Shown: in pieces, positions 1-64,000 of the stretch
How positions within the stretch are numbered: position 1 is the stretch's first letter
Layout: the number at the start of each line of letters is the position of its first letter
Assembly (NCBI RefSeq): GCF_018325905.1
Contig: NZ_AP021901.1
Span: 62,001 to 126,000, forward strand
Direction of reading: 5' to 3'
Length of the DNA: 64,000 bases
DNA from: Pseudomonas sp. St316
GTDB lineage: Bacteria; Pseudomonadota; Gammaproteobacteria; Pseudomonadales; Pseudomonadaceae
Made by a program: the position numbers and the translations under genes
Notes under the pieces: model-generated
What the model saw: only the letters and a program-made list of their open reading frames with translations
Database searches by the model: none
Told to the model about the DNA's origin: nothing

Positions 1-474
1 GTGATCGCCCGCCTGTTGGCGCTGCATCGCGTGTCGGCGCACCAGATTGCCTTCGAAGTGACCGAGCGTGGGTTGGTCGATGTGTTGGTCGCCCGGGATA
101 ACCTGCAATCGCTGCGCGACGTCGGGCATCAGGTGTTGATCGACGATTTCGGTACTGGTTATTGCAGCCTGGCCTACCTGCAAACCCTGCCGGTGGACTG
201 CTTGAAAATCGACAAGGCCTTTATCGACGCCTTGGGCCACGATGCCGCCAGCAGCGGCGTGGCCCCGCATATCATTCGCATGGCCCATGCGTTGCAACTC
301 AAGGTGATCGCCGAAGGCATCGAGCATGAAGCCCAGGCTTCCTATTTGAGCAGCGAAGGGGTGAGGTTCGGCCAGGGCTGGTTGTTCGCCCATGCCCTCA
401 GCGCGGTGCAGCTCATCGAACTGATTACCCGTGGCCGACGCCTGCGTGGCCGCCGCCTAGATGACGAGGCCTGA
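1..474 (+). CDS. EAL-domain c-di-GMP phosphodiesterase, 3' part only
   Basis: This is the C-terminal piece of an EAL domain, predicted to hydrolyse cyclic di-GMP; its start lies before the window. The fragment keeps the later signatures of the domain: EVTE (residues 19-22), DDFGTGY (48-54), the conserved Lys in LKID (K69) and IAEGIE (103-108). The EAL tripeptide itself and any sensor, PAS or GGDEF domain are off the window, so cellular location and input cannot be told. It converges on kinB, and its stop codon sits inside a hairpin shared by both genes. Family assignment is secure; activity is inferred. Confidence 0.85.
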   Translation: MIARLLALHRVSAHQIAFEVTERGLVDVLVARDNLQSLRDVGHQVLIDDFGTGYCSLAYLQTLPVDCLKIDKAFIDALGHDAASSGVAPHIIRMAHALQLKVIAEGIEHEAQASYLSSEGVRFGQGWLFAHALSAVQLIELITRGRRLRGRRLDDEA

Positions 475-487
475 GTCTCCTCAGGCC
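468..487. terminator. convergent-gene hairpin between EAL gene and kinB
   Basis: A perfect 8-bp stem (GGCCTGAG / CTCAGGCC) with a TCTC loop lies exactly between the convergent EAL gene and kinB and overlaps the EAL stop codon. There is no clear T-run on either side, so it may work only as a weak bidirectional terminator. Confidence 0.5.
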
Positions 488-493
488 ATGAGC

Positions 494-2284
494 TCAGACC
501 GCCAGCGCCATGTAGAACTGTGTGCCCTGCCCCGGCCTTGAATAAACGCCCATGCGCCCGCCGTGGAGCTGGACGATCTCCTTGCACAGCGCCAGGCCGA
601 GGCCAGCACCACCCTTCTTGCGTCCGACCTGGACGAAAGGTTCGAAGATCCGTCCCTGCTGGCCGTAGGCAATGCCTTCACCGTTGTCTTCGACACTGAT
701 GATCACCCGCTCACCGTGACGCCGGGCTTGCAAGCGGATCTGGCCGTTTTCGGCGGTGTGGCGCAGGGCGTTATCGATCAGGTTATCGAGCACGCGATCC
801 AGTTGCGCAGCGTCGGCATGCAGTCGCGGGAGCGGGCCCTGGATCGCCACGAGCAGCTCGATACCCTTGGTTTTAGCCTGCTCGGCAAACCGCAGCCGGG
901 CCGCTTCCAAGAGCTCGTCGATGGAACAAGGTGCCAGGGTCAGCTTCTGCAGGCCGTTCTGGTAGCGAGAGAAGTTCAGCAGGTCATTGATGAGCTGCAT
1001 CAGTCGCTGCATTTCTTCGGTGACGGTGTTGAGCAGGTCGGCCTCGCGCGACTCCTCTGGAAAATGAAGGCGCTCCCGTAACAGGCCGAAGGCCATGTGC
1101 ATGCCCGTCACGGGCGTGCGCAGCTCATGGGAGGCGCGCAAGACGAACTCGCTGCGCACCCGTTCGAAGGCGCGTTGTTCGGTCACGTCATGCAGCACCA
1201 TGACCGCGCCGAGAATGTGGCCTTGGGTATGACTGACCGGGGTGAGGCTGTAGGTGAGCAGCCGCGACTCGCCATCCACTTCGATGCTCAGGTCTTGCGG
1301 CGCGCGCTCCAGGCTTCTACCGCGCAGGACCAGGTGCAATTCTTCATCCAGTTCAAGGCGTCCCAGCGCCTCGCCCAGTCCTTGGCCCAGGCGCTCCTCA
1401 TCCCAGCCCAATTGACGCTGGGCCACCGGGTTGAGGTGCTCCAGTTGACCTTGGCGGTCGATCATCAGCAAGCCGTCGTCGATGCTGTCGAGCACCGCTT
1501 GCAAACGTTGCTGGCCGGCGAGCAGCTCATCGACGTTGGTGGCCTGATGCTCACGCAAGGCCTCGGCCATGACCCCGAAGCGACGGGTCAGGAGATTCAA
1601 CTCAGCGGCCGAGGAAACGGGTAGCGTAATCTCGAAATTGCCTTGGCCGATGTCGTCCGCCGCTGCGGCCAGTGCCTCGATCGGCGCGCCGAAACGTCGG
1701 GCAATGCCATGGGCCGTGATAAACCCGATGATCAGCACCGCAAACCCCACCAACCCCAGCAGTCCGGAAATCCACATCGCGCGTTCACGGGTGCGGTCCT
1801 GGGTTTCACTGATGTTGGTCAGGGCCTGGCGATAGCCCTCGATCAACCCGTTGCGCAGCACGTTGAATTTTTCGGTGAGGTCCTTGATGTTCGTGAGCTG
1901 GCTCGGCTGCTGGCGAGACGCGGTGAAGGCTTCAAAAAAATCAACGTAGTCGGCCTTGGCCCTGCTGAAGCTGACTGCCGCATCGTCCAGCGCTCGTTCG
2001 TGGGCGATGCCTTCGTCGATCAACGCCAGGTATTGCCGCTTGGAGGTCTCCAGCGCGGCCAGATCGGGCTTGTCGTCGAGCATGATCATCAACTGATCGC
2101 CGAGGGTCTGGCGCAGCTTGAGGCCCAGGTCCAGCAGGACGAAGTTGTCGCGTACCGATTGTTCCTGGGTGTTGGCCATCTGCATCACGCTGACCAAGCC
2201 AAGCACCAGTCCCAGCAAGGCTACGGTGATCAGGGCCGAGATACTGAGAAACAGTCGTGTGCGCAGCTTCATCGCCAGTTTCAT
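494..2284 (-). CDS. kinB: KinB, membrane sensor histidine kinase
   Basis: Sensor kinase partner of AlgB, 596 aa. The ATG at 2284 is chosen because it begins a normal membrane N-terminus (MKLAMKLRTRLFLS); the frame stays open 18 codons further upstream, but that stretch overlaps the end of algB. Order: TM1 about residues 9-32, a periplasmic helical segment, TM2 about 170-194, HAMP, a PAS domain about 255-370, HisKA with phospho-acceptor H386 in ASHELRTPVTG, and an ATPase domain with DNGEGIA and GLGLAL boxes. In P. aeruginosa KinB acts on AlgB to control alginate and virulence genes. It begins 10 bp after the algB stop, so the two are co-transcribed. Confidence 0.93.
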   Translation of the reverse strand: MKLAMKLRTRLFLSISALITVALLGLVLGLVSVMQMANTQEQSVRDNFVLLDLGLKLRQTLGDQLMIMLDDKPDLAALETSKRQYLALIDEGIAHERALDDAAVSFSRAKADYVDFFEAFTASRQQPSQLTNIKDLTEKFNVLRNGLIEGYRQALTNISETQDRTRERAMWISGLLGLVGFAVLIIGFITAHGIARRFGAPIEALAAAADDIGQGNFEITLPVSSAAELNLLTRRFGVMAEALREHQATNVDELLAGQQRLQAVLDSIDDGLLMIDRQGQLEHLNPVAQRQLGWDEERLGQGLGEALGRLELDEELHLVLRGRSLERAPQDLSIEVDGESRLLTYSLTPVSHTQGHILGAVMVLHDVTEQRAFERVRSEFVLRASHELRTPVTGMHMAFGLLRERLHFPEESREADLLNTVTEEMQRLMQLINDLLNFSRYQNGLQKLTLAPCSIDELLEAARLRFAEQAKTKGIELLVAIQGPLPRLHADAAQLDRVLDNLIDNALRHTAENGQIRLQARRHGERVIISVEDNGEGIAYGQQGRIFEPFVQVGRKKGGAGLGLALCKEIVQLHGGRMGVYSRPGQGTQFYMALAV

Positions 2285-2294
2285 AAGGTGCCGC

Positions 2295-3641
2295 TCACAA
2301 GTTGTACTGCTTGCGTTTGCGATACAGCGTGGAGGCATCGATACCCAGGGTCTTGGCCGCCTGGTCGAGGGTGTCGGCCGTGGCCAGCACCGCGCCGATG
2401 TGGGCTTTTTCCAATTCGTCGAGGCTCAGTGCTGCGCCGATGCGCGGCGCATTGTTGACCGGTTGCTCGGCCATGCCCAAGTGACTGATTTCGACTTTTT
2501 CCTGAGGGCAGATGATGCTGGCGCGCTCGACCACGTTGCGCAGTTCCCGGATGTTGCCCGGCCAGCGATAGCCTAGCAGCGCTTCGCGCGCCTCGTCGCT
2601 GAAGGCCCGGGCCGGGCGCGCGTATTCCTTGACGAAGCGGGCCAGGAAGCGGTCGGCCAGGGTCAGGATGTCTTCGGCGCGCTCTCGCAACGGCGGCAGG
2701 TGCAGGGTGATGACGTTCAGGCGATACAGCAGGTCTTCGCGAAAGCGTCCGTCGCGCACCATGTCTTCGAGGTTGAGGTTGGTCGCGGCGAGAATCCGCA
2801 CGTCGGCGCGCCGGGTGACTGGGTCCCCTACCCGCTCATATTCCTTGTCCTGGATGAAACGCAATAACTTGGGTTGCAATGTCAGGGGAAAATCGCCGAT
2901 CTCGTCGAGAAACAGCGTACCGCCGTCGGCCTGGTTGACCCGGCCCAGCGTACTCTCGCTGGCCCCGGTGAAAGCCCCACGGCTATGGCCGAACAATTCG
3001 CTTTCCATCAGTTCAGCGGTCAGCGACGGGCAATTGATCGTGACGCAGGACTTTTTCGCGCGCTTGCTCCAGCCATGGATAGCCCGGGCCAATTCGCCTT
3101 TACCGGTGCCGGACTCGCCGAGGATCAGGATGTTGGCATCGGTACTGGCGACCTGGCGCGCGGTTTCCAGGACGACTTTCATCGCCGGGCTGTGGGAGTC
3201 GAGGCCGTCCTTGGGCTTGCGCACCTCTCCTTCAAGGGCTTCGAGCCTTGCCGACAGCTGGCGTACTTCCAATTGCTTGGCGGTCGCCAGGCGCAATTGA
3301 TCGGGGCTGCAAGGCTTGACCAGATAGTCGGCCGCCCCGGCCTGGATCGCATCGACCGCGGTATCGACGGCCGAGTGGGCGGTGACGATGACCACGCGCA
3401 TCCAGGGCGCCTGGATACGCATTTGTGCCAGGACATCCAGGCCGTTGTCCTCCCCCAGGCGCAGGTCGAGAAAACACAGGTCGAACACCTGGCGCTGCAG
3501 GAGTGCGTCGGCCTGGGCGGCGCTGTTGGCAGTGGCGACGCTATAGCCTTCGTCTTCCAGGCAGTATCGGAATGTACGCAGGATGGCGGACTCGTCGTCT
3601 ACCAGCAGAATGCGGCCTTGGTGCTCAGTGGCGGATTCCAT
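2295..3641 (-). CDS. algB: AlgB, NtrC-family response regulator
   Basis: Response regulator of 448 aa in three parts: a receiver domain (about residues 9-125, phospho-acceptor D59 in FLDLRLGE), an AAA+ sigma-54 activator domain with Walker A GESGTGKGE and an intact GAFTGA loop, and a Fis-type DNA-binding C-terminus ending in STLYRKRKQ. The intact GAFTGA means it should be able to touch sigma-54. In P. aeruginosa AlgB drives algD and other genes. A candidate sigma-54 promoter lies about 350 bp away on the opposite strand, which makes the divergent gene a possible target. Length, order and neighbour all match algB. Confidence 0.95.
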   Translation of the reverse strand: MESATEHQGRILLVDDESAILRTFRYCLEDEGYSVATANSAAQADALLQRQVFDLCFLDLRLGEDNGLDVLAQMRIQAPWMRVVIVTAHSAVDTAVDAIQAGAADYLVKPCSPDQLRLATAKQLEVRQLSARLEALEGEVRKPKDGLDSHSPAMKVVLETARQVASTDANILILGESGTGKGELARAIHGWSKRAKKSCVTINCPSLTAELMESELFGHSRGAFTGASESTLGRVNQADGGTLFLDEIGDFPLTLQPKLLRFIQDKEYERVGDPVTRRADVRILAATNLNLEDMVRDGRFREDLLYRLNVITLHLPPLRERAEDILTLADRFLARFVKEYARPARAFSDEAREALLGYRWPGNIRELRNVVERASIICPQEKVEISHLGMAEQPVNNAPRIGAALSLDELEKAHIGAVLATADTLDQAAKTLGIDASTLYRKRKQYNL

Positions 3642-3993
3642 TTTTCCTACGCTCCTTTAATGAATGATGTTGGTTAGTGTCAGAAAAATCGGGCAAGTTG
3701 CATGGTCGATTCTGAGGGAATATTACTCACCGAGAATGGCCCTGTGGACGTGTGACTCCTAAAAGACTGATTTGAGTTCCTTTTTTTATGAATCGTCTGG
3801 TTCGGACGGTTCTCATCGCCCATTCCGTCAGCTGTGTCTGACAGCCAATTCAAAAACAATCTAACGTCTTTTCTTGCTGATTCGTGCAATACGCACGACT
3901 GGCGCCTGCGCCATCGTGCAGGATGCGCTCCCGGCACGTTGCGTTTATTTGTTAACTTATTGATTTTAAAGGTTTTTAGTTGGTAAAAAATCC
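3642..3993. other. algB upstream intergenic region
   Basis: This 352-bp stretch separates algB from the divergent gene at 4080. It is AT-rich compared with its surroundings and must hold the algB-kinB promoter. I could not pick a convincing sigma-70 pair, and the 85-codon minus-strand frame here looks non-coding. Confidence 0.4.
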
Positions 3994-4009
3994 TGGCACG
4001 CCGACTGCA
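3994..4009 (+). promoter_or_regulatory. candidate sigma-54 (-24/-12) promoter
   Basis: The sequence TGGCACGCCGACTGCA matches the -24/-12 consensus, with GG and GC exactly ten bases apart. The one weak position is C in place of the first T of the -12 TTGC. It lies about 70 bp before the ATG of the gene at 4080 and next to algB, which encodes a sigma-54-type activator. A regulatory link to AlgB is inference. Confidence 0.7.
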
Positions 4010-4079
4010 ATGCTCTGGTCAACGTGGCGTTAGCGCGCCTCAACCAGATCACCGCACTCGGGTGGGGAGGAATTCCAGG

Positions 4080-4367
4080 ATGAATCGTCAAAGTGTCGCC
4101 CAATTGCGCCTCTCTCCCCTGCACATCCAGCAGGGCCTATGGGCTGCCCTGGCGCTGCTGGTCACCCTCGTAACGGGCCAGCAATGGTTGCTCTGGCACG
4201 AAAGCCAACAGCCCGAAGCGCCGCAGGTGTCGATTCACCGTGCCCCGCAAACCCATTTCAGCGCCGTCAGTAGCCTTCAAGAAGCGTCCGCTTCAATGCG
4301 CATGATGGATGTCGAGCAGGTTCAGCCATTGACCGCCATGCCGCGTGAAGAGCGCTGGGTGTTTTAA
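4080..4367 (+). CDS. small single-pass membrane protein, unknown function
   Basis: A 95-aa protein I do not recognise. The ATG at 4080 follows a good Shine-Dalgarno (GGGGAGG about 10 bases before it), better than the ATG at 4062. It has a short cytosolic-like N-terminus, one hydrophobic segment around residues 19-38 (LWAALALLVTLVTG) and a polar tail of about 55 residues with no known motif. It sits behind the candidate sigma-54 promoter and 80 bp before the DUF1328-Ivy pair, so a shared envelope-stress role is possible but unproven. Confidence 0.7.
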   Translation: MNRQSVAQLRLSPLHIQQGLWAALALLVTLVTGQQWLLWHESQQPEAPQVSIHRAPQTHFSAVSSLQEASASMRMMDVEQVQPLTAMPREERWVF

Positions 4368-4426
4368 CCCGATGAACCGGTCGTCCGTTGCGCCGGAACC
4401 ATCACCGCAAGACCCTCACTAAATAG

Positions 4427-4612
<186 letters not shown>

Positions 4613-4614
4613 CC

Positions 4615-5079
4615 ATGAGCGTTTCACTCAAGGGACTGGCCGCCGCCCTGTTGCTGGGCGGCAGTGCCATGGCAATGGCTGCCAATGATGGGCAGATGCG
4701 CGTCAACCAGTTGCTGGAGGCCGACCCGCAATACCGCGAGACCTGGCAGCACGTCGTGAAAAAAGAAGAACGCCTGCCCGAATGGGTGATGAACCTGTCG
4801 GGCGATTCGGAGCAAATGAATGCTGTCGAGGAAGATGGCGACAAGTATTTGGTGGGACCGCTGTGTGAAACCCAGGCAACGTGTCGCAGCAAGCGCCTGA
4901 TCGTCGCCTTCAGTTTCGACAAGGACGAGGCCTATGCCATGTTGGTGGAGGTCCCCGCCGGGCTGCCGGCCGACAAGTCCCCGACGCGGCATGCCGACTA
5001 CCGATTCCTCGGCAAGCCCGATGAAGGTATGCAGAAACTGTTAATGGAACAACTCAAGAAAGATCCGAACTGGTACTGA
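4615..5079 (+). CDS. ivy: Ivy-family periplasmic lysozyme inhibitor homologue
   Basis: A 154-aa protein with a signal peptide (cleavage near AMAMA-AND, residue 23) and the Ivy fold region. Ivy proteins block c-type lysozymes in the periplasm by pushing a conserved CKPHDC loop into the active site. Here the matching loop reads CETQATC (C84 to C90): both cysteines remain, but the histidine is absent and the loop is one residue longer. Family membership is well supported; potency against vertebrate lysozyme is doubtful. It may protect lytic transglycosylase balance instead, which is inference. Confidence 0.8.
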   Translation: MSVSLKGLAAALLLGGSAMAMAANDGQMRVNQLLEADPQYRETWQHVVKKEERLPEWVMNLSGDSEQMNAVEEDGDKYLVGPLCETQATCRSKRLIVAFSFDKDEAYAMLVEVPAGLPADKSPTRHADYRFLGKPDEGMQKLLMEQLKKDPNWY

Positions 5080-5091
5080 TTCTGAAAATGG

Positions 5092-5111
5092 GAAAAGCAG
5101 TCCTGCTTTTC
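5092..5111 (+). terminator. hairpin after ivy
   Basis: The inverted arms GAAAAGCAG and CTGCTTTTC lie 13 bp after the ivy stop with a 2-nt centre, so the real loop would be 4 nt or more. The T-run falls inside the stem, making this a moderate terminator candidate. Confidence 0.45.
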
Positions 5112-5112
5112 T

Positions 5113-5290
5113 CTGCTGCACAGCCCGAGGAGGGCCGGTGCATGACCAGGGGGCTGGGACGTTCTGACCGATGAGGGTCGGAGTGACCTACGGGCACAAG
5201 GAGTGCCTGCGAAAGGGCCGGGTCAGGTAAAAGCTGCGACGCAAGTTCGCAAGGCCATCACGGCTTGGCGGACTTGCGTAGAGCTTTTTG
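5113..5290 (+). ncRNA. candidate structured small RNA with GGA-loop hairpins
   Basis: No protein is supported here, yet the stretch folds well on paper. Three short hairpins each show GGA in the loop: 5123-5135 (GCCC, loop GAGGA), 5176-5188 (GGTC, loop GGAGT) and 5191-5209 (7-bp stem, loop AAGGA). They are followed by a long stem at 5230-5287 ending in a T-run at 5283-5289, a good intrinsic terminator. CTGACC (5164-5169) can also close with GGTCAG (5221-5226). GGA in loops is the binding mark of RsmA/CsrA proteins, so an Rsm-type sponge is one reading. No GacA upstream box was found, and a ivy 3' UTR fragment is the other reading. Confidence 0.4.
5230..5289 (+). terminator. long stem-loop with T-run
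   Basis: The arms ACGCAAGTTCGC and GCGGACTTGCGT pair (one G-T wobble), extended by AAGGCC/GGCTT inside and AAAGCT/AGCTTT outside, and are followed by TTTTT. It fits a strong Rho-independent terminator for whatever transcript enters from the left. Confidence 0.6.
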
Positions 5291-5580
5291 TTCGCACAAT
5301 GCGTGCGCCAGAGCGGTGGGTGGATTCACCGCGGCAATTGGCTCAGCGATGCGGCATTTTGTCTCCTCCCGCCGATTTTTTCCCCTTTCCCCAACCGTAT
5401 ATCGGAGAATGCCGGGGCAATTTCTCTCTTGGGCCGCGTCCCGATTCGCTGCTGTTTCATCGGTTCCCCACGTTTGCGAGAGAAAGCCCAGCACGCTGAA
5501 ATGGCCGGTTCACGGCACTTATGCCTGCATAAATGTCGTATCCGAACCGCTTGGAAGGCGGGTTTCGTTTGAAAAATCTC
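5290..5580. other. intergenic stretch without recognised content
   Basis: About 290 bp upstream of gltP in which every open frame is short and lacks a ribosome site or family resemblance. I see no repeat or clear promoter in it. Confidence 0.4.
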
Positions 5581-5595
5581 ATGCCGATTCGGCAT
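5581..5595. promoter_or_regulatory. perfect dyad, possible operator
   Basis: ATGCCGA-T-TCGGCAT is a perfect 7-bp dyad around one base, about 187 bp before gltP. Such a symmetric site could bind a dimeric regulator of gltP. The protein is unknown. Confidence 0.4.
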
Positions 5596-5701
5596 AGGGT
5601 AGGCGTTTACGGCATTAGACGAGCCCCCCTTGCATCGCAATAGTTGCGCCTTTTTTCGCCTGCCAGTAAGCCGCTAACGCGCTCGGGGTGACCTTATACG
5701 G

Positions 5702-5754
5702 GGGCAGGGGCGCGAATGTTTTTCGTCATCGACGATCCGTTCGCGCCCCTGTCC
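5702..5754 (+). promoter_or_regulatory. large hairpin in the gltP leader
   Basis: A 15-bp stem (5702-5716 with 5740-5754, one G-T wobble, core AGGGGCGCGAA) encloses a loop that itself holds TCGTC-ATC-GACGA. It ends 27 bp before the gltP ATG and just before the ribosome site, with no T-run. It could modulate translation or mRNA stability, or be an operator dyad. Confidence 0.55.
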
Positions 5755-5781
5755 GAGTCCAACTGAAGTAAGGGTAACGAT

Positions 5782-7113
5782 ATGAAGAAGGCACGACTAA
5801 GCCTCGCCTGGCAGATCCTCATCGGTCTGGTGCTCGGGATTGCATTGGGCGCGCTGCTCAACCATTTCAGTGCCGAGAAGGCCTGGTGGATCAGCAACGT
5901 GCTGCAACCGGCGGGCGATATCTTTATCCGTCTGATCAAGATGATCGTGATCCCGATCGTGATTTCTTCGTTGATCGTCGGCATTGCCGGGGTCGGTGAT
6001 GCCAAGAAGCTCGGGCGCATTGGTCTCAAGACCATCCTTTACTTCGAAGTCGTCACCACCATCGCCATCGTCGTCGGCCTGCTGTTGGCCAACTTCTTCC
6101 ACCCGGGCAGCGGCATCGACATGAGCACCCTGGGCACGGTAGATATTTCCAAGTACCAGGCCACGGCGGCGGAAGTCCAGCATGAGCATGCGTTCATCGA
6201 GACCATTCTCAACCTGATCCCATCCAATATCTTCGCCGCCGTCGCCCGTGGCGAGATGCTGCCGATCATTTTCTTCTCGGTATTGTTCGGCCTGGGCCTG
6301 TCCAGCTTGCAATCGGACCTGCGCGAACCGCTGGTGAAAATGTTCCAGGGCGTGTCGGAAAGCATGTTCAAGGTCACCCACATGATCATGAACTACGCCC
6401 CGATCGGCGTGTTTGCCCTGATCGCGGTAACGGTCGCCAACTTCGGCTTCGCGTCGCTGCTGCCGCTGGCGAAACTGGTGATCCTGGTTTACGTCGCCAT
6501 CGCCTTCTTCGCCTTCGTGGTGCTGGGCCTGATCGCCCGCCTGTTCGGCTTCTCGGTGCTCAAGCTGATGCGCATCTTCAAGGATGAGCTGGTGCTGGCC
6601 TATTCCACCGCCAGTTCCGAAACCGTGCTGCCGCGCGTGATCGAGAAGATGGAAGCCTACGGCGCGCCGAAAGCCATCTGCAGTTTCGTGGTGCCCACCG
6701 GTTATTCGTTCAACCTCGACGGTTCGACCCTGTACCAGAGCATCGCGGCGATTTTCATTGCCCAGCTCTACGGCATCGACCTGTCCATCAGCCAGCAATT
6801 GCTGCTGGTGCTGACCTTGATGGTCACCTCCAAAGGCATCGCCGGTGTGCCGGGCGTTTCGTTCGTGGTGCTGCTGGCCACCTTGGGCAGTGTGGGCATT
6901 CCGCTGGAAGGCCTGGCCTTCATCGCCGGTGTCGACCGCATCATGGACATGGCCCGTACCGCGCTGAACGTCATCGGCAACGCGCTGGCCGTGCTGGTCA
7001 TCTCCCGTTGGGAAGGCATGTACGACGATGCCAAGGGCCAGCGCTACTGGAACTCCCTGCCGCACTGGCGCAGCAAAGAGCCGCTGCCGGCGGGGGAAAC
7101 CTCCAGCCATTGA
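5782..7113 (+). CDS. gltP: GltP, proton/glutamate-aspartate symporter
   Basis: A 443-aa inner-membrane carrier of the DAACS family, close to the usual 430-440 aa. It carries the serine-rich re-entrant loop region (YSTASSETVLPRVIEKME), the NLDGST transport motif in the seventh helix region and the AGVPGVSFVVL second hairpin. The family imports glutamate and aspartate with protons or sodium. The start at 5782 has AAGGGTAACG before it. It stands alone, with a structured leader upstream and a terminator downstream at 7301. The exact ion cannot be settled by sequence reading alone. Confidence 0.9.
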   Translation: MKKARLSLAWQILIGLVLGIALGALLNHFSAEKAWWISNVLQPAGDIFIRLIKMIVIPIVISSLIVGIAGVGDAKKLGRIGLKTILYFEVVTTIAIVVGLLLANFFHPGSGIDMSTLGTVDISKYQATAAEVQHEHAFIETILNLIPSNIFAAVARGEMLPIIFFSVLFGLGLSSLQSDLREPLVKMFQGVSESMFKVTHMIMNYAPIGVFALIAVTVANFGFASLLPLAKLVILVYVAIAFFAFVVLGLIARLFGFSVLKLMRIFKDELVLAYSTASSETVLPRVIEKMEAYGAPKAICSFVVPTGYSFNLDGSTLYQSIAAIFIAQLYGIDLSISQQLLLVLTLMVTSKGIAGVPGVSFVVLLATLGSVGIPLEGLAFIAGVDRIMDMARTALNVIGNALAVLVISRWEGMYDDAKGQRYWNSLPHWRSKEPLPAGETSSH

Positions 7114-7174
7114 TCACCAAAGATCCATTGGGGGTGTTTGGGCCAGCAACAACGTGCCTGAACAACCCCGACCA

Positions 7175-7268
7175 TTGTGGGAGCCGAGCTTGCTCGCGAT
7201 GGCGTTGGATCAGTCAGCATTGATGTCGGCTGACACTCCGCCATCGCGAGCAAGCTCGGCTCCCACAA
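7175..7268. repeat. REP pair
   Basis: Two inverted Pseudomonas REP units (TTGTGGGAGCCGAGCTTGCT and its complement) face each other around a 40-bp core, after gltP. Confidence 0.85.
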
Positions 7269-7300
7269 GGATCTCTGTGATCCCCTGAAGCAACAACCAA

Positions 7301-7324
7301 ACCCCGGAGCAATCCGGGGTTTGT
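7301..7324 (+). terminator. intrinsic terminator
   Basis: ACCCCGGA-GCAA-TCCGGGGT forms a perfect 8-bp stem with a tetraloop followed by TTGT. It lies between gltP and the next plus-strand gene. Confidence 0.65.
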
Positions 7325-7376
7325 CGTTTCTGCCAGCCCCGCTATCATTCGCGGCATCTTCCGGGGGATTTAACTG

Positions 7377-8606
7377 ATGCTCAATGGCCTGTGGCTTGGC
7401 TTCTTTATCGTGGCTGCCGTGTCGGCGCTGGCGCAGTGGTTGATCGGCGGCAACGCCGGGATCTTCGCCGCAATGGTGGAAAGCATCTTCGCCATGGCCA
7501 AGCTGTCGGTGGAGGTAATGGTCCTGTTGTTCGGCACCCTGACCCTGTGGTTGGGCTTCCTGCGCATCGCTGAAAAGGCCGGCATCGTCGACTGGCTGGC
7601 CAAGGCCCTCGGCCCGCTGTTCTTGCGCTTGATGCCGCAAGTGCCTGCCGGCCACCCGGCCATTGGCCTGATCACCCTCAACTTCGCCGCCAATGGCCTG
7701 GGGCTGGACAACGCGGCCACCCCCATCGGCCTCAAGGCCATGCGCGCCCTGCAAGACCTCAACCCCAGCCCGACCATCGCCAGCAATGCGCAGATCCTGT
7801 TCCTGGTGCTCAACGCCTCCTCGTTGACGCTGCTGCCGGTGACGATCTTCATGTACCGCGCCCAGCAAGGCGCGCCGGACCCGACCCTGGTGTTCCTGCC
7901 GATCCTGCTCGCCACCAGCGCCTCGACCCTGGTGGGGCTGCTGTCGGTGGCGTTCATGCAGCGCCTGCGGTTGTGGGATCCGGTGGTGCTGGCTTACCTG
8001 ATTCCGGGTGCACTGGCGCTGGGCGGTTTCATGGCACTGCTGGCGACGCTCTCGGCCACGGCCCTGGCGGGACTGTCATCGATCCTCGGCAACCTGACGC
8101 TGTTCGGCTTGATCATTGTGTTCCTGGTGGTGGGTGCCCTGCGCAAGGTCAAGGTGTATGAGGCCTTCGTCGAAGGCGCCAAGGAGGGCTTCGACGTCGC
8201 CAAGACGTTGCTGCCCTACCTGGTAGCAATGCTCTGCGCGGTGGGCGTGCTGCGGGCTTCGGGGGCGCTGGATTTCGGCCTGGACGGCATCCGTCACCTG
8301 GTGCAGTGGGCCGGCTGGGACACGCGCTTCGTCGATGCCTTGCCGACCGCCATGGTCAAGCCGTTCTCCGGCAGCGCCGCCCGGGCGATGCTGATCGAGA
8401 CCATGAAGACCTCCGGCGTCGACAGCTTCCCGGCCTTGGTGGCAGCGACCATCCAGGGCAGCACCGAGACCACGTTCTACGTGCTGGCGGTCTATTTCGG
8501 CGCCGTGGGCATCCAGCGGGCGCGCCATGCCGTGGGCTGCGCGCTGCTGGCGGAGTTGGCCGGGGTCGTGGCGGCGATTAGCGTTTGCTACTGGTTCTTC
8601 GGTTGA
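7377..8606 (+). CDS. membrane protein with two nucleoside-recognition (Gate) domains
   Basis: A 409-aa polytopic inner-membrane protein that resembles SpmA and SpmB of Bacillus spores fused head to tail. Each half has a nucleoside-recognition (Gate) domain; the signatures GLGLDNAATPIGLKAMRALQ in the first half and KPFSGSAARAML in the second are typical. The family is thought to move small solutes, but no substrate is established in Pseudomonas, and the sporulation name is only historical. It begins 53 bp after the terminator at 7301 and stands alone. Confidence 0.8.
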   Translation: MLNGLWLGFFIVAAVSALAQWLIGGNAGIFAAMVESIFAMAKLSVEVMVLLFGTLTLWLGFLRIAEKAGIVDWLAKALGPLFLRLMPQVPAGHPAIGLITLNFAANGLGLDNAATPIGLKAMRALQDLNPSPTIASNAQILFLVLNASSLTLLPVTIFMYRAQQGAPDPTLVFLPILLATSASTLVGLLSVAFMQRLRLWDPVVLAYLIPGALALGGFMALLATLSATALAGLSSILGNLTLFGLIIVFLVVGALRKVKVYEAFVEGAKEGFDVAKTLLPYLVAMLCAVGVLRASGALDFGLDGIRHLVQWAGWDTRFVDALPTAMVKPFSGSAARAMLIETMKTSGVDSFPALVAATIQGSTETTFYVLAVYFGAVGIQRARHAVGCALLAELAGVVAAISVCYWFFG

Positions 8607-8626
8607 CCTGAGTCTCCCCGCGGCCC

Positions 8627-9262
8627 CTAGGGTTGGGTCGGCGTTGCGAAACGCTGGCCTTGCTCCAATGTCCAGGCCACCACTTCGGCCGTCAGCCGGT
8701 CACCGGCCCGGCCAAAGCCGTCCACCACCGCCGGCACTTTCACATCGCTGAGCGGCTGGCGCACTTCAAAACGGCGACTGGCCAGGATGCGCTGGTCGAA
8801 CCCGCGCACCAGCAGCGCGTCCAGGCGAATCACCACGTTGGCCGCAGTGCCCTGGTATTCGGTCTGGAACGCCTGCAATTGCCCGCCCAGCTCCAGGTCT
8901 GCTTGCAGGTTGCTGTCGGCGACGCTCAACAACCTGACGCGTCCATCCTGGGCGAAGCCATCGAGCAGGCGGTTGCGCAACAGCACGGGGGCAGGGTCGC
9001 TCCAGCGCGAAGCGGCGTAACTGCTGAACAGATTGCCCTGGGGGATCACCGCGATTTTCGGGCTGTTGAGCACCTCGCTGGCCTGGGGGCTGGCCAGGCG
9101 CAGCGACCAGCTCACCGCCGCGCCCGCAGATGCCGGGGTCTGGGTGGCGGGCAGGCGATAGACGTCCGCAGGTTCGCTCTTGGGCAGGATCGAACAACCG
9201 GCCAGCAGGATAAAACCTGTCAGCAACAGGGCAGGGCGGATGAGTCGATTGGACGGCTTCAT
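8627..9262 (-). CDS. PqiC/MlaX-type auxiliary lipoprotein of lipid ABC transporter
   Basis: A 211-aa outer-envelope lipoprotein: signal peptide with lipobox LLAGC (Cys at residue 23), then the ABC-transport auxiliary domain (the YRLPATQ start, and VDGFGRAGDRLTAEV near the end). Such proteins partner with MCE-domain transporters that move phospholipids across the periplasm. It overlaps the MlaD-like gene by 4 bp and is the last gene of a four-gene minus-strand operon (12156 to 8627). Assignment by domain and context is firm; the lipid carried is not known. Confidence 0.87.
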   Translation of the reverse strand: MKPSNRLIRPALLLTGFILLAGCSILPKSEPADVYRLPATQTPASAGAAVSWSLRLASPQASEVLNSPKIAVIPQGNLFSSYAASRWSDPAPVLLRNRLLDGFAQDGRVRLLSVADSNLQADLELGGQLQAFQTEYQGTAANVVIRLDALLVRGFDQRILASRRFEVRQPLSDVKVPAVVDGFGRAGDRLTAEVVAWTLEQGQRFATPTQP

Positions 9263-10197
9263 GGCGTGAACTCCTTGTCCTTGTCATTGCCCAGCAAGTA
9301 ACCGCTGGGGTTGGCATCCAGGCGCCGGGAGATCCCCCGCAGGGCGCTCAGGGTTTCGCGCAGTTCACGCACGGCTGGCGCCAGGGCATTGAGGCCCTGC
9401 ATGCCGTTATTCAATGAATCGCGGTTGTCGTTCAGCAGCTTGTCGAGGGTCGCGGTGCTGCGAGCCAGGGACTGCATGGCCTGTCCGGCGCTGCCGAACG
9501 CCTGTTTGCCCTGGTCGTCGAGCAAGCCATTGGCGTTGCGCATCAACGCCGTGGTCTGCTCCAGCGTGGCACTGGCCTGTTTGCCGATGGACGCCAGTTG
9601 CTGCATGGCCTGGCGAATGTCGCCGCGCTGCTCGGCAATGACCCCGGTGGTTTGCTCCAGATGCTCAAGGGTCTTGCCCAGGCGCTGAACGTTGTCCGAG
9701 GAAAACACCTCGTTGGCGTTGTGCAGCAGCAGGTTGATGCTGGTCATCAAGTCATCGCTGTTGTTGAGCAGGCGGGCGATGGGCGAGGGCGCGGCGATGA
9801 TCACCGGCGGTTCACCGTTGTGCCCGGTCAGCGCCGGGCTCTGGGGCGTACCGCCGCTGAGCTGGATGATCGAGGTGCCGGTGATGCCGGTCAGTGCCAG
9901 CTTGGCCTGGGTGTCCTGCTTGATCGGTGTTTCACCGCTCAAGCGCACCCGCGCCAGCACCCGGCGCGGGTCGTTCGGGTCCAGGCGCAGGTTGACGACG
10001 TCGCCGACCTTGATGCCGCTGTACTCCACCGAACTGCCCCGGGACAATCCGCTGACCGCCTCGTTGAACACCACTTCGTAATCCTTGAACTCGCTGTCCA
10101 CGCTGGACTTGGCCAGCCATAGGCCAAACAGCAGGGCGCTGGCCACCACAATGACGGTGAACAGGCCGATCAGCACATGATGGGCTCGGGTTTCCAT
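9259..10197 (-). CDS. MlaD-like MCE-domain substrate-binding protein
   Basis: A 312-aa protein anchored by one N-terminal helix (about residues 7-29) with an MCE domain following (FKDYEVVFNEAVSGLSRGS, then a VLARVRLSGETPI strand region) and a long helical tail rich in Gln and Leu (about 150-290). MCE proteins form hexameric rings that carry lipids between membranes. The ATG at 10197 (METRAHHV) is used because longer frames run into the ATPase gene. It starts 1 bp after the ATPase stop, and the next gene overlaps it by 4 bp. The long tail is unlike compact E. coli MlaD and may form a periplasmic tube. Confidence 0.88.
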   Translation of the reverse strand: METRAHHVLIGLFTVIVVASALLFGLWLAKSSVDSEFKDYEVVFNEAVSGLSRGSSVEYSGIKVGDVVNLRLDPNDPRRVLARVRLSGETPIKQDTQAKLALTGITGTSIIQLSGGTPQSPALTGHNGEPPVIIAAPSPIARLLNNSDDLMTSINLLLHNANEVFSSDNVQRLGKTLEHLEQTTGVIAEQRGDIRQAMQQLASIGKQASATLEQTTALMRNANGLLDDQGKQAFGSAGQAMQSLARSTATLDKLLNDNRDSLNNGMQGLNALAPAVRELRETLSALRGISRRLDANPSGYLLGNDKDKEFTP

Positions 10198-10198
10198 G

Positions 10199-11002
10199 TC
10201 AAACCTCGTTCGATTGTGTAGCGGCCGATAACGCCGCGCGGCCGCGCGGGCCATGGAAGTATTCGTGAATCCAGGCGTCGTCGGTTTCCGACACCTTGTC
10301 GATGACATCGGCCACCAGCACTTTTTTCTGCGCCAGTACCGCCACCCGGTCGGTGATGGTGTAGAGGGTGTCCAGGTCATGGGTGACCAGGAACACGCTC
10401 AAGCCCAGGGCATCGCGCAGCGTCAGGATCAACTGGTCGAACGCCGCCGCACCGATGGGGTCGAGGCCGGCGGTGGGTTCGTCGAGAAACAGGATGTCCG
10501 GGTCCAGGGCCAACGCCCGGGCCAGGGCGGCGCGCTTGATCATGCCGCCGGACAGCGAGGCGGGGTACTTGTCGGCGGCCGATAACGGCAGGCCGGCCAA
10601 GGCCAGTTTCACCGCCGCCAGGTGCTCGGCGTCGACGCGGCTGAGCCCGGCGTGTTCGATCAGTGGCAGGGCGACGTTTTCTGTCACGGTCAGTGACGAA
10701 AACAGCGCACCTTTCTGGAACAACACGCCAAAGCGTCGCTCCACCCGCGAACGTTGTTCCGGGGGCAGGCTCGGCAAGTCCTCGCCGAACACCCGCACAG
10801 AACCTTCGCTGGGCCGGTTCAGGCCGACGATGCTGCGCAGCAGCACCGATTTGCCGCTGCCGGAGCCGCCGACCACGGCGAGAATCTCGCCCTTGTACAC
10901 ATCAAGGTCGAGGTTTTCATGCACGCTCTGGCGGCCAAAGCGATTGCACAGGCCGCGCACTTGAATCACTGCCTCGGTGGGCGGTCGCGGGGGTTGGCTC
11001 AC
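10199..11002 (-). CDS. MlaF-like ABC transporter ATPase
   Basis: A 267-aa ATPase of the MlaF group powering lipid transport. Walker A GGSGSGKS, signature LSGGM, Walker B DPDILFLDEPTAG and the H-loop LVTHDL are all present. The start is the GTG at 11002, whose bases overlap the stop codon of the permease gene (GTGA overlap); no ATG lies nearby. Together with the STAS-permease, MCE protein and lipoprotein it makes a complete Mla-like importer or exporter. Direction of lipid flow cannot be told. Confidence 0.9.
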   Translation of the reverse strand: MSQPPRPPTEAVIQVRGLCNRFGRQSVHENLDLDVYKGEILAVVGGSGSGKSVLLRSIVGLNRPSEGSVRVFGEDLPSLPPEQRSRVERRFGVLFQKGALFSSLTVTENVALPLIEHAGLSRVDAEHLAAVKLALAGLPLSAADKYPASLSGGMIKRAALARALALDPDILFLDEPTAGLDPIGAAAFDQLILTLRDALGLSVFLVTHDLDTLYTITDRVAVLAQKKVLVADVIDKVSETDDAWIHEYFHGPRGRAALSAATQSNEV

Positions 11003-12156
11003 CAGTTCATCTCCATGAAAAACAACGCGGCCACGGCATCGAGCACGATCACCACGAAAATCGACTGCACCACGCTGGACGTGGTGTGGGCCCCGACCGA
11101 TTCGGCACTGCCACTGACCTTGAAACCCTCCAGGCAGCCCACCGCAGCGATCAGGAAGGCAAAGATCGGCGCCTTGACCATCCCCACCACGAAATGCTGC
11201 ACGCCAATGTCCGACTGCAACAGCGTCAGGAACATGGCCGGTGAAATACCCAGCGACAACGCGCAGACCACGCCGCCACCGATAATCCCGGAAAGCATGG
11301 CCACGAAGGTCAGCATCGGCAGCGCCACCAACAACGCCAGCACCCGTGGAATCACCAGCAACTCGACCGGATCGAGGCCCAGGGTGCGGATCGCGTCGAT
11401 TTCTTCGTTGGCCTTCATCGAGCCGATCTGCGCGGTGAACGCGCTGGCGGTGCGGCCCGCCATGAGGATCGCCGTGAGCAACACGCCGAATTCGCGCAGG
11501 AACGAGAACGCCACCAGGTCCACGGTAAAGATGCTGGCGCCGAAATCGGCCAGCACGGTCGCCCCGAGGAACGCTACCACCGCGCCCACCAGGAACGTCA
11601 GCAGGGCGACGATGGGAGCCGCGTCCAGGCCGGTCTGTTCGATGTGGACGACCATCGGGGTCATGCGCCAGCGCCGGGGGTGAAACAGGTTGCGGGCCAG
11701 GGTTTCCAGGATCAGGCCGACAAAACCCAGCAATTGCAGGGTGTCTTGCCAGACTTTGTCCACAGCGCGACCGATGCGCGTCAGCAACTGTGTCATCACG
11801 CTGACCTGGGGCTCTTTCACCGGCACACAGAAGTCCGTCAGCGAGCGATAGACCGTCTGCAACAGCGCTCGCTCGGCGGCCGGCAAGCTGCAATCAGGGT
11901 GCTCGGCGGTCCTGCCCAGCCGTTCGGAACCCAGCAGTTCCACCAGCAACGAAGCCCCGGCGGTGTCGAGGGTGCCGAGGCCATTGAGGTCGATCAGGGT
12001 GTTTTCGTCGTATTGGCCGCGCAAGGATTCGCTCAAGCGCTTGAGCTGCGCGTAATGAGCCAGCGTCCAGTCGCCGCTGACCCATAGCTTCGCCGCAGGG
12101 CCGGACTTATCCAGTCGGGCAGTGCCAATGGGGGATCCTGGGGTCATACGCTCCAT
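10999..12156 (-). CDS. MlaE-like permease with N-terminal STAS domain
   Basis: A 385-aa protein joining an N-terminal STAS domain (about residues 10-115, with the LNGLGTLDTAGASLL motif typical of MlaB) to a MlaE/YrbE permease (about 130-385, with REFGVLLTAILMAGRTASAF and the GSMKANEEIDAI coupling segment). In E. coli these are separate proteins MlaB and MlaE, so this is a natural fusion. It is the first gene of the operon. A second ATG lies three codons in; I cannot decide between them from ribosome sites. Confidence 0.88.
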   Translation of the reverse strand: MERMTPGSPIGTARLDKSGPAAKLWVSGDWTLAHYAQLKRLSESLRGQYDENTLIDLNGLGTLDTAGASLLVELLGSERLGRTAEHPDCSLPAAERALLQTVYRSLTDFCVPVKEPQVSVMTQLLTRIGRAVDKVWQDTLQLLGFVGLILETLARNLFHPRRWRMTPMVVHIEQTGLDAAPIVALLTFLVGAVVAFLGATVLADFGASIFTVDLVAFSFLREFGVLLTAILMAGRTASAFTAQIGSMKANEEIDAIRTLGLDPVELLVIPRVLALLVALPMLTFVAMLSGIIGGGVVCALSLGISPAMFLTLLQSDIGVQHFVVGMVKAPIFAFLIAAVGCLEGFKVSGSAESVGAHTTSSVVQSIFVVIVLDAVAALFFMEMNW

Positions 12157-12199
12157 GCTCGTTCGACTTGAACAGCGCTACCTAATAACACGACCGCCG

Positions 12200-13225
12200 T
12201 CATTTTGCCTCGGGGGTGGCGGCGCTCACATTGAACCGCAGCACACCGATCATCTGGCCATTTTCCGTCAGCACCCGCACCTGCCATTTGCCGGTCGGGT
12301 CTTGCGGGAAGTTCTGTTTGTGGGTCCAGGCGCGATAGCCTTCCTTGCGGCCGCCGTGAATGTCCAGGGCAATGCGGTCGACTTCTTTGCCGTTGAACTG
12401 CCAGACGTGATAAATCCGCTCGTCGAGCCCGCGCGGCGCGTTGATGGCGGTGTAGGCGTACAGGCCATTGCTACGGATCTGGTCGGCGCTGACCTCTTTG
12501 AGACTGTCGCCCGGCGTGCGGTCCTCCACTTGGGTACTGATCGCCACTTCGGTCATCCACAGCGTGGCCGGCGGCACCCAGGAACGCAGCACCCAGCCAG
12601 TGGCGCCAATCCCCAGGGTGATGCACAGGATTGCCAAGGCGTTGCGCACGGTGCGGATCGGGAAGATCGAGGCCAGGCTCGGGAACGACAGCAGCATGGC
12701 AATGCCCAGCGCCAGCTTGAAACTTTGGTCGGTGGTCAGGTGCAGGATGACCGGTAACGCGGTGAGCAGGGCGGCGAACAGCGTCAGCGTGTGCAACGCC
12801 AGGAACGCCCAGCGCCGCGGTGCCAGCCATTTGTAATAGAGCGGGTCGGTGATCGAGATCAGCGCCGCGATCGTCAGCAGGCCGGTGAAAATCAGCTGGC
12901 TGCTGTTCCAGGTGGTGGTAATGAAGAAAAACGGCAGGACAAAAAACAGGCTTTCCTGGTGAATCATCTGCGTGGCGTAGCGCAACAGCGGCTGGGGTAT
13001 TTCCCGTTTGAAAATCCGCGTGAACAGCCGGGTCATGCTGTTCTCGACCATCAGCCAGAGCCAGCTCACCAGCATCATGATGGCGATCCAGGTCGCCAGG
13101 CCCTGCTGGCGGTCCACCAGCATGAAGCTGCCGAGTCCGGAGATGAAACCACCGAGCGCAATGACCCCTGGATAGCGCTTCATTAGTTCGAGGAGGCGCT
13201 GGATGTAGAGCGTCAGGTTTTGCAT
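12200..13225 (-). CDS. DUF5924/DUF2914 membrane protein
   Basis: A 341-aa protein with about eight membrane segments in the first 215 residues and a soluble C-terminal domain of the DUF2914 type (YAYTAINAPRGLDERIYHVWQFNGKEVDRI, seen at about 255-285). The combination is annotated as DUF5924 in pseudomonads. Its function is unknown. It lies 43 bp upstream, in transcription sense, of the Mla-like operon start and could be read into it. Confidence 0.75.
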   Translation of the reverse strand: MQNLTLYIQRLLELMKRYPGVIALGGFISGLGSFMLVDRQQGLATWIAIMMLVSWLWLMVENSMTRLFTRIFKREIPQPLLRYATQMIHQESLFFVLPFFFITTTWNSSQLIFTGLLTIAALISITDPLYYKWLAPRRWAFLALHTLTLFAALLTALPVILHLTTDQSFKLALGIAMLLSFPSLASIFPIRTVRNALAILCITLGIGATGWVLRSWVPPATLWMTEVAISTQVEDRTPGDSLKEVSADQIRSNGLYAYTAINAPRGLDERIYHVWQFNGKEVDRIALDIHGGRKEGYRAWTHKQNFPQDPTGKWQVRVLTENGQMIGVLRFNVSAATPEAK

Positions 13226-13299
13226 TCGGTGGTTTCACAGTAAGTCGTAGGAAATATCCCTGACAGAGTATCGTCAGGGCATCGATGTGACGAGCGCGC

Positions 13300-13412
13300 T
13301 TTTGTGGCGAGGGGATTTATCCCCGCTGGGTTGTGGGAGCACAGCTTGCGCGCGAAACCGGCGTCTCGATGTAAAGATCGCATCGCCCCCATCGCGGGCA
13401 AGCCTTGCCCAC
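13300..13412. repeat. degenerate REP cluster
   Basis: Three REP-like pieces lie together: GTGGCGAGGGGATTTATCCCC (about 13303-13325), TTGTGGGAGCACAGCTTGCG (13331-13350) and an inverted ATCGCGGGCAAGCCTTGCCC (13392-13411). Their cores have drifted and differ from one another. Confidence 0.7.
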
Positions 13413-13435
13413 TGAAGGGCAACACCATCGCGAAC

Positions 13436-14827
13436 CTATTCTTCGTTCGTTCGAGCCCTGCGGCGCACCTGCCACACCACCAACCCGAGCAACAGCAACC
13501 CCAACAAGCCGCCCAGCCCCCAGACGAGCTCATCGTCACCGAGCAACGGCTTTTCGATGCGCAGGTAACCCGGGTCCTTGAGCAGTTCGCGCAGGGCCAC
13601 GTTGGCCTGTTCCAGGCTCACCTCCTGCAGTCGCAGGGCCGGGTTGGCGAAGCGGCCGTCTTCATAATCGCCCAGGGCGCCCCAGTAGTAATCGGCCAGT
13701 GCGCTGTTGCCTTGAACCGCCCAGGACTGATGGGCAATGGCCGCGCGCTTGATGCGCACGAAATCGGCGGGGTCCAGGCCATCCTTGAGCAATCTCTTGC
13801 GCAGTTCTTCCAGCGCCTGTTCGGCTTCGGGCAAGTCTTCGCGGGACAGATCGGCGTTCAGGCTGAAGAAGCCAACGCCGCCGAACACCTCGCGTTCGGT
13901 CCACGGCCCGTAGGACAGGCCGCGGGCCAGGCGCAATTGGCGATAGAGCGCCCAGTCCAGGTAATCCTTGAGCAGGTCGAAGGTTTCGTCATGCTGCTCA
14001 TCCAGCACCGGCTCCGGGAACAGCCAATGTAGCTTGGCGCTGTTGCCGACCAGGCCATGGATCAGGTTGCGCTTGGTGACCGCCTTGTAGCGGATCTGCG
14101 GCAGCGCCTCATGTTCGCTGGGCTCCACCGGCTCGAGTTCGCCAAAGGCGCGCTCCAGGTAGGCCGGCAACAGTCGGTCGAGGTCGCCGACCACGATCAG
14201 CGTCATGTTGTTCGGCGCATACCAGTCCTTGCGCACCTGCTTGAGCCGGGCAAGGGTGAGGTGTTCGACCTCGGCCCGTTCCGCGCAGCGCAGGCCCAAC
14301 TCAACCGCCAGCTGGTTGCTGGCCTTGTGGCCCAGGTCTTGGTGATCGAGCCAGCGTTGCAGGTGGGTGTAGTGGCCGCCGTCTTCGCGTTCCACCACCC
14401 GCTTGGCCGCTTCCAGGGCTTTTTCATCGACGCGGGTGCGGGTCAACAGCGCCAGCAGCAAGTCCAGGACCTTGCGTTGATTACGCGCCGGCGCTTCGAT
14501 GACGAACGTGGTGTCGGCGTTGCTGGTGAAGGCATTCCACTCGCCACCCAAGGCCTGCATGCGCTCTTCCAGGCCGCCTTCACCGCTTTCATCGACGCCG
14601 CTGAACAGCAAGTGTTCGAGCAGATGCGGCAGTTCCTTGTCGGCGCAACTGAAGTCGTCCAGGCCCACGCCGACCACCAGGCGAATGGCCACGTGCCCGC
14701 GTTCGCTACCGGGCTTGAGCAGCAATTGCATCCCGTTGGGCAAGGCGTAACCCTCGACCTGAAACCGGTCCAGGGCAACTGCAGGCAAGGCACCGAGCAA
14801 GAAAAGGGTGAATAACAGAGCACGCAT
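13436..14827 (-). CDS. M16-family zinc metallopeptidase, membrane-anchored
   Basis: A 463-aa insulinase-type peptidase with a signal peptide (residues 1-18) and the inverted zinc motif HLLEH inside LPHLLEHLLFSG, followed by downstream acidic residues in EAAKRVVERE that would supply the third ligand. A C-terminal membrane helix (about 430-452) and a basic tail RRRAR anchor it, with the peptidase on the periplasmic side. It corresponds to one active-type half plus its partner fold. The substrate is unknown. It ends 210 bp before the DUF5924 gene start. Confidence 0.85.
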   Translation of the reverse strand: MRALLFTLFLLGALPAVALDRFQVEGYALPNGMQLLLKPGSERGHVAIRLVVGVGLDDFSCADKELPHLLEHLLFSGVDESGEGGLEERMQALGGEWNAFTSNADTTFVIEAPARNQRKVLDLLLALLTRTRVDEKALEAAKRVVEREDGGHYTHLQRWLDHQDLGHKASNQLAVELGLRCAERAEVEHLTLARLKQVRKDWYAPNNMTLIVVGDLDRLLPAYLERAFGELEPVEPSEHEALPQIRYKAVTKRNLIHGLVGNSAKLHWLFPEPVLDEQHDETFDLLKDYLDWALYRQLRLARGLSYGPWTEREVFGGVGFFSLNADLSREDLPEAEQALEELRKRLLKDGLDPADFVRIKRAAIAHQSWAVQGNSALADYYWGALGDYEDGRFANPALRLQEVSLEQANVALRELLKDPGYLRIEKPLLGDDELVWGLGGLLGLLLLGLVVWQVRRRARTNEE

Positions 14828-14885
14828 AAACGGCTTCCTGGCGACTGACAGTCCAATCCTACTGACTGGTCAATGCGTCAGATGT

Positions 14886-16544
14886 TCAAGGCGAATGGGT
14901 AATGTCGGAAATTTCATCCGCCGCCAGTGCGCCGATCTCGGCCGTCTCCAGCACCACATAAGCGCTGCCGCAAAACAGCGAGTTGAGGCGTCTCATGTCG
15001 GCGATCAGCTCCAGGTGCAGGGAACTGGTCTCCAGGCTTTGTACGACCTTGCGCTGCAGGCGGCTGACATGGGCGTGGGCCATGCGCCGCTCCTGCGCCC
15101 GAAAGCGCCGTTTCTCACGCAGCAACTGGCGGGCGCTTTCCCGGTCGGCACTGAGAAATACCGACAGCCCCAGCCGCAGGTTGGCGATCAAGTGGCTGTG
15201 CAGCCCCGCCAACTCCTCCAGGCCTACGTCGGAAAAGGAGCGACGTTGCGAGGTTTTCTGCTGCTGGACCTTGCGCAACATGCGCTCGATGAGGTCGCTG
15301 GCCAGCTTGAGGTTGATCGCCAGCTCGATGATTTCCGCCCAACGGCGGCTGTCCTGTTCGCTGAGGTCCTCGCGGGGCATTTGCGCCATGTACAACTTGA
15401 TTGCACTGCACAGCGCTTCGACGTCGTCGCTCATGCGCCGCATATCCTGGGTCACCGCCGTCTGCGCGCCGCGCAGCACGTCCAGCATGGCTTCGAGCAT
15501 GCTTTCGATCAGATCGCCGATGCGCAGGGTTTCTCGGGCCGCGTTCGCCAGCGCCAGGCTTGGGGTGACGAGGGCCGTGAGGTCCAGGTGCCGTGGCTTG
15601 GCCGTGCCGTTGGTCTCGGGTCGTTCCGGCATCAGCCAGGCGCAGAGCCTGGCCATGGGGGCAACGCTGGGCAGCAGTACCAGGCAACGCACGGCGTTAT
15701 AGAGCAGATGAAAACCGATCACCGTTTCCTGAGGGCTGAAATCCAGGCTGTCGAGCCAGACCACCAGCGGATCGAGCACCGGAATGATCAACAACAGCCC
15801 GATCAGCTTGTACAGCAGGCTGCCCAGCGCCACCTGGCGCCCGGCGGTGTTCTGCATGCTGGTGCTGAGAAACGCCAGGACGCCGCTGCCGATGTTGGCG
15901 CCGATCACCAGGCCGATGGCCACTGGCAGGCTGATCACCGCGGCCCCGGCCAATGTCGCGGTCAACAGCACGGCGGCCAGGCTGGAATAGGAGATCATCG
16001 CGAACAGCGCGCCGACCAGCGCATCGAGCAGGATGTCACCGGTCAGCGAGGCGAAGATCACTTTCACGCCCTGGGCATGGGTGATGGGAGCGGCGGCCTC
16101 GACGATCAATTGCAGGGCCAGGATGATCAGGCCCAGGCCGATGCCGACCCGGCCCATTTGCCCGACGCGCGTCTGTTTGCGCGACAGGAAAAAAATCACC
16201 CCGAGGAAAATCAGCAGCGGCGACAGCCACGACAGGTCGAGGGTCAGCACCCGTGCCATCAGCGCGGTGCCGACATCGGCGCCGAGCATGGTCGCCAGGG
16301 CAGGAGTCAGCGCCATCAGCCCCTGGCCGACGAACGAGGTGACGAGCATGGCCGTGGCGTTGCTGCTCTGGACCATGGCCGTGACCATGATGCCCGCGAC
16401 AAACGCCAGCCAGCGCCTGGACATGTTCTGGCCGATGACATGGCGCAGGTTCGAGCCATAGACCCGCAAGATGCCGGTACGCACGATATGCGTGCCCCAG
16501 ATCAGCAGGGCCACAGCGGAGAGCAAATTGAGCAGGGTCAGCAT
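14886..16544 (-). CDS. Na/Pi cotransporter-family protein with PhoU-like tail
   Basis: A 552-aa membrane protein of the NptA/YjbB type. Two inverted repeats carry the QSS motifs (MVQSSNATAMLV near residue 55; a variant YSSLAAVLL in the second), and the C-terminal 200 residues form a PhoU-like helical domain. The family moves phosphate with sodium, generally outward in YjbB. The ATG at 16544 has AGGGGGC before it and is preferred to the one at 16577. No pst or pho gene is nearby. Confidence 0.85.
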   Translation of the reverse strand: MLTLLNLLSAVALLIWGTHIVRTGILRVYGSNLRHVIGQNMSRRWLAFVAGIMVTAMVQSSNATAMLVTSFVGQGLMALTPALATMLGADVGTALMARVLTLDLSWLSPLLIFLGVIFFLSRKQTRVGQMGRVGIGLGLIILALQLIVEAAAPITHAQGVKVIFASLTGDILLDALVGALFAMISYSSLAAVLLTATLAGAAVISLPVAIGLVIGANIGSGVLAFLSTSMQNTAGRQVALGSLLYKLIGLLLIIPVLDPLVVWLDSLDFSPQETVIGFHLLYNAVRCLVLLPSVAPMARLCAWLMPERPETNGTAKPRHLDLTALVTPSLALANAARETLRIGDLIESMLEAMLDVLRGAQTAVTQDMRRMSDDVEALCSAIKLYMAQMPREDLSEQDSRRWAEIIELAINLKLASDLIERMLRKVQQQKTSQRRSFSDVGLEELAGLHSHLIANLRLGLSVFLSADRESARQLLREKRRFRAQERRMAHAHVSRLQRKVVQSLETSSLHLELIADMRRLNSLFCGSAYVVLETAEIGALAADEISDITHSP

Positions 16545-16720
16545 GAGAAGCCCCCTGTTAGCGTCCCAAAGGAACAAATTGACGATGTCACATTCTTCTT
16601 TCTTGTACTTAAGCTGTAGTTGGCGAACGGTTCGGGCGCCAGCATTGCACAGCTAAAGAATCGTTTGAAACAAAACTGTCATGAAAACCCGGTCGATGGC
16701 TATCTTCAAAACGATGAGAT

Positions 16721-16816
16721 CCCTGTGGGAGCGAGCTTGCTCGCGATGGCGGCCTGACAGTCAATGAAGAGGTCGACTGTCCTGCCCTCATCGCGAGCAA
16801 GCTCGCTCCCACAGGG
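16721..16816. repeat. REP pair
   Basis: CCCTGTGGGAG to CTCCCACAGGG: two REP units in inverted order around an unrelated core, in the 327-bp gap before the TerC gene. The rest of that gap (16545-16720) shows nothing recognisable. Confidence 0.85.
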
Positions 16817-16825
16817 ACACGGGCA

Positions 16826-16851
16826 TGAAAAAGGGGCTGCGAAAGCCCCTT
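16826..16851 (-). terminator. terminator of the TerC gene
   Basis: AAGGGGCT and AGCCCCTT make an 8-bp stem. On the minus strand it is followed by TTTTTC, and it lies 20 bp past the TerC-family stop codon. Confidence 0.8.
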
Positions 16852-16871
16852 CATTCACTGCCCCGCAACCC

Positions 16872-17639
16872 TTACTGGCCCGGAATATCCTTACGCAGTT
16901 TCACCGGATCCTGCTGCTTGCGCTTGCGCGCAATGGCGGTACGCATCTTGATGTTGATCGCTTCCACCGCCAGGGAGAACGCCATGGCGAAGTAGACGTA
17001 GCCTTTTGGCACGTGCACGTCGAACGACTCGGCGATCAGCACGGTGCCGACCACCAGCAGGAACGACAGCGCCAGCATCTTCAGCGACGGGTGCTTGTCG
17101 ATGAACTCACTGATGGTGCCCGAAGCCAGCATCATCACCAGCACCGCCACGATGATCGCGGCGACCATCACCGGTACATGGGAAACCATGCCGACCGCGG
17201 TGATGACCGAGTCCAGGGAGAACACGATGTCGATGATCGCGATCTGGATGATGGTATAGAGAAAGTTGCCGCCCTTGCCCGAAGGCTCGTCGCCGCTTTC
17301 GTCTTCGCCTTCCAGCGCGTGGTACATCTCCTGGGAGCTTTTCCACAGCAGGAACAGGCCACCGAAGAACAGGATCAGGTCACGACCGGAGATGCCTTGG
17401 CCGAAGACTTCGAACAAATCGGCGGTCAGGCGCATGACCCAGGTGATGGACAGCAGCAACAGGATCCGCGTGACCATGGCCAGCGCCAGGCCGAAGATCC
17501 GGGTGCGCGCCTGCATGTGCTTGGGCATGCGGCTGACCAGGATCGAGATCATGATGATGTTGTCGATGCCCAGGACAATTTCCAGGGCGGTCAAGGTAAA
17601 GAAGGCAACCCAGATTTCCGGGTTGGTCAGCCATTCCAT
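16872..17639 (-). CDS. TerC-family integral membrane protein
   Basis: A 255-aa protein with about seven membrane helices and the two hallmark acidic motifs of TerC proteins, EIVLGIDNII (about residues 19-28) and DIVFSLDSVITA (about 145-156). These acidic helices are thought to bind metal ions; recent work on relatives points to manganese export at the membrane. A polar loop with several Glu and Asp sits in the middle (about 108-128). It is a single gene with its own terminator. Tellurite resistance should not be assumed. Confidence 0.85.
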   Translation of the reverse strand: MEWLTNPEIWVAFFTLTALEIVLGIDNIIMISILVSRMPKHMQARTRIFGLALAMVTRILLLLSITWVMRLTADLFEVFGQGISGRDLILFFGGLFLLWKSSQEMYHALEGEDESGDEPSGKGGNFLYTIIQIAIIDIVFSLDSVITAVGMVSHVPVMVAAIIVAVLVMMLASGTISEFIDKHPSLKMLALSFLLVVGTVLIAESFDVHVPKGYVYFAMAFSLAVEAINIKMRTAIARKRKQQDPVKLRKDIPGQ

Positions 17640-17715
17640 GTGAATTCCTTTGAGCGAGTGTTAAACCACGACGCCAGCGATGAGCTGGCGGCGTAGTCGT
17701 TTGATGCCGTTACAG

Positions 17716-19023
17716 TTACAGAGTGCTGAACAGTGGGAAAGTCCCCAACAGCAATGCTGCAACCAGTATGCACAGGCAGACCAGTACTGCCCACTTCAGG
17801 GTGAAACGTTGGTGATCGCCGAACTCGATCCCGGCCAGCGCGACCAGCAGGTAGGTCGATGGCACCAGCGGGCTCAGCAGATGGACCGGTTGGCCAACGA
17901 TCGAGGCGCGGGCCATTTCCACCGCCGTGATGCCGTAGTGGCTGGCCGCTTCGGAAAGCACTGGCAACACACCATAGTAAAACGCGTCGTTCGACATGAA
18001 GAACGTGAATGGCATGCTGACCAGCGCCGTGATCACCGCCAGGTACGGGCCGAGGAAATCAGGGATCACCGCCAGCAGGCTTTTCGACATGGCATCGACC
18101 ATGCCGGTGCCGGACAGGATACCAGTGAAGATACCTGCTGCGAAAATCAGGCTGACCACCGACAACACGCTGCCGGCATGCGCCGCGACGCGATCCTTCT
18201 GCTGTTGCAGGCAAGGGTAGTTGACGATCATCGCGATGCTGAAGGCCACCATGAACAGCACTGGAAGTGGCAGGAGACCGGCGATCAGGGTACACATCAA
18301 CACCAGGGTCAACAGGCCGTTGAACCAGATCAGTTTCGGACGGCGCGCATCCGGGAACTGCGAAACGCTGAGTTCACTGTGATCGATTTCGTCGCCGATC
18401 AGATGCAGCTCACCCAGGCGCGCACGTTCACGCTTGCCGTAGAAATAGGCGATGACCAGGATCGCCACCACACCGGCGGCCATTGCCGGGATCATCGGCA
18501 CGAAGATGTCGGACGGGTCCACGTGCAGGGCACTGGCCGCACGGGCCGTCGGGCCGCCCCACGGGGTCATGTTCATCACGCCGCCAGCGAGGATGATCAG
18601 GCCAGCCATGATGCGCGGGCTCATGCCGATACGGCTGTAGAGCGGCAGCATCGCGGCCACGCAGATCATGTAAGTGGTCGCGCCGTCACCATCAAGGGAA
18701 ACGACGAGCGCCAGAACGGCGGTACCGACCGAAACTTTCAACGGGTCGCCCTTGACCAGCTTGAGGATCTTGCGCACGGCCGGGTCGAACAGGCCGGAGT
18801 CGATCATCAGGGCAAAATACAGAATCGCGAACATCAGCATCACCCCGGTCGGGGCGAGCTTGGTGATGCCTTCGAGCATCATCGGGCCGATTTTCGGCGC
18901 AAAACCGCCGAACAGGGCGAACAGGATCGGGATGATGATCAAGGCGATCAGCGCGGACAGGCGCTTGGTCATGATCAGGAACATGAACGTGATGACCATG
19001 GCGAAGCCAAGGAAAGTCAGCAT
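17716..19023 (-). CDS. CitMHS-family citrate/metal transporter
   Basis: A 435-aa, roughly twelve-helix carrier of the CitMHS family, which moves citrate in complex with Mg2+ or Ca2+ with protons. The family signatures SLDGDGATTYMI (about residue 112) and MTPWGGPTARAA (about 152) are clear. It stands alone; upstream (19024-19298) is a 275-bp leader without recognised features apart from the REP pair further out. No citrate two-component system is adjacent. Confidence 0.88.
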   Translation of the reverse strand: MLTFLGFAMVITFMFLIMTKRLSALIALIIIPILFALFGGFAPKIGPMMLEGITKLAPTGVMLMFAILYFALMIDSGLFDPAVRKILKLVKGDPLKVSVGTAVLALVVSLDGDGATTYMICVAAMLPLYSRIGMSPRIMAGLIILAGGVMNMTPWGGPTARAASALHVDPSDIFVPMIPAMAAGVVAILVIAYFYGKRERARLGELHLIGDEIDHSELSVSQFPDARRPKLIWFNGLLTLVLMCTLIAGLLPLPVLFMVAFSIAMIVNYPCLQQQKDRVAAHAGSVLSVVSLIFAAGIFTGILSGTGMVDAMSKSLLAVIPDFLGPYLAVITALVSMPFTFFMSNDAFYYGVLPVLSEAASHYGITAVEMARASIVGQPVHLLSPLVPSTYLLVALAGIEFGDHQRFTLKWAVLVCLCILVAALLLGTFPLFSTL

Positions 19024-19298
19024 AGGAAATACTCCAGGCGTGGCACGGCGGGCAAAAGCGAACCGAAAGGGTCAGCGCAGGATGCAAGGCTCGAGACGGA
19101 CGGATGGAGTGGGTGCAGCGGGACGGGTAGCAGCGGACATCAGAATCACCATTGTTGTTGTTAAAAGGGCCGAACGAGCCTTGAAAACTCGCTTTTGGCC
19201 GACCGGTCTTTTGCCGGGAGTGAGTCGATCCTAATCGCGCAAGCTTTCAGCAAGCTTTCGCCGCTGCAATGGAGTTTTTCTGTAGGGCAAGGCTTACC

Positions 19299-19386
19299 TG
19301 TGGGAGCAAAGCTTGCTCGCGATGAAATTGACACATTCCTGATTGAGCGCCGCGGTGTCTTTATCGCGAGCAAGCTTTGCTCCCAC
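19299..19386. repeat. REP pair
   Basis: TGTGGGAGCAAAGCTTGCTC and its complement face each other; it lies in the 388-bp gap between the CitMHS gene and the DOPA-dioxygenase-like gene. Confidence 0.85.
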
Positions 19387-19411
19387 GGACAATCTGCGCT
19401 CCACCGATAAA

Positions 19412-19738
19412 TCAAAATACTGAAAGATCCAACGGCCGCACCGCCCCCATCCAGATCGCATGCTCGGTATGGTCGATCAGGTCATCGCCGGTCTCCGGGT
19501 GCAGGAAAATCACCAGTCCTTTGCGATTGAGCGCCAGCCACGGCAAGACCACGCCGATGTACTGCGGATCGAACGCCAATTGGCAACTCCAGTCCGGGTG
19601 CGGGCCGACCGGGCGCTGATGGACGCGGCCCATTTTCAGCGGGAACAGCTGCGCCGCTTCCTCGCACAGGGCGCGCGCCTGGTCGAGGGTATTGGCGTCG
19701 AAATACACGTGGGCGTGGTAGCCCTTGATCCGCTGCAT
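19412..19738 (-). CDS. DOPA 4,5-dioxygenase-family small protein
   Basis: A 108-aa protein of the DOPA 4,5-dioxygenase family (extradiol-type, named from fungal and plant betalain enzymes). It shows the conserved GYHAHVYFD start, the HPDWSC central motif and the HPETGDDLIDHTEHAIWMG end, which supply several His ligands. Bacterial members are widespread but their substrates are not known, so only the fold is claimed. It is divergent from the gene at 19825. Confidence 0.8.
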   Translation of the reverse strand: MQRIKGYHAHVYFDANTLDQARALCEEAAQLFPLKMGRVHQRPVGPHPDWSCQLAFDPQYIGVVLPWLALNRKGLVIFLHPETGDDLIDHTEHAIWMGAVRPLDLSVF

Positions 19739-19824
19739 CTGTCACTCCTTGAAAAAGGGGCCGAACCCTCGCCGTTTTCCGCGGGTCAGAGGCCTTATAC
19801 GCGGAAAAAAAAAGGAAAAAAGCC

Positions 19825-20484
19825 ATGAAAAACGCCGAAACCCCGGTCATCAAAGTGGTGCTCTATGGTGCCATGAGCAGCCTCGGCAGTGCGTTGATGG
19901 CTGAAATGCTGCGGCGCCAGCACGAAGTCATCGCCATTCTCGACGATCTTACTGCCCTGGCTCCACGCCCGGGCCTGCGGACCAAGACCGGTGATCTCTT
20001 CGATCCCGAGCGGGTCAAGCAAAGTGTTGCCGGTGCCAGCGCCGTGGTGTGTCTGCTGAACGCGCCGGGGTTGCCGATGAACAGCGAACAAGTGGAGCGC
20101 ACATTGATTCCCGGCCCGGTGGAGCAAGTATTGGCCGTGGATGCACTGATCGCCGGCATGCAGGCGGTGAATGTTCCCCGGCTGTTCCTGGTGGGCGACT
20201 TTGCGATGCTCGACGAGGAGCCGACGGACGACGATTTGCAGCGCCATGCCGCCGAAGAAGTGCTCGATGCCCTGAAGAACAGCCCGTTGCAGTGGACCTT
20301 GATCAACGCACCCTATGCCGCGCCAGGCTTGGGCATCGAGCATTTCAGCCAGGTCAGTACCAGCCTCGAACCCGGCATGGCCGAATCCTTGGAGCGGCTC
20401 AACCGGGTGGCGGTCGGCATCGCCGATGAGCTGCGCCTGAACCTGCATGTGGGCGAGCACGTCAGTTTTGTCGCGGCGGTGTAG
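19825..20484 (+). CDS. NAD(P)-binding Rossmann-fold protein (atypical SDR)
   Basis: A 219-aa protein resembling NmrA/NAD(P)H-binding epimerase-like proteins. The cofactor loop reads YGAMSSLGSALM, a drifted form of GxxGxxG, followed by a beta-alpha-beta layout with FLVGDFAMLD and TLINAPYAAP. The shape is a single Rossmann domain without a visible YxxxK catalytic pair. It probably binds a nicotinamide nucleotide; the reaction is unknown. The A-rich stretch just before the start contains AAAAAGG as ribosome site. Confidence 0.65.
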   Translation: MKNAETPVIKVVLYGAMSSLGSALMAEMLRRQHEVIAILDDLTALAPRPGLRTKTGDLFDPERVKQSVAGASAVVCLLNAPGLPMNSEQVERTLIPGPVEQVLAVDALIAGMQAVNVPRLFLVGDFAMLDEEPTDDDLQRHAAEEVLDALKNSPLQWTLINAPYAAPGLGIEHFSQVSTSLEPGMAESLERLNRVAVGIADELRLNLHVGEHVSFVAAV

Positions 20485-20488
20485 TGCA

Positions 20489-21439
20489 TTAAACGGCAAT
20501 GGAAGGCAGCGGCAGTCCGGTGAGCGATTCGGCACTGTTGGCCTGTTCTTCCATCAGCCAATCCACGAATTGCCTGATCAATACGCCGCGCCGTTTGCGC
20601 TGGGGCAAGACCACGTAATAACCCAGCCGCGACAGCACCGTTTCAGCGATCGGACGACACAGCAGGCCCTGGGCCAATAAGTTATCCACAAGGTGCCGCC
20701 AGCCGATGGCCACGCCCTGGCCGCCAATCGCCGCCTGGATCAGCAACGTGTAGTTGTCGAAGCGCAACTGCCCGGGGGCCGGCGGTGACGTGATGCCCAG
20801 CTCGCGAAATACGCCACTCCAGTCGAACCAACTGCTGCTGTTGCCCGCACGCAGGTGCAGCAACGGAAATTCCGCCAAGGCCTGGGCGGGCAAGGGCATG
20901 GGGCGTTCCTTGAGCAGCAGCGGGCTGCACACCGGAAAGACTTCTTCGCTGAACAGCCAGCGACTTTCGCCTTGTTTGAAGCGACCGTCGCCGAACAATA
21001 CGGCAACGTCGATATCGGTGCGCAGCATGTTGTGGTTGCGCTCGCTGGTCACCAGGCTGACGTCCACCTGCGGGTTGGCCGCGTGAAAGCGATGCAGGCG
21101 TGGCATCAGCCAATAAGCGGCGAAGGCGAAGTCCGTGGCGACCTGCAGCACCTCATGCTGGTGCTGGGCGGTGATCGCGCTCAGCCCGGCATCGATGCTC
21201 TGCAAGCCGGCCTGCACCTGCTCGAACAGGATCGTCCCGGCCTCGGTCAGTTCGATACCGCGATAGATACGGTCGAACAACCGCGTACCCAGTTGCTCTT
21301 CCAGGCGCTTGATCTGCTGGCTGATGGCCGGTTGCGTAGTGCCCAGCTCAATCGCCGCCGCCGTAAAGCTTTGTTGGCGAGCTGCGGCTTCAAAGACACG
21401 GAACAGTTCCAGGGACAGGTCACCCAGGGCGTCATACAT
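20489..21439 (-). CDS. LysR-type regulator of choline-sulfate use
   Basis: A 316-aa LysR regulator with N-terminal winged helix (about residues 8-66, SLELFRVFEAAARQQSFTAAA) and a periplasmic-binding-like effector domain. It is divergent from betC across about 114 bp, the arrangement known for choline-sulfatase regulators in Pseudomonas, and is therefore predicted to control betC and choX in answer to choline sulfate or choline. A 15-bp palindrome overlaps its start codon. Confidence 0.85.
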   Translation of the reverse strand: MYDALGDLSLELFRVFEAAARQQSFTAAAIELGTTQPAISQQIKRLEEQLGTRLFDRIYRGIELTEAGTILFEQVQAGLQSIDAGLSAITAQHQHEVLQVATDFAFAAYWLMPRLHRFHAANPQVDVSLVTSERNHNMLRTDIDVAVLFGDGRFKQGESRWLFSEEVFPVCSPLLLKERPMPLPAQALAEFPLLHLRAGNSSSWFDWSGVFRELGITSPPAPGQLRFDNYTLLIQAAIGGQGVAIGWRHLVDNLLAQGLLCRPIAETVLSRLGYYVVLPQRKRRGVLIRQFVDWLMEEQANSAESLTGLPLPSIAV

Positions 21440-21452
21440 AAGCTGTGCTTAT
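21438..21452. promoter_or_regulatory. LysR-type palindrome at the regulator start
   Basis: ATAAGC-TGT-GCTTAT is a perfect dyad fitting the T-N11-A LysR box. It overlaps the start codon of the LysR gene and lies about 100 bp before betC, so it could serve autorepression and betC control. Confidence 0.55.
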
Positions 21453-21553
21453 CCTAGTCATTATCCTGCATGGGCTTTACCCCAAAACCCGGGGGCTACA
21501 TGCTCAATCGCAGCAATATCGCATAACTGCCTACTATGGAATGCCGCGAATAC

Positions 21554-23068
21554 ATGAAGCGCAAGAACATTCTTTTCATCATGGCCGATCAAATGGCCGC
21601 GCCAATGTTGCCGATCTACGGTCCTTCGCCGATCAAGCTGCCGAACCTGTCGCGCCTGGCCGCCGAGGGCGTGGTGTTCGATGCTGCCTATTGCAACAGC
21701 CCGCTGTGTGCCCCGTCGCGCTTTACCTTGGTGAGCGGCCAGTTGCCGAGCAAGATCGGTGCGTATGACAACGCGGCGGATTTTCCTGCAGACGTGCCGA
21801 CCTACGCTCATTACCTGCGCCGCCTCGGCTACCGCACGGCGCTGTCCGGCAAGATGCACTTTTGCGGGCCGGACCAGCTGCACGGCTACGAAGAGCGCTT
21901 GACCAGTGACATTTACCCGGCCGACTACGGCTGGGCGGTGAACTGGGACGAGCCGCACGTGCGGCCCAGTTGGTACCACAACATGTCGTCGGTGTTGCAG
22001 GCCGGGCCGTGCGTGCGCACCAATCAGCTGGATTTCGATGAAGAAGTGGTGTTCAAGGCCCAGCAATACCTGTTTGACCACATCCGTGAGGACGGTGACC
22101 AGCCGTTTTGCCTCACCGTATCGATGACCCACCCACACGACCCGTACACGATTCCCAAGGCGTTCTGGGATTTGTATGACGACAACGACATACCGTTGCC
22201 GCAGACCCCGGCGCAAACGGCGCTCGATCCCCACTCCCAGCGGCTGCTGAAGGTCTATGACCTGTGGGACAAGCCACTGCCTGTGGATAAGATTCGGGAT
22301 GCCCGCCGCGCCTATTTCGGCGCGTGCAGCTACATCGACAGCAACGTCGGCAAGCTCCTGCAAACCCTGGAAGACACCGGTCTGCTGGACGATACGATCA
22401 TCGTGTTCTCCGGCGATCATGGAGACATGCTCGGCGAAAAAGGGCTCTGGTACAAAATGCACTGGTTCGAAATGGCTGCCCGCGTACCCTTGCTTATCAG
22501 CGCGCCGGGGCAGTTCGCCAGCGGCCGGGTGGGCGCGGCGGTGTCTACCGCCGACTTGCTGCCGACCTTGGTGGAGCTGGCTGGCGGCACGCTGGAACCG
22601 GGTTTGCCGCTGGATGGCCGTTCGCTGGTGCCGCATCTACAAGGGCAGGGCGGGCATGACGAAGTATTCGGTGAATACATGGCCGAAGGCACCATCAGCC
22701 CCTTGATGATGATCCGTCGCGGTTCGTGGAAATTCATCTACAGCGAAGATGACCCGTGCCTGCTGTTCGACGTACACAACGACCCCAAGGAACTGGAAAA
22801 TCTCAGCCAATCGCCTGAACATCAGTCCCTGTTCGCCGAATTTCTCGCCGAGGCGCGCGCCAAATGGGACATCCCGACGATTCACCGACAGGTGCTTGCC
22901 AGCCAGCGGCGGCGCCGTTTTGTCGCCCAGGCGCTGACCCTGGGCAAACTCAAGAGCTGGGATCACCAGCCGCTGGTGGACGCCAGCCAGCAATACATGC
23001 GCAATCACATCGACCTCGACGATCTGGAGCGCAAGGCCCGTTATCCACAACCCTGCCAAAACCAATAA
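21554..23068 (+). CDS. betC: choline-sulfatase BetC
   Basis: A 504-aa sulfatase that splits choline-O-sulfate into choline and sulfate in the cytoplasm, feeding glycine betaine synthesis and sulfur supply. The sulfatase signature CAPSR holds the cysteine (C52) that is turned into formylglycine; metal residues are seen in MADQ near the N-terminus and in FSGDHGDMLGEKGLWYK. No signal peptide is present. The ATG at 21554 (MKRKNILFIMADQM) is preferred over the ATG at 21536 because it gives the family's usual start. choX follows after 15 bp. Confidence 0.93.
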   Translation: MKRKNILFIMADQMAAPMLPIYGPSPIKLPNLSRLAAEGVVFDAAYCNSPLCAPSRFTLVSGQLPSKIGAYDNAADFPADVPTYAHYLRRLGYRTALSGKMHFCGPDQLHGYEERLTSDIYPADYGWAVNWDEPHVRPSWYHNMSSVLQAGPCVRTNQLDFDEEVVFKAQQYLFDHIREDGDQPFCLTVSMTHPHDPYTIPKAFWDLYDDNDIPLPQTPAQTALDPHSQRLLKVYDLWDKPLPVDKIRDARRAYFGACSYIDSNVGKLLQTLEDTGLLDDTIIVFSGDHGDMLGEKGLWYKMHWFEMAARVPLLISAPGQFASGRVGAAVSTADLLPTLVELAGGTLEPGLPLDGRSLVPHLQGQGGHDEVFGEYMAEGTISPLMMIRRGSWKFIYSEDDPCLLFDVHNDPKELENLSQSPEHQSLFAEFLAEARAKWDIPTIHRQVLASQRRRRFVAQALTLGKLKSWDHQPLVDASQQYMRNHIDLDDLERKARYPQPCQNQ

Positions 23069-23083
23069 CGTAAGGGGCAAGCC

Positions 23084-24004
23084 ATGCAAAAGTTATCCAC
23101 AGTACTGACTGCTGGACTGTTGGCGTTGAGCAGTGTTTCGGCCTGGGCCGAGCAAAGCTGCGAAACGGTGAAGATGGCTGATCCGGGTTGGAGCGACATC
23201 GCCGCCACCAATGCCATCACCGGTTTCCTGCTGGACGGGATGGGCTACAAGGCCAAGGTCGATACCCTCGCGGTGCCGATCACCTTCGGTGGCCTCAAGG
23301 ACGGTCAGGTGGATGTGTTTTTGGGTAACTGGATGCCGGCCCAGCAGGGCTTCTACGACAAGTTCGTGGCCAATGGCGATGTCACGCAACTGGCCAAGAA
23401 CCTGGACGGCACCGAGTTCACCCTGGCGGTCCCGGACTACGTCTGGGATGCCGGTGTGCATAACTTCGCCGACCTGAACAAATTCGCCGACAAGTTCGAC
23501 AAAAAGATCTACGGCATCGGCTCCGGCGCCCCGGCCAACCTCTCCCTGAAAGAAATCATCAAGACCAATGATTTCGGCATGGGCGAGTGGAAACTGGTGG
23601 AATCCAGCGAGCAGGCGATGCTGGCGGAAGTCTCCCGGGCGGTGAAGAAACAGAAATTCGTGACGTTCCTCGGCTGGACCCCGCACCCGATGAACGTGCA
23701 ATTGAAAATGCACTACCTCAAAGGCGGCGAGAAATACTTCGGCGAAACCGGCAGCGTCTACACCCTGACTCGCAAGGGTTATGCACAGGCCTGCCCGAAC
23801 GTGGGCAAGTTGTTGACCAACCTGAGCTTCACCCAGGACATGGAAAACAGCATCATGGCGAACGTGCTGAACAACAAGGTCAGCAACACCGAAGCGGCCA
23901 AGGCCTGGATCAAGGCCAACCCGGCGGTGCTGGATAAATGGCTGGACGGTGTGCAAACCCTGGATGGCAAGGATGCGCTGGCGGCGGTGAAGGCCAAGCT
24001 CTGA
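23084..24004 (+). CDS. choX: choline ABC transporter periplasmic binding protein ChoX
   Basis: A 306-aa periplasmic protein with a signal peptide cleaved after SAWA (residue 22) and an OpuAC-type domain with DPGWSDIAATNAI and FLGNWMP, typical of ChoX proteins that bind choline in an aromatic cage. The start at 23084 has TAAGGGG before it. It is in an operon with betC. The matching permease and ATPase genes are not next to it, so it must dock to a transporter encoded elsewhere. Confidence 0.9.
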   Translation: MQKLSTVLTAGLLALSSVSAWAEQSCETVKMADPGWSDIAATNAITGFLLDGMGYKAKVDTLAVPITFGGLKDGQVDVFLGNWMPAQQGFYDKFVANGDVTQLAKNLDGTEFTLAVPDYVWDAGVHNFADLNKFADKFDKKIYGIGSGAPANLSLKEIIKTNDFGMGEWKLVESSEQAMLAEVSRAVKKQKFVTFLGWTPHPMNVQLKMHYLKGGEKYFGETGSVYTLTRKGYAQACPNVGKLLTNLSFTQDMENSIMANVLNNKVSNTEAAKAWIKANPAVLDKWLDGVQTLDGKDALAAVKAKL

Positions 24005-24064
24005 CAGCCCCGCTGCTTTGCGTGTTCTTTCGAGGGGCGCGTAGCACTGTCGCGAGGAAAACCA

Positions 24065-24151
24065 TGTGGGAGCAAGGCTTGCCCGCGATGAAGACAACTC
24101 CGTCTTTCAGAGACCGAGGTGCCTGTTTCGCGAGCGAGCTTTGCTCCCACA
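24065..24151. repeat. REP pair
   Basis: TGTGGGAGCAAGGCTTGCCC and an inverted, slightly different partner (GCGAGCGAGCTTTGCTCCCAC) lie between choX and the SulP gene. Confidence 0.8.
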
Positions 24152-24224
24152 TAAATCCCCGCGGCACAAGGAGAGCAGTGCCTTGTCCTGATACTCTTGC
24201 GCCAAACCCCATCCTTGAGGCCCC

Positions 24225-25793
24225 ATGGCAATCCCCACTCGCCATTCACTCTTTCCTTTCCTGAGCTGGCTGCCCCGGCAGACCCGCGCCAGTGTCGGTC
24301 GCGACCTGATCGTTGGCCTGAGCGGCGCGATTCTGGCGTTGCCGCAATCCATTGCCTACGCGCTGATCGCCGGTCTGCCGCCTGAATACGGGCTGTACGC
24401 GGCGATCGTCCCGGTGCTGATCGCCTGCCTGTGGGGTTCGTCATGGCACCTGATCTGCGGTCCTACGGCGGCAATCTCCATCGTCCTGTATGCCAGCGTC
24501 AGCCCTCTGGCCGTGCCCGCCACCCAGGACTACATTACCTTGATCCTGCTACTGACGGTGTTGGCCGGTATTTTCCAATGGCTGCTGGGGCTGTTGCGGT
24601 TCGGAGCGCTGGTGAATTTCGTTTCGCACTCGGTGGTGCTGGGTTTCACCCTGGGTGCGGCGGTGGTGATTGCGCTGGGGCAGTTGCCGAACCTGCTGGG
24701 CCTCGACCTGCCGAACGAAGCCACGGCGTTGAAAGGCCTGTTGATGTTGGTCAGCCACATCGAAGCTGTGGATAAACCGTCATTGCTGCTGGGATTGGGG
24801 ACGCTGGTGCTGGGTGTCGTGCTCAAGCGGTTGCTGCCGCGCTGGCCGAGCCTGTTGATAACTTTGGTGATCAGCAGCCTGGTGGTCTGGTTGTGGCCGG
24901 TGATGTTCGGCCATGTGGCGCTGGTCAGCGCTTTCGCCGGGCGCCTGCCACCTCTCACGCCACTGCCGCTGGATCTGGAGCTGATCCTGCGCCTGCTGCC
25001 CGGTGCCGTCGCGGTGGGCATGCTCGGGCTGGTCACCAGCCTGTCCATCGCCCGTTCGCTGTCGATACGCTCCGGGCAATTACTCGATGCGAATCAAGAG
25101 GTGAGGGCGCAGGGGCTTTCCAACATTATTGGCGGATTTTTCTCCGGATCCTTGTCGGCCGGTTCCTTTACCCGTTCCGGCCTCAGCTATGAAGCCGGGG
25201 CCTGTTCGCCCCTGGCCGGGGTGTTCTCGGCCTTATGGGTGGCGCTGTTTGCGGTGGCGGGGGCGAAACTGATCGCGCACATTCCGATCCCGGCCATGGC
25301 CGGCAGCATTCTGCTGATCGCCTGGGGGTTGGTGGACCATCGCGGTATCCGGGCGTTGTACCGTGTGAGCCGCGCCGAATTCGTGGTGATGAGCCTGACC
25401 TGCCTGGCCACGTTGCTGCTGGAGCTGCAAACCGCCATCTATGCCGGTGTGCTGGCCTCGTTGTTCTTTTACCTCAAGCGCACTTCACAGCCGCGGGTGC
25501 AGCATTTTCGCGAAGGGGAGGCGGAAATCCTGCGGGTCGGCGGCTCGATCTTTTTCGGCGCTAGCCACTACCTGCAAGCGCGCCTGCAACGGTTGCAGGC
25601 GCAGCGGGTCGTCATCGATGCCCAGCAGATCAACTTCATCGATTATTCCGGGGTGGAAATGCTCCACCAGGAAGCCCGGCGCCTGCGCAGCCAGGGGCGA
25701 AGCCTGACCTTGCGCATGGCCCGGCCGCAGGTGGTGGAGGAGTTGAAGAAGCTGGAAGGGCCGCAGAACTGCCCGATTCACTTCGAGGACTGA
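24225..25793 (+). CDS. SulP-family anion transporter with STAS domain
   Basis: A 522-aa transporter of the SLC26/SulP family: a membrane part with the signature [20 protein letters not shown] (residues about 38-57) and a C-terminal STAS domain (about 410-515, with [19 protein letters not shown]). SulP proteins carry sulfate, bicarbonate or other anions. Its place after betC-choX suggests a link to sulfate released from choline sulfate, but a REP pair and 220 bp separate them and the substrate is not proven. Confidence 0.88.
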
Positions 25794-25830
25794 AAAAGGC
25801 TCAGGCACACAAAACTTGGTGCAAGAGGAC

Positions 25831-25919
25831 TTGTGGGAGCACAGCTTGCTCGCGATGAATGCGACGCGGTCTTTTGGAAACCGAGGTGCCTGCGTCGCGA
25901 GCAAGCTTTGCTCCCACAA
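25831..25919. repeat. REP pair
   Basis: TTGTGGGAGCACAGCTTGCT and its inverted partner fill most of the gap between the convergent SulP and aroE genes. Confidence 0.85.
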
Positions 25920-25923
25920 CAGC

Positions 25924-26745
25924 TTAAAGTGCCAACTGGCGGCGCAGCTCGGCCAGCACTGGCGCGGTGTCCGGGCGTACCCCGCGCCACAGGTAAAACG
26001 CTTCGCCGGCCTGTTCGGCGAGCATGCCCAGGCCATCCATCGCCACCGCCGCGCCGTGTTCCTTGGCCCAACGGCAGAACGAGGTCGGTTCCTTGCCATA
26101 CATCATGTCGTAGCAAACCGTCTTGCCGGGCTCGATCAAACTTCCAGCAATCGGCGGCACATCCCCTGACAGACTGGCGGATGTGGCATTGATGATCAGG
26201 TCCACTGGCTCTTGCAGCCAGTCGAAACCACTGGCCGACACCGGGCCCAGGTCCGCAAACAACTCAGCCAGCAATTCGGCTTTTTCCACCGTGCGATTGG
26301 CGATGATCACCGAGGCTGGCGCTTCGGCCAGCAGCGGTTCCAAGGCACCACGCACCGCACCGCCGGCCCCCAGCAACAGGATGCGCTTGCCCTTGAGGCT
26401 AAAGCCCGCGTTGACGGTCAGGTCCCGGACCAGCCCGGCGCCATCGGTGTTGTCGCCCAACAGGCGACCGTCGGCCAACTTGCTCAACGTGTTGACCGCC
26501 CCGGCCCTCTGGGCTCGCTCGGTCAGGCTGTCGGCCAGGCGGAAGGCGTCTTCCTTGAACGGCACCGTGACATTCGCCCCACACCCCTCGCGGAAAAATT
26601 CCCGGGCGCAACCGGCAAAATTCTCCAGGGGCGCCAACAGCGTGCTGTAGTCCAGCACGTGCCCGGTCTGTTCGGCGAACAGGCGGTGGATCAATGGCGA
26701 CTTGCTGTGGCCGATCGGGTTACCCATTACAACGTAGCGGTCCAT
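25924..26745 (-). CDS. aroE: shikimate dehydrogenase AroE
   Basis: A 273-aa NADPH enzyme reducing 3-dehydroshikimate to shikimate in aromatic amino-acid synthesis. The substrate part shows [13 protein letters not shown] and [11 protein letters not shown] (catalytic Lys), with NTDG for binding; the cofactor loop is GAGGAVRG followed by NRTVEKA. Length and motifs match the genuine AroE class rather than YdiB. It lies 13 bp after hemF in an operon, as in other pseudomonads. Confidence 0.95.
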
Positions 26746-26758
26746 GGATAATCCTCGT

Positions 26759-27697
<939 letters not shown>

Positions 27698-27836
27698 CTA
27701 CGCGGCGTATAGCGGGCCGGTGGCAAATGGGCGCACAGGATACCACCGCACTTGCCCACACCACAGTTGACGACGGTCAAGCTTAGGAGTCCGATAGCAG
27801 GCTCGGTAAAAGTCTTGCGACAAGGAGAAAGTGAAG

Positions 27837-28814
27837 ATGGCCAAACGTATCCAGTTCAGTTCCCACGGCGGTCCCGAAGTGCTCGAGTACGTCGATTACT
27901 CGCCTGCCGAGCCCGGCCCGCAGCAGGTACGCGTCAGCAACAAGGCGATCGGCCTGAATTTCATCGACACCTACTACCGCAGCGGCCTTTATCCGCCACC
28001 GGCGTTGCCATCAGGCCTGGGTGCCGAAGGCGCGGGCGTGGTCGAGGCGATCGGCTCGGACGTGACGCGGTTCAAGGTCGGCGACCGGGTGGCGTACGGC
28101 AGCGGCCCGCTGGGGGCCTACAGCGATGTGCATGTGTTGCCCGAGGCCAACCTGGTTCATCTGCCCGAATCCATCAGTTTCGAACAGGCCGCCGGGGTGA
28201 TGCTCAAGGGCCTGACTGTGCAATACCTGTTGCGCCAGACCTATGAACTCAAGGGCGGCGAAACCATCCTGTTCCACGCCGCCGCGGGTGGTGTGGGTTC
28301 CCTGGCCTGCCAGTGGGCCAAGGCCTTGGGCGTGAAGCTGATCGGCACCGTCAGCTCGCCGGAAAAGGCCGCCATCGCCAAGGCCCACGGCGCGTGGGAA
28401 ACCATCGACTACAGCAAGGAAAACGTCGCACAGCGAGTGCTGGAACTGACTGACGGCAAGAAGGTGCCCGTGGTGTACGACGGGGTTGGCAAGGACACCT
28501 GGCTGACCTCCCTGGACAGCGTTGCCCCCCGTGGCCTGGTGGTGAGCTTCGGCAATGCCTCCGGGGCGGTGGACGGTGTGAACCTGGGGATCCTTTCGGC
28601 CAAGGGCTCGCTGTATGTCACCCGCCCGACCCTGGCGACCTACGCCAACAACGCGCAAAACCTGCAGCGCATGGCCGACGAACTGTTCGGGATGATCGCC
28701 AGCGGCAAGCTCACGGTGGACATCAACCAGCGTTATCCACTGGCGGAAGCGGCCAAGGCCCAGGCCGAACTGTCGGCACGGCGCACGACCGGCTCGACCA
28801 TTCTCCTGCCCTGA
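27837..28814 (+). CDS. qor: NADPH:quinone reductase Qor
   Basis: A 325-aa zinc-free medium-chain reductase that passes electrons from NADPH to quinones. It has the quinone oxidoreductase pattern GLGAEGAGVVEAIG, the AAAGGVGSLACQWAK cofactor loop and the conserved YDGVG stretch. The ATG at 27837 is chosen over the GTG at 27831, since AAGGAG lies 9 bases before it. It is followed by the REP array and converges on tsaC. Confidence 0.93.
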   Translation: MAKRIQFSSHGGPEVLEYVDYSPAEPGPQQVRVSNKAIGLNFIDTYYRSGLYPPPALPSGLGAEGAGVVEAIGSDVTRFKVGDRVAYGSGPLGAYSDVHVLPEANLVHLPESISFEQAAGVMLKGLTVQYLLRQTYELKGGETILFHAAAGGVGSLACQWAKALGVKLIGTVSSPEKAAIAKAHGAWETIDYSKENVAQRVLELTDGKKVPVVYDGVGKDTWLTSLDSVAPRGLVVSFGNASGAVDGVNLGILSAKGSLYVTRPTLATYANNAQNLQRMADELFGMIASGKLTVDINQRYPLAEAAKAQAELSARRTTGSTILLP

Positions 28815-28841
28815 AATTCGGTGATCCTGAGTTGAAAACCC

Positions 28842-29467
28842 TGTGGGAGCGAGCTTGCTCGCGATAGCGTTGGATCAGCCGACATCGATGCTAACTGACC
28901 CGACGCCATCGCGAGCAAGCTCGCTCCCACATTCGGTCTGTGGTGTTCATAAATACTTGTGCAACACAAAAAACCTGTGGGAGCGAGCTTGCTCGCGATA
29001 GCGGTAGATCAGCCGCCATCGATGCTAACTGACCCGACGCTATCGCGAGCAGACTCGCTCCCACATTCGGTCTGTGGTGTTCATAAATACTTGAGCAACA
29101 CAAAAAACCTGTGGGAGAGAGCTTGCTCGCGATAGCGGTGGGTCAGTCAGCATCAATGTTGGATGTGCCGACGCCATCGCGAGCAAGCTCGCTCCCACAT
29201 TCGGTCTGCGGTGTTCATAAATACTTGTGCAACACAAAAAACCTGTGGGCGCGATCTTGCTCGCGATAGCGCTGGATCAGCCGACATCGATGCTAACTGA
29301 CCCGACGCCATCGCGAGCAGGCTCGCTCCCACATTCGGTCTGTGGTGTTCATAAATACTTGTGCAACACAAAAAACCTGTGGGAGCGAGCCTGCTCGCGA
29401 TAGCGGTGGGTCAGTCAGCATCAATGTTGGATGTGCCGCCGCTATCGCGAGCAAGCTCGCTCCCACA
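28842..29467. repeat. tandem array of five REP pairs, 134-bp period
   Basis: Five REP pairs of 90 bp begin at 28842, 28976, 29110, 29244 and 29378, exactly 134 bp apart. Each pair runs TGTGGGAG to CTCCCACA and is followed by a near-identical 44-bp linker (attcggtctgtggtgttcat and onward). The cores between the REP arms come in two kinds: units 1, 2 and 4 carry a GATCAGCCG-type core, units 3 and 5 a GGTCAGTCAGC-type core. The array fills the space between the convergent qor and tsaC genes. Confidence 0.95.
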
Positions 29468-29503
29468 GTGGTTTCAGGCAAGCTGGAGAATGTGTGTGCG
29501 GGT

Positions 29504-30061
29504 TCAGTCCGGCCGCACCACTTTGCCGGTCGCCAGGTCGCGAATCACGCTGGGGTTCTTGCGCCCGCCCAGGTTGCCGCCCAGCACCAGGTCGATCTGC
29601 CCGCGGAAATACTGTTCGACGCGAATCCGCGTGCGCGCCGCCGGGCGCCCTTGTGGGTTGGCCGAGGTGGACACCAGCGGCCCGACCAACGAGCACAAGT
29701 CGCGTACGGTGGGATGATCGCTGACCCGCAGCGCGACAGTATCGTGCACCCCGGTGATCCATTCGGGCAGCAAATTCTGGTGCGGCACCAGCCAGGTATT
29801 GGGCCCCGGCCAGGTGCTGGCCATGCGGTCCATCCAGGTGTCGGGGAAGTCTTCGAACAGAAAGTCGAACTGGTGGATGTTGTCAGCCACCAGGATCAGC
29901 CCTTTATCGGGCAGCCGCGACTTGATCGCCAGCAGGCGCTCCACCGCCTCCTCGTTCCATGGGTCACAACCCAGGCCCCAGACCGCTTCGGTTGGATAGG
30001 CAATCACCGCCCCGGCGCGAATTTCTCGCGCGGCTTGTTGCACACGCCAACTGTTGACCAT
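29504..30061 (-). CDS. tsaC: L-threonylcarbamoyladenylate synthase TsaC
   Basis: A 185-aa YrdC-domain enzyme making threonylcarbamoyl-AMP, the first step of the t6A modification at tRNA position 37. It shows [13 protein letters not shown], the [12 protein letters not shown] substrate loop, [10 protein letters not shown] and [12 protein letters not shown]. It is the short form without the Sua5 C-terminal domain, as usual for TsaC. It is in the dprA-tsaC neighbourhood typical of proteobacteria. Confidence 0.94.
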
Positions 30062-30122
30062 GAAAGATTCTCCCGCAACGCAAATAAGGCTGTGGGCAGT
30101 TTACCGATCTTCCCCATAAAAC

Positions 30123-31217
30123 CTAGCGCGCAAACCAACGTCCGTTGTCACAGGTGGCGCGTCCTTCCATCTCCAGCTCGGTCAACGCCGCCAGCACTTT
30201 GGGCAAGCTCCAGCCACTGGCGTTGGCCAGTGCCTCACTGCTCTGCGGCGCGGCATGCAGCAGGCGCAGCAGCGGATGGGTCACGGGCACAGGCTCCGAG
30301 GCCGGCGGCAACCGCTGCCAACCGCGCAGCGCTTCGAGGATGTGCTCGACGGTTTCCACCAGCGCCGCACCGTCGCGGATCAGCTGATGACAGCCTCGGG
30401 CCCCGGGGTGATGGATCGATCCAGGAATGGCATACACCTCGCGTCCCTGTTCCGCCGCCAGTCGCGCGGTGATCAGCGAGCCGCTGGCGACACTGGCCTC
30501 CACCACCAGCACACCCAGGGACAAGCCGCTGATGATCCGGTTGCGCCGCGGAAAGTTGCTGGCATGGGGCGGTGCGTCCAACGGGAACTCCGACAGCACC
30601 GCGCTGCCCTGGGCAATCATCGCGTCCGCCAGCCGACGATTGCGCTGTGGATAAAAATTTTCCAGGCCAGTGCCCAACACGCCGACGGTGCGCCCGCCGA
30701 CATCCAGCGCGGCCTGATGAGCCGCCGCATCAATGCCCAGGGCCAGGCCGCTGGTGATGACAAAACCGGCCCCGGCCAGGCTGCGGGAAAACGCCGCCGC
30801 GGTGTCCATGCCGGGGCGTGATGCCCGGCGACTGCCGACCATCGCCAGCTGAGGTTTTTCCAGGATCGAGGTGTCGCCAGCAACGAACAGCAGCGGTGGC
30901 GCATCGCTGATCTGCGCCAACAGCGCCGGGTAGTCAGGTTGGTCCCACATCAGTAAATGCTGGCCCGCACGCTCCAGCCAGGCCAATGCATGGGAGGCGC
31001 CGTCACGCACATCCGGGTTGCGCCGAGACTCGGCACAGGCCAGTGGCAAGCCCAGCGCTCGCCAGGCGCTGGCCGGTGCACTGATGGCCTTGGAGGCCGA
31101 GCCGAAGGCCTCCATCAGGGTCATGAAACGCTTGGGTCCCAGCTCCGGCAAGCGGTGAAGGCGTAGCCGGGCCTCCAGTTCCGCAGGGGAAACCGGCGTA
31201 GATTCAGGTAATGACAT
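30123..31217 (-). CDS. dprA: DNA-processing protein DprA
   Basis: A 364-aa protein that loads RecA on incoming single-stranded DNA in transformation. The Rossmann-like core has GSRRASRPGMD, SGLALGIDAAAHQAAL and the GLSLGVLVVEASVASGSLITA segment; a C-terminal winged-helix-like domain (about residues 300-364) is present. It lies just before tsaC and after the LysM gene on the same strand. Confidence 0.94.
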   Translation of the reverse strand: MSLPESTPVSPAELEARLRLHRLPELGPKRFMTLMEAFGSASKAISAPASAWRALGLPLACAESRRNPDVRDGASHALAWLERAGQHLLMWDQPDYPALLAQISDAPPLLFVAGDTSILEKPQLAMVGSRRASRPGMDTAAAFSRSLAGAGFVITSGLALGIDAAAHQAALDVGGRTVGVLGTGLENFYPQRNRRLADAMIAQGSAVLSEFPLDAPPHASNFPRRNRIISGLSLGVLVVEASVASGSLITARLAAEQGREVYAIPGSIHHPGARGCHQLIRDGAALVETVEHILEALRGWQRLPPASEPVPVTHPLLRLLHAAPQSSEALANASGWSLPKVLAALTELEMEGRATCDNGRWFAR

Positions 31218-31297
31218 GCGATCATCCTTGACCGTTATAAGTCCCGTACAAACGGGAACAAGCTGTGGATAACTCTGTTGGTAACTTGTGAAACCCG

Positions 31298-32323
31298 TTA
31301 TGGATTACGGACCTTGTCGAGCACCGCCAACGAGCGCGATGCGTACAGCACCAGGCCATAGCTGAGCTTGTCGTAGGTGCGGAAAACCATCAGCAGGCCG
31401 GCCCGCTCATCGGGGATCTTCACCCGCTCGCCCGTGAGGCGGTCGCGTACGGTTTCACCGGTCTTCATGACCGCCAGCACGTTGCCTTCGGTCAGTCCGT
31501 CGCGCCGGCCCTTGTTCAGGGTGACCACGTCCAGCGCGCCGATCTGGGTCACGCCCCGGGGCACGTCCAGGATCACCCCGTGGATGTCTGATTTTGGCGC
31601 GCTGGGCATGAAGGTCGAGTTGATCGAGCGCTCTTCGCCACTGAACAAGCGATCACCCAGGCGCACTTCCTGGGTGGTGCGTTGCAGGGCCAGGGTGGTG
31701 ACATCGCCTTCGGTGGCGACCACCTCGCCGCCGCCGATGTCGTCGGCGTTGATGCCCAAAAACTCCTTGGTCTCGGGGTCGGTGTAGACCTTGCCCTGGC
31801 GAAAGATGCCGTATGCCGTCTGGTTCGCATCGAACGAGCCACGGGCGAAGACCCGATCCCCCATGCCGCTGAGTACCCGTTCGGCATTGCCGGCGACGAC
31901 GTAGGGGGCCTTGTTGAAATCCTCAGGCGTGTCGACGATGCGGTTGCTCAGCAGGAAGCTGTTGATCGCTTGCAGTGGAATGCTTGGGATGGCGTCGGCC
32001 ACTGGCGAACTGCGAATGCGCGGCGACAGCTTGATGGTGCCGCGCGAGGTGCCGCGATTGAGGGTCAGGCGCGGCTGGCCGTTGACGTAGACCAGCGACA
32101 GGGTGTCGCCCGGATAAATCAGGTTGGGGTTTTCGATCTGCGGGTTGGCCTGCCAGAGTTCCGGCCATTTCCACGGTTCGCGCAGGTATTTGCCGGAAAT
32201 GTCCCACAGCGTGTCCCCCGTCACCACCGTGTATTGCTGGGGAAAACCTTCCCGAAGTTGCACTTGCCCGTGCGCGATACCGACCGAGGCCAGGAGCAGC
32301 AGGGCGAGTAGTGATTTCCTCAT
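31298..32323 (-). CDS. LysM-domain secreted protein
   Basis: A 341-aa exported protein with a signal peptide (about residues 1-19) and one LysM domain (about 30-80, YTVVTGDTLWDISGKYL) that binds peptidoglycan. The remaining 260 residues form a beta-rich domain without known function, with a GDRLFSGEER stretch. In pseudomonads it is conserved between dprA and the divergent def gene. A role in cell wall upkeep is inferred. Confidence 0.85.
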   Translation of the reverse strand: MRKSLLALLLLASVGIAHGQVQLREGFPQQYTVVTGDTLWDISGKYLREPWKWPELWQANPQIENPNLIYPGDTLSLVYVNGQPRLTLNRGTSRGTIKLSPRIRSSPVADAIPSIPLQAINSFLLSNRIVDTPEDFNKAPYVVAGNAERVLSGMGDRVFARGSFDANQTAYGIFRQGKVYTDPETKEFLGINADDIGGGEVVATEGDVTTLALQRTTQEVRLGDRLFSGEERSINSTFMPSAPKSDIHGVILDVPRGVTQIGALDVVTLNKGRRDGLTEGNVLAVMKTGETVRDRLTGERVKIPDERAGLLMVFRTYDKLSYGLVLYASRSLAVLDKVRNP

Positions 32324-32492
32324 GCGGTGAATCCCTTTATTATGTGCGTTCGCGTAAAACGCCAGAGCCCCCGTGGCTCGCTGCCCAAGGAGCTATTCTC
32401 CACAAGAGCAACGTTTTACAACGGTAGCCTGCATCCCAAGACACGCCAGGCCAGCCACCCGACTTTACCTCACACGTGCATTTATCAAGCTT

Positions 32493-32999
32493 ATGGCCAT
32501 TTTGAACATTCTCGAATTTCCGGACCCGCGCCTGCGCACTATCGCCAAACCAGTGGCCGTAGTGGACGACGAAGTGCGTCAGTTGGTCGATGACATGTTT
32601 GAAACAATGTATGAAGCGCCAGGCATCGGCCTCGCCGCGACCCAGGTCAACGTGCACAAGCGCATCGTCGTGATGGACCTCTCCGAAGACCGCAGCGAGC
32701 CGCGGGTGTTCATCAACCCCGAGTTCGAAACCCTGACCGACGAGATGGACCAATATCAGGAAGGCTGCCTCTCGGTGCCGGGTTTCTACGAAAACGTCGA
32801 CCGCCCGCAGAAGGTCAAGATCAAGGCCCTGGACCGTGACGGCCAGCCTTATGAACTGATCGCCGAGGGCTTGCTGGCCGTGTGCATCCAGCACGAGTGT
32901 GACCACCTCAACGGCAAGTTGTTCGTCGATTACCTGTCTACCCTCAAGCGCGACCGGATCAAGAAGAAACTGGAAAAACTTCATCGCCAGAATGCTTGA
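32493..32999 (+). CDS. def: peptide deformylase
   Basis: A 168-aa Fe/Zn enzyme removing formyl groups from nascent proteins. All three motifs are intact: [13 protein letters not shown] and HECDH (two His and one Cys bind the metal). The ATG at 32493 gives the usual N-terminus [14 protein letters not shown]; the frame runs 40 codons further upstream but into the leader of the divergent LysM gene. It is followed by fmt, separated by a terminator-like hairpin. Confidence 0.97.
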
Positions 33000-33010
33000 T
33001 GCCCCCCTTC

Positions 33011-33042
33011 AAAGGCTTGCCGCGGCAAGCCTTTTTCTTTTT
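33011..33042 (+). terminator. intrinsic terminator between def and fmt
   Basis: AAAGGCTTGCCG joined to CGGCAAGCCTTT is a perfect 12-bp dyad followed by TTCTTTTT. Placed within a co-directional pair, it likely attenuates rather than fully separates def and fmt. Confidence 0.75.
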
Positions 33043-33070
33043 GCGACTGCTTTGTAATTGAGAGCTACCC

Positions 33071-34030
33071 ATGACTGAGCCACTGCGCATCGTCTTTGCC
33101 GGCACTCCCGAATTTGCCGCCGAACACCTCAAGGCCCTGCTGGCCAGCCCCCACGACATCGTCGCGGTCTATACCCAGCCGGACCGGCCAGCCGGTCGCG
33201 GGCAAAAACTGATGCCCAGCCCGGTCAAGCAGCTGGCCCTGGAGCACGGCATCGAGGTGCTGCAGCCGCCGACCCTGCGCGATGCCCAGGCTCAAGCCGA
33301 ACTGGCGGCGCTCAAGCCAGACTTGATGGTGGTGGTCGCCTACGGCCTGATCCTGCCCCAAGTGGTGCTGGATATCCCGCGCCTGGGTTGCATCAACAGC
33401 CACGCCTCGCTGCTGCCACGCTGGCGCGGTGCGGCGCCGATCCAACGCGCCGTGGAAGCGGGCGATGCGATGAGCGGCGTGACCGTGATGCGCATGGAAG
33501 CCGGCCTGGACACCGGGCCGATGCTGCTCAAGGTCAGCACGCCCATCAGCGCCGAAGACACCGGCGGTAGCCTGCACGATCGCCTTGCGCTCATCGGCCC
33601 GCCGGCCGTGGTCCAGGCCATTGCCGGCCTGGCCGCTGGCACGTTGGAAGGCGAGGTGCAGGATGACAGCCTCGCCACCTATGCACACAAACTGAACAAG
33701 GACGAAGCCCGCATCGACTGGAGCCGCCCAGCCGTTGAGCTGGAGCGCCTGGTGCGGGCCTTCAACCCTTGGCCGATCTGCCACAGCACCTTGAACGGCG
33801 AAGCCCTGAAAGTGCTGGCGGCCAGTTATGCCGAAGGGAAGGGCGCACCGGGTGAGATCCTCAGCGCCAGCAAGGACGGCCTCGTCGTGGCCTGCGGTGA
33901 ACAGGCGTTGTGCCTGACGCGCCTGCAACTGCCCGGTGGCAAGGCGCTGAACTTCAGCGACCTGTTCAACAGTCGCCGTGAGAAATTTGCCGTCGGCACG
34001 GTCCTGGGCCAAGCGGCGGATGCCTCATGA
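33071..34030 (+). CDS. fmt: methionyl-tRNA formyltransferase
   Basis: A 319-aa enzyme that formylates initiator Met-tRNA using 10-formyltetrahydrofolate. The N-terminal catalytic domain has [12 protein letters not shown], the tetrahydrofolate site [13 protein letters not shown] and the catalytic Asn-His-Asp set around INSHASLL and ETGLDTGP-like [11 protein letters not shown]; the C-terminal tRNA-binding domain follows after about residue 205. It overlaps rsmB by 4 bp. Confidence 0.96.
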
Positions 34031-35337
34031 ACCCACGTCTGGCCGCCGCCAAGGCACTTGCCGCCGTCCTCAGTGGCAAGGCCTCCCTCAACAGCTCCCT
34101 GCCGACCCAACTGGACAAGGTAGAAGACCGTGATCGCGGTTTCACCCAGGACCTGGCGTTCGGCACCGCCCGCTGGCAGCCACGGCTGTCAGCCCTGGCG
34201 GCCAAGCTGTTGCAGAAGCCGTTCAAGGCCGCCGATGCAGACGTCGAGGCGTTGCTGCTGGTGGGGCTCTATCAGTTGCTCTACACCCGCGTCCCGGCCC
34301 ACGCCGCCATCGGCGAAACCGTGGGCTGCGCCGACAAGCTGAAAAAGCCCTGGGCCAAGGCCCTGATCAATGCCGTGTTGCGCCGCGCCCAGCGCGAAAG
34401 CGAAAGCCTGTTGGCCGAGCTGGAGCACGACCCGGTGGTACGCACGGCGCACCCGCGCTGGCTGCAGAAATCCCTCAAGGCGTTCTGGCCCGAGCAATGG
34501 GAAGCCATCTGCGCGGCCAATAACGCCCATCCGCCGATGATCCTGCGGGTCAACCGCCGTCACCATACGCGCGATGCCTACTTGGCATTGCTGGGCGCGG
34601 CGGGCATCCCGGCCATCCCGTGCCAGTACAGCCGCGACGGCATCGTCCTGGAAACCCCGGGCGATGTGCGCGCCTTGCCGGGCTTTGCCGAGGGCTGGAT
34701 CAGCGTCCAGGACGAAGCCGCCCAACTGGCCGCCGACCTGCTGGAACTGGCGCCGGGCCAACGGGTGCTGGACGCCTGCTGCGCGCCGGGCGGCAAGACC
34801 TGTCACATCCTCGAAGCCGAACCGAAGCTGGCCGGCGTGGTGGCGGTGGACCTGGAAGCCAAGCGCCTGGTGCGGGTGAAGGAAAACCTCGAACGCCTTG
34901 GGCTGGACGCCCAATTGATCGCCGCCGATGGCCGCGACACCGCGACCTGGTGGGACGGCAAGCCGTTCCAGCGCATCCTCCTGGACGCGCCATGCTCGGC
35001 CACCGGCGTGATCCGTCGCCATCCGGACATCAAGCTCACCCGCCAGCCGGACGACATTGTTGCGCTGGCCGTGTTGCAGGGCGAACTGCTCGATGCCCTG
35101 TGGCCGACCCTGGAAGTGGGTGGCATGCTGCTCTACGCCACGTGCTCGACCTTGCCGACCGAGAACACCGACGTGATCGACGCCTTCCTCGCCCGCACCC
35201 CGGGCGCCCGGGAGCTGGACATTGCCACTCAGGCTGGCCTCAAGCAGCCCCATGGTCGCCAATTGCTGGCCCAGGAGGGCGGTCATGACGGGTTCTATTA
35301 CGCCAAACTGATCAAGATCGCCGCCGCACGTGGTTAA
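34027..35337 (+). CDS. rsmB: 16S rRNA m5C967 methyltransferase RsmB
   Basis: A 436-aa enzyme that methylates C967 of 16S rRNA. The N-terminal 130 residues are the NusB-like RNA-binding domain; the catalytic part has [10 protein letters not shown] (SAM site), [17 protein letters not shown] and CSTLPTEN with the nucleophilic cysteine. It is in the def-fmt-rsmB-trkA order shared by many gammaproteobacteria. Confidence 0.96.
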
Positions 35338-35361
35338 AACGATTCGATAGGGAGTGACTGG

Positions 35362-36735
35362 ATGAAAATCATCATCCTCGGCGCAGGGCAGGTCGGCGGT
35401 TCGCTGGCGGAACACCTGGCCAGCGAGGCCAACGACATCACCGTGGTCGACACCGACGGCGAACGCCTGCGGGACTTGGGCGACCGCCTCGACATTCGCA
35501 CCGTGCAAGGTCGCGGGTCATTGCCGACGGTATTGCGCCAGGCCGGCGCCGACGATGCCGACATGCTCGTGGCCGTGACCAACAGTGACGAAACCAACAT
35601 GGTCGCCTGCCAGGTCGCCCACACGTTGTTCCACACCCCGACCAAGATCGCCCGGGTGCGCGAAGCGGCCTACCTGACCCGCGCCGACCTGTTCGACAAC
35701 GACGCGATCCCGGTGGATGTGCTGATCAGCCCCGAGCAGGTGGTGACCAACTACATCAAGCGCCTGATCCAACACCCGGGCGCCTTGCAGGTGATCGACT
35801 TTGCCGAAGGCAAGGCCCAACTGGTGGCGGTCAAGGCCTACTACGGCGGGCCGCTGGTGGGCCAGCAACTGCGCCAGTTGCGCGAGCACATGCCGAATGT
35901 GGAGACCCGGGTCGCGGCGATTTTTCGTCGTGACCGGCCGATCCTGCCCCAGGGCGACACGGTGATCGAAGCCGACGACGAGGTGTTTTTCATCGCCGCC
36001 AAGGCGAACATTCGCGCGGTCATGAGCGAAATGCGCCGCCTGGACGAAAACTACAAACGCATCGTCATCGCCGGCGGCGGGCAGATCGGCGAGCGCCTGG
36101 CCGAAGCCATCGAAAGCCGCTACCAGGTCAAGATCATCGAGATGAACCCGGCCCGCTGCCGCTACCTCTCGGACACCCTCGACAGCACCGTGGTATTGCA
36201 AGGCAGTGCCTCGGACCGCGACCTGTTGTTGGAAGAGAACATCGCCGACGCCGACATCTTCCTGGCCCTGACCAACGACGACGAAGCCAACATCATGTCG
36301 TCGCTGCTGGCCAAGCGCCTGGGGGCGAAGAAGGTCATGACCATCATCAACAACCCGGCCTACGTCGACCTGATCCAGGGCGGCGACATCGACATCGCCA
36401 TCAGCCCGCAACTGGCAACCATCGGCACCTTGCTCGCCCACGTGCGCCGCGGCGACATCGTCAGCGTGCACTCCCTGCGTCGCGGCGCGGCCGAAGCCAT
36501 CGAGGCGATTGCCCATGGCGACGCCAAGTCCAGCAAAGTCATCGGCAAGGCCATCCGCGACATCGGCCTGCCGCCGGGCACCACCATCGGCGCGATCATC
36601 CGCGACGAAGAAGTGCTGATCGCCCACGACGACACCATGATCCAGACCGGCGACCATGTGATCCTGTTCCTGGTGGACAAAAAGCACATTCGCGATGTCG
36701 AGAAGCTGTTCCATGTGGGGTTGAGCTTCTTCTGA
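35362..36735 (+). CDS. trkA: TrkA, NAD-binding regulator of potassium uptake
   Basis: A 457-aa peripheral protein gating Trk potassium channels. It has two RCK-N/RCK-C halves, with nucleotide loops [13 protein letters not shown] (residues about 7-19) and [13 protein letters not shown] (about 238-250). The family size is 458 aa, so it is full length. The channel gene trkH is not in the window. It starts 24 bp after rsmB. Confidence 0.96.
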
Positions 36736-36762
36736 TCCAGAGTATGCAGTGACAGGAAGGCC

Positions 36763-36863
36763 CTCATCGCGGGCAAGCCTTGCTCCCACAGAGGATCGGT
36801 GTTGTTCACAGCATTTGTGAGCAACGAAGATCCCCTGTGGGAGCAAGGCTTGCCCGCGATGGC
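36763..36863. repeat. REP pair, outward orientation
   Basis: An ATCGCGGGCAAGCCTTGCTC unit and its complement lie tail to tail with a 45-bp spacer, downstream of trkA. Confidence 0.8.
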
Positions 36864-36916
36864 CATCTAACATTCAACCGATCAACCACAGACTCAACGC
36901 CAAAGGACCTCCATCC

Positions 36917-37228
36917 ATGCTCGATTCCCTGGAAAAAATGCTCGCCAAGGGTGTGGATAACCCACTGCTGCGCTTCGGCCTGGGCAAGGGCTATCTGGAC
37001 TTGGGGGAATTCACCCGCGCCGCCGAACACCTCCAACGCTGCGTCGAACTCGACCCCAAGTATTCAGCCGCCTGGAAACTATTGGGCAAGGCCCAGCAAG
37101 GCCAAGGCGATCTACCGGCCGCCCGCCAAGCCTGGGAACAAGGCCTTGAAGCCGCCCGCGCCCACGGCGACAAACAGGCCGAAAAAGAAATGACCGTGTT
37201 CCTCAAAAAACTCGATCGCCAGCCCTGA
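36917..37228 (+). CDS. small TPR-repeat protein
   Basis: A 103-aa all-helical protein with about two tetratricopeptide repeats (LRFGLGKGYLDLGEFTRAAEHL and AWKLLGKAQQGQGDLPAARQAW). TPR units bind partner proteins; no partner is known. AAAGGACC lies about 10 bases before the start. The end LKKLDRQP is echoed by a gene remnant at 39393-39434, which marks this gene's 3' end as a site of past insertion or duplication. Confidence 0.82.
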   Translation: MLDSLEKMLAKGVDNPLLRFGLGKGYLDLGEFTRAAEHLQRCVELDPKYSAAWKLLGKAQQGQGDLPAARQAWEQGLEAARAHGDKQAEKEMTVFLKKLDRQP

Positions 37229-37246
37229 GCTCACGCAAAACAGCTT

Positions 37247-37273
37247 TTGTGGCGAGGGAGCTTGCTCCCGCTT
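37247..37273 (+). repeat. single REP unit
   Basis: GTGGCGAGGGAGCTTGCTCC lies alone after the TPR gene, of the GTGGCGAGG subtype rather than GTGGGAGCG. Confidence 0.75.
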
Positions 37274-37364
37274 GACCGGGCTGGCGCTCCAGTGCGAAGC
37301 ACTCACAAAAAAGCCCACCTCCCAATCCACTGCCAATCCGCCAAAAGTTCAGCCGGCGCAAAAT

Positions 37365-37458
37365 CTGTGGGAGCAAAGCTTGCTCGCGATAGCGGTAGAC
37401 CAGCCAAACCAGATGTCGACTGACCTGTCCCAATCGCGAGCAAGCTTTGCTCCCACAG
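37365..37458. repeat. REP pair
   Basis: CTGTGGGAGCAAAGCTTGCT and its inverted partner around a 45-bp core, in the 431-bp gap between the TPR and DUF805 genes. Confidence 0.85.
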
Positions 37459-37463
37459 GTGAA

Positions 37464-37540
37464 GGAAACCGGGGACAGACCACGATTTGGACTCATCTGT
37501 AATCAGACTGTCTAGTAATCGTGGTCTTTCCCCGGTTTCC
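37464..37540. mobile_element. MITE-like inverted repeat element
   Basis: Two 24-base arms (37464-37487 and 37517-37540; core GGGGACAGACCACGATT) pair with one mismatch around a 29-base centre. From memory, very similar sequences recur in Pseudomonas genomes near REP-associated transposases, so this is probably a non-autonomous remnant. No transposase gene is near. Confidence 0.6.
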
Positions 37541-37659
37541 CTCACAGCCCCCCTTACACGATAGCGTCTTCTCTTGAGTTTGATGCCGGCCTTCGATTAG
37601 ATATGAGGCGTAAACGTTGTGACGTGAGTAGCACCATCAAACACAGGGAATAGCACTAA

Positions 37660-38244
37660 ATGGCAAGGATAGAACCCGTTTTCGGCAGCATCAGCAGCGA
37701 AATCGAAAACCCATACCAAACGGGCGACGCCCAACTGATTGACGACGAAGTTGTCACGTTTTCAAAACCCAAGATTTTTGATTTTTCCGGGCGTATTTCT
37801 CTGGCGCGCTTCTGGCTGATTCGTGTGCCCTTGGTGCTGGTTCTTCCGTGCATTTTGCTGGCGTTCTTTATGGTGGGGTTGCGCCATCAACTGGTGGTTT
37901 TGCTGATAGTCGGTGTCACCGTTGTCGTTCCTGCCATCCTGCTCGACGTGTCTCTACTGGTACGCAGGGCACGTGATCTGGGCTGGAGTCCGAAATGGGC
38001 AATTCTCCTCGCGTTCCCTGTTATCGGCTTTGTGATAACGCTTCCGCTCATCATGCTTCCAGGGCGTAAAGCGATTAATAAATACGGCCCGCCCAATCCA
38101 CCTCTCTCGACGTTGGTAAAGCTACTTACCGCGCTGTTGGTGGTGCTGATGCTTGTAACTACAACCGTGCTAGTTGCGTATTTTCCCCAATACCACCCAC
38201 AGGCAATCTACGAGTGGTTCTTTAATGCATTGGTTCAGGCATAA
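37660..38244 (+). CDS. DUF805 membrane protein
   Basis: A 194-aa protein with a 40-residue soluble N-terminus and about four membrane helices. The DUF805 marks are present: FDFSGRISLARFWL, LLVRRARDLGWSPKW and INKYGPPNP. The family has no settled function. Its base composition is a little AT-richer than the core genes, and it sits in a 2.2-kb segment between the TPR gene and a copy of that gene's end, so it may be an inserted gene. Confidence 0.8.
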   Translation: MARIEPVFGSISSEIENPYQTGDAQLIDDEVVTFSKPKIFDFSGRISLARFWLIRVPLVLVLPCILLAFFMVGLRHQLVVLLIVGVTVVVPAILLDVSLLVRRARDLGWSPKWAILLAFPVIGFVITLPLIMLPGRKAINKYGPPNPPLSTLVKLLTALLVVLMLVTTTVLVAYFPQYHPQAIYEWFFNALVQA

Positions 38245-38371
38245 CGTTAGCGTACGCGGAGTCCATGCTTCGCCTCATTGCGCGGCGCCAAGTGCTCAGG
38301 TGCCTTTGTAGAGAGCGCTGCGCGCACCACGCGATAGCCCTGCGTACGCCGCGGTGATGTCCATTGGGAAA

Positions 38372-38392
38372 AGAGAACAGATTTATTTCTCT
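38372..38392. repeat. short AGATTTATTTCT-type palindrome
   Basis: AGAGAA and TTCTCT flank CAGATTTAT. The core resembles the palindromes at 48835-48872 and 49541-49615 and may belong to the same small repeat family. Confidence 0.4.
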
Positions 38393-38492
38393 GCTCTAAA
38401 CGTCCGCTCTTGGCCGTATGCGGCCTATCGCTACGAAGGACAGTGGTGAATAGTTAGAACCTTGTTCGTCCGCGTTTACACATAGAAAAACC

Positions 38493-38521
38493 AAAACCCG
38501 ACGCAAAACGTCGGGTTTTTT
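38493..38521. terminator. bidirectional terminator before DUF6124 gene A
   Basis: AAAACCCGACG and CGTCGGGTTTT pair across CAAAA, with T-runs on both strands. It lies between the convergent DUF805 and DUF6124 genes and has a counterpart at 55588-55616 after the second DUF6124 gene. Confidence 0.8.
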
Positions 38522-38537
38522 CGTTGAGGAATAAATC

Positions 38538-38900
38538 CTACTGCCGCGGCTCCACGTTATCCAACACCCGATTCGCCAGCAGCGAACTCAACTCAATCAA
38601 CTGCTGAATCCCAAGCGCCACATGACGCCTCGATCCATCCAGATCAAACGCCAGCTCACTCACCATGGCATCCGCCGAAGCCAGGGTTTCGCTGAGGTTG
38701 GCGAGCAAGCATTCGTTGTCGAGGCCTTTCACGACGGTGAATAGCTGCCCCGGTTTGGGGTCGTCTTTGGATTTATCCGGTTTCGGTAGCAAGTAGTGAT
38801 CGAGCACGCGTTTGGTGGTTTCGTCTTGCTGCTTGGCTTTGGATTTTGCGGACTTTAAGGTGGAATCTGTTTCAGGCGGATTGGGCGTTATTTTGAACAT
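38538..38900 (-). CDS. DUF6124 protein, copy A
   Basis: A 120-aa soluble protein of the DUF6124 family, common in Pseudomonas and of unknown function. It has a charged, Lys-rich N-terminal third (KSAKSKAKQQDETTKR) and a helical C-terminal part (ANLSETLASADAMVSELAF onward). It is nearly identical to copy B at 55634-55996; differences cluster in the first 20 residues. It is preceded by a long structured leader and followed by a strong terminator. The ribosome site CGGAACCG is weak. Confidence 0.8.
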   Translation of the reverse strand: MFKITPNPPETDSTLKSAKSKAKQQDETTKRVLDHYLLPKPDKSKDDPKPGQLFTVVKGLDNECLLANLSETLASADAMVSELAFDLDGSRRHVALGIQQLIELSSLLANRVLDNVEPRQ

Positions 38901-38926
38901 AAGCTTCGGTTCCGGATTGGTGCCGA

Positions 38927-39099
38927 CGCCCCGAAGCTACTAAACAATGGGGTGGCAGCTGTACGCAGGTTAGTAGACCGGGGAACCGAAGAAGCCGGCG
39001 CGCCTAAGCGCCCTGCGTACAGCCGCCATCAAGAACAGGGTCGGGCCCTGTTTTAGAAGCGCTTGTACAACTTCGATTACCTCGGGCTACTAAACCCGA
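38927..39099 (-). ncRNA. structured 5' leader of DUF6124 gene A
   Basis: On the minus strand the leader has a 19-bp stem (38951-38969 with 39012-39030, one A-C mismatch and one G-T pair) holding an inner GGCGC/GCGCC hairpin. A TTTAGTAG motif sits in a hairpin loop before it (39087-39094, stem 39082-39086/39095-39099) and again after it (38937-38944). The loop of the main stem contains CTACTAAC (38969-38976), which can pair with either TTTAGTAG to form a pseudoknot. Copy B keeps all these parts with a compensatory change in the stem. Confidence 0.55.
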
Positions 39100-39100
39100 C

Positions 39101-39203
39101 CACTGATGGGCAGTGGCAGGAAGACAATAGAACCCGGGTGCAAGGCGCACAAGCGGGCGGATTCTGGCGTAGTTGTAGGCAAAGGCGCAAGGATGCGTAG
39201 CTT
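39101..39203 (-). repeat. conserved upstream module, copy A
   Basis: A roughly 100-bp segment almost identical to 56202-56304 and clearly related to 47549-47642. The best-kept parts are GCGCACAAGC, AGTTGTAGGCAAAGGCGCAA and GGATGCGT. In all three places it lies upstream of a small minus-strand gene, so it may hold a shared promoter or leader start. Confidence 0.6.
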
Positions 39204-39287
39204 GATAGAGGGTGTAGGTGGGGGCTGTAGGAGGGAGGTTTTTGGGTGATGCGGGTGGCTGGTTTTGCTTTGGAATTGGGGCGATTT

Positions 39288-39383
39288 CATCGCGAGCAAG
39301 CTCGCTCCCACAGGGGATCGGGGGCTGTTGAAGGTATTGTGTTCGTCACCGCCCGGTGTGGGAGCGAGCTTGCTCGCGATAGC
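39288..39383. repeat. REP pair, outward orientation
   Basis: CATCGCGAGCAAGCTCGCTC at 39289 onward and its complement at 39357-39383, separated by about 43 bp. It matches the pair at 56389-56482. Confidence 0.8.
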
Positions 39384-39392
39384 TATCTGGTG

Positions 39393-39434
39393 GAAATGAG
39401 GGGGCTTCTGAAAAAACTGGATCGCCATCCCTGA
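39393..39434 (+). pseudogene. 3'-end remnant of a TPR gene
   Basis: In frame with a stop it reads EMRGLLKKLDRHP, against EMTVFLKKLDRQP at the end of the TPR gene (37187-37228); the DNA match runs through the stop codon into GAGCT. Nothing upstream continues the gene. It looks like a leftover from duplication or insertion at the TPR gene end. Confidence 0.65.
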
Positions 39435-39442
39435 GCTACACC

Positions 39443-39709
39443 TCAGCCCCCCTGATTGTTGCAGTCGGCTGCGTGCTTGAGGTACGTCAGGGCGCGCTGC
39501 TCACCCATTGAATCGAGGTAGGTGAGTTGCGCGTTCACCAAGCCGCAGTTCTGGCCGCTGTCTTCGGTCAGCGAGATCACCTGCTTGATATCCAGGTGGG
39601 TGCCGTAGGCGTAGGTTTCGCTAGCTGCCTCGGCCTGGGCCATGGCGGGTAATGCGCCGGCGCCCAGAGCGGTGATCAGGCAAGCGGCAGCGATGTTTTT
39701 CAGGTTCAT
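39443..39709 (-). CDS. DUF2790 periplasmic protein
   Basis: An 88-aa exported protein: signal peptide cleaved near PAMAQA (residue 26), then the DUF2790 pattern YAYGTHLDIKQVISL, CGLVNAQLTYLDSMGE and a final ALTYLKHAADC. Two cysteines may form a disulfide. Family members in Pseudomonas are small periplasmic stress or metal-responsive proteins, but their role is unknown. It is divergent from the two-component genes at 39899-41949, which may control it. Confidence 0.82.
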   Translation of the reverse strand: MNLKNIAAACLITALGAGALPAMAQAEAASETYAYGTHLDIKQVISLTEDSGQNCGLVNAQLTYLDSMGEQRALTYLKHAADCNNQGG

Positions 39710-39848
39710 GGTCGTTTTCCTTCAATGAGTTCGATGGTTTCATCGAGGCGATTCATGTTGTCTCGATGGGCTCATTAAAGGCCCGCGAGGTATCTCGGCT
39801 GTGTCGAGAAATAACTCGGTTGGATGGGTTACGTATCTGAGGTGGGTT

Positions 39849-39866
39849 GCGATACAGAGCGATACA
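39849..39866 (+). promoter_or_regulatory. direct repeat, candidate response-regulator site
   Basis: GCGATACA-GA-GCGATACA is a tandem repeat with a 10-bp step, the layout bound by OmpR-type dimers. It ends 32 bp before the response-regulator ATG, so autoregulation or joint control of DUF2790 is possible. Confidence 0.5.
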
Positions 39867-39898
39867 ATCGCCACTCTTTTTGCGTCGGAGAGCAGGGA

Positions 39899-40639
39899 AT
39901 GGAACATGTCGATCACGTATTGATCGTGGATGATGATCGTGAAATCAGGGAGCTGGTCGGCAACTACCTGAAGAAGAATGGTCTGCGCACCACCGTGGTC
40001 GCGGATGGTCGCCAGATGCGGGCCTTTCTCGAAACCAATCAGGTGGACCTGATCGTGCTCGACATCATGATGCCGGGGGATGACGGGCTGCTGCTGTGCC
40101 GTGAACTGCGCGCCGGCAAGCATAAGGCGACACCCGTGCTGATGCTGACGGCTCGCACCGACGAGACCGACCGCATCATCGGCCTGGAAATGGGCGCCGA
40201 CGATTATCTGACCAAACCCTTCGCTGCCCGGGAGCTGCTCGCGCGCATCAACGCCGTGCTGCGGCGTACCCGCATGCTGCCGCCCAACTTCGTCGTTTCC
40301 GAAAGCGGCCGCCTGCTCAAGTTCGGCCGCTGGCGCCTCGACACCACCGCCCGCCATCTGCTTGATGAAGACGACACGCTTGTCTCGCTGAGCGGCGCCG
40401 AGTACAGGCTGCTGCGGGTATTTCTCGATCACCCTCAGCGGGTGCAGAGTCGCGACCAGTTGCTCAACCTGACCCAGGGCCGTGACGCGGACATCTTCGA
40501 CCGATCCATTGATCTGCTGGTCAGCCGCGTGCGCCAGCGTTTGCTGGATGACGCGCGCGAACCGCTCTACGTAAAGACCGTGCGCAATGAAGGCTACGTC
40601 TTTACCTTTGCGGTCGAAATCCTTGGGGAGCAGGCATGA
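39899..40639 (+). CDS. OmpR-family response regulator
   Basis: A 246-aa regulator with a receiver domain (acidic pair in VDDD, phospho-acceptor in LIVLDIMMPGDDG, Lys in TKPFAA) and a C-terminal winged helix (about residues 145-240, with SGAEYRLLRVFLDHP and YVKTVRNEGYVF). The ATG at 39899 has AGCAGGGA before it. Its stop overlaps the kinase gene by 4 bp. The signal is unknown; I do not assign it to a named system. Confidence 0.88.
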   Translation: MEHVDHVLIVDDDREIRELVGNYLKKNGLRTTVVADGRQMRAFLETNQVDLIVLDIMMPGDDGLLLCRELRAGKHKATPVLMLTARTDETDRIIGLEMGADDYLTKPFAARELLARINAVLRRTRMLPPNFVVSESGRLLKFGRWRLDTTARHLLDEDDTLVSLSGAEYRLLRVFLDHPQRVQSRDQLLNLTQGRDADIFDRSIDLLVSRVRQRLLDDAREPLYVKTVRNEGYVFTFAVEILGEQA

Positions 40640-41949
40640 AACTCGCCTTGCAATGGCCCCGCACGCTGGCTTCGCGGTTGTGGCTGGTGTTCCTTGTCGG
40701 CCTGATACTCGCCCAGTCCCTGACGTTCGCCGCCCAGTACTACGAACGCTATCAAAGCACCAAGACGGCCATGCTGGGCAATTTCGAACACGACACGGCG
40801 ACGTCCATCGCCATCCTCGACCGTCTGCCGGCCGCCGAGCGCCTGGAATGGACCCAACGTCTGCAGCGCCGCAACTATGATTATTTGCTGCGCGAACATG
40901 ACCCTGGCATTCCACTCACTTCGAACGATCTCGCGGCGACGGCGGCGCAATCGCTTCAAGTCTCGCTGGGCAACAACTATGACCTGACCATTGTCGAGAT
41001 CCCGGGTCCATTCCAGCATTTCCAGGCCCAGGTGCGACTGGCAGACGGCAGCCCGGTCACCATCGACGTGCGCCCCTCGGTCAGGCCGTTGTCGCCCTGG
41101 CTGCCCTTTGCCCTGTTCGGTCAGTTAGTGTTGATGATCGGCTGCACCTGGCTTGCCGTGCGGATCGCGATACGCCCGCTCAGCCGCCTGGCCGAGGCGG
41201 TCGAGAACCTCGACCCGAACGCACACCCCGTGCAGTTGGATGAAAGCGGCCCACGGGAAGTGGCCTACGCCGCCCGGGCCTTCAACAGCATGCAGACGCG
41301 TATCGCCGCTTACTTGAAAGAGCGCATGCAATTGCTGGCGGCCATTTCCCACGACTTGCAGACGCCCATCACGCGCATGAAGCTGCGCGCCGAGTTCATG
41401 GACGACTCGTTAGAGAAAGACAAACTGGGCAACGACCTGAACGAAATCGAGCACCTGGTGCGCGAGGGTGTCGCTTACGCCCGCAGTGTTCATGGCGCGA
41501 CCGAGGCCAGTTGCCGGGTCAGCCTGGACTCCTTTCTCGACAGCCTGGTCTGTGATTACCAGGACACTGGTCGGGAGGTCAGCCTGAGCGGCAAGAACGG
41601 CGCGATCATCGAGACACGGCCCCATGCCCTGCGCCGAATCCTGGTGAACCTGGTGGATAACGCGCTGAAGTACGCTGGCACCGCCGAAGTGGAAATCAGC
41701 GGTGACGCGAGCACGGGCGTTTCGATCAGCGTACTTGACCGAGGCTCGGGCATACCCGAGGAGGTCCTGGCGGAGGTGGTCAAGCCGTTCTATCGAGTGG
41801 AAAGCTCACGCAACCGTAACACCGGCGGCACCGGCCTGGGCCTTGCCATCGCTCAGCAGTTGGCCGTTGCGATTGGTGGCTCACTGAGCCTGCGCAACCG
41901 CGACGGCGGCGGTCTTTGCGTGACCCTCGACTTCGGCCTCGATCGGTAG
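40636..41949 (+). CDS. membrane sensor histidine kinase
   Basis: A 437-aa kinase partner of the regulator before it. Order: TM1 (about residues 15-36), periplasmic loop of about 115 residues, TM2 (about 157-180), HAMP, HisKA with the histidine in AAISHDLQTPITRMK (about 238), and an ATPase domain with NLVDNALKY, DRGSGIPEE and GTGLGLAIAQ. The motifs are intact, so it should be active. The periplasmic loop has no known sensor fold. Confidence 0.9.
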   Translation: MKLALQWPRTLASRLWLVFLVGLILAQSLTFAAQYYERYQSTKTAMLGNFEHDTATSIAILDRLPAAERLEWTQRLQRRNYDYLLREHDPGIPLTSNDLAATAAQSLQVSLGNNYDLTIVEIPGPFQHFQAQVRLADGSPVTIDVRPSVRPLSPWLPFALFGQLVLMIGCTWLAVRIAIRPLSRLAEAVENLDPNAHPVQLDESGPREVAYAARAFNSMQTRIAAYLKERMQLLAAISHDLQTPITRMKLRAEFMDDSLEKDKLGNDLNEIEHLVREGVAYARSVHGATEASCRVSLDSFLDSLVCDYQDTGREVSLSGKNGAIIETRPHALRRILVNLVDNALKYAGTAEVEISGDASTGVSISVLDRGSGIPEEVLAEVVKPFYRVESSRNRNTGGTGLGLAIAQQLAVAIGGSLSLRNRDGGGLCVTLDFGLDR

Positions 41950-41956
41950 GCCGCGC

Positions 41957-41979
41957 GGGCTGCACGCCCTGTGCAGCCC
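41957..41979 (+). terminator. hairpin after the kinase gene
   Basis: GGGCTGCAC-GCCCT-GTGCAGCCC is a perfect 9-bp stem 8 bp after the kinase stop. There is no T-run, so termination is plausible but not sure. Confidence 0.5.
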
Positions 41980-42158
41980 TACGACCGGGTTCATGGCCCG
42001 CGTTTGTAAGCCATTGTATCCAGTGCATTGGCGTACTCAAAAGAACGCATAACCACCGGTTTGCAAACATAGCCGGTATACATGCCCTTGCAAGAATTCT
42101 CCCCATCGACTCGCCATCGGATCCCCGAATGGCGAGCCCTTACTCAGGAGATCTTGCC

Positions 42159-42806
42159 ATGACTATCCAATCCTACCGCCCCCAAGGCTGGCAGCTGTTC
42201 GGCCTGATCGCCGCCCTGGTGGTGGCGATGAGCATCACGGCTGTCGCTGTACAACCCGACCTGGTCGAGGGCCTGCGCAGCGCCATTCGCGCCACCGCCC
42301 GTTCCTCCTTCGCCTTGTTCCTGATCGCGTTCACTGCGTCGGCCTTTGCCGTACTGGTGCCTTCAGCGTTCTCCAAGGCACTGGTGCGTGAGAGGCGCTT
42401 CATTGGCCTGGCTTTTGCCTTCTCCCACTTGGTGCATGCCGTGCTGATCTACGGGTATGGACAGCTCAATACCGAATTCTGGCCAGCCCGCACCGTTGCC
42501 AACAACATCCCGGGCGGGACCGCCTACGCCTTCATCCTGCTGATGGCCCTGACGTCATTCAAAGGACCCGCCCGACTGCTGGGCCCCAAGGCCTGGAAGG
42601 CGTTGCACGTCACCGGCATGTGGGTCATCGCCGCCGTCTTCGCCCTCTCCAACTTCAAACGCATCCCGATGAGCGACTGGTACGTGCTGCCCTTCGGCCT
42701 CACCTGCGCCGCCGTGGCGATCCGACTGGTCGGCAAGCTGGCCATCGCCAACAAACGTAGCCAAACCAGGCAGGCATCGATGCGCCGCGCGGCAGTCGCC
42801 TCCTGA
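42159..42806 (+). CDS. ferric-reductase-like membrane protein
   Basis: A 215-aa protein with about six membrane helices, resembling the ferric-reductase/MsrQ type heme membrane proteins. Histidines in AFSHLVHAVL and KALHVTGMWV are spaced in helices as heme ligands would be. The ATG at 42159 has CAGGAG before it; the longer upstream frame lacks this. No flavin or molybdenum partner gene lies next to it, so the electron donor is unknown. Confidence 0.7.
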   Translation: MTIQSYRPQGWQLFGLIAALVVAMSITAVAVQPDLVEGLRSAIRATARSSFALFLIAFTASAFAVLVPSAFSKALVRERRFIGLAFAFSHLVHAVLIYGYGQLNTEFWPARTVANNIPGGTAYAFILLMALTSFKGPARLLGPKAWKALHVTGMWVIAAVFALSNFKRIPMSDWYVLPFGLTCAAVAIRLVGKLAIANKRSQTRQASMRRAAVAS

Positions 42807-42914
42807 CAGGCCCGCGATCCGCAACAAACGAAGCCGCCTTCTCAGGCACGACATATCCGTTCAATACATTCTCAGAAGCAGTCATCCCGGCTGCCAAAAA
42901 CAAGGAAGCAAAAA

Positions 42915-43775
42915 ATGAGCAACAGCACCCCAACCCCTCAGGCCGGCAGCTACATCACCACCCAGGACGGCGTACAGCTCTACTACAAGGACTGGGGCCC
43001 GAAAGATGGGCCAGTCGTTACCTTCAGCCATGGCTGGCCGCTGAATTCGGATAGCTGGGAATCGCAGATGTTGTTCCTGGCCGACAAAGGCTTCCGGGTG
43101 ATCGCCCATGACCGTCGCGGCCATGGCCGCTCCAGCCAGCCGTGGGAAGGCAACGACATGGATCACTACGCCGATGACCTGGCCGCTGTGATCAACACCC
43201 TGGATCTTAGCGACGTCACCCTGGTGGGTTTCTCGACCGGTGGTGGCGAAGTCGCCCGCTACATCGGCCGCCACGGCACCGCTCGGGTGAAAAAGGCCGC
43301 ACTGATCAGCGCCGTTCCGCCAATGATGCTCAAGACTGCTGACTACCCGGGCGGCCTGCCGATCGAAGTGTTCGACGGCCTGCGCCAGGCCTCGCTGGAC
43401 AACCGCTCGCAGCTGTATCGCGACATCGCGGCTGGCCCGTTCTTCGGCTTCAACCGCGACGGGGCAAAAGTCTCCCAGGGGTTGATCGATTCGTTCTGGG
43501 TGCAGGGCATGCAAGCCGGCCACAAAAACACCTACGACTGCATCGCGGCGTTCTCGGCGACGGACTTTCGCGCCGACCTGGCCAAGTTCGACGTGCCGAC
43601 ACTGATCGTGCACGGCGACGATGACCAGATCGTCCCAATTGAAGCCTCCGCCCATGCCGCCGCCGAGCGGGTGCAGAACGCCGAGTTGATCGTCTATCCG
43701 GGTGCGCCGCACGGCCTGACCGACACCCACAAGGACCGCCTCAACCAGGATCTGTTGGACTTCCTGGGCAAGTAA
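42915..43775 (+). CDS. alpha/beta hydrolase (non-heme chloroperoxidase type)
   Basis: A 286-aa soluble hydrolase. Catalytic triad candidates are the Ser in [12 protein letters not shown], the Asp in [11 protein letters not shown] and the His in [11 protein letters not shown]; the oxyanion stretch is [12 protein letters not shown]. This pattern fits cofactor-free haloperoxidases and related esterases, whose natural reaction is usually ester or lactone cleavage. A second alpha/beta hydrolase follows 41 bp later. Confidence 0.87.
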
Positions 43776-43816
43776 GCCCATCGCCCCCTCCAATCAATGA
43801 ATGAAAAGGAATGATC

Positions 43817-44620
43817 ATGCCTACTCTCAAATCGCTCTTGGCCGCCACCATCACCGCAGCCGTGGCCCTGACATCGCTGCATAGCGTCGCCGCACAACCC
43901 GACACCACCAAACCCACCGTTGTGCTGGTGCACGGCGCATTCGCCGAATCCTCCAGTTGGAATGGCGTTGCTGCTCAGTTGCTGAACCAGGGTTACCCGG
44001 TCGTCGCAGCAGCCAACCCGCTGCGCGGCGTGAAGCAGGACGCCGATTACGTTGCCGACATCGTCGAGCACACCGCCGGCCCGGTGATCCTCGTGGGTCA
44101 CTCTTACGGCGGCGCCGTGATCACCAACGCGGTGCACAACAACCCCAGGGTCAAGGCGCTGGTCTACGTCGCGGCCTTCGCGCCGGACAAAGGCGAAACC
44201 GCCATCGAACTGTCCGGTCGCTACCCTGGCGGCACCCTTGGGCCGACCTTGGCCGCCCCGGTGCCGCTGGACGACGGCAACAAAGACCTCTACATCCAGC
44301 AAGACAAATTCGGCCAACAATTTGCCGCCGACGTTCCAGCGGCCGACGCCGCCCTGATGGCCGCCACCCAACGCCCCATCAGCGAAGCTGCACTGAAGGA
44401 AGCGTCTGGCGACCCGGCCTGGAAAAAAACGCCGTCGTGGTTCATCTACGGCTCGGCGGACAAAAACATCCCCGAGGCCGCGCTGAAATTCATGGCCGAC
44501 CGCGCCGGCTCGAAAAAAACCGTCACCGTCCAAGGCGCTTCCCACGTGGTGATGACGTCCAACCCGGGGAAAGTTGCAGAGCTGATCATTGAAGCGGCGC
44601 AGGCCAGTTCCAAAGGTTGA
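43817..44620 (+). CDS. exported alpha/beta hydrolase
   Basis: A 267-aa hydrolase with a signal peptide (MPTLKSLLAATITAAVALTS, cleaved near VAAQ), so it likely acts in the periplasm. The nucleophile is in VGHSYGGAVI and the His in GASHVVMTS; the oxyanion part is LVHGAFAESSSW. The fold resembles plant esterase/hydroxynitrile lyase-like bacterial proteins. The ATG at 43817 is chosen since AAGGAATG lies properly before it. It is probably co-transcribed with the hydrolase upstream. Confidence 0.85.
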   Translation: MPTLKSLLAATITAAVALTSLHSVAAQPDTTKPTVVLVHGAFAESSSWNGVAAQLLNQGYPVVAAANPLRGVKQDADYVADIVEHTAGPVILVGHSYGGAVITNAVHNNPRVKALVYVAAFAPDKGETAIELSGRYPGGTLGPTLAAPVPLDDGNKDLYIQQDKFGQQFAADVPAADAALMAATQRPISEAALKEASGDPAWKKTPSWFIYGSADKNIPEAALKFMADRAGSKKTVTVQGASHVVMTSNPGKVAELIIEAAQASSKG

Positions 44621-44680
44621 TCGCGGCGACCCGGGCCTTTTGACCCAAAGGTCCGGTTTTCTCATCCGTCAGTTGCTTCT

Positions 44681-44710
44681 AAAAACCCGGCACACTAGGC
44701 CGGGTTTTTT
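44681..44710 (+). terminator. intrinsic terminator
   Basis: CCCGGC and GCCGGG pair over a 7-nt loop, with AAAAA before and TTTTTT after. It ends the two-hydrolase unit. Confidence 0.85.
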
Positions 44711-44726
44711 CATTGCAAAACTCTCC

Positions 44727-44751
44727 GTGGCGAGGGGGCTGTTGGCCCCGA
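44727..44751 (+). repeat. single REP-like unit
   Basis: GTGGCGAGGGGGCTGTTGGC is a lone, drifted unit of the GTGGCGAGG subtype. Confidence 0.55.
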
Positions 44752-44852
44752 ATCTGGTTGCTACACCACCCAATCCATTATCATCAGCCCGCTATTCGGC
44801 AGCCCCAAGCCCCGCAATGGACAGGGCACCCAATGGAATCAAGGAGAGATGG

Positions 44853-45370
44853 ATGTACCTCAATCAAAAGCCCAGCCGCTGTATCGTGCTAGCCGGTGCG
44901 TTGGTCATCAGCGGTTGCACTTCGTTCTTACAGGGCAAGCAATACGTCGTCCCCGGCCCCGACGAACCCTCCGCAACGGTTCGCCTCAAGGCTGGAAGTG
45001 GTGCCAGGCTGGACGCCATGACCTTCAGCGATAATGGATGCTATGCGGGTTACACAGTCCTGCCCTCGAACGGCGACTACATCGAATCCCCGGTCGCCGT
45101 GAATAAGGAGCTGATCCTGACCTATTGGCAGATCGCAGGAAGCAGCGCGTGTCAAATACCGTTCTCCTTCACCCCCAGAACGGCGCCACCTATACCTTGA
45201 TCCAAGGCTCCTGGAGCAAGCCGAAGGCGGGCATTCTGCCGATCTTCAACCGTGACGAACATTTCTGCGGCGTAGGCGTGATCAAGAAAGTCGGCGACCA
45301 AGAAAGCGTCGAGCCGATACAGCAGCTGCAAATCAAGACTGGGTTCGCATGCCTGAGGTTTGTTAAATAG
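44853..45370 (+). pseudogene. lipoprotein gene broken by a 1-base frameshift
   Basis: The reading frame begins at 44853 (AAGGAG before it) with a lipoprotein signal and lipobox VISGC (Cys at 22), and runs to CQIPFSFTPRTAPPIP and a stop at 45200. In the next frame the sense continues as QNGATYTLIQGSWSKP to 45370. The two join cleanly if the run of five C at 45172-45176 had six. This could be a real mutation, a slippage-switch site or a sequencing error. The restored protein would be about 172 aa, of unknown function. Confidence 0.75.
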
Positions 45371-45500
45371 AGGCACCGTACGGCATGCGTTGAGAGTGGG
45401 TTGAACCATTTCGGGTGGAGACTGCTCTGCCCGGATAATGTCTGGACGCGCAGGCTCAGTTATCCACACAGCGCTTCATCAGACCATGTAACACGTTCGG

Positions 45501-45884
45501 TCATGCGGTTTTGGCGAGACGTTCAAACTGGCACTGATCCTGGGCGTCCTTGAGGCTGGTTTCAAACTCATCGAGCGCGGCGTATACCTTCTGCAACCCT
45601 TGAATCTGGGTCATCAGCTCCAGTTTTTTGTCGGCGATCGCCTTATTCGCCAAATCCCAGGGCAGTGCCTTGCCCCGGTGATCCTGGAGGATCGCCTGCA
45701 TTTCCTTAAGTTTGAAGCCCAATTGCTGGGCGCATTTGATGAACATCAGCAGTTCGACGCTCTGCTGGCTATAAACTCGATATTTGCCTTCGCGCTGGGG
45801 CGGTGGTAGCAAGCCAATATCTTCATAGTGGCGGATGGTTTTAACTGTCGTGCCCGACAACTGGGCTGCTTTGCCTATATACAT
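45501..45884 (-). CDS. MerR-family regulator
   Basis: A 127-aa regulator with the MerR winged helix at the N-terminus (YIGKAAQLSGTTVKTIRHYEDIGLL) followed by a dimer coiled coil (about residues 80-115). No conserved metal-binding cysteine loop is seen at the end, so a drug or redox signal is likelier than a metal. The ATG at 45884 has AAAAGGAC before it. It is downstream of, and in line with, a flavodoxin-like oxidoreductase that it may control. Confidence 0.87.
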   Translation of the reverse strand: MYIGKAAQLSGTTVKTIRHYEDIGLLPPPQREGKYRVYSQQSVELLMFIKCAQQLGFKLKEMQAILQDHRGKALPWDLANKAIADKKLELMTQIQGLQKVYAALDEFETSLKDAQDQCQFERLAKTA

Positions 45885-46041
45885 GAAAAGTCCTTTTTGT
45901 CGCATAAGACGTGGTGCGTGCACTGGCGCGCCGCATCTTTACATAGGCATACGGAGTCGGTCACCTGAGGTGTCAAAGGGTAGAACTGGCAAGGATGAAG
46001 CTGGCATCGCCTGTTGCATGGGGATGCTGCATAGGTGTGCT

Positions 46042-46620
46042 TCAGTGGCTGGCGATATCCCGGGATTGCTTGAGCCAGGCTTCCCGCTGGTTGGGCCTGG
46101 AACCGAGTAGCGGTCCAAACGTCAGGGTCTTTAACGGTTTGATGCCACAGAACTCCAGCGTGGTCTTGCGCATCTGGTGCAGGCCAGGCATGCGATAGAC
46201 CCATTTGAAGTACCACGGTGGAGTATCCATCGTGACCAGCAGGTGAGCGGTTCGTCCTTTCAGGAGCTTGTCGGGAAAGGCTTTACCTTCCCGGTACTTG
46301 AAGGCAAAACCGGGCAGGAATATCCGATCGAAAAAGCCTTTCATCAAGGCCGGAATCCCGCCCCACCAAATCGGAAAGACAAATGCCAAGTGCTCAGCCC
46401 ACGTGATATCGGCTTGAGCCTTGAGCAGATCGGGTTCCAGTTGCTGAGTCTGTTTGTAGCCATCGTGCAGGACCGGATCGAAGCTCAATGCATCCAGTCG
46501 TAACAGACGCACATCATGCCCGGCACGCCTTGCCGCCTCGACATAGCTCTCGGTCAACGCACCACAGAAACTGTCAGTTGAGGGGTGACCCAGAATCACC
46601 AGTACCCGTTTGCTCATCAT
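46042..46620 (-). CDS. flavodoxin-fold NAD(P)H oxidoreductase
   Basis: A 192-aa protein of the NQO1/MdaB/KefF group with an FMN/FAD site: LVILGHPSTDSFCGAL at the start, FVFPIWWGGIPALMKGFFDRIFLPG in the middle. These enzymes do two-electron reduction of quinones, preventing radical formation. Two ATG codons follow a GTG here; the first ATG (46620) has AGGGTG before it. It lies before the MerR gene. Confidence 0.85.
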   Translation of the reverse strand: MMSKRVLVILGHPSTDSFCGALTESYVEAARRAGHDVRLLRLDALSFDPVLHDGYKQTQQLEPDLLKAQADITWAEHLAFVFPIWWGGIPALMKGFFDRIFLPGFAFKYREGKAFPDKLLKGRTAHLLVTMDTPPWYFKWVYRMPGLHQMRKTTLEFCGIKPLKTLTFGPLLGSRPNQREAWLKQSRDIASH

Positions 46621-46728
46621 CACTACACCCTGAAAGTTGATCTTTCAGCATAGGGTGTGCCCGTAACGGGAGAGTCAATGGTTTGTAGCAGGCACAGCCA
46701 TTACTGAAGCAAAGAAGATGGAAAAACC

Positions 46729-47424
46729 CTAGTAAAAATCATAATAAAGCGCCCATTCCCCCGTTTCGCGGTGCTTCCAGAACATCAGGCTCCCACTGTC
46801 GACCACGTTCAGATTGATCTTCGCGTCCGATGAGATCTGGAACACAAACTCAAAGCCTTCACCAGGATCAACACCTGACTGGCAGAACGAGGGATAACCG
46901 CCGATCTTGTGTTCGTAGGTGTGGGTGACCAGATCGTAGTAGCTCTCTATGTCTCCCGCGCGTTCCAGCGTGAGGATTTCCTGCTCGAGGTCCTCCGGGA
47001 CACCACCGCCATCCCACAGTGGATAGTCCTCCGGCACCGCTTGCGCATCGAGCGGAAACGGTTTGAGAAATGCACCTGCCACCGGCAGGTTCTTGCGCAC
47101 CAACACATCCTCCGGCCCATATTCACGGATGACCCAATTATTCCCCATCGGCTCGAAGTGATCGGGAAGCGTGTCTGAAATAAACACCGTCAGCACACGA
47201 ACCCCTTCCAGCAGCGGGTTTTTGAAGGGCAGGGCGGGCAAATAAAACTGCGCATAGGGAAGCAAGGGTTGCCCGGCCTGATCGGTGGGCACCGCTTCAT
47301 CAGGCCGGAACAGGAAGACGTTGCCCAGCCAGCTTTCTTCATCGGTCCCGGCAGGACGAAAGCCACCGGCAACGAACTTCACGGCGGGGCGGGCCAGGCG
47401 TTGCTTGATTTCCTGAATGTCCAT
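46729..47424 (-). CDS. DUF1963 (YwqG-like) protein
   Basis: A 231-aa soluble protein that fits the DUF1963/YwqG family: MRPAVKFVAGGFRP-like start (LARPAVKFVAGGFRPAGTDE), LLPYAQFYLPALPF and the end GGYPSFCQSGVD followed by FVFQISSDAKIN. The family is widespread, often near polymorphic toxin immunity genes, and has no known activity. The ATG at 47424 has AAGGAAGG before it. A copy of the conserved upstream module lies about 125 bp before the start. Confidence 0.72.
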   Translation of the reverse strand: MDIQEIKQRLARPAVKFVAGGFRPAGTDEESWLGNVFLFRPDEAVPTDQAGQPLLPYAQFYLPALPFKNPLLEGVRVLTVFISDTLPDHFEPMGNNWVIREYGPEDVLVRKNLPVAGAFLKPFPLDAQAVPEDYPLWDGGGVPEDLEQEILTLERAGDIESYYDLVTHTYEHKIGGYPSFCQSGVDPGEGFEFVFQISSDAKINLNVVDSGSLMFWKHRETGEWALYYDFY

Positions 47425-47548
47425 GGCGATATAAACCTTCCTTTTGCTACTGGTGTAATGGATTTCGCATAAAGCGGTCAGCCCTCTCTCGCACACCGCG
47501 GGGGCCTACGACGTTCCCGAGGGCCCTACGAGTGTCCGAGTGTCTGGC

Positions 47549-47642
47549 CAGTGATGGGAGACGATAGAGGCCGAGGGCAAAGCGCACAAGCCGGCGGTTT
47601 CTGGTCAAGTTGTAGGCAAAGGCGCAAGGATGCGTGGCTGGG
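47549..47642 (-). repeat. conserved upstream module, copy C
   Basis: A diverged third copy of the module at 39101-39203 and 56202-56304, sharing GCGCACAAGC and AGTTGTAGGCAAAGGCGCAA. Together with the following REP element it forms the left flank of the defence island. The rest of the 528-bp gap 47425-47952 holds no gene. Confidence 0.6.
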
Positions 47643-47710
47643 TGGAAGGTCGGCGGTGGGGCGCATGTTCGCTCCCGCTTGAGGGCAATCTTCCATTTCC
47701 TGATACCAAC

Positions 47711-47835
47711 CCCGTGGCGAGGGAGCTTGCTCCCGCTCGGCTGCGCAGCAGCCGCAAACCGAGCGATGCGGTTTGCCTGAAGAAATGCTGGGGCCTGCTG
47801 CGCAGGCCAGCGGGAGCAAGCTCCCTCGCCACGGG
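47711..47835. repeat. large REP pair of the GTGGCGAGG type, left flank copy
   Basis: Arms GTGGCGAGGGAGCTTGCTCC and the complement enclose a 76-bp core with inverted GCTGCGCAGCAG and CTGCTGCGCAG parts. The same element stands at 56511-56638, with matching outer flanks but with the core in the opposite direction. Confidence 0.8.
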
Positions 47836-47952
47836 TTACCTGGGCTGGCGTCATCGGCGAGCAACCAAAATTCTCCTTGAGCAAACCCGGCTAGGCACGC
47901 TCTCCCGCTATAGTCGACTCTATCGTCGACCACCCTCCAGGAGCCTCTCTCA

Positions 47953-48822
47953 GTGTCCGAAACGCCGACCCACCTCGCCTACACCAAACGTTTCAACACC
48001 GTCCTCGCCTACATCGATGCCAATCTCGAAGGTGACCTGTCGGTGAAAACGTTGAGCCATGTGGCGAACTTTTCGGCGTTTCACTTCCACCGACAATTCA
48101 CCGCGTTCGTTGGCGTGCCGGTGTCACGTTATGTGCAACTGATGCGGCTGCGACGCGCGGCACACAGCTTGGCGTCTGTCGCGGATTATTCGGTATTGGA
48201 CGCCGCGCTCTGTGCCGGTTTTGAAAGCCCGGAGGCATTTTCCAGGGCGTTCAGGCGGGCGTTCGGTATGGCGCCGAGTGCGTTCAGGAAGGCACCGAAC
48301 TGGCAGACCTGGAATGCGGTGTTCGCCATCCCTCACTTTTCCAGGACGATCATCATGCAACTACAAATCGTGGAGTTCCCCGAAACCAAGGTCGCCGCGC
48401 TTGAGCACTGCGGGCCCACTGGGCTCGTCAATCAGACGACGAGCCGGTTTATCGAGTGGCGCAAGCAGAGCGGGCAGTCACCGGTGGCGTCGAGTCGCAC
48501 GTTTGGGATCCCGTATAACAACCCCGATACCACCGCTCCAGAAGACTTTCGCTTCGCCATCTGTGGCGAGATTCACGAGGCCGTGGCGCCGAACGGGTTT
48601 GGCGTGCACGAGCGCGTCATTCCTGCCGGTCGTTGCGTCGTGGTGCGGCACGTGGGGTCGCCGGACCATATCGGCGAAACGATCTATCCGATTTATCGCG
48701 ATTGGCTGCCTGCCAGTGGAGAAGAGCTTCGTGACCATCCGCTGTTCTTCCATTACCTGAGCGTCTACCCCGAGACGCCGCAGGATCAGTGGCAGACGGA
48801 TGTGTATGTTCCGCTGCAATAG
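47953..48822 (+). CDS. AraC-family regulator with GyrI-like domain
   Basis: A 289-aa protein with the two AraC helix-turn-helix units at the N-terminus (residues about 12-110, KTLSHVANFSAFHFHRQF and ALCAGFESPEAFSRAFRRAFG) and a C-terminal GyrI-like ligand domain (about 132-289). This is the layout of Rob- and BmrR-like sensors of small amphiphilic molecules. The start is GTG at 47953 with CAGGAG about 10 bases before it. It is the first gene inside the repeats flanking the defence island. Confidence 0.87.
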   Translation: MSETPTHLAYTKRFNTVLAYIDANLEGDLSVKTLSHVANFSAFHFHRQFTAFVGVPVSRYVQLMRLRRAAHSLASVADYSVLDAALCAGFESPEAFSRAFRRAFGMAPSAFRKAPNWQTWNAVFAIPHFSRTIIMQLQIVEFPETKVAALEHCGPTGLVNQTTSRFIEWRKQSGQSPVASSRTFGIPYNNPDTTAPEDFRFAICGEIHEAVAPNGFGVHERVIPAGRCVVVRHVGSPDHIGETIYPIYRDWLPASGEELRDHPLFFHYLSVYPETPQDQWQTDVYVPLQ

Positions 48823-48834
48823 CGGAGTATCAGC

Positions 48835-48872
48835 AAACAGGGATTTATTTCTCAGGAAATAAATCCCTGTTT
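48835..48872. terminator. perfect 17-bp palindrome, terminator or MITE
   Basis: AAACAGGGATTTATTTC and GAAATAAATCCCTGTTT pair fully around TCAG and are followed by TTC. It is 13 bp after the AraC-type gene. It may terminate transcription; its core is like the repeats at 38372 and 49541. Confidence 0.65.
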
Positions 48873-48943
48873 TCATCTACCAAGCTTCGTTATTGCCTTG
48901 GTCAGTAAAGTGCCTGTAACGTCGATCCTCAGCGAGCGAGGAT

Positions 48944-49513
48944 ATGTCATTGAACGACTCTGAACATCTGAAGGACCTGTGCACCCGTTTCAACTCTGGA
49001 GAACATCTGGAGTTCACTTTTTTCTGGGGGCACCAGCGCAGCAAAACCGGCGTCACGGCTTCGTGCTTCAGCCAGTGGTTCGAGGCCGGCTTCACTGTCG
49101 ACGGTCAGTATTACCCGACAGCCGAGCACTTCATGATGGCTGAGAAAGCAGCCCTGTTCGACGATCAGGAAATCCGTACACAGGTGCTCCACGCGCCTAC
49201 TCCTAATGCCGCCAAAGCACTTGGCCGCAACGTGCGCGGATTCAATGACAAGATTTGGCTGCAACACCGCTACGACATCGTCGTCCGAGCGAACCAGGCC
49301 AAGTTCTCTCAGAATCCGCCGTTGAACGAATACCTTCTGCAAACCGGTTCGCGCGTTATTGTCGAAGCCAGTCCGGTTGATAACGTCTGGGGGATAGGGC
49401 TCGCGCAGGACAACGCGGATGTGAACAATCCGAATCTGTGGAAAGGTTTGAATCTGCTGGGGTTTGCGCTGATGCAGGTGCGGGATGGGGCTGGTATGGC
49501 AGCCGAGATGTGA
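48944..49513 (+). CDS. NADAR-family (YbiA-like) ADP-ribosyl glycohydrolase homologue
   Basis: A 189-aa protein of the NADAR/DUF1768 family. Signatures include FFWGHQ, YPTAEHFMMAEKAALF, the ALGRNVRGFNDKIW stretch and a DNVWGIGLAQDN end. Known members remove ADP-ribose from modified guanine bases or act on riboflavin intermediates. Its place beside NAD-consuming TIR and SIR2 defence genes makes a role in ADP-ribose handling attractive, but that is inference. Its composition is intermediate between the core and the island. Confidence 0.83.
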   Translation: MSLNDSEHLKDLCTRFNSGEHLEFTFFWGHQRSKTGVTASCFSQWFEAGFTVDGQYYPTAEHFMMAEKAALFDDQEIRTQVLHAPTPNAAKALGRNVRGFNDKIWLQHRYDIVVRANQAKFSQNPPLNEYLLQTGSRVIVEASPVDNVWGIGLAQDNADVNNPNLWKGLNLLGFALMQVRDGAGMAAEM

Positions 49514-49540
49514 TGTTCTGACCTTGCGCGTGAAAAACGA

Positions 49541-49615
49541 AAAAGGGATAGATTTATCTTATGCGCCCGGGGGAACAGGTCGTCGGTTCACATAGAAATA
49601 AATCTGACCCCTTTT
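49541..49615. mobile_element. imperfect inverted repeat at the island's left edge
   Basis: AAAAGGGATAGATTTAT (49541-49557) and ATAAATCTGACCCCTTTT (49598-49615) are near-complements with one bulge, around a GC-rich centre. Sequences of this AAAAGGGGTCAGATTTATTT kind recur in Pseudomonas from memory. It lies just where base composition falls, before the TIR operon. Confidence 0.5.
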
Positions 49616-49727
49616 CTTCTTTCTTCATGGCCAAATGACATTGTTAGCGCTACATTTTAGTCTGTATCGCCATGGACGTGGATTGAGGCCGATTGGCGAC
49701 AAATCATGCTAAGGGAATGGGGGGCCG

Positions 49728-50195
49728 GTGGTGGAGAAAAGGAATGTATTTATCAGCCATGTTCACAAGGATGATCATGGACTACAAAAACTCAAGGATT
49801 TGTTGGCTCCAAAAGGAATGGATATTAGAGACTCCTCCATCCATACGGGGAAATTCAATAATGCCACTGATGAGAACTACATAAAGACACAGATTCTTGC
49901 GCCAGCTATAAACTGGGCTGGTGTATTTATTTGCTACATTTCCCCCCAAACCCAGAACAGTGATTGGGTTAACTGGGAGATCGAATATGCCGCCAAACAG
50001 GGAAAACGCATTGTTGGTGTTTGGGAGCATGGCGAGAAAGAATGTGATCTCCCTAGGGCCCTAAAAGAGTATGCAGACGCTTTGGTCGGGTGGAACGGTG
50101 ATGCCATTATTAATGCTATCAACGGGAAGGACTCTTGGGAAAAGCCTGATGGCGATGTATGTGACCCGGTGCCACTGAAGAGGCACCCCTGTTGA
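49728..50195 (+). CDS. TIR-like (DUF1863/ThsB-type) protein
   Basis: A 155-aa TIR-like protein of the DUF1863 kind, to which the Thoeris sensor ThsB belongs. It opens with KRNVFISHVHKDD and carries WVNWEIEYA with the likely catalytic Glu (E84). Such domains split NAD or make cyclic ADP-ribose signals after phage sensing. The start is GTG (49728), with purine-rich GGGGGG shortly before. It leads a four-gene operon with an Nmad2 gene whose ATG overlaps its stop. Composition is AT-rich, pointing to transfer. Confidence 0.82.
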   Translation: MVEKRNVFISHVHKDDHGLQKLKDLLAPKGMDIRDSSIHTGKFNNATDENYIKTQILAPAINWAGVFICYISPQTQNSDWVNWEIEYAAKQGKRIVGVWEHGEKECDLPRALKEYADALVGWNGDAIINAINGKDSWEKPDGDVCDPVPLKRHPC

Positions 50196-50821
50196 TGTCT
50201 CGTATCCATTCCTATGTTGTGCGGTATGACAGCGGTTTCGCCCCCAATCCGTTCTACGACTACTGCACGCTTGCGACCTGCAAGCCCGGAATTCGTCGAG
50301 CAGCTCAAATTGGCGATTGGGTAGTCGGTAGTGGAAGTAACGACCGAAATGTTCGACTCGGCGGGCATCTCGTTTACGCAATGCGTGTAACGGAAGCGAT
50401 GACATTTGATGAATACTGCTTAGATCCTCGGTTTGAAGCCAAGAAACCATATCGAAATGGCAGTCGGAAGCAAAGCTGTGGAGACAATATATATTTCAGG
50501 GCTGAGGATGGAGCGGGCTGGCAACAGCGAGATTCGTTTCACTCCCGTTCGGATGGTTCGGTCAACCCAGATCACGTGGCTCGTGATTCGAGAGTTAACA
50601 GGGTACTGATTAGCGACGACTTCGTATATTTTGGGGGTGGTGGCCCTGAGTTTCCCGATAATTTAAAAGATCGGTACGGTCGCCATCTATGTAAGAAAGG
50701 AATAGGGCTAACTACTTTCGCGGATGCACAACTGATTGGGGATTTTGAAAAATGGATTCGTAGCTTTGGTGTGCATGGCTATCAGGTTGCTCCATTCGAA
50801 TGGTTGAATCTTCGCAGGTGA
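50195..50821 (+). CDS. Nmad2-domain protein (nucleotide modification associated)
   Basis: A 208-aa protein matching the Nmad2 domain: GFAPNPFYDYCTLATCKPGIRR near the start in two stretches, IGDWVVGSGSNDRN, LVYAMRVTEAMTFDEYCLDPRF, and NRVLISDDFVYFGGGGPEFP. The domain was named from its co-occurrence with nucleotide-modifying enzymes in phages and bacteria; its reaction is not known. The ATG at 50195 overlaps the TIR stop by one base, which implies translational coupling. The MazG-like gene follows 3 bp later. Confidence 0.78.
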   Translation: MSRIHSYVVRYDSGFAPNPFYDYCTLATCKPGIRRAAQIGDWVVGSGSNDRNVRLGGHLVYAMRVTEAMTFDEYCLDPRFEAKKPYRNGSRKQSCGDNIYFRAEDGAGWQQRDSFHSRSDGSVNPDHVARDSRVNRVLISDDFVYFGGGGPEFPDNLKDRYGRHLCKKGIGLTTFADAQLIGDFEKWIRSFGVHGYQVAPFEWLNLRR

Positions 50822-50824
50822 CCT

Positions 50825-51961
50825 ATGAAAAAAGAAGGCTCCCTACTGCTCTCAGATTACACTGCGGAAATTGTTGCCACCGACGTACTTGATCCGAATG
50901 ACTTTAATTCTGTTCTCCAGGGTTTATACGGAGAGGTCGGCGGAATAATGGCTACGGCCAAAAAAAACGTTCGAGAGGGGGCTGCTTACCCTGGGTTCAG
51001 GAAGGCCGCAGAAGAAGAGTTTGGCGATACTCTTTGGTATTTTGCTGCAATATGCAGACGTCTGCAGATATCTCTTGAAGATATATTTAAGGAAGCCGCG
51101 AATCACGGAAATTTCCGAAATGTGGGGGCTGCAAGCGACGTAATCGAAGGTGCGTTAGCCTATATTGCTGTGCCAGTAGACCCCACTACTTCCTTGGATT
51201 CCTCATTGGTGCGCCTTGGGCAGGCAGCGGCAGCTTTACTGGGAAATACGCCTGTTCCCGCTGATTTGATTTCTTTCGCACGGGCCTACCTAGACGCGAT
51301 GTATGCGGCCAAGCTTGCATTTTCCGAGGTAGCTCGTGGAAATCTTCGGAAAGCCCGTGGTGCGTTCTTGTATCCGCAGGTAGAGGATTTAGTTGGTCTT
51401 GATTTCGATAGTGAGTTTGGAGTTGAAGAACAGCTACCTAGAAACTTCAAGATCCGGGTGAATCAGCGGGGAAGTGGTAAGAGTTATCTCCAATGGAATG
51501 AAGTATTCATAGGAGACCCTCTGACAGACAACATTGCCGACCCAGATGGCTATCGGTTCCACGATGTGTTTCATTTCGCATATGCAGCAATTCTTCACTG
51601 GTCACCTGTGACGCGGGCACTCATCAAGCATAAGCGAAAGAGTAATCCGAGGTATGATGAAGAACAGGATAGCGGTCGCGCCATGGTCGTGGAGGAAGGG
51701 CTTTCGGCTTGGATATTTTCCAGAGCCAAGGAGCTGAATTTTTTCGAAAGCCAAGATAAGGTTTCACTTGAATTTCTTAAGACAATTGGTGAATTCGTGG
51801 TTGGTTACGAAGTGGAAAAATGCCCGCTGAAGCTCTGGGAGAAAGCAATTTTGGATGGCTATGCTGTGTTTCGTCAGCTTAAGACGAATAAAGGCGGTTG
51901 GATCATTGGCAACCGAGAAGAACGCACCATAACGTACATGCCGCTTGAGTCTGAAAAATGA
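50825..51961 (+). CDS. MazG-like NTP pyrophosphohydrolase, two-part
   Basis: A 378-aa protein. The first 85 residues look like an all-alpha NTP pyrophosphohydrolase: GLYGEVGG (E37) and EEEFGDTLWYF (E65, D68) supply metal ligands, though the second Glu of the usual ExxE is Gly (G40). The second half has a separate His-rich motif YRFHDVFHFAYAAILHW and EEGLSAWIF, perhaps another metal site. Such enzymes clear unusual (d)NTPs. It lies 3 bp after Nmad2 and overlaps the next gene by 4 bp. Confidence 0.75.
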   Translation: MKKEGSLLLSDYTAEIVATDVLDPNDFNSVLQGLYGEVGGIMATAKKNVREGAAYPGFRKAAEEEFGDTLWYFAAICRRLQISLEDIFKEAANHGNFRNVGAASDVIEGALAYIAVPVDPTTSLDSSLVRLGQAAAALLGNTPVPADLISFARAYLDAMYAAKLAFSEVARGNLRKARGAFLYPQVEDLVGLDFDSEFGVEEQLPRNFKIRVNQRGSGKSYLQWNEVFIGDPLTDNIADPDGYRFHDVFHFAYAAILHWSPVTRALIKHKRKSNPRYDEEQDSGRAMVVEEGLSAWIFSRAKELNFFESQDKVSLEFLKTIGEFVVGYEVEKCPLKLWEKAILDGYAVFRQLKTNKGGWIIGNREERTITYMPLESEK

Positions 51962-52623
51962 AAATTCACCCGTTTGTTGATGCAGTTGCTTCGCTGCGTT
52001 TTGAGGACTGTTTCAATCCATATTCGGATCGTTGCGAAATACATGATCGGCGCGATGCGCCGCGGCGTCGTGCTGCCGCGTTGTCCGCCATGTTGCGTCG
52101 CGCATCCGAAGACTCTGTAGACGCTATATGGATCGGGAGAGATCTCGGATACCGCGGAGGGCGTCGTACAGGGTTAGCTCTGACCGACGACGTCCACATA
52201 AGCGAGCACGTTAGACGTTGGAATCTTGATCTGCTCCATGAACGGCCGACTATAGGTGCTGCTGTGACCGAACGCACTGCTGCGGTCATATGGAACATGC
52301 TTGAACAAATTGACGCTCGTATATTTCTCTGGAATGTCTTTCCTCTTCATCCGCATCAATCTGGAGATCCGTTCACAAACCGGCAACACAACGCCAGTGA
52401 AAGGCGAGCAGGGGAAGAGTTGCTTCAACAGCTTATCGCCTTGTTAGGGCCCTCGCGCATTGTGGCGATTGGCAACGATGCTGCCGCTGCGGCACATCGC
52501 ATCACCGATTCGATACCCGTGGTTTGCGTGAGGCATCCTAGCTACGGAGGGCAAAGCCAGTTCCAGAAGCAGATCACGGATCTCTATGGGAGCTCCATGA
52601 GGAGCTCCGCGTCGTTGTTCTGA
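51958..52623 (+). CDS. uracil-DNA-glycosylase-like protein
   Basis: A 221-aa protein resembling uracil-DNA glycosylase superfamily proteins. It has AIWIGRDLGYRGGRRTGLAL in the place of the first active-site motif, FLWNVFPLHPH, and VRHPSYGG as the C-terminal His motif. The first motif departs from the classical GxDPG, so its target may be a modified base and not uracil. It ends the TIR-Nmad2-MazG operon, overlapping the MazG-like gene (ATGA). Confidence 0.72.
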   Translation: MKIHPFVDAVASLRFEDCFNPYSDRCEIHDRRDAPRRRAAALSAMLRRASEDSVDAIWIGRDLGYRGGRRTGLALTDDVHISEHVRRWNLDLLHERPTIGAAVTERTAAVIWNMLEQIDARIFLWNVFPLHPHQSGDPFTNRQHNASERRAGEELLQQLIALLGPSRIVAIGNDAAAAAHRITDSIPVVCVRHPSYGGQSQFQKQITDLYGSSMRSSASLF

Positions 52624-52626
52624 CGA

Positions 52627-52648
52627 GCTTCGCTTCTTAGAGCGAAGC
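52627..52648 (+). terminator. hairpin ending the TIR-Nmad2 operon
   Basis: GCTTCGCT-TCTTAG-AGCGAAGC is a perfect 8-bp stem 3 bp after the UDG-like stop. It lacks a T-run. The rest of the 174-bp gap between the convergent operons shows nothing else. Confidence 0.55.
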
Positions 52649-52797
52649 GATTATCGGTTTAATTCCGTCTGGTACTCTTCTCTGACTTGGTTTTAGGTCA
52701 TCGTTGCAGTTATTCGTGCTTCTACCTTCACCACTACGTTACGCGCACGCAGTGGTTAAAGGATCGAATCTAATTTTGTGAGGGATCTATATATGGT

Positions 52798-53376
52798 CTA
52801 TCGGCTGTAGCGTTGCCACAACGGAGCACCGCGCGCAAAGCTCTTGAGATTGCTCCACTGATTACCTCGGTCTTCCACAAAATGATGCGTGACATAGTTC
52901 TCCAGTTTTTTAGTTACCACCGGATATAACCCAAGGTATTCCTGCCCCTCAAAGCTTTGACCCTCCGAGTCCAGCAGCGGGAGGATTGCGACTTGACCAG
53001 GTTTGTGACCATCAAAGAAGCCCAGCTCCCAAGGCATCCATTTCGATCCTGATGAGTTGTCAGTGGCGATATACACCATGGCTCGTGAAGACTTCATTCG
53101 TTCCCGCAGAACTGCAGCGGTCTCTTTGTCCACCCAGCTGCGGTCCAGCTTTTTGTCAACGACCCAATCCACATAGACCTTTAGGCCCTGTTTTTGTAGC
53201 AACAGCATCACCCCCAAGACGAGGTCAGAGTCATCAATCGAATGAGACAGAAAAATGTCGAACTCCTCGCGAGGTTTATAGTTCTCCATTGATTCGGTCA
53301 GAACAGCTTGTGACGTGCGATAGCCACGAGCCCCGGCCGCAGCCGCACGCGCCTCGCTTTTGGTGAAGAAGGCCAT
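52798..53376 (-). CDS. second TIR-domain protein of the Thoeris locus
   Basis: A 192-aa protein with a TIR domain from about residue 38 (FDIFLSHSIDDSDLVLG), a conserved WVDKE stretch and WMPWELGFFDG holding the likely catalytic Glu (E117). It is of the classical bacterial TIR kind, different from the DUF1863-type ThsB beside it. Thoeris loci often carry several TIR proteins, each thought to sense other phages and to make the cADPR-isomer signal. It starts 19 bp after the ThsB stop, last in the operon. Confidence 0.85.
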   Translation of the reverse strand: MAFFTKSEARAAAAGARGYRTSQAVLTESMENYKPREEFDIFLSHSIDDSDLVLGVMLLLQKQGLKVYVDWVVDKKLDRSWVDKETAAVLRERMKSSRAMVYIATDNSSGSKWMPWELGFFDGHKPGQVAILPLLDSEGQSFEGQEYLGLYPVVTKKLENYVTHHFVEDRGNQWSNLKSFARGAPLWQRYSR

Positions 53377-53395
53377 ATGTCTTATTTCCTATTAG

Positions 53396-53863
53396 CTAAA
53401 ACTTGATAGCGTTTTCGATCCAGATCGCCAAATTTTCTTTGATGTCAGCGTAGGCATCGCTAGCCTTGGGCTCGTACACCAGTGGTTTGACTACTACGCC
53501 GTTACGTCTAAAAGTGAAACTGTCGAAGGGATTGGGACCTTTCGAGCTATATCCATTTCGGGGGCAATTTAGCCTATGGATATAGACGCCTACGACCGGT
53601 TTATTGAGCTCCCAGGCACGCTGAATCTCGTATTTGACCCAAGGACGTTCTGCTGTCTGGCTACCAATAAGTACCACTAGACAGGATTTTCCGTTGAGAT
53701 TCTGATCGATCCAGTCTTTCACCCCTTTTTCTGTGCGTTTAATCTGCTCCCAGGTATTGGGGCTAACGGGTTCGTCTCCTTCCAATGCGCCCATTTGGCG
53801 AATCTGTTGCACTCGCATCACATCATTATCGAAGTGGAAACTATAAAAGACCTTGCGCTTCAT
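53396..53863 (-). CDS. thsB: ThsB, TIR-like sensor of Thoeris
   Basis: A 155-aa DUF1863/TIR-like protein: MKRKVFYSFHFDNDVMRVQQ start, LVVLIGSQTAERPWVKYEIQRAW with the catalytic Glu (E79), and VVGVYIHRL. ThsB senses phage infection and makes a cyclic ADP-ribose-type signal that switches on ThsA. It starts 2 bp after the thsA stop, so the pair is translationally linked. Full length for the family. Confidence 0.92.
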   Translation of the reverse strand: MKRKVFYSFHFDNDVMRVQQIRQMGALEGDEPVSPNTWEQIKRTEKGVKDWIDQNLNGKSCLVVLIGSQTAERPWVKYEIQRAWELNKPVVGVYIHRLNCPRNGYSSKGPNPFDSFTFRRNGVVVKPLVYEPKASDAYADIKENLAIWIENAIKF

Positions 53864-53865
53864 CC

Positions 53866-55311
53866 CTAACCCCCAAGCTTCTTGATGATGGACAGAACTT
53901 GTTTCTCGATAGTGGTACGATCAACTGCTGGATCTGCGAGCTTTGCTAGTGCCTGCTCTAACCAAGGGTGCTGGGAAAAGTGTTCAGCGGGATTGGCTAG
54001 CATCTCGTCAGCTAGCTCTTTGGCCATGTAACCGGTCGCGCCAATAGGTAATGCAATTCCTCCCTTCTCCTGGGTGATAGAAAACTCAATACGTACGCCA
54101 CCAGCATTAACAATGGTGTTGTCGTTGATCTTATTGCCGAAGATAAACAGAGCAATACCAGAAAGCCCAATCATGCGGTGCCTATACTCGTGCCACAGTT
54201 CTTGGATGTCTTGGCCATGCGAGGCGACTTGCGGGAACGGCCGCATGATGAGCTGGTCCTCTGAGTACTTTTCAGGCCTGGCGTAGATTGCATCGAGCGC
54301 TCCGTTGATGACTGCGCTACCTATGCCCCACCCAAATCCATTGACGACTCGATAACCTCCTTTAACCAAGGAGGCCGAGAGGGAGTGTACAAAATTTAGG
54401 GCTTCTTGCTTGTCCCAGGTACCATATTCCTCTGCGCTGCCTGAGATGAATATGGTCTTCTTGAGGAAGCGACTTTCGATCTCCTTCAGAATGAGCGGAA
54501 TGTCCTCATAGTTATCGACCAATAGCGCCTGGATTCCAAATCGCAACAGATCGCGGACATGGTGCTCCTGTCGTCGCTGTCGATACTTCGCGGCGTCTGC
54601 GTCTTCTTTCCATTGTGGCTCCGCAGGTTCCTTGCGAAGAAAGCAGTAGTGGGTTCGCCGGTAATCATCCGGCACGTGCAGTCGACTCAGGACATAGTCG
54701 AGATTCGGGTCCGTGAAGCTGAAGCCAATAAATAGAAATGTTTTTGAGATCAGGTCCCCACTAAGGGCCGTTACGAAGGCTTCATGGGTTTTATGATACT
54801 TCTCATACTGGGATTTGTAGAGGATGGCTGCACCTGGCGAAGACACGTCACCATGCATCTTATAGACGACCGCGTCTCGTTTAGGGCGAGTGGTCACGAG
54901 GTCATCAACCTTGCGTTTTGTATCTGCGACACGGTAGTTCGCTTTGAGGCTGTCCTCAATCAGCGTGTCATAGTTGGTCGTCCAGTATGTCCTGATCGGA
55001 AGCCGCGCCACGATATTGTGAGCTTCTGAAGGTTCCGCCTGTTCCGAAAATTCCTCGAGGATTTTCCGAGCCAGCCCGGTCGAGCTGTTCTTCTTGTTGA
55101 CATGATACTGCGCGACAGAAATGAGATCGTGTTCCAACTCAACCTTGAGACCCAGTTCTTCGGCAATCTCGCTGAGCAGCTCGCTCCAGTTTACGAAGCC
55201 ACAACTTTTAGAGAAGCCGGCACCGGCGAATATCGCCGCTACGCCATCCTCAAGATCTTTAACGTACGTTCTGATGAACGCATCAATTTCAGGTGAAAAT
55301 TTTTTAGTCAC
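53866..55311 (-). CDS. thsA: ThsA, SIR2-STALD NADase effector of Thoeris
   Basis: A 481-aa effector with an N-terminal SIR2-like NADase domain and a C-terminal STALD (SLOG) signal-binding domain. Active-site residues are in place: N113 in WTTNYDTL and H153 in YKMHGD, matching the essential Asn and His of the B. cereus protein. The STALD part begins near residue 284 (KKTIFISGSAEEYG) with VNGFGWGIGSAV. On signal binding it drains NAD and halts phage growth. The start is GTG at 55311 with a strong GGAGG 9 bases before. Confidence 0.93.
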   Translation of the reverse strand: MTKKFSPEIDAFIRTYVKDLEDGVAAIFAGAGFSKSCGFVNWSELLSEIAEELGLKVELEHDLISVAQYHVNKKNSSTGLARKILEEFSEQAEPSEAHNIVARLPIRTYWTTNYDTLIEDSLKANYRVADTKRKVDDLVTTRPKRDAVVYKMHGDVSSPGAAILYKSQYEKYHKTHEAFVTALSGDLISKTFLFIGFSFTDPNLDYVLSRLHVPDDYRRTHYCFLRKEPAEPQWKEDADAAKYRQRRQEHHVRDLLRFGIQALLVDNYEDIPLILKEIESRFLKKTIFISGSAEEYGTWDKQEALNFVHSLSASLVKGGYRVVNGFGWGIGSAVINGALDAIYARPEKYSEDQLIMRPFPQVASHGQDIQELWHEYRHRMIGLSGIALFIFGNKINDNTIVNAGGVRIEFSITQEKGGIALPIGATGYMAKELADEMLANPAEHFSQHPWLEQALAKLADPAVDRTTIEKQVLSIIKKLGG

Positions 55312-55587
55312 AATCTAAAACCTCCATGTTGAAGCCGCATGGCCACTGGCCAGCTTACGTTAAGATGTGCCGGTGTCAACGTAGCCGTAATACAAAATCT
55401 CTCCTTGTTGATGTACAGCAATATTTGTGTCGTTGCTATTGCATTAATGGCTTCATCGAACATCTGATGACAGATGTTTTGCGGCCTACCCTTAGAGGAA
55501 AGGGTTGGAATGTGGAGAAGGGTTATTGGTTGGAAAAAATCTCCAAAATATCTAGATATTGCTTGGCTGCTTTTGGGGCCGGAAAAA
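55312..55587. promoter_or_regulatory. thsA upstream region with two dyads
   Basis: This AT-rich stretch must hold the Thoeris promoter. It contains a hairpin AACATCTG-ATGA-CAGATGTT (55459-55478) and a perfect 14-bp palindrome AATATCTAGATATT (55547-55560). Either could bind a repressor; no regulator gene is adjacent. No open frame here looks real. Confidence 0.4.
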
Positions 55588-55616
55588 CAAAACCCGGCGC
55601 GGAACGCCGGATTTTT
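55588..55616. terminator. bidirectional terminator after DUF6124 gene B
   Basis: CCGGCG and CGCCGG pair across CGGAA, with an A-run before and ATTTTT after. It is the counterpart of the terminator at 38493-38521. Confidence 0.8.
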
Positions 55617-55633
55617 CGTTGGAAAGCGTCGAC

Positions 55634-55996
55634 CTACCGCCCCGGCTCCACATTATCCAACACCCGATTCGCCAACAACGAGCTCAGCTCAATCAACTGC
55701 TGAATCCCAAGCGCCATATGACGCCTCGACCCATCCAGATCAAACGCCAGCTCACTCACCATGGCATCCGCCGAGGCCAGGGTTTCGCTGAGGTTGGCGA
55801 GCAAGCATTCGTTGTCGAGGCCTTTCACGACGGTGAATAGCTGCCCCGGTTTGGGGTCGTCTTGGGATTTATCCGGCTTCGGCAGCAAGTAGTGATCGAG
55901 CACGCGTTTGGTGGTTTCGTCTTGCTGCTTGGCTTTGGATTTTGCGGATTGTGGGGTGGGGTCTGCTTCTGGAGGATTTGGAGTTGCTTTGAACAT
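55634..55996 (-). CDS. DUF6124 protein, copy B
   Basis: A 120-aa near-twin of the protein at 38538-38900; about nine residues differ, mostly in the first 17. Its coding DNA is also nearly identical, yet the leader between the gene and the upstream module has changed much more. Function unknown. CGGAAAT about 9 bases before the ATG is the likely ribosome site. It marks the right side of the defence island. Confidence 0.8.
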   Translation of the reverse strand: MFKATPNPPEADPTPQSAKSKAKQQDETTKRVLDHYLLPKPDKSQDDPKPGQLFTVVKGLDNECLLANLSETLASADAMVSELAFDLDGSRRHMALGIQQLIELSSLLANRVLDNVEPGR

Positions 55997-56201
55997 TTGA
56001 ATATTTCCGTTAGTAGGGCCGCAACCGCCTCGCTACTAAACGAAATGGTGGCAGCTGTGCGCAAGTTAGTAGACCGGTGAAATACACAAAGCCCGGCGCG
56101 CCCGAGGGCGCCATGCGCACAGCTACCATCGAGTGCAGGCAAATGCCCGACTGATGAGACCTGTGCAACCGCCGTGTATTTCCTGGGCTACTAAACCCGA
56201 C
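55997..56201 (-). ncRNA. structured 5' leader of DUF6124 gene B
   Basis: Same plan as leader A: a 17-bp stem (56047-56063 with 56114-56130, one C-A mismatch and one G-T pair), an inner GGCGC/GCGCC hairpin, CTACTAAC on the RNA strand inside the loop (56065-56072) and TTTAGTAG on both outer sides (56033-56040 and 56188-56195). An extra CTACTAAC lies nearer the gene (56009-56016). In the stem an A-T pair of copy A is G-C here, a compensatory change. Confidence 0.55.
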
Positions 56202-56304
56202 CACTGATGGGCAGTGGCAGGAAGACAATAGAACCCCGGGACAAGGCGCACAAGCGGGCGGATTCTGGCGTAGTTGTAGGCAAAGGCGCAAGGATGCGTA
56301 GCTT
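56202..56304 (-). repeat. conserved upstream module, copy B
   Basis: Nearly identical to 39101-39203 and related to 47549-47642. It lies directly upstream of leader B. The similarity to copy A goes on to about 56480, including REP units; the whole gap 55997-56736 holds no gene. Confidence 0.6.
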
Positions 56305-56388
56305 GATAGGGGGTGTAGGTGGGGGCTGTAGGAGGGAGGTGTTTTGGGTGATGCGGGTGGCTTGGTTTGCTTTGGAATTGGGGGGATT

Positions 56389-56482
56389 TCATCGCGAGCA
56401 GGCTCGCTCCCACAGGGATTGAAGGCTGTTTCAGATATTGTGTTCACCGCCGCCCGGTGTGGGGGCGAGCTTGCTCGCGAGG
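56389..56482. repeat. REP pair, outward orientation
   Basis: CATCGCGAGCAGGCTCGCTC and GTGTGGGGGCGAGCTTGCTC in tail-to-tail order, matching the pair at 39288-39383. Confidence 0.75.
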
Positions 56483-56510
56483 GCAATCTTCCATTTCCTG
56501 ACACCCAACC

Positions 56511-56638
56511 CCCTGTGGCGAGGGAGCTTGCTCCCGCTGGCCTGCGCAGCAGGCCTCTGCATTTTTTCAGGCAAACCGCATCGTTTGGTTTTGCGACTGC
56601 TGCGCAGCCGAGCGGGAGCAAGCTCCCTCGCCACGGGG
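56511..56638. repeat. large REP pair of the GTGGCGAGG type, right flank copy
   Basis: Same arms and same outer flank (GAGGGCAATCTTCCATTTCC before it) as 47711-47835, but the 76-bp core between the arms reads in the reverse direction. Confidence 0.8.
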
Positions 56639-56654
56639 GATGTCTGGGCGGGCG

Positions 56655-56682
56655 TCATCGCGAGCAAGCTCGCTCCCACAGG
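56655..56682 (-). repeat. single REP unit
   Basis: CATCGCGAGCAAGCTCGCTC followed by CCACAGG, a lone inverted unit of the common kind before the sco gene. Confidence 0.75.
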
Positions 56683-56736
56683 AGGCGGGTTGGATGCAGT
56701 ATCTGTGGATGCCCCGGGCAGGGCCTCGCCTTGGCC

Positions 56737-57372
56737 TTATTTACGCTTAAGCATCTCCGGCAACTGCGCCACCAATTTCTGATTATTCAACGGCGCGCGG
56801 ATGAACCCGCGTTGCTTGCCGTCTGGGCCGATGACGGCGAGGTTGCCGCTGTGGTCGACGGTGTAGTTGGGTTTGCTGGTGTCCGCCGGGATGAACGGGA
56901 TGCTCACGGCATTGGCGAGTTTTTGCAGGTCTTCGACGGAGGCCGCGGTCAGGCCTTTGAATTGGGGATCGAAGTAGCCCAGGTATTGTTTGAGCTGCTT
57001 GGGTGTGTCGCGGTTGGGGTCGACGCTCACCAGTACGATCTGCAATTTATCCACAGCCTCGGGCGGCAGTTCGCTCTTGATCTGGCGCAGTTGGGCGAGG
57101 GTGGTCGGGCAGATGTCCGGGCAGAAGGTGTAGCCGAAGAACAGCAGGCTCCACTTGTCTTTCAAACCATCCATCACTACGGGCTGGCCGTCCTGGTCGG
57201 TCATTTTCACGTCCGGCAGGTTGCGGCTCTGGGGCAGCAGGATGATGCCGGCATCGATCAGCGCCGTCGGGTCGCCCTGGCCTTTGCCGGACAGCACCTT
57301 ATTGATGGTGAGGCCGAGGATCAGCGCGATCACGGCCACGAGGATGAAGACGGTTTTCTGGGTTCGAGTCAT
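56737..57372 (-). CDS. SCO1/SenC-family copper chaperone
   Basis: A 211-aa membrane-tethered thioredoxin-like protein: one N-terminal helix (about residues 7-25), the copper motif CPDICP (two Cys) and a distant His in YTVDHSGN. It delivers copper to the CuA centre of cytochrome c oxidase in the periplasm. The ATG at 57372 overlaps the end of ctaB by 4 bp. It is the last gene of the oxidase assembly operon. Confidence 0.93.
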
Positions 57373-58268
57373 AGGCTCAACAGTAAGTAGTGATCTACAA
57401 GCAGGGCGATGAACAGCAGGAACAGGTACCAGATAGAGTACTTGAACGTATTGATCGCCGCGTGCGGCCGACTGCCACGGTACAACACTACGGCCCATTG
57501 CAGGAACCGGGCGCCGAGTACCAGCGCGCACACCAGGTAGAGCAGGCCGCTCATCTGGATCACGAATGGCATCAGGCTCACCGCCAGCAGCACCAGGGTG
57601 TACAGCAGGATATGGACCTTGGTGTAGTGCTCGCCGTGGGTCACCGGCAGCATCGGGATGTCGGCCTTGGCGTATTCCTCCTTGCGGTGGATCGCCAGGG
57701 CCCAGAAGTGCGGCGGGGTCCAGGCGAAGATGATCAGCACCAGCAATAGCGGTTCGGCGCTGACGTGACCGGTGGCGGCCACCCAGCCCAGCAGTGGCGG
57801 CGCCGCGCCAGCGAGGCCGCCGATGACGATGTTCTGTGGCGTCGCCCGTTTGAGGAAGCCGGTGTAGACCACTGCGTAGCCCAACAGGGAAGCCAGGGTC
57901 AGCCAGGCGGTCAGTGGGTTGGTGAAGGCCAGCAGCAGCGCTTGCCCGGCCACGGCCAGGGCCAAGGCGAACGTCAGGGCCGCCGCCGGGGAAACCCGGC
58001 CCTCGGCCAGTGGGCGCTTGTGGGTGCGCGCCATGACCGCGTCGATACGCCGATCCACCACGTGGTTGACCGCCGCTGCGCCGCCGGCACACAGGGCGAT
58101 GCCCAGGTTGCCGAATACCAGCACCGTCCACGGCACGCCGGCGCGGGTGGCGAGGAACATGCCCACCAGCGAGGTGATGAGCATCAGCACCACCACTTTG
58201 GGCTTGGTCAGTTCCAGGTAATCGCGCCAGATCGCTTGGCTGTGGCGTTCACCGGTCAAGGTTGCCAT
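57369..58268 (-). CDS. ctaB: heme O synthase (protoheme IX farnesyltransferase)
   Basis: A 299-aa UbiA-type membrane enzyme adding a farnesyl chain to heme b. The prenyl diphosphate motif [20 protein letters not shown] and the second Asp-bearing loop region are typical, with about nine helices. It overlaps ctaA by 13 bp, consistent with heme O being passed straight to heme A synthase. A cyoE paralogue may exist elsewhere in the genome. Confidence 0.94.
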
Positions 58269-59335
58269 GGCATCTCTCCTTTTATTGTTATGGGGCTGGC
58301 GCCGTGTTTAGGCGGGGTGAACCGCCAGCGCAGCGGGACCTGATGCTTGACCCGGACCAGGCTGGTCCGGGCGTGATAATTGACCAGCACCAGGGTCAGC
58401 AACAGCGCCGCGCCCCCGGCGTTGTGGGCGACGGCCACCGGCAACGGCAAGTGGAACAGTACGTTGCTGATGCCCAAGGTGATTTGCGCTGCCAGGGCGG
58501 CCAACACCAGGCCGGCCAGGCGGGTCATGCCGACGGTTTTCAACTGCCAGGCCAACCCGAGCAGTACGACGGTCACCAGCAGTGCGCCGATGCGATGAGT
58601 CAGGTGGATGGCGGTGCGGGCGTCGCTGTCCAGTTGCCCGCCCAGGTAGTTGGGGCCGATGTGCTGGGTCAGGTGGAAGCCGTTGGCAAAATCGGCCGGT
58701 GGCAGCCATTGGCCGTGGCAGGTGGGGAAGTCGATGCAGGCCACGGCGGCGTAGTTGGAGCTGACCCAACCGCCCAGGGCGATCTGGCCGATCACCAGCA
58801 GCAACCCGGCGGTGGCCCAATGTTGCAGGCGCTTGGGCACGGTCAGCGCCGGCAATACGCCGGACAAGCGCAAGGTCAGCAGGAACAGCAGGCTCAGGGT
58901 GGCGAAGCCGCCGAGCAAATGCCCGGTGACGACTTGCGGCCAGAGCTTGAGGGTGACGGTCCACATGCCGAATGCCGCTTGGGCGAACACCACCGCCAGC
59001 AGGAACAGCGGCAGTTTCAACGGCAGGCCGGGGTGCCGACGGTTCATCCAGGCCCGGGCGGCCAGCACGGTAATCAACAGCCCCAGGGTCCCGGCGAAGT
59101 AGCGATGGACCATCTCGTTCCAGCCCTTGTGGGCTTCCACCGGGGTGTCGGGGAAATGCAGCTCGGCATGGGCCAGTTGGGCTTCGCTCTTGGGCACGCT
59201 GATGAAACCGTAGCAACCGGGCCAGTCCGGGCAACCGAGGCCGGCGTGGGTGAGCCGGGTGTAGGCGCCCAGCAGCACGACGATCAGTGCCAGCAGCGTG
59301 GCAAACAGCGCGAGGTGAAATCCAGGTTTGGCCAT
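58256..59335 (-). CDS. ctaA: heme A synthase (COX15/CtaA)
   Basis: A 359-aa membrane protein with about eight helices that oxidises heme O to heme A. It has the [21 protein letters not shown] start, the [15 protein letters not shown]is motif and LTHRIGALL in the second half, which give heme ligands. The CxxxxxxC pair in CIDFPTCHG is present. It starts 10 bp after the gene before it. Confidence 0.94.
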
Positions 59336-59345
59336 GTCGATGCCC

Positions 59346-59927
59346 TCATCCGATGTTCGACAGTTTCAGCAGGTGGCGCAGGTCGTTGAGCAGGTCCTTG
59401 CCCTTGACCCGGGCGTCGTAGCGCAATACCAGGTTGCTGTGGGGGTCGATGATCCACAGTTGCGCGCCGCCGGAGCCCTGGGCACCTTTCTGATAGGCCG
59501 GCAGGTCCAGTGGGTAGCGTTGCAATTGCGGGTACTCACGCTGCAGTTGCGCGTCATAGTCGGCGTCCAGAGGTTGCGCAATGGCCAAGGCGTGGCTGGC
59601 GCGAGACGCGTCGCGGCCCAGGCCGATCTGCACCTGGCGGGCCAAGTACACCAGTTGCCGGCAATCCACCGAGCACTCCTGCGGCGCCGTGACCAGGATC
59701 TGCCAGCGCTGCTCATCGGCCTGTACGCCAATCTCGGCGCGGGTCTGGCCGTTGCCGATCAGTTCGCCGTGGTAGCTGCGGCTGTCGGGCACCCAGAATT
59801 GGAATTTGTACATGCCGGTGGCCAGGATCATCGGGCCGACCACCCCGAGTACGATCAGCAGCAATTGCAGACGTCCCTTGCGACGGTTGTGCGCCACGGG
59901 CGCCTCAGACGTGTTGGTTGGATTCAT
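59346..59927 (-). CDS. single-pass protein of the oxidase assembly operon
   Basis: A 193-aa protein with a basic cytosolic start, one membrane helix (about residues 20-41) and a periplasmic domain that looks distantly thioredoxin-like (WQILVTAPQECSVDCRQLVYLARQVQIG), where two cysteines form a CSVDC pair. It is conserved at this place in pseudomonads but unnamed. The Cys pair suggests a redox or copper-handling role in assembly, an inference. It overlaps the SURF1 gene by 23 bp. Confidence 0.75.
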   Translation of the reverse strand: MNPTNTSEAPVAHNRRKGRLQLLLIVLGVVGPMILATGMYKFQFWVPDSRSYHGELIGNGQTRAEIGVQADEQRWQILVTAPQECSVDCRQLVYLARQVQIGLGRDASRASHALAIAQPLDADYDAQLQREYPQLQRYPLDLPAYQKGAQGSGGAQLWIIDPHSNLVLRYDARVKGKDLLNDLRHLLKLSNIG

Positions 59928-60642
59928 GGTGCTTCCCATGGTGTCTCCCTGCGTTGTGCCATCCGAGATAAAGGAACAGGCCGAACAGTGCCGTCGCCAT
60001 GGCGAACCACTGCACGGCATAGCCCAAGTGTTTTTCCGGACCCATGGCCACCACCGGCCAATCGGTCCGGTAGGCGCCGGGGCCGCTTTGTTGGCGTAAT
60101 TCATAGGCGAAGCCGTCGCGGCCCAGCTCGGCCCAGAGCTTGTCCGGCTCGATAGCGGTGACCAGCCGCGGCCAAGGCGCGCCGGCCGGGTCGGCGTGGA
60201 GCTGGAACGTCGCGCCCGGGGCGACGTAGACCCAGGCCTGGAGGCTCACCGGTTGTTCCGGCGTATTGAAGACTGGCGGGGTGCGCCGGTCCGGCCAGGG
60301 TAGCCAGCCGCGATTGACCAGCAGCCACAGCCCGGTGCGGTGGTCGAGGAACGGTTGCAGCAACTCGACGCCGACCTTGCCGTCGTGCTGGCGGTTATCC
60401 AGCAGGATGCTGTGCTCGACGTCGAACTGGCCCTGCAGCGTGACCGGTCGAAAGGCCGGATCGCTGGTGTGCGCCAGCTCGCTGCTGTCCATCGGTGGGG
60501 CCACGCGGCGCTCGGCATAATTGTCCATGAGCACGCGCTTCTGTTCGCCCCGGCTCAATTGCCAGAACCCCAGGCACACCATCACCGGCACCAGCACGGC
60601 CACCACCAGCGACGGCACGAGGCCTGGCCGGAAGCCTTTCAT
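59905..60642 (-). CDS. SURF1-family oxidase assembly protein
   Basis: A 245-aa protein with the SURF1 layout: N-terminal helix (about residues 9-26, ending LGFWQLSRGEQKR), a periplasmic domain with VNRGWLPW, and a C-terminal helix (HLGYAVQWFAMATALFGLFLYL). SURF1 helps insert heme a into oxidase subunit I. The ATG at 60642 (MKGFRPGLVPS) is used; the longer frame upstream runs into the opposite DUF2909 gene. Confidence 0.92.
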   Translation of the reverse strand: MKGFRPGLVPSLVVAVLVPVMVCLGFWQLSRGEQKRVLMDNYAERRVAPPMDSSELAHTSDPAFRPVTLQGQFDVEHSILLDNRQHDGKVGVELLQPFLDHRTGLWLLVNRGWLPWPDRRTPPVFNTPEQPVSLQAWVYVAPGATFQLHADPAGAPWPRLVTAIEPDKLWAELGRDGFAYELRQQSGPGAYRTDWPVVAMGPEKHLGYAVQWFAMATALFGLFLYLGWHNAGRHHGKHHESNQHV

Positions 60643-60712
60643 GGCGCCGTCCGAAAGTGCTCGAACGGGATAGCTATACTCACGTGCATCGCGTCCCCCC
60701 GGAGTGTCCCTA

Positions 60713-60916
60713 ATGCTAAAAGCAGCCATCGTCCTGATGCTGATCGCCACGGTTACCAGCCTGTTCAGCGGCCTGTTTTTTTTGGTCAAGGACGACAGCG
60801 ACTCCAATCGCCTGCTCATCGCCCTGGCGGTGCGGGTCAGCCTGGCCGCTGTCACCGTCGGCTTGGTTGCCTGGGGTTTTTTCAGCGGCCAGTTGGTGTC
60901 TCACGCGCCCTGGTAG
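60713..60916 (+). CDS. DUF2909 twin-helix membrane protein
   Basis: A 67-aa protein with two membrane helices joined by a short polar turn (FLVKDDSDSNRL), matching DUF2909. It is on the plus strand inside a minus-strand oxidase operon, between the SURF1 and coxC genes. The ATG at 60713 has CGGAG 9 bases before it. Its role in oxidase assembly is suggested only by position. Confidence 0.8.
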   Translation: MLKAAIVLMLIATVTSLFSGLFFLVKDDSDSNRLLIALAVRVSLAAVTVGLVAWGFFSGQLVSHAPW

Positions 60917-60923
60917 CCGTGCC

Positions 60924-61811
60924 TCAGAGCACGTAGACGAAGATGAACAAGCCGATCCACACCACGTCGACGAAGTGCCAATACCAACTCGCCGCCTCGA
61001 AGCCGAACTGGTGCTCGTTGTCGAAGTGCCCGCGCATGATCCGCATCAGCATGACGAACAGGATGATCGTGCCGATGGTGACGTGGGCGCCGTGGAAACC
61101 GGTGAGCATGAAGAAGGTCGCGCCGTAGACGCCGGAGCCCAGGGTCAGGCCCAGTTCCTTGTAGGCGTGGATGTATTCCTCGGCCTGGAAGCTCAGGAAG
61201 GCGCAGCCCAGCAGCACGGTGATCGCCAGCCAGAGTTTCAAGGCACCGCGATGGCCTTTTTTCAGGGCGTGGTGGGCGATGGTGACGGTGACGCTGGAAC
61301 TGACCAGCAGCACGGTGTTGAGCAGTGGCAAGCCCCAGGGGCTGATGACCTCCTTGGGCGCTGGGAAGAGTTTCGGGTCGGGGTTGTTCAGCAAGGGCCA
61401 GGCGTACTGGAAGTTCGGCCAGAGCATGTGGGCCAGGCCTTTGGCGCCTTCACCCGCCAGGGCCGGCGCCGAGATGTGCCGCACATAAAACAGCGCGCCG
61501 AAGAAGGCGATGAAGAACATCACTTCGGAAAAGATGAACCAGCTCATGCCCCAGCGGAACGAGCGGTCGAGCTGCGGGCTGTACAGCCCGGCGCGGCTTT
61601 CCTTGATCACCGCGCCGAACCAGCCGAACAGCATGTAGGCCACCAGCAGGCCGCCGACGAAGAAGATCAGCGGGCCATGGGATTCCGGTCGCGCGGCCTT
61701 CAGGTCGTTGAACCAGGTCGCCAGGCCATACACCGTGACGAACATCCCGACCGTGGCGATGATCGGCCATTTGCTTTGGGCCGGAACGTAATAGTGTTCA
61801 TGAGTTGCCAT
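60924..61811 (-). CDS. coxC: cytochrome c oxidase subunit III
   Basis: A 295-aa subunit of the aa3-type oxidase with seven helices. Typical stretches are WGMSWFIFSEVMFFIAFFGA, LTGFHGAHVTIGTI and the C-terminal SWYWHFVDVVWIGLFIFVYV. Subunit III steadies the proton-pumping core. It lies 24 bp after ctaG in the operon. Confidence 0.95.
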   Translation of the reverse strand: MATHEHYYVPAQSKWPIIATVGMFVTVYGLATWFNDLKAARPESHGPLIFFVGGLLVAYMLFGWFGAVIKESRAGLYSPQLDRSFRWGMSWFIFSEVMFFIAFFGALFYVRHISAPALAGEGAKGLAHMLWPNFQYAWPLLNNPDPKLFPAPKEVISPWGLPLLNTVLLVSSSVTVTIAHHALKKGHRGALKLWLAITVLLGCAFLSFQAEEYIHAYKELGLTLGSGVYGATFFMLTGFHGAHVTIGTIILFVMLMRIMRGHFDNEHQFGFEAASWYWHFVDVVWIGLFIFVYVL

Positions 61812-61835
61812 TTATTGTTCTCCTTATCGGGCACG

Positions 61836-62387
61836 CTATCGGTCAGTGTTTAGAGCCACCGGTGGATGACGAGCGGTGATATCGAACAGCGTGTAGGACA
61901 GCGTCAGGTGCTTCACTTCCTTGGGCATGTCCCGGTCGACGATGAAGCGCATGGGCATTTCGATGCGTTCGCCGGGTTGCAGCACTTGCTGGGTAAAACA
62001 GAAACATTCGGTCTTGTGGAAATACGCCGCCGCAGTGCTCGGCGCGATGCTCGGCACGGCCTGGGCACTCATGGGCCGGTTGGTGGGGTTGTGGGCGACG
62101 AAGACCATCTCGTTCACCGCGCCCGGTCGCACCACCAGTTGTTCGCCCTTGGGGTAGAAGTCCCAGGGCATGTCCACCGAATTGGTCGACACGAACTGCA
62201 CGCGCACCTGCCGCGACTCATCGACCACTTGCTCGCCTTCGTACTGCCCGGCGGTCTTGCCGTTGATGCCGAACGCCTTGCACATCACGTCGTAGATCGG
62301 CACCAGGGCAAAACCGAAGATGAACATCGCCACCACCACGATCAGCAGGCGGGTGACCAGTTTCTTCAGCGAAATCGAGTCAGCCAT
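61836..62387 (-). CDS. ctaG: cytochrome c oxidase assembly protein CtaG/Cox11
   Basis: A 183-aa protein with one N-terminal helix and a periplasmic domain holding the copper motif ECFCF (two Cys, about residues 101-105). It delivers copper to the CuB site of subunit I. It lies between coxA and coxC as is usual in Pseudomonas. The gap to coxA is filled by a REP pair. Confidence 0.94.
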   Translation of the reverse strand: MADSISLKKLVTRLLIVVVAMFIFGFALVPIYDVMCKAFGINGKTAGQYEGEQVVDESRQVRVQFVSTNSVDMPWDFYPKGEQLVVRPGAVNEMVFVAHNPTNRPMSAQAVPSIAPSTAAAYFHKTECFCFTQQVLQPGERIEMPMRFIVDRDMPKEVKHLTLSYTLFDITARHPPVALNTDR

Positions 62388-62410
62388 GGTGTCCAGTCCT
62401 CACCAAGAAC

Positions 62411-62493
62411 CCTGTGGGAGCGAGCTTGCTCGCGATGCAGGCAGCGCGGTGTATCAGGTACACCGCCATCGCGAGCAAGCTCGCTCCCACAGG
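62411..62493. repeat. REP pair
   Basis: CCTGTGGGAGCGAGCTTGCT and its complement fill the 121-bp space between coxA and ctaG, inside the oxidase operon. Confidence 0.85.
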
Positions 62494-62508
62494 GGCTCCC
62501 TGTGTCAT

Positions 62509-64000
62509 CTATTTCACTTCCGGCGGCGTCGTGAAGGTGTGATAAGGCGCCGGCGACGGCACGCTCCACTCCAGCCCTTCAGCCCCATCCCACGGCTTGG
62601 CCGGTGCGGGCGGGCCGCCACGGATGGTCTTGATCACGATGAACAGGAAGAAGATCTGCGTGGTGCCGAACATGAACGCGCCGATGGACGAGACCATGTT
62701 GAAGTCGGCGAACTGCAGGTTGTAGTCGGGGATACGCCGGGGCATGCCCGCCAGGCCGACGAAGTGCATCGGGAAGAACGCCATGTTCATCCCGATGAAC
62801 GACAGCCAGAAGTGCAGCTTTCCGAGGGTTTCGTCGTACATGTGGCCGGTCCATTTCGGCAGCCAGTAGTAGGCCGAGGCGAAGATCCCGAAGATCGCGC
62901 CGGGCACCAGCACATAGTGGAAGTGTGCGACCACGAAGTAGGTGTCCTGGTACTGGAAGTCCGCCGGGGCGATGGCCAGCATCAACCCGGAGAAACCACC
63001 GATGGAGAACAGGATCACGAACGCCACGGCAAACAGCATCGGCGTTTCGAAGGTCAGCGAGCCTTGCCACATGGTGCTGGCCCAGTTGAACACCTTCACC
63101 CCGGTGGGCACGGCGATCAGCAGGGTCGCGTACATGAAGAACAGCTCGCCCACCAGCGGGATGCCGACCACGAACATGTGGTGCGCCCAGACGATGAACG
63201 ACAGGAACGCAATGGCGGCCGTGGCGTAGACCATCGAGGTGTAGCCGAACAACGGCTTGCGCGAGAAGGCCGGGATGATCGAGCTGACGGCGCCGAAGGC
63301 CGGCAGGATCATGATGTACACCTCGGGGTGGCCGAAGAACCAGAACACATGCTGGAACAGCACCGGGTCACCGCCGCCGGCGGCACTGAAGAAGCTGGTG
63401 CCGAAGTGGATGTCCATCAGCATCATCGTCACGCAGCCGGCCAGCACCGGCATCACCGCGATCAGCAGGAACGCGGTGATCAGCCAGGTCCAGACGAACA
63501 GCGGCATTTTCATCAGGGTCATGCCGGGGGCGCGCAGGTTGAGGATGGTGGCGATCACGTTGATCGCGCCCATGATCGAGCTGATGCCCATCAGGTGGAT
63601 GGCAAAGATGAAGAACGTCACGCTTTCCGGCGCATAGGTGGTGGACAGCGGCGCATAGAAGGTCCAGCCGAAATTCGGCCCGCCCCCGGCGGTGAACAAG
63701 GTCGAGACCAGTAGCAGGAACGCCGCCGGCAACAGCCAGAAGCTGAAGTTGTTCATGCGCGGCAGGGCCATGTCCGGCGCGCCGATCATCAGCGGGATCA
63801 TCCAGTTGGCGAGGCCGACGAAGGCCGGCATCACCGCACCGAAGACCATCACCAGGCCATGCATGGTGGTCATCTGGTTGAAGAACGCCGGCTCCACGAT
63901 CTGCAGGCCGGGCTGGAACAGCTCGGCGCGGATCACCATGGCGAACGAGCCGCCGAGCAGGAACATGGAGAACGCGAACCACAGGTACAGCGTGCCGATA
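62509..64000 (-). CDS. coxA: cytochrome c oxidase subunit I, N-terminus off the window
   Basis: About 497 residues of the heme a-heme a3/CuB subunit, lacking only a short start beyond position 64000; the first visible residues are IGTLYLWFAFSMFLLGG. The His ligands are seen in TMHGLVMVF, in WFFGHPEVYI (the His-Tyr neighbourhood), in the HH pair of VWAHHMFVVG and in VVAHFHYVL. The ATG at 63966 is inside the protein and is not the start. It is the most upstream gene of the oxidase cluster in view. Confidence 0.96.
   Translation of the reverse strand, partial: IGTLYLWFAFSMFLLGGSFAMVIRAELFQPGLQIVEPAFFNQMTTMHGLVMVFGAVMPAFVGLANWMIPLMIGAPDMALPRMNNFSFWLLPAAFLLLVSTLFTAGGGPNFGWTFYAPLSTTYAPESVTFFIFAIHLMGISSIMGAINVIATILNLRAPGMTLMKMPLFVWTWLITAFLLIAVMPVLAGCVTMMLMDIHFGTSFFSAAGGGDPVLFQHVFWFFGHPEVYIMILPAFGAVSSIIPAFSRKPLFGYTSMVYATAAIAFLSFIVWAHHMFVVGIPLVGELFFMYATLLIAVPTGVKVFNWASTMWQGSLTFETPMLFAVAFVILFSIGGFSGLMLAIAPADFQYQDTYFVVAHFHYVLVPGAIFGIFASAYYWLPKWTGHMYDETLGKLHFWLSFIGMNMAFFPMHFVGLAGMPRRIPDYNLQFADFNMVSSIGAFMFGTTQIFFLFIVIKTIRGGPPAPAKPWDGAEGLEWSVPSPAPYHTFTTPPEVK

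Follow-up and report, generated by a model that had tools for sequence, protein, structure and literature searches.

Four adjoining genes of Pseudomonas sp. St316, encoding a TIR protein, an Nmad2 protein, a two-part MazG/MazG_C protein and a UDG-superfamily protein, almost certainly form one functional unit. This core is probably anti-phage and feeds SLOG effectors, and we lean somewhat towards regarding it as the part of a Thoeris-type abortive-infection system that senses infection and passes on the signal. The window analysed here is the whole stretch of 64,000 nucleotides, and its relevant features, in window positions, are as follows.

49728..50195, + strand: TIR protein of the ThsB family (PADLOC PDLC00418), GTG start, 155 aa, ThsB_TIR 2.1e-22
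49977..49979, + strand: codon of the catalytic-type Glu84 of the TIR protein, from the alignment of relatives
50190..50192, + strand: codon of the C-terminal Cys155 of the TIR protein, from the alignment of relatives
50195..50821, + strand: Nmad2 protein, predicted PUA-like (ASCH/EVE/YTH) fold, 208 aa, 247 bits
50825..51961, + strand: two-part protein, 378 aa, with a dUTPase/MazG-like domain (about 7-186) and a MazG_C domain (193-374)
51958..52623, + strand: UDG-superfamily protein, 221 aa, 36 bits, with a family-specific first motif and an RHPSYGG motif
52798..53376, - strand: Thoeris ThsB-type TIR (PDLC00422), 277.5 bits
53396..53863, - strand: Thoeris ThsB-type TIR (PDLC00433), ThsB_TIR 2.3e-23, 227 bits
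53866..55311, - strand: Thoeris effector ThsA, SIR2 + SLOG (STALD), 481 aa, STALD 254.9 bits, PDLC00407 660.9 bits

The four core ORFs are intact, share the + strand, contain no internal stops and have the ends assigned to them in the preliminary description. The tight joints reported there are also present: a 1-nt overlap between the TIR and Nmad2 genes (TGATG, 50193-50197), a 3-nt gap between the Nmad2 and MazG-like genes (50822-50824) and a 4-nt overlap between the MazG-like and UDG-like genes (ATGA, 51958-51961). A complete Thoeris locus, ThsA with two ThsB TIRs, follows directly downstream in convergent orientation. Between 49 and 56 kb the GC fraction is 0.48-0.52, as against 0.54-0.66 in the surroundings. 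No tRNA integration site was seen within the 64-kb window, and in an empty-site check beside the NADAR gene the flanks of relatives do not align.

We kept 80 loci out of 125 relatives that were found, and included one of them by hand in the order counts (L083, with its TIR 1.7 kb upstream). A TIR upstream of Nmad2 is present in 75, a downstream MazG_C gene in 69 and a UDG in 65; the complete order of TIR, Nmad2, MazG_C and UDG, whose persistence across genomes had been singled out earlier as worth counting, is kept in 63 of the 80. Across 61 loci the six gene pairs diverge together (r 0.84-0.96), and in Mantel tests of each pair none of 500 permutations reaches the observed r. The association also holds in reverse: among 46 plasmid records with a TIR match, the best 11 are each followed immediately by a co-directional Nmad2 gene and the remaining 35 have no Nmad2 match, while in searches of 369 and 398 genomes both non-window TIR matches (E<=1e-15) have Nmad2 too. 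Judged by sequence comparison, the four genes are inherited as a single unit, and the order and co-divergence data uphold the earlier view of a conserved and seemingly immune-related set.

The module TIR matches the PDLC00418 profile at 305 bits, covering residues 2-155 of 155. Its catalytic-type Glu is intact, as the preliminary description had stated: of the 82 relatives aligned, 81 carry E at the Glu84 position, the exception being L007, and a Glu likewise occupies that position in both - strand Thoeris TIRs of the window. In a degenerate TIR sub-family the catalytic Glu is replaced by Ala in 16 of 16 members. Membership of the ThsB family, the adjoining full Thoeris locus and the SLOG effectors beside most well-flanked relatives all speak against reading the TIR as an orphan alarm.

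Those neighbours are frequent and close. A SLOG-type protein occurs in 50 of the 58 TIR-bearing loci with full flanks, and an extra TIR in 49; over all 75 TIR-bearing loci, 68 SLOG genes lie near versus 1 far, and 107 extra TIRs near versus 3 far (872 versus 506 kb). SLOG-effector neighbours are less frequent among distant relatives. ThsA itself is found in 6 of 80 loci, most others having different SLOG proteins, and parsimony on a 61-row core tree requires a minimum of 14 effector changes when 'none' and each combination are counted as states. The effector type has, on these comparisons, been swapped repeatedly beside a conserved core. The best matches of the window's core proteins (82-93%) lie in loci with a SLOG3-type effector where one was found (L066, a tie for the TIR, is without an effector, and L021 and L025 are truncated), whereas for the ThsA/TIR set of the window the nearest locus is L041 (80-85%). 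Four same-genus loci have lost the TIR Glu, and none of them showed a SLOG effector, versus SLOG or TM228 in 53 of 58. Our confidence that the core is anti-phage and feeds SLOG effectors is slightly lowered because 5 of 11 further loci, examined as a re-check, are without such an effector.

The three remaining proteins belong to families that handle bases or nucleotides. Nmad2 (PF18753) scores well over its profile cut-off of 26.1, and its structure model (pLDDT 93.3) gives weak to moderate matches to PUA-like folds; by sequence it has no match in the PDB, and against viral structure models the best E is 7e-3, with ASCH-type proteins among the top rows. The 378-aa protein scores 273.9 bits for MazG_C and 14.6 for MazG, below the curated cut-off of 22; fold comparison suggests an N-domain of the dUTPase/MazG type. 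The most conserved MazG_C residues, H246, D247 and H250 (100 of 100 rows), look like a catalytic metal site. None of the fold matches listed is confined to the MazG_C domain, which does not make the fold new, and some dimeric dUTPase alignments extend into it, to residue 346. These folds are compatible with the earlier suggestion that the proteins read or clear odd bases, as a predicted function. The UDG-like protein exceeds the PF03167 cut-off (24.3) and its motifs, including RHPSYGG at 192-198, are intact in an alignment of 34 rows, the window included. Its first motif had been called altered; the alteration is real, but it is the rule of the family rather than peculiar to the window, since within residues 61-72 R61, D62, L63, G64 and R66-G72 are invariant in all rows.

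A ThsB-family TIR with SLOG-effector neighbours therefore resembles a Thoeris-type alarm fed by a base- or nucleotide-handling module. In such a scheme Nmad2, the MazG/MazG_C protein and UDG would handle an unusual pyrimidine base or nucleotide arising during phage infection, with dUTP, 5-hydroxymethyl bases and hypermodified bases as examples. Such handling would activate the TIR to produce an ADP-ribose signal from NAD+, which would bind a SLOG domain and cause the effector, here a SIR2 NADase, to halt growth. We give about even odds that base or nucleotide chemistry is what triggers the system. In the portion of the literature covered, capsid sensing is one case of infection recognition by ThsB TIRs. 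The module offers a dissectable case, with one ThsB family that is hard-wired to three base- or nucleotide-handling proteins and employed with many effectors, and, if the scheme is true, it joins NAD-signal alarms with recognition of modified phage DNA.

Several other explanations deserve weighing. One is that a routine operon for DNA repair or nucleotide house-cleaning lies behind a TIR gene by accident. It has nothing in its favour beyond the family names, and the fixed order, co-divergence and reciprocal association speak against it; such a chance neighbourhood, which the preliminary description had recognised as fatal to its proposal, is extremely improbable. More credible, if still doubtful, is a two-tier defence in which a Brig-like UDG would remove modified phage bases, with Nmad2 as reader, MazG/MazG_C as dNTP cleaner and TIR/ThsA as a back-up alarm. 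In the parts of the sources covered, Brig1 (PMC11078745) and Brig3 (PMC13160076) are UDG-superfamily glycosylases that stop phages via abasic sites, a ThsA-like gene is located close to Brig1, and Brig2 is cited in the preprint PMC13160076 as acting in Pseudomonas against modified-thymine phages. The intact UDG motifs agree with this, as do plasmid MazG_C-UDG pairs that occur without detected TIR or Nmad2, and the best, if weak, PDB match of the UDG by sequence (4zbx/4zby, E 0.055) includes 4ZBY, which the part of PMC11078745 covered counts among the close structural homologues of Brig1. However, in 6 of the 75 TIR-bearing loci an HMUDK-type (5-hmdU-kinase-type) protein stands in place of UDG and the two never occur together, so UDG as the sole weapon is hard to square; moreover, the reciprocal plasmid and genome checks turned up no member of the module TIR family that lacks Nmad2. 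A glycosylase fold for the HMUDK-type protein was considered and dropped, as a sequence-profile search of the PDB returned noise only.

The HMUDK/UDG exchange is also a point in favour of a nucleotide-derived messenger, whereby MazG_C together with UDG or HMUDK would synthesise or trim a non-standard pyrimidine nucleotide serving as the TIR/SLOG signal in a 'nucleotide-centric' manner. The metal-site-like residues of MazG_C favour this, as does one plasmid on which MazG_C is adjoined by a gene annotated as thymidylate synthase and by a nucleotide kinase. Yet the thymidylate synthase name has no Pfam support, and ThsA-type SIR2-SLOG effectors are reportedly activated by cADPR isomers (PMC11204291, in the part covered), and a TIR can make these alone. 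On balance we judge a messenger of this kind quite unlikely.

A conserved cysteine, newly noticed here, marks the TIR tail and, in most cases where this TIR is absent, Nmad2 itself. The Cys155 position is Cys in 82 of 82 aligned TIR relatives, a Cys lies within the final 5 residues of the TIR partner in 98 of 98 rows, and it is retained even in partners without the catalytic Glu; Nmad2 proteins of the kind without the module TIR carry a tail Cys of their own in 97 of 120 among the matches listed. A literature search limited to non-subscription papers found none naming Nmad2 together with TIR and none on a C-terminal Cys in ThsB, and a passage search of PMC12578639 was negative as well. Speculatively, and with a low probability, the thiol might form a covalent bond with a reactive group that the base-handling enzyme creates on phage DNA or nucleotides (with UDG, an abasic site; with the HMUDK-type protein, an activated hydroxymethyl base), and so tether and activate the TIR. 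If true, such a trap would account for the UDG/HMUDK-type exchange despite the seeming unrelatedness of the two proteins, and would amount to immunity through chemical trapping of modified DNA; in any event the residue provides a one-residue handle on TIR recognition. MazG_C loci that lack a TIR may have a thiol carrier of another kind, encoded by an acyl-carrier-like gene; as only 1 of 5 candidates passes the Pfam PP-binding cut-off, we regard this as no more than a lead.

Among the closest known systems is Thoeris type I with several ThsB proteins, given the adjoining SIR2-SLOG ThsA and ThsB-type TIRs and the ThsB profile score of a module TIR that bears the catalytic-type Glu. In contrast to Thoeris, one ThsB here is an integral part of an operon whose other members are Nmad2, MazG_C and UDG; it bears a C-terminal Cys conserved in all relatives examined and is accompanied by several SLOG effectors besides ThsA. 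Brig1, Brig2 and Brig3 likewise place a UDG-superfamily protein in a defence setting, but the UDG here belongs to a fixed four-gene set, the comparison being one of published descriptions. The TIR-SLOG-DrHyd 'nucleotide-centric' conflict systems of Burroughs et al. 2015, as related in part of PMC9503650, share the TIR/SLOG networks, and the degenerate TIR partner of L004 matches the DrHyd-like PF05014 at 24.9 bits, under the 28.8 cut-off. DefensePredictor (2026, PMC13092281) lists NMAD, MazG, MazG-C, UDG and aGPT-Pplase among its predicted-system domains (section 8, Fig. 6F legend) and the abbreviations TS, dNMPk, 5hmdUk and NMAD among validated systems (Fig. 3C legend); its main text has no word beginning with 'TIR', and it cites Burroughs et al. 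2015 as reference 59. Because similar domain sets are predicted as defence in that source, we call the module a variant among defence systems, and the earlier description of it as undescribed becomes uncertain.

A phage origin of the core was rejected, as the Nmad2, UDG and MazG_C proteins (the TIR being left out) have no match in 50,697 phage records. Three scans of IMG/VR yielded 12, 7 and 4 loci: one contig (L106) carries the whole set including a Glu-bearing TIR, L119 has the identical order with a degenerate TIR partner, and L124 has all four genes in a different order.

All four genes of the module are intact on the + strand at the positions that the preliminary description had assigned to them, with two junctions overlapping (TGATG and ATGA) and one gap of 3 nt, and profile searches name their products as follows:

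49728-50195, + strand, ThsB-type TIR
50195-50821, + strand, Nmad2 protein
50825-51961, + strand, MazG-like/MazG_C protein
51958-52623, + strand, UDG-superfamily protein

Directly 3' of the module, in convergent orientation, lies a complete Thoeris locus of two further ThsB-type TIRs and ThsA (SIR2 and SLOG domains); the preliminary description recognised the four-gene set and passed over this neighbour. ThsA and ThsB are known proteins, and the module TIR family is itself already a ThsB profile in PADLOC. In the host genome (6.78 Mb, single contig), GC content is 0.48-0.52 at 49-56 kb of the window as against 0.54-0.66 in the surrounding DNA, as acquired DNA would look. Short repeat copies, 73-94% alike, bracket this GC-poor stretch and the module at ~47.6-47.9 kb and 56.2-56.7 kb. 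Directly 5' of the module is a NADAR-domain gene (48944-49513, +) that scores above cut-off for TIGR02464, matches the PADLOC candidate PDC-M42C at 136.5 bits and falls under the cut-off of the anti-phage NADAR model; no NADAR gene was seen adjoining the core in the other core loci scanned, and the flanks of its homologues did not align. The closest named Nmad2 proteins, among the matches listed in a database search with the window protein, come from Pseudomonas, the probable genus of the host genome.

Comparison shows that the module is a real unit, and it also establishes the gene order, the neighbours and the residues. From 125 Nmad2 relatives in a genome scan, the best 80 were retained as loci: a same-family TIR lies 5' of Nmad2 in 75, a MazG_C gene 3' of it in 69 and UDG in 65, and all four follow the order of the operon first described in the window in 63 (L083, with its TIR 1.7 kb upstream, was added to this count by hand). 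The remaining 17 include loci broken or cut by contig ends, six in which a 5-hmdU-kinase-type protein (HMUDK) replaces UDG, and four (L087, L090-L092) in which neither TIR nor MazG_C was found. Over 78 pairs measured, with start codons chosen by script, the TIR-Nmad2 junction spans -14 to +20 nt, and 43 share the 1-nt overlap of the window. The four proteins co-diverge over 61 loci (r 0.84-0.96), and for no pair did any of 500 permutations reach the observed value. Among 46 plasmid records with a TIR match, the eleven best (36.8-91.6% identity) all adjoin Nmad2, and no Nmad2 match was found in the other 35 (identity ≤34.8%); in the reverse direction, 6 of 17 plasmid records with Nmad2 have no such TIR match, one of which, CP018236 (L096), nevertheless carries a degenerate partner. 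Both further TIR matches (E≤1e-15) among 369 class and 398 phylum genomes also adjoin Nmad2. The four-gene set is rare; an Nmad2 match of any kind occurs in 12 of 298 genus genomes, and a MazG_C match in 4 of 398 phylum genomes, the window's genome included each time.

When 6409 ORFs from 92 loci were clustered and named by Pfam, the recurrent neighbours were SLOG cluster 3, SLOG cluster 2, a SLOG-patatin fusion, SIR2-SLOG and further TIRs. Counts near the core versus far from it (872 versus 506 kb scanned) are 68 versus 1 for SLOG genes and 107 versus 3 for extra TIRs. Full flanks (≥4.5 kb upstream, ≥5.5 kb downstream) are available for 58 loci with a module-type TIR. A SLOG-type protein is present in 50 of these, an extra TIR in 49, and TM228, a putative membrane protein without Pfam match, in 3; no effector was found in L040, L048, L066 and L075, and L056 has a weak TIR match only. 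The association is weaker in 11 further Glu-bearing loci (L139 being a repeat of L041): SLOG or ThsA in five (L102, L106, L138, L139, L141), a patatin with no SLOG detected in L099, and no effector or a 23-bit match in L096, L098, L120, L137 and L140. On a quick tree of 61 cores (9 of 55 branches open), parsimony requires at least 14 changes of effector state, 'none' and combinations counting as states. The window is one more such exchange: the closest relatives of its core proteins stand in loci whose effector, wherever one was found, is SLOG3-type, whereas its ThsA/TIR set is nearest to that of L041, whose seven genes all point the same way.

The last core position also varies: the 75 loci with a module-type TIR carry UDG (65), HMUDK instead (6), neither (4, broken or cut) or both (0), and the exchange recurs in other fetched loci. 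HMUDK belongs to PF18723, the helical family of 5-hmdU DNA kinases (335 bits for the L075 protein, the sole one tested). We infer that Nmad2, MazG/MazG_C and UDG (or HMUDK) may detect or process an unusual pyrimidine (base or nucleotide) arising in infection, that the TIR would then produce an ADPR signal, and that the SLOG effector, in the window ThsA, would read it; this trigger is a guess from fold and family names. Four same-genus loci (L133-L136) have a TIR partner without the catalytic-type Glu (Glu84 in the window), and none of the four yielded a SLOG effector, whereas the same profiles find SLOG or TM228 in 53 of 58 loci (Fisher p 2e-4, kinship ignored and profiles derived from the other loci); L119, L121 and L124, also Glu-less and with no effector seen, were excluded for their short flanks. 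This absence fits the idea that SLOG effectors depend on TIR catalysis for their input, and shows that the core is able to exist without such output.

The final residue of the window TIR is Cys155, and the Cys is kept in 82 of 82 family members above a 100-bit cut, three divergent partners under it being added afterwards. Across 98 rows that include degenerate partners and some duplicates of one gene (e.g. L002/L138, L003/L041, L007/L136), a Cys is among the final five residues in all 98 (last in 68, second last in 26), including eight rows with Ala, Ser or a gap in the Glu column. One degenerate partner, used as a database query, returned 16 proteins, all ending Cys-Gln and all with Ala at the Glu84 position. 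The background, TIR59 excluded, is a Cys in the last five residues of 7 of 356 proteins from 14 neighbouring families. TIR59, a second, short TIR family adjoining the core (L061 9268-9852 and relatives), has a Cys in the last two residues in 5 of 7, so the tail Cys is not confined to the module TIR. With Nmad2 from a locus with no TIR detected as query, 97 of the best 120 of 138 proteins end in a variable tail with a Cys among its last four residues (85 of 92 listed matches of at least 225 aa), versus only 2 of the best 120 of 7969 matches to the window's Nmad2, for which the partner TIR would supply the tail Cys. Ten fetched Nmad2 tails without a detected TIR, read by eye among those listed, agree in eight cases (L009-L012, with 1.5 kb flanks; L079, cut at a contig end; L087, L091, L123) and have no Cys in the last four in L090 and L122; L092 (broken frame) was excluded. 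On the boldest reading, the tail thiol would trap a reactive base product. Full-text literature searches, whose coverage excludes subscription papers, returned no report of the tail Cys.

In its accessible text, the DefensePredictor study (PMC13092281) predicts systems with NMAD, MazG, MazG-C and UDG among their domains, and validates systems with 5-hydroxymethyluracil kinase and thymidylate synthase; the exact gene set of the module may be among its predictions. UDG-type proteins are capable of anti-phage action, according to the accessible portions of the Brig glycosylase papers (PMC11078745, PMC13160076).

Six loci (L093-L095, L097, L100, L101) pair MazG_C with a UDG or nucleotide-kinase-type gene, with no TIR or Nmad2 detected; their neighbours are HTH and mostly also ImmA/IrrE or C1 peptidase genes, and they are possibly another defence design built on the same core. 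An acyl-carrier-type gene is clear in L100 (PP-binding, 32.7 bits), and both L094 and L097 have one annotated as holo-ACP synthase. In L011, L012 and L090 (a Lokiarchaeota MAG), TIR-less Nmad2 adjoins an unnamed 261-323 aa gene, the starts of these neighbours being similar by eye. A Parabacteroides plasmid (L098 7001-11643) carries TIR, Nmad2 and a nucleotide kinase; behind these come a radical SAM gene and an unknown gene of 521 aa.
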